A stretch of DNA of 13,165 bases from an uncultured Ruminococcus sp. (GTDB lineage Bacteria > Bacillota > Clostridia > Oscillospirales > Acutalibacteraceae). The stretch is taken from the NCBI GenBank assembly GCA_902797525.1, contig CADBSZ010000200.1:1-13165 (forward strand). The letters run 5' to 3'. Positions 1 to 13,165 of this stretch are shown here, piece by piece; the stretch's first letter is position 1, and the number at the start of each line of letters is the position of its first letter. The notes beneath the pieces are model-generated. The model searched no databases. It saw nothing but the letters and a program-made list of their open reading frames with translations, and was not told the DNA's origin. Made by a program: the position numbers and the translations under genes.

Positions 1-12
1 AACGCGACCTCC
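1..12 (-). promoter_or_regulatory. Ribosome binding site of the next gene of the peptide-transport operon
   Basis: Read on the minus strand, the 12 bases after the oppB-like stop codon are GGAGGTCGCGTT, a full Shine-Dalgarno sequence followed by a 6-nt spacer. The start codon it serves would lie just beyond the left edge. In this family the permease B gene is normally followed by the permease C gene, so the missing gene is probably oppC/dppC. That identity is inferred from usual gene order. Confidence 0.6.
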
Positions 13-942
13 TTATTCCAATGTAATGCGCGGATCAACAACCTTGTACAGAATATCGGTGACAAGGTTCATGACGACAATCAGCGCTGACAAAATAATC
101 GTAGTGCCCATAATCATGGGATAGTCGCGGTTGGTAATACTGCTGACGAACGCGCGGCCGATACCCGGAACGGCAAAAATCTGCTCAACAACCAGCGAGC
201 CTGTGACGATGTAGGCAAGCATCGGACCGATATAGGTCAAAACAGGAATGAGCGAGTTTTTCAGCGCATGGCCGAAAATGATTCTCGGACCCGAAACGCC
301 TTTTGCCCTTGCGGTGCGGATGTAGTCCTGACCGAGAACGTCAAGCATGGAAGAGCGCGTCAGACGGGTGATATATGCCATAGGATAGAGCGCCAGCGTG
401 ATAATCGGCAGCACCAAACCCGCAGCCGTGGAGCCGTTTGCCGGCAGCAGCTTTAGGTGTATGGCGAACAGCGCCAATAGCAGCGAACCCATAATAAACG
501 ATGGCATCGACACAAACGCCGTGGTGATGACCATGATGATGCGGTCAATCAGCTTGTTGCGCCTCAACGCCGCAACAGCGCCCAGCGTTACGCCGAACAG
601 GGTGGACACGCCTGCCGCAATCAAGCCGAGCACCATGGAAGTTTTCATGCCGTCGGAAATAATGTCGATTACCATTCTGCCTCTTTGCTTCAGCGAGGGG
701 CCGAAATCGAACTTGGTAACAATGTCGCCCAGATAGGTAAAATACTGCTCGTGCAGCGGCTTGTCAAGTCCGTACTTTGCCTCCATCGCCGCCTGAACCG
801 CCGGAGTGGTCGCTTTTTCGCCCACAAACGGTCCGCCGGGAACCGAGTGCATGACGAAGAACGTAATAGTGATAACAACCCACACGGTAAAGATAGCAAG
901 AAGGATTCGTTTCAGAATGTAAAACATCGTTTTGGAATTCAT
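13..942 (-). CDS. Peptide/nickel-type ABC transporter permease, OppB/DppB family
   Basis: Integral membrane subunit of an ABC importer for oligopeptides, dipeptides or a similar small solute; it would pair with a second permease, two ATPases and a lipoprotein. The 309 residues match the usual OppB/DppB length. An N-terminal helix (about 9-31) ends in the family-typical VPGGPF (34-39). Further helices lie around 101-124, 136-163, 175-195, 236-256 and 278-299. The cytoplasmic ATPase-contact (EAA-type) loop is at 207-227, with YIRTARAKG. The C-terminus ends in the typical DPRI (303-306). The ATG at 942 is supported by AGGATG upstream. It has its own leader and candidate promoters at 1003-1088, and it appears to be the first gene of an operon that continues off the left edge. 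Substrate cannot be told from this subunit, so I give no oppB/dppB symbol. Confidence 0.93.
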   Translation of the reverse strand: MNSKTMFYILKRILLAIFTVWVVITITFFVMHSVPGGPFVGEKATTPAVQAAMEAKYGLDKPLHEQYFTYLGDIVTKFDFGPSLKQRGRMVIDIISDGMKTSMVLGLIAAGVSTLFGVTLGAVAALRRNKLIDRIIMVITTAFVSMPSFIMGSLLLALFAIHLKLLPANGSTAAGLVLPIITLALYPMAYITRLTRSSMLDVLGQDYIRTARAKGVSGPRIIFGHALKNSLIPVLTYIGPMLAYIVTGSLVVEQIFAVPGIGRAFVSSITNRDYPMIMGTTIILSALIVVMNLVTDILYKVVDPRITLE

Positions 943-1002
943 TTCTCATCCTACCTTATTGATTTTTTGAGGAAGCCCTCTGTCGATTCCGCCTGCGCCG
1001 AT

Positions 1003-1031
1003 ATTATAGGGATAAACCAATAAAACAAAAA
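1003..1031 (-). promoter_or_regulatory. Alternative promoter for the permease operon (perfect -10, weak -35)
   Basis: On the minus strand a perfect TATAAT lies at 1003-1008, but the hexamer 17 bp upstream (TTTTTG at 1026-1031) is a poor -35. Transcription would begin near 996, leaving a leader of about 55 nt. It could be a second start point or a chance AT-rich match. The promoter at 1060-1088 has better overall balance. Confidence 0.3.
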
Positions 1032-1059
1032 ACCGGCATCATAACAATCGAATATGTCC

Positions 1060-1088
1060 ATTTTATCACATAATCGGCGCAATAACAA
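1060..1088 (-). promoter_or_regulatory. Probable sigma-A promoter of the permease operon
   Basis: Minus-strand TTGTTA (1083-1088), 17-bp spacer, TAAAAT (1060-1065). An A/T-rich stretch at about 1091-1127 lies upstream of the -35 where an UP element would sit. The start would be near 1053, giving a leader of about 110 nt to the ATG at 942. I see no riboswitch or T-box consensus in that leader, only a short GAGG/CCTC hairpin near 969-980. Together with the alternative -10 at 1003-1008 and the symporter terminator at 1207-1244, this accounts for the 943-1253 gap. Confidence 0.5.
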
Positions 1089-1206
1089 GTCTTAATTCTA
1101 AAAGTTACAGTTTTTTATTATTTTTTCTGTCAAACTCACCATGATTTCCTCGTTTTTAGCAATATATAATTTGCAGAAAGCATATTTTAAATCAACATAA
1201 AGAAGC

Positions 1207-1244
1207 ACAAAATAAGGCAGAGCCGTCGTGCAAACAGCTCTGCC
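1207..1244 (-). terminator. Rho-independent terminator of the symporter gene
   Basis: Beginning 9 nt after the symporter TAA, the minus strand has GGCAGAGC, a 13-nt loop and GCTCTGCC (perfect 8-bp stem, 1216-1244). A T-rich tail, TTATTTTGTG, follows (about 1206-1215). It separates the symporter from the permease operon downstream. The long loop and interrupted T-tract make it moderate in strength. Confidence 0.75.
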
Positions 1245-1253
1245 GATGTTATT

Positions 1254-2669
1254 TTATTTCCAAAAGGACAGCTTTGTTTCGTCAAGTCCGATGTTCTTTG
1301 CGCGGAAGGTGGGATTGAGACGGCGCTTTTTCTGCGATTCAAAATCGCGCAGCGCCTTGATTGCCACGCCGGACAAAATCAGGCAGCACGGAATATTTAT
1401 CAGCGTCATACCGCCCATAGTGATGTCCGCCATGGTCCACGCCAAATCCATGGGAACCAGCGCGCCGACAAAAATAACCGCGACGCAGCCGATATAAAAG
1501 AAGGTCATGAACTTTTTGGACGGCGGACGTTTTTTATTAAGATACGCCAGCGCGTTGTCCACGTAATACAGGTTGCCGATCAGAGTGGTGAACGCGAACA
1601 GCACCATCGCCACCGTAATAAAGACAGGACCGAAATTGCCGAAAATCGTGGAAACCGCGTTCTGCACATACGGCGCGCCCGACACATCCGCAGATCTCTC
1701 CACGCCCGAGCTCAGGCACATAAGCGCCGTGGCGGTGCAAAGGAGCATGGTGTCGATATAAACGGAAATCGTCTGCACCAAGCCCTGCTTCACGGGATGG
1801 GTAACGTCCGCAGAAGCGGAAGCGTTCGGCGCCGAACCGACGCCTGCCTCGTTGGAATACAGTCCGCGCTTGATACCGAGAATCATGCACGATCCGCTCA
1901 GCCCGCCGAAAATCGCGCGGAAGTCAAACGCGTCCTTAAAAATCGCGGCGAAGGTTTGCGGAATATTCGGAATATGCGCAAAGATAATAATCAGCGACAT
2001 CAGCACATAGGCGATGCCCATTACCGGCACAACCTTTTCGGTCAGCTTAACAATGCGCTTGCCGCCGCCCATCACGCAAAAACCGACTGCCGCCGCAAGC
2101 ACACCGCCCACAATAACGGGCGTCCAGGTGCTGTCGTAAAAGCTGTAAACAGCAAACGAGGATTGCAGGTTATAGGAACAGAGCAGATTGAAGCCAAACG
2201 CGTAGGTTGCAATCAAAAACACGCAAAATACAGCCGCAATCACAGGCAGTTTGAGCGCCTTTTCAATATAATAAGCCGGGCCGCCGAAGCTGTGGCCTTC
2301 CTTGTCCTTTTGCTTGAAAATCTGCGCGAGCGTACTTTCGATAAACGCCGACGACGCGCCGATAATGCAGAGCAGCCACATCCAGAAGCATGCGCCGGGG
2401 CCGCCCAGACAGATGGCGGTGGAAACGCCGACAATATTGCCGGTGCCGACGCGCGACGCGGTGGAAACCATCAGCGCCTGAAAGGATGAAACCTTTTGCT
2501 CGCCGGCAGGCTTTTCCACAATCAGCTTGCAGGCGGTGCCGAACAGGCGAAGCTGCACAAAGCGCGAGCGGAACGTAAAGAACAGTCCTGCCGCCGTGAG
2601 CACGATAATCAGTATCGGATAATACATCACGTCGTCAACGCGGTTCATAAAATTAATAAATGCGTCCAT
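1254..2669 (-). CDS. Sodium:alanine/glycine symporter (AGCS family)
   Basis: Secondary transporter taking up alanine and/or glycine with Na+ (or H+) across the cytoplasmic membrane. The 471 residues are usual for the family. Hallmarks in order: FRSRFVQLR (33-41); STASRVGTGNIVGV (69-82) leading into GGPGACFWMW (89-98), the signature region; SFGGPAYYIE (127-136); and RGLYSNEAGVGSAPNAS (268-284). About ten hydrophobic helices span the protein, with a basic C-terminal tail. The frame is open 19 codons further upstream to 2726, but the ATG at 2669 has AAGGGG at an ordinary distance and the extra residues (several Cys in a row) look non-coding, so I use 2669. It is a single-gene unit with its own promoter and terminator. 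The neighbouring amino-acid-handling operon makes a link to amino-acid supply conceivable, but nothing shows it. Confidence 0.95.
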   Translation of the reverse strand: MDAFINFMNRVDDVMYYPILIIVLTAAGLFFTFRSRFVQLRLFGTACKLIVEKPAGEQKVSSFQALMVSTASRVGTGNIVGVSTAICLGGPGACFWMWLLCIIGASSAFIESTLAQIFKQKDKEGHSFGGPAYYIEKALKLPVIAAVFCVFLIATYAFGFNLLCSYNLQSSFAVYSFYDSTWTPVIVGGVLAAAVGFCVMGGGKRIVKLTEKVVPVMGIAYVLMSLIIIFAHIPNIPQTFAAIFKDAFDFRAIFGGLSGSCMILGIKRGLYSNEAGVGSAPNASASADVTHPVKQGLVQTISVYIDTMLLCTATALMCLSSGVERSADVSGAPYVQNAVSTIFGNFGPVFITVAMVLFAFTTLIGNLYYVDNALAYLNKKRPPSKKFMTFFYIGCVAVIFVGALVPMDLAWTMADITMGGMTLINIPCCLILSGVAIKALRDFESQKKRRLNPTFRAKNIGLDETKLSFWK

Positions 2670-2697
2670 ATCCGTATCCCCTTTTACAGTATAATTT

Positions 2698-2726
2698 ATG
2701 TTACCACAGCAACAGCAAAAAGACAA
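2698..2726 (-). promoter_or_regulatory. Promoter of the AGCS symporter gene
   Basis: Minus strand TTGTCT (2721-2726), 17-bp spacer, TAACAT (2698-2703). A TGn just before the -10 makes it an extended -10. The predicted start is near 2691, a leader of about 22 nt carrying the ribosome binding site. A second -10-like hexamer, TATACT (2688-2693), would put the start inside the ribosome binding site and has no well-spaced -35, so it is less likely. Confidence 0.5.
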
Positions 2727-2768
2727 GGCGGAAAATGGACTTTTTTAAAATGTTATGGTGTTTCACGC

Positions 2769-2799
2769 AAAAAACCGGCTCCGAAGGGAACCGGTTTTT
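2769..2799 (-). terminator. Strong Rho-independent terminator of the six-gene operon
   Basis: About 13 nt after the last stop codon the minus strand forms a long stem with arms 2787-2799 and 2770-2782 around the loop CTTC (2783-2786). The stem is about 13 bp with one G-T pair and has a central CCGG in both arms. A run of six T follows on the transcript side. It ends the operon cleanly and isolates it from the symporter downstream. Confidence 0.9.
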
Positions 2800-2811
2800 A
2801 TGAGGATTGTT

Positions 2812-3156
2812 TTATAGCGCGTAAATCAAAATGCCGGCAACGATAATACCCAAGCCGAGCATTTTCATTTTCGAGATTTTTTCCTTGAGGAAAATCCAGC
2901 TGAAGATCGCCACAAAAATGTAGCCTGTCGCGCCGAGAATCGGTCCCATGGAGGCAGGCACTTTTTTGAAGGCAAAAATGGTAATCAGCGTTGCGATAAA
3001 GAAAATCGTGTAAGAAATAATGACGTTGAGGTTGAGATATTCCTTGATTTTACTGGAATATTTCTTATCCGCGCTCTTTTTGAGCAAAATCTGCGAAGCG
3101 GACGAAATCAGCACGCCCAACAGATAAATTCCGATAAAAATTAATTTTTCAAGCAT
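2812..3156 (-). CDS. Four-helix SMR/EamA-like membrane protein, ArnE/ArnF-like (second of a pair)
   Basis: The 114-residue protein has four helices (about 4-25, 45-63, 68-89, 98-113). Helix 1 contains SSASQILLKKSA (18-29), which resembles the S-x-x-Q-x-x-x-K pattern at the end of helix 1 in ArnE/ArnF flippase subunits and short EamA proteins. The membrane glutamate of EmrE-type drug exporters is absent from helix 1. FLKEKI (89-94) before helix 4 matches the conserved end of the DMT repeat. It starts within the end of the previous gene (8-nt overlap ATGCTTGA), which suggests translational coupling and equal synthesis of both halves. I infer one subunit of a heterodimer that moves a polyprenyl-phosphate-linked product across the membrane. 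Drug export is a less likely alternative given the glycosyltransferase just upstream. Confidence 0.82.
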   Translation of the reverse strand: MLEKLIFIGIYLLGVLISSASQILLKKSADKKYSSKIKEYLNLNVIISYTIFFIATLITIFAFKKVPASMGPILGATGYIFVAIFSWIFLKEKISKMKMLGLGIIVAGILIYAL

Positions 3157-3502
3157 CCGATTTCACCACCACAATCACGCCGGCGATAACCACTAACGCA
3201 CCGACAATTTTATTCCATGTAATCGTTTCTCCAAAGAACGTCAAGCCCCAAATAATGCCCCACGCAATCGACACCGCCTTGTTGGTGTATGCCGTGTTGA
3301 GCGGCAGGTGCTTGATAATCTGCTGCCAGCCGATGGCGTAAATGAACAAAAACAGCAAATTAAGGCCGTAGAACACAATCCACCAAAAGCTGAGAAAATC
3401 GCAGCCCGCGGCGAATTTGGAGAACACGGTGGTAAAGGACGAAATAATAATAAAGATGTGCAGGATTAAAAACCAAACGGCTTTGTTATTCGTTTTCTTC
3501 AT
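3149..3502 (-). CDS. Four-helix SMR/EamA-like membrane protein (first of a pair)
   Basis: The 117-residue protein has four helices (about 9-28, 38-57, 69-90, 97-114). The stretch PLNTAYTNKAVSIAWGII (67-84) followed by FFGETITWNKIVG (89-101) is the C-terminal half-signature of SMR and other DMT proteins. As in its partner, helix 1 has no acidic residue, so the EmrE-type proton/drug mechanism is not expected. It overlaps the glycosyltransferase gene by 17 nt and the partner gene by 8 nt. The ribosome binding site is weak (GTGATGAACG before ATG), so coupling to the upstream gene is likely. The pair plus an ArnC/GtrB-type enzyme copies the arnC-arnE/F arrangement, where ArnE/F flips undecaprenyl-phosphate-aminoarabinose. 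That role is inferred here. Confidence 0.82.
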   Translation of the reverse strand: MKKTNNKAVWFLILHIFIIISSFTTVFSKFAAGCDFLSFWWIVFYGLNLLFLFIYAIGWQQIIKHLPLNTAYTNKAVSIAWGIIWGLTFFGETITWNKIVGALVVIAGVIVVVKSDA

Positions 3503-4421
3503 CGTTCATCACTTCTCTGATTTGATACTGGGGCGCTCCGCTGACGGTCATATAAATACGGCCGATATACTCGCCGAGGAAGCCCAGAATTAACATGATT
3601 AAACCGCCGATAAACAGCAGAATACTGATGGTTGAGGTGTAGCCGACCGCGATGTTCGGCACAAAAATTTTGCGCAGCACAATGACAATCAGGCTGATCA
3701 TACCCAAAAACGCGCAGAAGATACCGAGATAGGACGCCATGCGGATGGGCGCGATGGAAAAGTTGGTGATGGTGTTCATCCACAGGTTAAACAGCTTTTT
3801 AAAGTTGTAGGTGGACGAGCCGCTCAGGCGCTTGCGGTGCTCCATTTCCACATTGGCAAACTTGCTGGTGGTTTTCATCAGATAACCTCCGATGGAAACA
3901 AACGGCGAGTTGTACTTTTTCAGTGAATCGGCGGCGAACTTGCTGTACGCCAAGAACGACGATCCGTAAATCCCCTTGGGCGAATTGCCTGCCCAAACCG
4001 CCAGTTTGCGCTGCAGCGAGCTTGTCAGGCGTTTAAACGCGGAGTGCTTTTTGCCCATAAAATGTGCATAAACCACGTCATAACCGCTGAGCACCTTTTC
4101 TGTGAGCTGAAAAATACCCTTGGGATCATGCTGTCCGTCGTCGTCCATATAGACAATAACCTCACCCTTGACATAGTTTAAGCCCGCGAGCTTTGCGGAA
4201 GCCTGACCATAGTTGCGCGACAAATCCACGCCGATAATCTTGTCGTCCGTTTTGCAGATGTCGCGGATAACGCCCAGTGTGCCGTCGGGCGAGCCGTCGT
4301 TTACCAGCACAATTTGATAATCATACTCGGGATGGTGTGTAAATTCTTCCTTGATTTCCTCCACCACGCTTGCGATTGTGTTCTGCGAACGGTAGCAGGG
4401 AATGACAATTGAAATTAACAT
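3486..4421 (-). CDS. Family 2 glycosyltransferase, polyprenyl-phosphate type (ArnC/GtrB/DPM1-like)
   Basis: Predicted to transfer a sugar or modified sugar from a nucleotide donor to polyprenyl phosphate at the inner membrane face. Numbered from the ATG at 4421 (311 aa): the GT-A domain opens with LISIVIPCY (2-10), then NDGSPDGT (41-48) and the metal/nucleotide site MDDDGQHDP (92-100). RKRLSGSSTYNFKKL (196-210) is the conserved loop before the membrane part. Two helices (about 230-250 and 263-285) and GEYIGRIY (283-290) complete the usual architecture of this subfamily. The frame extends to a GTG at 4433, but only the ATG at 4421 has a spaced GAGG. It starts 12 nt after the previous stop. The SMR pair follows immediately, so glycosyl transfer and flipping are probably coupled. 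The donor sugar cannot be read from sequence. Confidence 0.92.
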   Translation of the reverse strand: MLISIVIPCYRSQNTIASVVEEIKEEFTHHPEYDYQIVLVNDGSPDGTLGVIRDICKTDDKIIGVDLSRNYGQASAKLAGLNYVKGEVIVYMDDDGQHDPKGIFQLTEKVLSGYDVVYAHFMGKKHSAFKRLTSSLQRKLAVWAGNSPKGIYGSSFLAYSKFAADSLKKYNSPFVSIGGYLMKTTSKFANVEMEHRKRLSGSSTYNFKKLFNLWMNTITNFSIAPIRMASYLGIFCAFLGMISLIVIVLRKIFVPNIAVGYTSTISILLFIGGLIMLILGFLGEYIGRIYMTVSGAPQYQIREVMNDEENE

Positions 4422-4433
4422 GTACTGCCTCAC

Positions 4434-5459
4434 TTAAATATACAGATTGTTCTCCGTGTGAATGTTCAGTTCAGTGCCGATGTTTTGCGCCAAACAGGTT
4501 TTATACGCCTCATACGCCAGCGCAACGTCCACATACGAGAGTCCGACGGCGTTAAAGTAAATAAACTCGCTGTCGTTTTCTCTGCCCGGGCGCTTGCCGG
4601 TGATGATTTTATCCAAATCGGAGTAAATATCCTCGTCGCGCAGCAGCTCCTCCTGATACATGCGGCTGATGGTCTGGGAACGGTGCTTGACGGAGTGCCA
4701 CTGATCGCAGACGATTTTGTTCGCCTTCAGCGGAACGGCAAATTCATCCTCCCAGCCGCCGGTGTGCAAATACACCGTGCCGGGCTGAATCCAGTCCGAC
4801 TTGATAATCGGGCTTTGACCGCTGATGGCAGACACCACAATCTGAGAATTTTTGACCGCCTTTTGATAGTCGGCGTTGCAGCAGATGAACTTCACCTCGG
4901 GGAACGCTTCGGGAAACTCGGCGGCAAACTCCTGCTCGGTTTCCCCCGTGCGCGAGGAAATATAGCAGGTTCTCAGCGACGGGAACATGCTCTTAATGGC
5001 GCAGAAGGTACTGCGCGCCTGCTGTCCCGCGCCGACAAAGCCGATGCTGTGCGGATTTTTGACGGACAGATACTTCGCCGCCACGGCGTTAATGGTCGCC
5101 GTGCGCAGATTGGAGCAAACGTTGCCGTCCATAAACGCGAGGTTGGTGCCGTCCTCGATGCTGGAGAGAATCATGACGGCGTTGGTGTTGTTCAGACCGT
5201 TTGTCTTGGGGTTCGGCGGGAACACGGAAATCCACTTGACTCCGCAGATTTTTTCGTCCACCAGCGTGCCGGGCAGGCAGTTGATGCGGTTCTGCGTTTC
5301 TTGGTCGAACACCTGAGAAATCTTGTCGGGAAACAGGATTTTTCCCTTTGAAAAATCCACAATCGCCTTTTCAACGGTGTCTACCGCGCGGCTGTAGTTC
5401 AGAAAGCCGGAGCGGTAAATGTCCGCCTGCGATAAAAACAGAATGGTTTGTTTATTCAT
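4434..5459 (-). CDS. Ornithine cyclodeaminase / mu-crystallin family protein (NAD(P)-dependent, SbnB-like)
   Basis: A 341-residue cytoplasmic protein; family members are cyclodeaminases, ketimine reductases, alanine dehydrogenase or SbnB-type N-(carboxyethyl)amino-acid dehydrogenases. Visible marks: GVKWISVFPPN (73-83) with the family substrate lysine (K75), LRTATINAVAAKYL (118-131) with the family arginine (R119), dinucleotide site GFVGAGQQA (140-148), and C-terminal ITGKRPGRENDS (286-297) with GLSYVDVALAYEAY (306-319). The VKWIS-FP-N stretch recalls SbnB, but SbnA, its partner in diaminopropionate synthesis, is absent from the window. Ornithine cyclodeamination is not implied. I use the ATG at 5459 (AGGGG, 6-nt spacing) rather than the GTG at 5462, which is too close to that site. 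Lying between ligases and a glycosyltransferase, it probably makes or reduces an amino-acid building block (inference). Confidence 0.88.
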   Translation of the reverse strand: MNKQTILFLSQADIYRSGFLNYSRAVDTVEKAIVDFSKGKILFPDKISQVFDQETQNRINCLPGTLVDEKICGVKWISVFPPNPKTNGLNNTNAVMILSSIEDGTNLAFMDGNVCSNLRTATINAVAAKYLSVKNPHSIGFVGAGQQARSTFCAIKSMFPSLRTCYISSRTGETEQEFAAEFPEAFPEVKFICCNADYQKAVKNSQIVVSAISGQSPIIKSDWIQPGTVYLHTGGWEDEFAVPLKANKIVCDQWHSVKHRSQTISRMYQEELLRDEDIYSDLDKIITGKRPGRENDSEFIYFNAVGLSYVDVALAYEAYKTCLAQNIGTELNIHTENNLYI

Positions 5460-5462
5460 CAC

Positions 5463-6683
5463 TTACCCCTTTTTTAACACACAAAACAGCATTTCCTCAC
5501 CCGACTCGGACTGCACGCTCAGCTTGTTGAGAATGTCGTCAATAATACGCTGCAAATCCGCGTCGTCCTCAAACAGCACGTGGAAATACGCGAACACCTG
5601 GCTGACGGTGCCGTTTTCCACCACGGTATCGCCCGTGGAATGAATGGGAACATACTGATACAAATAGCCGCTGTTCTCCACCGCCGCTTCGCCCTCGATT
5701 TTGGCGATGGTGCCGGCGTGAAGATGGAGCGGAAGAATTCCGTAGCGCTTTTTGCTGTTGTCGTAATGCATCACGTGTTCCGGCGAGCTTTTGCCGAACG
5801 CGGCGTTTTCGAGCAGCAAATCGAGCTGCGACACGCCGGTGTAATATTCGACGGGATAGAACGTCATGGAGCCGCCAAAGCGGTAGCCCATTTCGTTAAA
5901 GTAAAAGCTGCCGTTATTGTTAAATGCCTCAATCCAAATCGGACCGTTCTGTACGCCGATGGATTCATACATTTGAATTGCCTTTTCGTTGATAGTCGCC
6001 AGATACTCCGGCTCGTTTGCGGACGGGAACCGCTGCAGCGCCATCACGGAGGAATTCTCGCACAGCGCGCCCGACTGCTTGTCGGAAATGCCGGAGAAGC
6101 AGATTTTGCCGTTGACGGCGGTGTAATGAATAATCACCGCGTCATAAGGCAAATAATCCTCAATAATCACGCGGCCTGTCGCCGAAAACGGATATGCGCG
6201 GTCATAGCCCTTTTTCAGCTCGTCGGCGTTGCGGCAAATTGAAAAGCCCTGGCTTCCGCAGCTGTCGGCAGGCTTTGTCACCACGGGATACGGCAGGTCA
6301 GCCGCGTCCTCGAGGCGGTATTGCCTTGCCGCGGGAATGCCGTTATCCAAACAAAGCTGTTTGAATTTTTCCTTGTCCATGCACAGCTCCCACTGCTCTA
6401 AGGTGCAGTAGGCAGGCAGGTTGTTGCGGTTGGCAAGCTTAATTGCATAGGGCACCAAAATTTCGTTAAAGCCCGGAAAAATCGCGTCGATGTGCTCGGT
6501 CTTAACCAAATTGTCAAGCGCTTCCAAATCAATCGCGTCAATCATGTAGGACTTGTCCGCAATACGCTTTAGGGGCGAATCCGCCACGTTGCCGACGGCG
6601 ATTAAGGTGATGTTATGCTTTTGGGCGAACGCCTTGATTTCCTTGGCACAGTTGCTGCCGCCCATAATCAACATTTTTTTCAT
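5463..6683 (-). CDS. ATP-grasp carboxylate-amine ligase (second ligase of the operon)
   Basis: The ATP-grasp fold joins a carboxylic acid to an amine or similar nucleophile through an acyl phosphate. In this 406-residue protein: N-terminal pre-ATP-grasp domain beginning MLIMGGSN (4-11); start of the central domain at CMDKEKFKQL (101-110); ATP lysine in VVTKPAD (134-140), then glycine-rich loop SCGSQGF (141-147); hinge pair VIIEDYL (172-178); metal-binding end WIEAF (250-254) and FNEMGYRFGG (262-271) with E264 and R268. The C-terminal region LPLHLHAGTIAKIEG (317-331) and beyond is like that of L-amino-acid ligases and CarB/PurK-type enzymes. The start overlaps nothing but lies 9 nt after the upstream stop, with GGAG touching that TAG. 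It differs clearly from the neighbouring ligase, so the two are not a recent duplication. Substrates are unknown. Confidence 0.9.
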   Translation of the reverse strand: MKKMLIMGGSNCAKEIKAFAQKHNITLIAVGNVADSPLKRIADKSYMIDAIDLEALDNLVKTEHIDAIFPGFNEILVPYAIKLANRNNLPAYCTLEQWELCMDKEKFKQLCLDNGIPAARQYRLEDAADLPYPVVTKPADSCGSQGFSICRNADELKKGYDRAYPFSATGRVIIEDYLPYDAVIIHYTAVNGKICFSGISDKQSGALCENSSVMALQRFPSANEPEYLATINEKAIQMYESIGVQNGPIWIEAFNNNGSFYFNEMGYRFGGSMTFYPVEYYTGVSQLDLLLENAAFGKSSPEHVMHYDNSKKRYGILPLHLHAGTIAKIEGEAAVENSGYLYQYVPIHSTGDTVVENGTVSQVFAYFHVLFEDDADLQRIIDDILNKLSVQSESGEEMLFCVLKKG

Positions 6684-6692
6684 GCTGTTCTC

Positions 6693-7796
6693 CTATTTCA
6701 AAATATAATAGCCCACGCGCGAGGAGCTGTCGATGGTGTTGCCCATGTTCTCCATTTCCAAACCGCTGATACGGTAAATGCGCTCCGGCGTTTCGCGCTT
6801 GATTTGCTCGAGCCTGTCAAGGTCGTCCTGCGTAAAAATAAAGTGGATTTCCACCTTGTCCTGCCCCGGCGTTTCCAGTACTGCGGGCGGATTGCCGCAG
6901 GCAACGTCAATCACCATTCTGACAAAATCGTTGCCGGTGGAAAGATAAACCAAATCCGAACCGATGCAATCGCCGCCCATGCGCGCGCCGATTTCAATGA
7001 TGTTAATGCTGCCGTCGGGCGCGACCTTAAACTCGGAATGGCCTGCGCTGTTTTCCACATGCAGCGCGTCGAGCGCCTTGAGCACAATTGCCTTGGCGCG
7101 CTCGTTTTCCTCATCGGTGAGATCGCTGGGCTGCATGTGCCCGGTTTCAATAAAATGCGGCGCGCCGGTAGTGAATTTTTTGGTGGTGGCAAGATAGTGG
7201 TGCACGCCGTCAAAGGAGATGGTCTCCATGCTGTATTCGTTGCCCTCAAGGTATTCCTCAACAATCGCCTTGTTCTCAAAGGACACGCTGCACGCCTCTT
7301 TCACGGCTTCTTCCACGCCTTGGGGTGATTCCAGCTTCATCACCTTGCGGCTGCCGGAGCGGTCGGTTGGCTTGACAATAACCGGGAATCGGAAATCGCG
7401 GAGCGCCTCGGCGGAAAAGCTCTCGTCCGCCAAAACGAATTTCGGGCACGCAACGCCTGCCTGCTGCATGGCGGCGCGCATTTTGTATTTGTTGGTCTGA
7501 ATGTCGGTGTAGGCGGTTTTGTTGCACGGAAGTCCCAAATGCTCCGCCACATAGTTGACCGTGATGGACGCCAAATCCGAGGCGATGGAGCACACGCCGC
7601 AGGGCTGAATGCCGCGGCAGATGTCTAAAATCTGCTCCTTTTCCACAATGCTGATGGGATAAAAGTAATCGGCGTTTTCCTTGCCGACCGCGCCGTTCTC
7701 CCACGCGAACACGTGCGTTTCATAGCCAAGCGATTTTGCTTCCAGAATGAGCCTGTTTTGAAAATCATTGGCTCCGATGATGACTAGTTTTTTCAT
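6693..7796 (-). CDS. ATP-grasp carboxylate-amine ligase (first gene of the operon)
   Basis: A 367-residue cytoplasmic ligase. It opens with KLVIIGANDFQ (3-13), a Rossmann-like pre-ATP-grasp domain. The ATP-grasp core has NKYKMRAAMQQAG (102-114), the ATP lysine in PVIVKPTDRSGSRKV (138-152), the hinge AIVEEYLEGNEYSMET (177-192), a substrate region TKKFTTGAPHFIETGH (205-220), and metal ligands near HSEFKV (253-258) and IIEIGARMGG (266-275). The short C-terminus ends in DSSSRVGYYIL (356-366), lacking the long terminal lobe of the next ligase. Motif spacing is that of amino-acid ligase and CarB-like enzymes. The ATG has AGGG at 6 nt. It lies about 64 nt after the predicted transcription start. It could couple two amino acids or attach one to a sugar or carrier; the sequence does not decide. 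Confidence 0.9.
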   Translation of the reverse strand: MKKLVIIGANDFQNRLILEAKSLGYETHVFAWENGAVGKENADYFYPISIVEKEQILDICRGIQPCGVCSIASDLASITVNYVAEHLGLPCNKTAYTDIQTNKYKMRAAMQQAGVACPKFVLADESFSAEALRDFRFPVIVKPTDRSGSRKVMKLESPQGVEEAVKEACSVSFENKAIVEEYLEGNEYSMETISFDGVHHYLATTKKFTTGAPHFIETGHMQPSDLTDEENERAKAIVLKALDALHVENSAGHSEFKVAPDGSINIIEIGARMGGDCIGSDLVYLSTGNDFVRMVIDVACGNPPAVLETPGQDKVEIHFIFTQDDLDRLEQIKRETPERIYRISGLEMENMGNTIDSSSRVGYYILK

Positions 7797-7836
7797 GAAT
7801 ATCCCTGATTCAATCTTAAAATAATACTGTTTTGTC

Positions 7837-7855
7837 GCGCTGATGACACCAACGC
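7837..7855 (-). other. Small hairpin in the leader of the six-gene operon
   Basis: On the transcript strand GCGTTG and CAGCGC form a 6-bp stem (one G-T pair) around the 7-nt loop GTGTCAT, just after the predicted start near 7860. It is too small and too far from a T-run to be a terminator. It may simply protect the 5' end or be fortuitous. Confidence 0.3.
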
Positions 7856-7866
7856 ATGTTTATTTA

Positions 7867-7895
7867 ATTGTACTACAACGCAAAATGAATGTCAA
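7867..7895 (-). promoter_or_regulatory. Near-consensus sigma-A promoter of the six-gene operon
   Basis: Minus strand TTGACA (7890-7895, perfect), 17-bp spacer, TACAAT (7867-7872, 5 of 6). This is the best promoter match in the window. It lies between the recQ terminator and the first ligase gene and predicts a start near 7860 with a leader of about 64 nt. Its strength suggests steady, substantial expression unless a regulator not visible here intervenes. Confidence 0.85.
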
Positions 7896-7935
7896 TAAAA
7901 ACGGCTTGTTGTCGCATATTTCGTGAAGTGGCATA

Positions 7936-7972
7936 AAAACAAAAAGCCGAGGGGAAGAATCCTCTCGACTTT
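7936..7972 (-). terminator. Rho-independent terminator after recQ
   Basis: Ten nt after the recQ stop the transcript strand forms a 12-position stem (arms 7961-7972 and 7943-7954; one A-C mismatch, one T-G pair) around the loop ATTCTT. TTTTTGTTTTT follows on the downstream side. It separates the recQ operon from the six-gene operon, whose promoter begins about 40 nt further on. Confidence 0.88.
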
Positions 7973-7982
7973 GATGAATTTT

Positions 7983-9800
7983 TTAGTTTTTTTCACCTGT
8001 TACATAGGCGCGAATCACGGGGATAAACATCTCGCCGTACTTTTCGAGCTTATTTTGCCCCACGCCGTTGACCGTTAAAAACAGCTCGTCGTTGGTGGGC
8101 AGCACGCGGCACATGTCCGCGAGCGTCGCATCGGAAAAGATAATGTAAGCAGGCACCCCGCGCTTTTTGGCAAGCTGTGTGCGCAGCTCCTTCAGCTCGG
8201 CGAGCAGTCCGGTGCTGATGCCCTCGGTGCTGCCGGCTTCGGCCTGTGTGCGCAGTGCTTTGACCTTGCGGATATACACCCTTTCTTCGCCTCTGAGCAC
8301 AGGGTAACTGCGCTTTGTGACGCACAGCTTCGGATAGCCTGCGCCGACGCTTTCAACCAGCTCCTGCTGCTCGAGCTGCTCGATGATATAGCGCAGCGCT
8401 GCAGGCCTTGAATCCGCCATTATTCCAAAGGTAGACAGCGTATTAAACTTCCATTGTTTCACCTTGTCGCTCTCTTTGCCGCGCAGCACGTCGGTGATCA
8501 CCTTCACGCCGAAGCGCTGTCCTGTTTTGATAATACATGACAAAATCTTCTGCGCCTCAACGGTTACGTCCGCCGTTTCGAATTTCGTCAGACAATTCGA
8601 GCAGTTGTCGCAGTTATCCTTGGCGTCCTCGCCGAAGTATTGCAGCATAAACCGGCGCAGACAATCACCTGTCGTCGCATAAACCGTCATATCGCGCAGG
8701 CGGTCATGTTCCCTTTTCCGAAAGACGGCAATCTCTTCCGCGCTCAGCCCCTCGTTTGGCACGGAACTGTCAATAAAATAACGGCAGGTAGACACATCCT
8801 GCTTTCCGTAAAGCAAAATGCAGTCGGCGCTTTGCCCGTCGCGCCCGGCGCGGCCTGCCTCCTGATAATAGCTCTCCAAGTTCTTTGGCATGTTGTAGTG
8901 AATCACAAACCGCACGTCCGACTTGTCAATTCCCATGCCAAACGCGTTGGTCGCCACCATAATTTGCTTGCGGTCATACACAAAATCATCCTGATTTTGC
9001 ATGCGTTCCCCGGCGCTGAGCCCGGCGTGATAGCGTGCGGCGGCGTATCCCTTTTCATTGAGCAGGTTGCAGAGCTGTTCCACACGCTTGCGCGTTGAAC
9101 AGTAAATAATGCCCGATTTGCCGCGCCGCTCCCTTAAAAGCTCCAGGAGCTTTCCTGATTTCTTTTGCGGACGCAGCGTTGAGAAAAACAGGTTCGGACG
9201 GTCAAAGCCCGTGGTGAGGACGAACGGATTATTCAGCCGTAAAAAGCGGATAATGTCATCGCGCACCTCGTCGGTTGCCGTCGCCGTAAACGCTCCGAGA
9301 ACGGGGCGGTATGGCAGCTGATCCAAAAAGCGGCTGATGTTAAGATAACTCGGTCGGAAATCCTGGCCCCACTGCGACACGCAATGCGCCTCATCCACCG
9401 CGACGAAATCAATTTTAATTCTTTTGCAGAAATTTATAAAACTAAGACTGACTAACCGCTCGGGCGCGACATAAATGATTTTATACATTCCCTGCGCGGC
9501 ATTTGACAACGCCTTGCGGTACTGCGCGTCCGACAGCGAGCTATTGAGATACGCCGCGCGCACGCCCTGCTGCACCAGCGCGCTGACCTGATCCTTCATC
9601 AGCGAAATCAGCGGCGACACCACCAGCGTTACGCCTTCCGTCAGCAGCGCCGGCACCTGATAGCACACCGATTTTCCGGCGCCTGTCGGCATAATGCCCA
9701 GTGCGTCGCGCCCGGAAAGCAGGCTGTCAATCAGCTCCTCCTGCCCCTTGCGAAATGCGGAATAGCCGAAATACTGCTGTAAAATTTCCTGTTTGTTCAT
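7983..9800 (-). CDS. recQ: ATP-dependent DNA helicase RecQ
   Basis: A 3'-5' DNA helicase of superfamily 2 acting in recombination and repair. The 605-residue length is normal for full bacterial RecQ. Seen: FGYSAFRKGQ (11-20), the RecQ-specific motif 0; Walker A PTGAGKS (38-44); DEAH box VDEAHCVSQWG (135-145) with the RecQ aromatic-rich loop; TATAT (172-176); and motif VI QEAGRAGRDG (313-322). Zinc-binding cysteines are at 380, 397, 400 and 403. A winged-helix RQC region (about 410-505) and a C-terminal HRDC domain (about 530-600) complete it. The frame is open to 9875, but the ATG at 9800 has AAGGGGG at 7-nt spacing and MNKQEILQQYFGY is a normal RecQ start. It follows the metallopeptidase gene by 50 nt with no clear promoter between, so co-transcription is likely. 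Confidence 0.97.
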   Translation of the reverse strand: MNKQEILQQYFGYSAFRKGQEELIDSLLSGRDALGIMPTGAGKSVCYQVPALLTEGVTLVVSPLISLMKDQVSALVQQGVRAAYLNSSLSDAQYRKALSNAAQGMYKIIYVAPERLVSLSFINFCKRIKIDFVAVDEAHCVSQWGQDFRPSYLNISRFLDQLPYRPVLGAFTATATDEVRDDIIRFLRLNNPFVLTTGFDRPNLFFSTLRPQKKSGKLLELLRERRGKSGIIYCSTRKRVEQLCNLLNEKGYAAARYHAGLSAGERMQNQDDFVYDRKQIMVATNAFGMGIDKSDVRFVIHYNMPKNLESYYQEAGRAGRDGQSADCILLYGKQDVSTCRYFIDSSVPNEGLSAEEIAVFRKREHDRLRDMTVYATTGDCLRRFMLQYFGEDAKDNCDNCSNCLTKFETADVTVEAQKILSCIIKTGQRFGVKVITDVLRGKESDKVKQWKFNTLSTFGIMADSRPAALRYIIEQLEQQELVESVGAGYPKLCVTKRSYPVLRGEERVYIRKVKALRTQAEAGSTEGISTGLLAELKELRTQLAKKRGVPAYIIFSDATLADMCRVLPTNDELFLTVNGVGQNKLEKYGEMFIPVIRAYVTGEKN

Positions 9801-9850
9801 GTCGCCACCCCCTTTTCCGCTAAAATCGTATCGCCATACAAAAGTACGGT

Positions 9851-11245
9851 TTAATTGCCGGGCCTCAATGCGCAATAAGTTCCGGATTCAGCCAATTTTT
9901 GACGAACATATTGATAACGTTTACAAACACTGTTCAATTCCGCCTGTCCTTCCGGCTCACATCCGAGCTTCCACGGAATTTGCGTCTTATCCAGTTGCGG
10001 CGGACGTTCGTTGATTTCATTCCGAACCATTTTTTCAATCTCATCTTTTTTACCCAGATCGTCCAGTTCGCAAACTTCTTCTGTTTTAACTTGCGTCATA
10101 TGAAGGGATACTTCGTATGAGTGCACCATTGTCATTGCTTCCTGTATGATTTCCTCCATCAGTTTTTTGGTAACCGGTTGGTTATCCGAAGTGATCATTC
10201 CTTCCTGCTCACTCCATTCTCCGATATGCTTCAACCGGCAGATAGCCGTATTTAAAACCGAATACGCCCGAAGTTGATACGGCAGGTGATCCTGAACGCC
10301 GTATTCTTTCAGCGTATCCTTGTTCCATACACGTTCATCCACAGAGTAATTCCATGTAAAAAGAAAATACAGCGTAAAAACAGAAAGTGACAACTCCTCT
10401 GCAAGGTCGTCAAGCGAAATCTCCAGTTGATGATTCTCGCTTTCCAAAAACCGCGCGCCTATTGTCCAGCACACTGCCTGAATGTCCGCCTCGTTTTCTT
10501 CGCAACGGATGTTTTCTACATCAGACTTAAACACGTGGTCTTTTTCATTTAAATCAAGATGTCCTAATCCTACATGCGCCAGCTCGTGAGAAATCAGCAT
10601 TTTAACAGCTGTATGAAAAATCGTTGCCGGAATATCATGCCTTGTTTCAAAATACTTATCAAACGGCTTCAGACGATATATCGGTGCCCGAAACTGATAT
10701 GCTACTCTTTTAACGCCGTCTTTGTTCTCAATAATTTGCGGATTATCATCAAACAATTCACACAGCTTTTTCATAAACAAAGCCAAAAAAGAGTTTTCAA
10801 ACTCTATCACATAATGCGGACGAAGCGCTGCTCCGTACTGATTAACAGTCGCAGACGGATAAGCGGAGCTCACCGAAGAAGCGAGCGATTTTATGCGAAG
10901 CTGCACATAAGGAATCTGTCCGCAATAGGGCAAAACCTCGTGCGTTTCGGGATTGCGCATCGCGTTATTGTAATTGCGGATTGTGTTAATCAGCTCATAG
11001 GACAACCAAAGATAATTTGCATTGTCATAACTCGTCAAATCATCCTCGCGCGGCAATTGAAGCCCATATGAGTCATTGTGTTTTTTGAGAAATGCAATCA
11101 AATCACTTTTCAGCTCATCGGATAAATGAACCCATTGACGGTTAATCTCATCCTCGCCTTCGCCTAAGGGCGAAATCGTGGACAAAAAGTAAAAATCATT
11201 ACTTTTCCCATTGCCGCGATAGGTACTGTCGTTATCCCACCACAT
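9851..11245 (-). CDS. Putative zinc metallopeptidase (HExxH), family not recognised
   Basis: A 464-residue protein with no signal peptide or clear membrane helix, so probably cytoplasmic. The one clear motif is SHELAHVGLGHLD (219-231): an HExxH zinc site at 220-224 with an extra His at 229. CEENEADIQA (248-257) follows, whose E252 could be the third zinc ligand and D254 the usual companion, an arrangement of the gluzincin type seen in ImmA/IrrE, M48 and Lit-like (U49) peptidases. I cannot place the protein in one of these. The N-terminal 200 residues and the charged C-terminal third (about 355-455) match nothing I know. The ATG at 11245 has GGAGG 7 nt before it, so I prefer it to the GTG at 11263. 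Base composition is patchily A+T-rich (17 G/C in 10741-10800 versus 34 in 9241-9300 of recQ), which hints at separate ancestry. It sits 33 nt after the MATE gene. Confidence 0.75.
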   Translation of the reverse strand: MWWDNDSTYRGNGKSNDFYFLSTISPLGEGEDEINRQWVHLSDELKSDLIAFLKKHNDSYGLQLPREDDLTSYDNANYLWLSYELINTIRNYNNAMRNPETHEVLPYCGQIPYVQLRIKSLASSVSSAYPSATVNQYGAALRPHYVIEFENSFLALFMKKLCELFDDNPQIIENKDGVKRVAYQFRAPIYRLKPFDKYFETRHDIPATIFHTAVKMLISHELAHVGLGHLDLNEKDHVFKSDVENIRCEENEADIQAVCWTIGARFLESENHQLEISLDDLAEELSLSVFTLYFLFTWNYSVDERVWNKDTLKEYGVQDHLPYQLRAYSVLNTAICRLKHIGEWSEQEGMITSDNQPVTKKLMEEIIQEAMTMVHSYEVSLHMTQVKTEEVCELDDLGKKDEIEKMVRNEINERPPQLDKTQIPWKLGCEPEGQAELNSVCKRYQYVRQKLAESGTYCALRPGN

Positions 11246-11278
11246 AAACACTCCTCCTTCCACCTTTTTGATTTATCA

Positions 11279-12655
11279 TCAGCAGTCCATTTCTTCCGCC
11301 AAATTGGTAATCCATATACCCTTTTTTATCATAACCGCGCCGATGATGATTTTCAGAATATCCGCCGCCTGCACAATCGCGTAGACAACGAGCACCGGCA
11401 GTTCCGTGCAAAAGCAGAGCGCAAGCGCCAGCGGCAATGTTACCGCCCACGAAAACACACTGTCGAATACAAAGGTGACGAGCGTTTTGCCGCCCGATCG
11501 CAGTGTGAAATAAAGTGAATTTAAAATACCCTGCACCGGGAAAAACAGCGCCGTAACAATAATAAAACCGCTCGCCGTCGTTCGCACCTCGTCCGTGGTG
11601 TCGTAAACCTGCGGAAACACGCCCGACAGCGCAATCAAGACAACCGTCAGCCCCACACAAAGCAGCGCCGTAAAGCAGGTAAGCGTAAAGGACTCCTTTT
11701 TTGCGCGTTCAAATTCGCCTGCGCCAAGCGACTGTCCGACCAAAATACCGACAGCGGTTCCGAGCGCAACAAACACAACGTTGAGTAAATTGCAGAGAAC
11801 ATTTGAAATGTTCATGCCTGCGACGACCTCCAGACCGCGCGTGGAATAACACTGAGTCAGTGCGGCAAGCCCCGCCGCCCACAAAAACTCATTGAGCATA
11901 ATCGGCACAGTCTTTTTCAGCATTTTGTGCCACATACCACCCGGAATTTTCAACGTGCGCCACAGGCCTTGAATAAACGGATGGTGCTTTCTGCGCACGG
12001 TCGCCCAAACAACCAGTACGCTCATTTCAAGATACCGGGCGATAACGGTCGCAATGGCAGCGCCCTGAACGCCGAGCTTCGGAAAGCCAAGGCTGCCGTA
12101 AATCAGCAGATAATTGAAGATAATATCGCCGACAACAGACACGATACCTGCCGCCATCGGCTTTACGCTGTCGCCCGTTTCGCGCAGGGAGCCGGCGTAG
12201 ATTTGTGTAACTGCCATGGCAGGCAGTCCGAAAAACATGATATGCAGATAATCCTTGGCATGGCTAAGCGTGAGCGCCGCGTCAATTTCGGTGCTTTCTC
12301 CGTGCAAATACAGCCCAATCAGCGGCGTCTCGCCGACAGTGAGCACAACAACTCCCAAAACGGTGACTGCAATTCCGATAATAGCTTTCATACGCGTTGC
12401 AGCACGCACACCCTCGGTGTTGCCCTGACCGTAAAACTGCGCGGCATAAATACCCGGGCCCGAAATACCGCCGAACAGCGCAAGCGCAAACACGAACAGC
12501 AATTGTCCGATGATCGACACAGCGGTCATCGCTTCTGTGCCCAAGCTGCCGACCATGATGTGGTCAACCAAGCCCACCGCGTTGGTGATGCCGTTTTGAA
12601 TCATCATCGGCACCGCAAGAACCAACGCGCTTTTTAAAACATTTTGCCTGTTCAT
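11279..12655 (-). CDS. MATE family multidrug/solute efflux transporter (NorM/DinF-like)
   Basis: Cation-driven antiporter exporting drugs, dyes or metabolites through the cytoplasmic membrane. The 458 residues and roughly twelve helices fit the family. MATE marks: PMMIQNGITNAVGLVDHIMVG (from 16), AAQFYGQGN (71-79), GSLRETGDSVKP (155-166), and NYLLIYGSLGFPKLGVQGAA (181-200), with the weaker second-half copy after residue 245. The ATG at 12655 has GAGGGG at 6 nt. The promoter at 12686-12714 gives a short leader. It is divergent from a TetR-type gene, the usual layout for a repressor controlling an efflux pump, so ligand-induced expression is likely. It is probably the first gene of a MATE-metallopeptidase-recQ unit. 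Substrate unknown. Confidence 0.95.
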   Translation of the reverse strand: MNRQNVLKSALVLAVPMMIQNGITNAVGLVDHIMVGSLGTEAMTAVSIIGQLLFVFALALFGGISGPGIYAAQFYGQGNTEGVRAATRMKAIIGIAVTVLGVVVLTVGETPLIGLYLHGESTEIDAALTLSHAKDYLHIMFFGLPAMAVTQIYAGSLRETGDSVKPMAAGIVSVVGDIIFNYLLIYGSLGFPKLGVQGAAIATVIARYLEMSVLVVWATVRRKHHPFIQGLWRTLKIPGGMWHKMLKKTVPIMLNEFLWAAGLAALTQCYSTRGLEVVAGMNISNVLCNLLNVVFVALGTAVGILVGQSLGAGEFERAKKESFTLTCFTALLCVGLTVVLIALSGVFPQVYDTTDEVRTTASGFIIVTALFFPVQGILNSLYFTLRSGGKTLVTFVFDSVFSWAVTLPLALALCFCTELPVLVVYAIVQAADILKIIIGAVMIKKGIWITNLAEEMDC

Positions 12656-12685
12656 TCCGTTCCCCTCTTAACATTATTCCCTATG

Positions 12686-12714
12686 ATTCTAGCAGAAACA
12701 AACTGTGAAATCAA
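12686..12714 (-). promoter_or_regulatory. Extended -10 promoter of the MATE operon
   Basis: Minus strand TTGATT (12709-12714), 17-bp spacer, TAGAAT (12686-12691) preceded by TGC, an extended -10. The start is predicted near 12679, with a leader of about 24 nt carrying the GAGGGG site. Confidence 0.7.
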
Positions 12715-12925
12715 GCGTTTGCATTTCTGTTTTACCAAATTCTTTCTCGGATGACAACGAGTAAAAATCAACCGCTGCACATTCCGAACGGAGCGAACAG
12801 CGCTGATATTTCCGTCATATTTTTAACCGTGGTTATATGGCAATATCTAATCAAAACATAATTAATATTCAAATCTCCGCCAATCTGTCTGTTTTCGGAA
12901 AGTTTGCAGAGCAAGCGTCTATATC
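12715..12925. other. Divergent intergenic region with two candidate operator palindromes
   Basis: No gene is visible in this stretch between the MATE and TetR promoters. Two small palindromes stand out: TAACC-GT-GGTTA at 12824-12835, near the middle, and TTGC-AGA-GCAA at 12904-12914, ending 11 bp before the TetR -35. Either could be bound by the adjacent TetR protein, but both are short enough to arise by chance. The rest is A+T-rich with no terminator or RNA structure that I can support. Confidence 0.3.
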
Positions 12926-12954
12926 TTGCAATCCGCCGGGAAATTTGATATGAT
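12926..12954 (+). promoter_or_regulatory. Promoter of the TetR-family gene
   Basis: Plus strand TTGCAA (12926-12931), 17-bp spacer, TATGAT (12949-12954). The start would be near 12961, leaving about 19 nt before the ATG, which includes the GAAGGAG ribosome binding site at 12966-12972. Confidence 0.65.
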
Positions 12955-12979
12955 ATTAGCATACCGAAGGAGCGTGGAT

Positions 12980-13165
12980 ATGATGAGTGAAAGCAAGCAC
13001 AACCGCAGGACGCAAAGAACTAAAAAGGCGATCTACACCGCGTTTGCCGAGCTGTTGTCCGAAAAGGAGCTGCACAAAATCACCGTGCAGGAGCTGGTTG
13101 ACAGAGCGGATATCGGACGCGCGACTTTTTACACGCATTATCTTGATATATACGATCTCAACGAA
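12980..13165 (+). CDS. TetR/AcrR-family transcriptional regulator (N-terminal part, runs off the right edge)
   Basis: Sixty-two codons are present, enough for the DNA-binding domain. Basic start MMSESKHNRRTQRTKKAI (1-18), helix 1 AIYTAFAELLSEK (17-29), then KITVQELVDRADIGRATFYTHY (from 33), the TetR helix-turn-helix with its typical R-x-T-F-Y-x-H-Y recognition helix. The first ATG (12980) is 7 nt after GAAGGAG; a second ATG follows directly. The ligand-binding domain lies outside the window. The gene is divergent from the MATE operon, and TetR proteins commonly repress the adjacent divergent pump gene, so that is the inferred target. Confidence 0.9.
   Translation, partial: MMSESKHNRRTQRTKKAIYTAFAELLSEKELHKITVQELVDRADIGRATFYTHYLDIYDLNE

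Follow-up and report, generated by a model that had tools for sequence, protein, structure and literature searches.

A six-gene operon of an uncultured Ruminococcus sp. predicted to make and export a lipid-linked amino sugar with an amino-acid-derived, probably opine, cap

The window analyzed here, a stretch of 13,165 nucleotides from an uncultured Ruminococcus sp., carries on its minus strand (2812-7796) six intact and tightly packed genes between a promoter-like site and a strong terminator. In the order of the minus strand, the six open frames encode two ATP-grasp ligases (LIG1 and LIG2), an oxidoreductase of the OCD/mu-crystallin family (OCD), a GT2 polyprenyl-phosphate glycosyltransferase, and two SMR-like membrane proteins. 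With ATG starts, the intergenic gaps were 9, 3, and 12 nt, followed by overlaps of 17 and 8 nt, and the OCD gene directly followed that of LIG2 with 3 nt between them. The predicted promoter-like site TTGACA-17-TACAAT (7867..7895, minus strand) agreed at 11 of 12 positions and ranked first among the 28 sites detected across the window, where 13.2 +/- 4.0 were expected, while the terminator hairpin (2764..2802, minus strand; -19.1 kcal/mol, z -4.95) was matched by none of 200 shuffles. The operon was found as originally predicted, with gaps of at most 12 nt or overlaps, one strong promoter-like site, and one strong terminator. The terminator hairpin of the upstream recQ (7932..7972, minus strand; -15.4 kcal/mol, z -4.3) would insulate the operon. 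Neither hairpin was listed by the initial site scan of the window, because the T run begins within the stem or a bulge is present. A second, weaker promoter-like site (10 of 12 positions) was located inside the end of LIG1 at 6733-6705, from which an internal transcript may start before LIG2.

Besides the six operon proteins, the ten window proteins scanned included an AGCS sodium:alanine symporter, RecQ, MATE, and one protein without assignment. The symporter (1254..2726, minus strand; TIGR00835, 448 bits) is the next gene downstream, outside the transcript as drawn, and is a possible supplier of an amino acid. The one close relative in the genus (genome G667) contained counterparts of all six genes in unchanged order, with a symporter of 90% identity adjoining the second SMR-like gene there too. 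All six genes are under purifying selection against this relative, with dN/dS values of 0.05-0.11 at dS values of 1.1-2.1, which are near saturation.

LIG1 (6693..7796, minus strand) matched the ATP-grasp family PF13535 with 72 bits, and its nearest PDB entry was the L-amino acid ligase 3vot (E 7e-23). The family assignment of LIG2 (5463..6683, minus strand) was weaker: PF02786 and PF07478 were just above cut-off and PF13535 just below, while its family profile aligned end to end with 4dim (E 1e-30). E268-x3-R272 was invariant in LIG1, and in LIG2 E264-x-G-x-R268 showed little or no variation; we take these residues to bind metal or phosphate. An ATP-grasp domain above a Pfam cut-off was thus found together with conserved ligand residues, as expected of carboxylate-amine ligases.

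The OCD protein (4434..5462, minus strand; ATG 5459 is a likelier start than GTG 5462) belongs to its family with 169 bits to PF02423, against a gathering cut-off of 24, and is a proposed opine-forming dehydrogenase. Its substrate is not readable from sequence, because it scored under every curated equivalog matched, including alanine dehydrogenase (182 of 409 bits) and SbnB (181 of 327 bits). The models of ornithine cyclodeaminase proper were not reached either (PRK07589, 66 of 350 bits; PRK08618, 152 of 417; PRK06823, 82 of 438). In a tree, the cassette OCDs formed a clade of seven (support 97/95), and their profile detected nine other genomes among 391 of the class at E<=1e-70; LIG2 was nearby in none of the ten places found with this profile across the 391 genomes.

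The GT2 protein (3486..4433, minus strand; PF00535, 98 bits), with ATG 4421 a likelier start than GTG 4433, scored 169 bits against each of the PgfS and ArnC models, both under cut-off. The first SMR-like protein (3149..3502, minus strand) matched the ArnF model with 30 bits and the second (2812..3156, minus strand) the ArnE model with 29 bits, likewise under cut-off; only the second, not the first, passed EamA (43 bits). The two are proposed halves of a flippase, and the pair was kept in G667 and in sister clusters. In the GT2 tree, seven of the ten ligase-associated sequences (the window, L104, L105, L118, L119, L169, and L231), from three families, fell in one clade with support 99/99. The remaining three (L113, L176, and L235) were placed outside it, and the 14 GT2s beside an acetyltransferase (GNAT) fell apart from it. 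The combination of ligase and GT2 is therefore not accidental, since most ligase-associated GT2s share a clade separate from the GNAT-associated ones.

The original prediction placed the missing nucleotide-sugar enzymes elsewhere in the genome, where they were indeed present: RmlA on contig C162 and, each at a contig end, RmlB on C222 and a WecE-type aminotransferase on C66. These amino-sugar genes are spread over three contigs other than that of the operon. For the final transferase, likewise expected elsewhere, a polytopic membrane protein on C162 occupies the corresponding position; it gave no firm family match. The same RmlA, RmlB, WecE-type transaminase, and membrane protein were present in G667, and in both genomes they belong to a sister GT2-SMR-SMR cluster. 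Sister modules in the genus have the order aminotransferase-GNAT-GT2-SMR-SMR-membrane protein-RmlA-RmlB, and the aminotransferase of one of them (L107) passed the NCBIfam equivalog for dTDP-4-amino-4,6-dideoxygalactose transaminase with 645 bits against a cut-off of 375. At E<=1e-20, both genomes encoded one RmlB and one WecE-type aminotransferase each, the latter being the only match to the L107 query. The membrane protein occurred in both operon carriers of the genus and in 32 of 161 genomes, a weak co-occurrence (P about 0.04 by our own arithmetic) in which the two carriers may be sisters.

Ligase relatives recurred among aminotransferase, RmlA, RmlB, and Wzx genes in other loci. In two other species, LIG1 orthologues of 53% and 55% identity were found near WecE: directly beside it in L231, and in L235 within one cluster that also included a GT2, an SMR pair, RmlA, and RmlB. 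A candidate opine enzyme in L235 was ruled out, as the slot holds an ApbA/PanE reductase. LIG1-LIG2-OCD-aminotransferase was the order in L011, and L021 extended it with RmlA and RmlB. The LIG1-type ligases of L011, L021, L065, and L161 shared only 24-34% identity with LIG1, and their cassettes thus need not perform the same step. A true Octopine_DH (PF02317, over cut-off) was found in four ligase clusters, three of them without OCD. In these three (L238, L240, and L090), its distance from LIG2 was one or two genes; in L063, where OCD is also present, it was six. Among 36 LIG2-seeded places, Octopine_DH was observed in two against 0.04 expected (P about 8e-4), OCD was near LIG2 in four (the window and G667 among them), and no aminotransferase was found within six genes in 17, some of which lie at contig ends.

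The conservation check on the two halves of the operon gave a divided answer. A GT2 of the operon's kind was within six genes in only seven of the 36 LIG2-seeded places. Six of 61 OCD loci combined LIG2 with OCD, and L010 was the only one of these with such a GT2. The ligase/OCD and GT2/SMR halves are hence separable modules, but the GT2s of joined loci mostly form their own clade.

On balance, this comparative evidence favors a pathway in which the operon would make and export a lipid-linked amino sugar with an opine cap. That the operon yields a capped amino sugar on a lipid carrier is likely and forms the firmer part; the bolder part is that the cap is probably an opine. The Octopine_DH genes near LIG2 speak for the opine step, and the scarcity of OCD beside LIG2 speaks against it. 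OCD would catalyze an NAD(P)H-dependent reductive condensation of a 2-keto acid such as pyruvate with an amino compound, yielding an N-carboxyalkyl amino acid (opine). LIG2 may then activate the opine carboxylate and join it to a second amino acid, and LIG1 may couple the product to the 4-amino group of dTDP-4-amino-4,6-dideoxygalactose (Fuc4N), although the roles of the two ligases could be swapped. The Fuc4N nucleotide sugar would be supplied by the RmlA, RmlB, and WecE-type aminotransferase encoded elsewhere, and the amino-acid cap would replace the acetyl group that GNAT adds in the sister cluster. From their families and places, the GT2 is predicted to move the capped sugar to polyprenyl phosphate, the SMR pair to flip it outward, and a membrane transferase, for which the polytopic C162 protein is a candidate, to place it on a surface acceptor. 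The amino-acid-derived substituent on a lipid-linked sugar in the original prediction is supported by the GT2 clade, the WecE, RmlA, and RmlB neighbors, and the ligase-OCD-aminotransferase loci.

Alternatively, the cap could be added after lipid loading, to polyprenyl-phosphate-linked Fuc4N or Qui4N, or the sugar could be other than Fuc4N with its nucleotide form from another source. The operon itself has no nucleotide-sugar gene, and the aminotransferases of L021 and L011 are nearer DesI (4-dehydro-6-deoxyglucose aminotransferase) than WecE, though under cut-off. However, the LIG1 orthologues lie near WecE, and the sole aminotransferase matched by the L107 query in both operon carriers is WecE-type, and we consider this reading rather unlikely. 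It is more doubtful that OCD yields an ordinary amino acid (alanine, or proline or pipecolate through reduction of a cyclic imine) and that the sugar receives an unmodified amino acid or dipeptide from the ligases. A survey of peptide-ligase neighborhoods reads an OCD there as a proline source (PMC2922099). The OCD of the operon also scored nearly the same with the models of alanine dehydrogenase and SbnB, with pyrroline-2-carboxylate reductase ranking next, its PDB matches include alanine dehydrogenase and pyrroline-2-carboxylate reductase, and an alanine symporter adjoins the operon; yet Octopine_DH occurs near LIG2 in four clusters, and the N-alkylated alanine of the Clostridioides difficile cap described below needs a step beyond plain alanine synthesis. 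Finally, SMR proteins are often exporters of small amines and the PDB entry closest to OCD is 4m54, presumably SbnB of staphyloferrin B synthesis, but a soluble peptide-like siderophore or signal made by the ligases and OCD and exported by the SMR pair, with the GT2 serving a separate function on the same transcript, is very improbable given the clade of ligase-associated GT2s, the recurrence of ligase relatives among aminotransferase, RmlA, RmlB, and Wzx genes, and the SMR pairs that follow the same GT2 family even in clusters without OCD.

The lipid-linked amino sugar with an opine cap can be compared with several known systems. In the ArnC/ArnE/ArnF system of lipid A aminoarabinose, a polyprenyl-phosphate GT2 that loads the sugar is likewise followed by two small SMR-type proteins that flip it. 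The Arn-like module originally proposed is retained in its GT2-SMR-SMR arrangement, whereas the cargo differs, with Fuc4N a likelier acceptor than an Arn-type pentose. The GT2 is a relative of ArnC rather than ArnC itself (168.7 bits against an equivalog cut-off of 529), the SMR-like pair likewise remained far under the cut-offs of ArnE (29.2 of 92 bits) and ArnF (30.3 of 99 bits), and ArnA, ArnB, ArnD, and ArnT were absent among the ten window proteins scanned. Within the genus itself, WecE/GNAT clusters such as L107 and L111 combine a paralogous GT2-SMR-SMR block with a 4-amino-4,6-dideoxyhexose nucleotide pathway, but they carry an acetyl group via GNAT in place of the ligase/OCD cargo, and their GT2s form a separate group in the tree. 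One lipid-carrier module would thus accept different caps, an acetyl group from GNAT or an amino-acid unit from ligases, and the majority of GT2s would have diverged to match the cap type.

More tentatively, and with somewhat less than even confidence, opines may recur as building blocks in the surface glycans of bacteria, spread by a mobile cassette of an OCD-family or Octopine_DH dehydrogenase and ATP-grasp ligases. Such a cassette would feed Wzx-type polysaccharides, flagellin glycans, or, in this operon, a branch of lipid-linked monosaccharide served by a dedicated GT2 and SMR flippase. This offers a concrete gene-to-chemistry proposal for chemically known decorations, namely amino sugars bearing opine or peptidyl amides.

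While the original prediction knew of no characterised pathway with such a set of genes, a precedent is the type B flagellin locus of C. difficile, in which ATP-grasp, OCD-family, and sugar aminotransferase genes are described as consecutive and the product as a peptidyl-amido sugar (PMC5207245, PMC5207246). Mutants of the ATP-grasp and OCD-family genes are reported there to lose the cap (PMC5207246), which consists of Fuc3N acylated by Gly and then Ala, with the Ala nitrogen alkylated by a taurine unit (PMC5207245). As so described, the taurine unit reads to us as N-(1-carboxyethyl)taurine, or tauropine, and the cap as a tauropine amide. The cassette proposal predicts that CDR20291_0246, a gene without an assigned role, makes tauropine and that CDR20291_0245 joins it, the cap then being a tauropine-glycine amide. 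By its gene families and order as described, CDR20291_0244-0247 is the nearest studied system, and its ATP-grasp, OCD, and aminotransferase order equals the LIG2-OCD-aminotransferase of L021 and L011; no aminotransferase adjoins within the operon. The C. difficile cap is placed on an amino-dideoxyhexose of flagellin by a locus with the glycosyltransferase GT3 and a FemAB-like gene. The operon differs in its second ATP-grasp ligase and in its polyprenyl-phosphate GT2 and SMR pair, and neither a FemAB-like gene nor the flagellin gene fliC was found among the ten window proteins scanned. By product chemistry, the O-antigen of the Gram-negative Providencia alcalifaciens O35 is similar to the proposed product: an alanopine derivative of 4-amino-4,6-dideoxyglucose has been recorded for this strain (PMC10609480), an opine on a 4-amino-4,6-dideoxyhexose. 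By protein family, the likeness is to the sponge tauropine dehydrogenase, an animal enzyme of energy metabolism described as an OCD/mu-crystallin homologue (PMC4575208, PMC4113996, PMC3840593), which belongs to the same family as the OCD of the operon and makes an opine.

The six-gene operon of the original prediction was borne out, with its order conserved in one relative and its families assigned. The genes run on the minus strand from 7796 to 2812, overlapping or spaced by no more than 12 nt, and the window is the entire contig C200 of an incomplete genome (G000; 1.5 Mb, 247 contigs, 81% complete). A promoter-like site matching 11 of 12 positions was found 5' of the six genes, a strong hairpin and its T run close the operon, and the upstream recQ has a separate hairpin. 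An Rfam scan of the window returned no element at the gathering score. By Pfam, NCBIfam, and PDB sequence searches, LIG1 was an ATP-grasp protein closest to the L-amino acid ligase BL00235, OCD was an OCD/mu-crystallin protein closest to 4m54 and an archaeal alanine dehydrogenase, and GT2 was closest to PgfS, ArnC, and sll0501. LIG2 is a second ATP-grasp protein, and SMR1 and SMR2 are small SMR/EamA-type proteins with a weak likeness to ArnF and ArnE. A plain Arn pathway was rejected on scores far under the cut-offs, as was ornithine cyclodeaminase as the OCD activity, for which the curated-model scores were under the cut-off.

The top match of the LIG2 family profile was PDB 4dim, named phosphoribosylglycinamide synthetase, which could be aligned end to end; this name could be wrong, and the structure may be usable as a template for the LIG2 ligase family. 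Elsewhere in the window, at 9851-11263 of the minus strand, a 470-aa protein had no match in Pfam or NCBIfam. Its third-position GC was 45%, whereas ten other measured genes ranged over 57-73%, and its HELAH stretch resembles a zinc-metalloprotease motif.

A LIG2 of at least 79% identity was found in two of the 161 genomes of the genus, namely G000 and its close relative G667, while nine further genomes encoded relatives at 25-32% identity. On contig C84 of G667, the order LIG1-LIG2-OCD-GT2-SMR1-SMR2 was followed by the same AGCS symporter as in the window, and dN/dS between the two genomes was 0.05 to 0.11 across the six genes, although dS was near saturation (1.1 to 2.1). At the family level, OCD matches (E<=1e-20) occurred in six of 300 genomes, including that of the window, and the others were 24-32% identical.

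A paralogous GT2 of 39-45% identity was found in 12 of the 60 genus genomes searched, G000 and G667 included. This count excludes the window's own GT2 and the 91% one of G667, and all 12 stretches were taken (L106-L117). The order of this sister module, aminotransferase-GNAT-GT2-SMR1-SMR2-polytopic membrane protein-RmlA-RmlB, was observed in L107, L111, L112, L114, L116, and L241-L244, with two membrane proteins in L241 and L242 and an extra frame in L243. It held up to the contig limit in L106 and L109 and was partial in L110 and L115; L108 included the aminotransferase, GNAT, and GT2 only, and L113 and L117 differed. Genes were labeled by Pfam for L111 and by our own HMMs and lengths for the other loci. 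The aminotransferase of L107 passed the dTDP-4-amino-4,6-dideoxygalactose transaminase model (645 bits, cut-off 375), and its GNAT narrowly passed PseH (96.7 bits, cut-off 93.1). On these matches and the gene order, the sister module would most likely make and flip a lipid-linked N-acylated 4-amino-4,6-dideoxyhexose. G000 carries the module and its nucleotide-sugar genes in pieces: C162 includes GNAT-GT2-SMR-SMR-membrane protein-RmlA, the aminotransferase (87% identical to that of G667) is at the end of C66, and RmlB is at the end of C222. From G667, we infer that these pieces adjoin.

The polytopic membrane protein had no match at E<=5 in a PDB profile search. Among 35 relatives, Pfam matched one to GT87 (E 0.0013), one to EpsG (E 0.00036), and seven to DltX (best E 0.019). 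A GT-C fold is therefore no more than a guess. In the GNAT-type clusters of L241 and L242 this protein is duplicated in tandem, as if serving two acceptors. Another cluster of the genus, L113:124-12412, combined GT2-SMR-SMR with an aminotransferase, an acyltransferase, an ATP-grasp gene, an epimerase, a cytidylyltransferase, an HMGL-like gene, a PfkB kinase, and RmlA/B/D, and may represent a third type of cap.

A tree of 26 GT2s grouped seven of the ten ligase-associated sequences (the window, L104, L105, L118, L119, L169, and L231) into one clade spanning three families (99/99), and all 14 GNAT-associated GT2s fell to the same side of one branch (83/76). The ligase-associated GT2s of L113, L176, and L235 were placed outside the ligase clade. 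A chance assembly of the operon was rejected given this clade, the order kept in G667, and the low dN/dS. The window LIG1 was 55% identical to the LIG1 of L235 and 53% to that of L231, 24-34% to those of L011, L021, L065, and L161, and 22% to the ATP-grasp protein of L113. In L231, WecE-LIG1 is on one strand with LIG2-GT2 alongside on the opposite strand; the transcriptional order of L235 is Wzx-LIG2-reductase-aminotransferase-WecE-(RmlB-like, 50 bits)-SMR1-SMR2-GT2-LIG1-RmlA-RmlB. Because both look like single-locus versions of what G000 would do from two loci, LIG1 would most likely act with 4-amino-4,6-dideoxygalactose (Fuc4N).

The association of OCD with the ligases was variable. An OCD search of genome contigs yielded 61 loci, and LIG2 adjoined OCD in six (L010, L011, L021, L043, L063, and L065). 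For example, L021 encoded Wzx-LIG1-LIG2-OCD-aminotransferase-RmlA-RmlB, and L011 the same order up to the aminotransferase. Four of the 61 loci (L024, L031, L044, and L059) had no OCD-labeled frame called and no LIG2, and for lack of that frame they are absent from the OCD tree. Within six genes of LIG2, the 36 LIG2-seeded places included a sugar aminotransferase in 19 (own HMM, at least 150 bits), a LIG1-type gene in 15, a window-type GT2 in seven (own HMM, at least 300 bits), OCD in four, and Octopine_DH in two. The OCD profile matched nine other genomes among 391 of the class (E<=1e-70), where LIG2 was near none of the ten OCD places. On these counts, OCD as a constant companion of the ligases was rejected.

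Two further arrangements were observed. A protein of ~300-320 aa, absent from the window, was near LIG1/LIG2 relatives, mostly between both, in L122, L161, L162, L163, L168, L232, and L240; of these, L122 and L232 were scanned and had no Pfam match. Among genomes of the class, GT2 adjoined a LIG1-type gene in L173-L176, L178, L179, L187, and L191; an aminotransferase was often present too, and genes of roughly 310-320, 260, and 240 aa came next. L184 was without gene calls.

Of the OCDs with LIG2 nearby (cassette OCDs), seven grouped in one clade (97/95), whose members come from Bacillota and, going by record titles, Bacteroidota; L021 branched immediately outside it (88/41), and L232 was distant. 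The L232 OCD, which adjoins LIG2, falls in a different OCD branch and scores over the PRK06199 cut-off, and hence is an independent recruitment. Octopine_DH (cut-off 30 bits) was directly beside LIG2 in L240 (94 bits) and L090 (110 bits), two genes away in L238 (146 bits), and six genes away in L063 (112 bits), in addition to OCD. In the LIG2-seeded set, two were observed against 0.04 expected (P about 8e-4), given 23 matches in 99 class genomes, 373 neighbor genes examined, and an assumed ~2100 genes per genome. In L235 an ApbA/PanE reductase occupies the dehydrogenase slot, which favors variety at the redox step over opines alone. In L232 and L240, an amino-acid permease separates the dehydrogenase from the aminotransferase. 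In L238:8928-16598, from the same genus, LIG2, an MR_MLE enolase-superfamily gene, and Octopine_DH are consecutive, with a LIG1-type gene further on; L012 and L035 have paired OCD genes flanked by MR_MLE and Octopine_DH.

The OCD tree held 77 rows (74 distinct), and a few of the 68 non-cassette rows share a contig. Ten of the 68 were near flavin opine-oxidase-type subunits, seven (five loci) near Octopine_DH, and 51 near neither. An aminotransferase was within six genes in 3/68 of them (2/7, 0/10, and 1/51 for the Octopine_DH, flavin-subunit, and neither groups) versus 6/9 cassette rows, a contrast and not a test because the samples differ. Flavin subunits of this type also occur in cyanide synthase. 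They are also part of hydroxyproline and other enzymes (PMC4575208), and since most stand-alone relatives are near neither partner, these neighborhoods are only a hint of opine chemistry, not proof. The OCD relatives at ten Pseudomonadota loci (L014, L020, L025, L026, L033, L038, L047, L048, L053, and L056) were near Fer2_4- and FAD/BFD-like genes, and seven of them also near a DAO-subunit-like gene, as in flavin opine dehydrogenase; labels were from Pfam for L033 and own HMMs for the rest.

Taken as predicted reactions throughout, the operon would probably yield a capped, lipid-linked amino sugar, and we somewhat favor a version that includes an opine step. That such cassettes in general, with a dehydrogenase and ATP-grasp ligases, cap surface amino sugars with opines is a tentative suggestion. 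The operon reading yields a testable claim on unassigned genes.

Related chemistry has been described. For P. alcalifaciens O35, PMC10609480 cites an alanopine derivative of 4-amino-4,6-dideoxyglucose, and the OCD family includes a sponge tauropine dehydrogenase (PMC4575208, PMC4113996, PMC3840593). The nearest studied system is the C. difficile type B flagellin glycan, at whose terminus Fuc3N is acylated by glycine and then an N-alkylated alanine with taurine, a cap named taurinyl-Ala-Gly by the authors (PMC5207245). We read the alkylated alanine as tauropine; the words opine and tauropine are absent from the main texts of PMC5207245 and PMC5207246, and no paper in the literature searched included both tauropine and difficile. 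Strains mutated in CDR20291_0245 (ATP-grasp) or 0246 (OCD-family) lost the cap; 0247 resembles FdtB and 0244 resembles FemAB (PMC5207246). By family and published description, this locus has ATP-grasp and OCD-family genes as in LIG2 and OCD.
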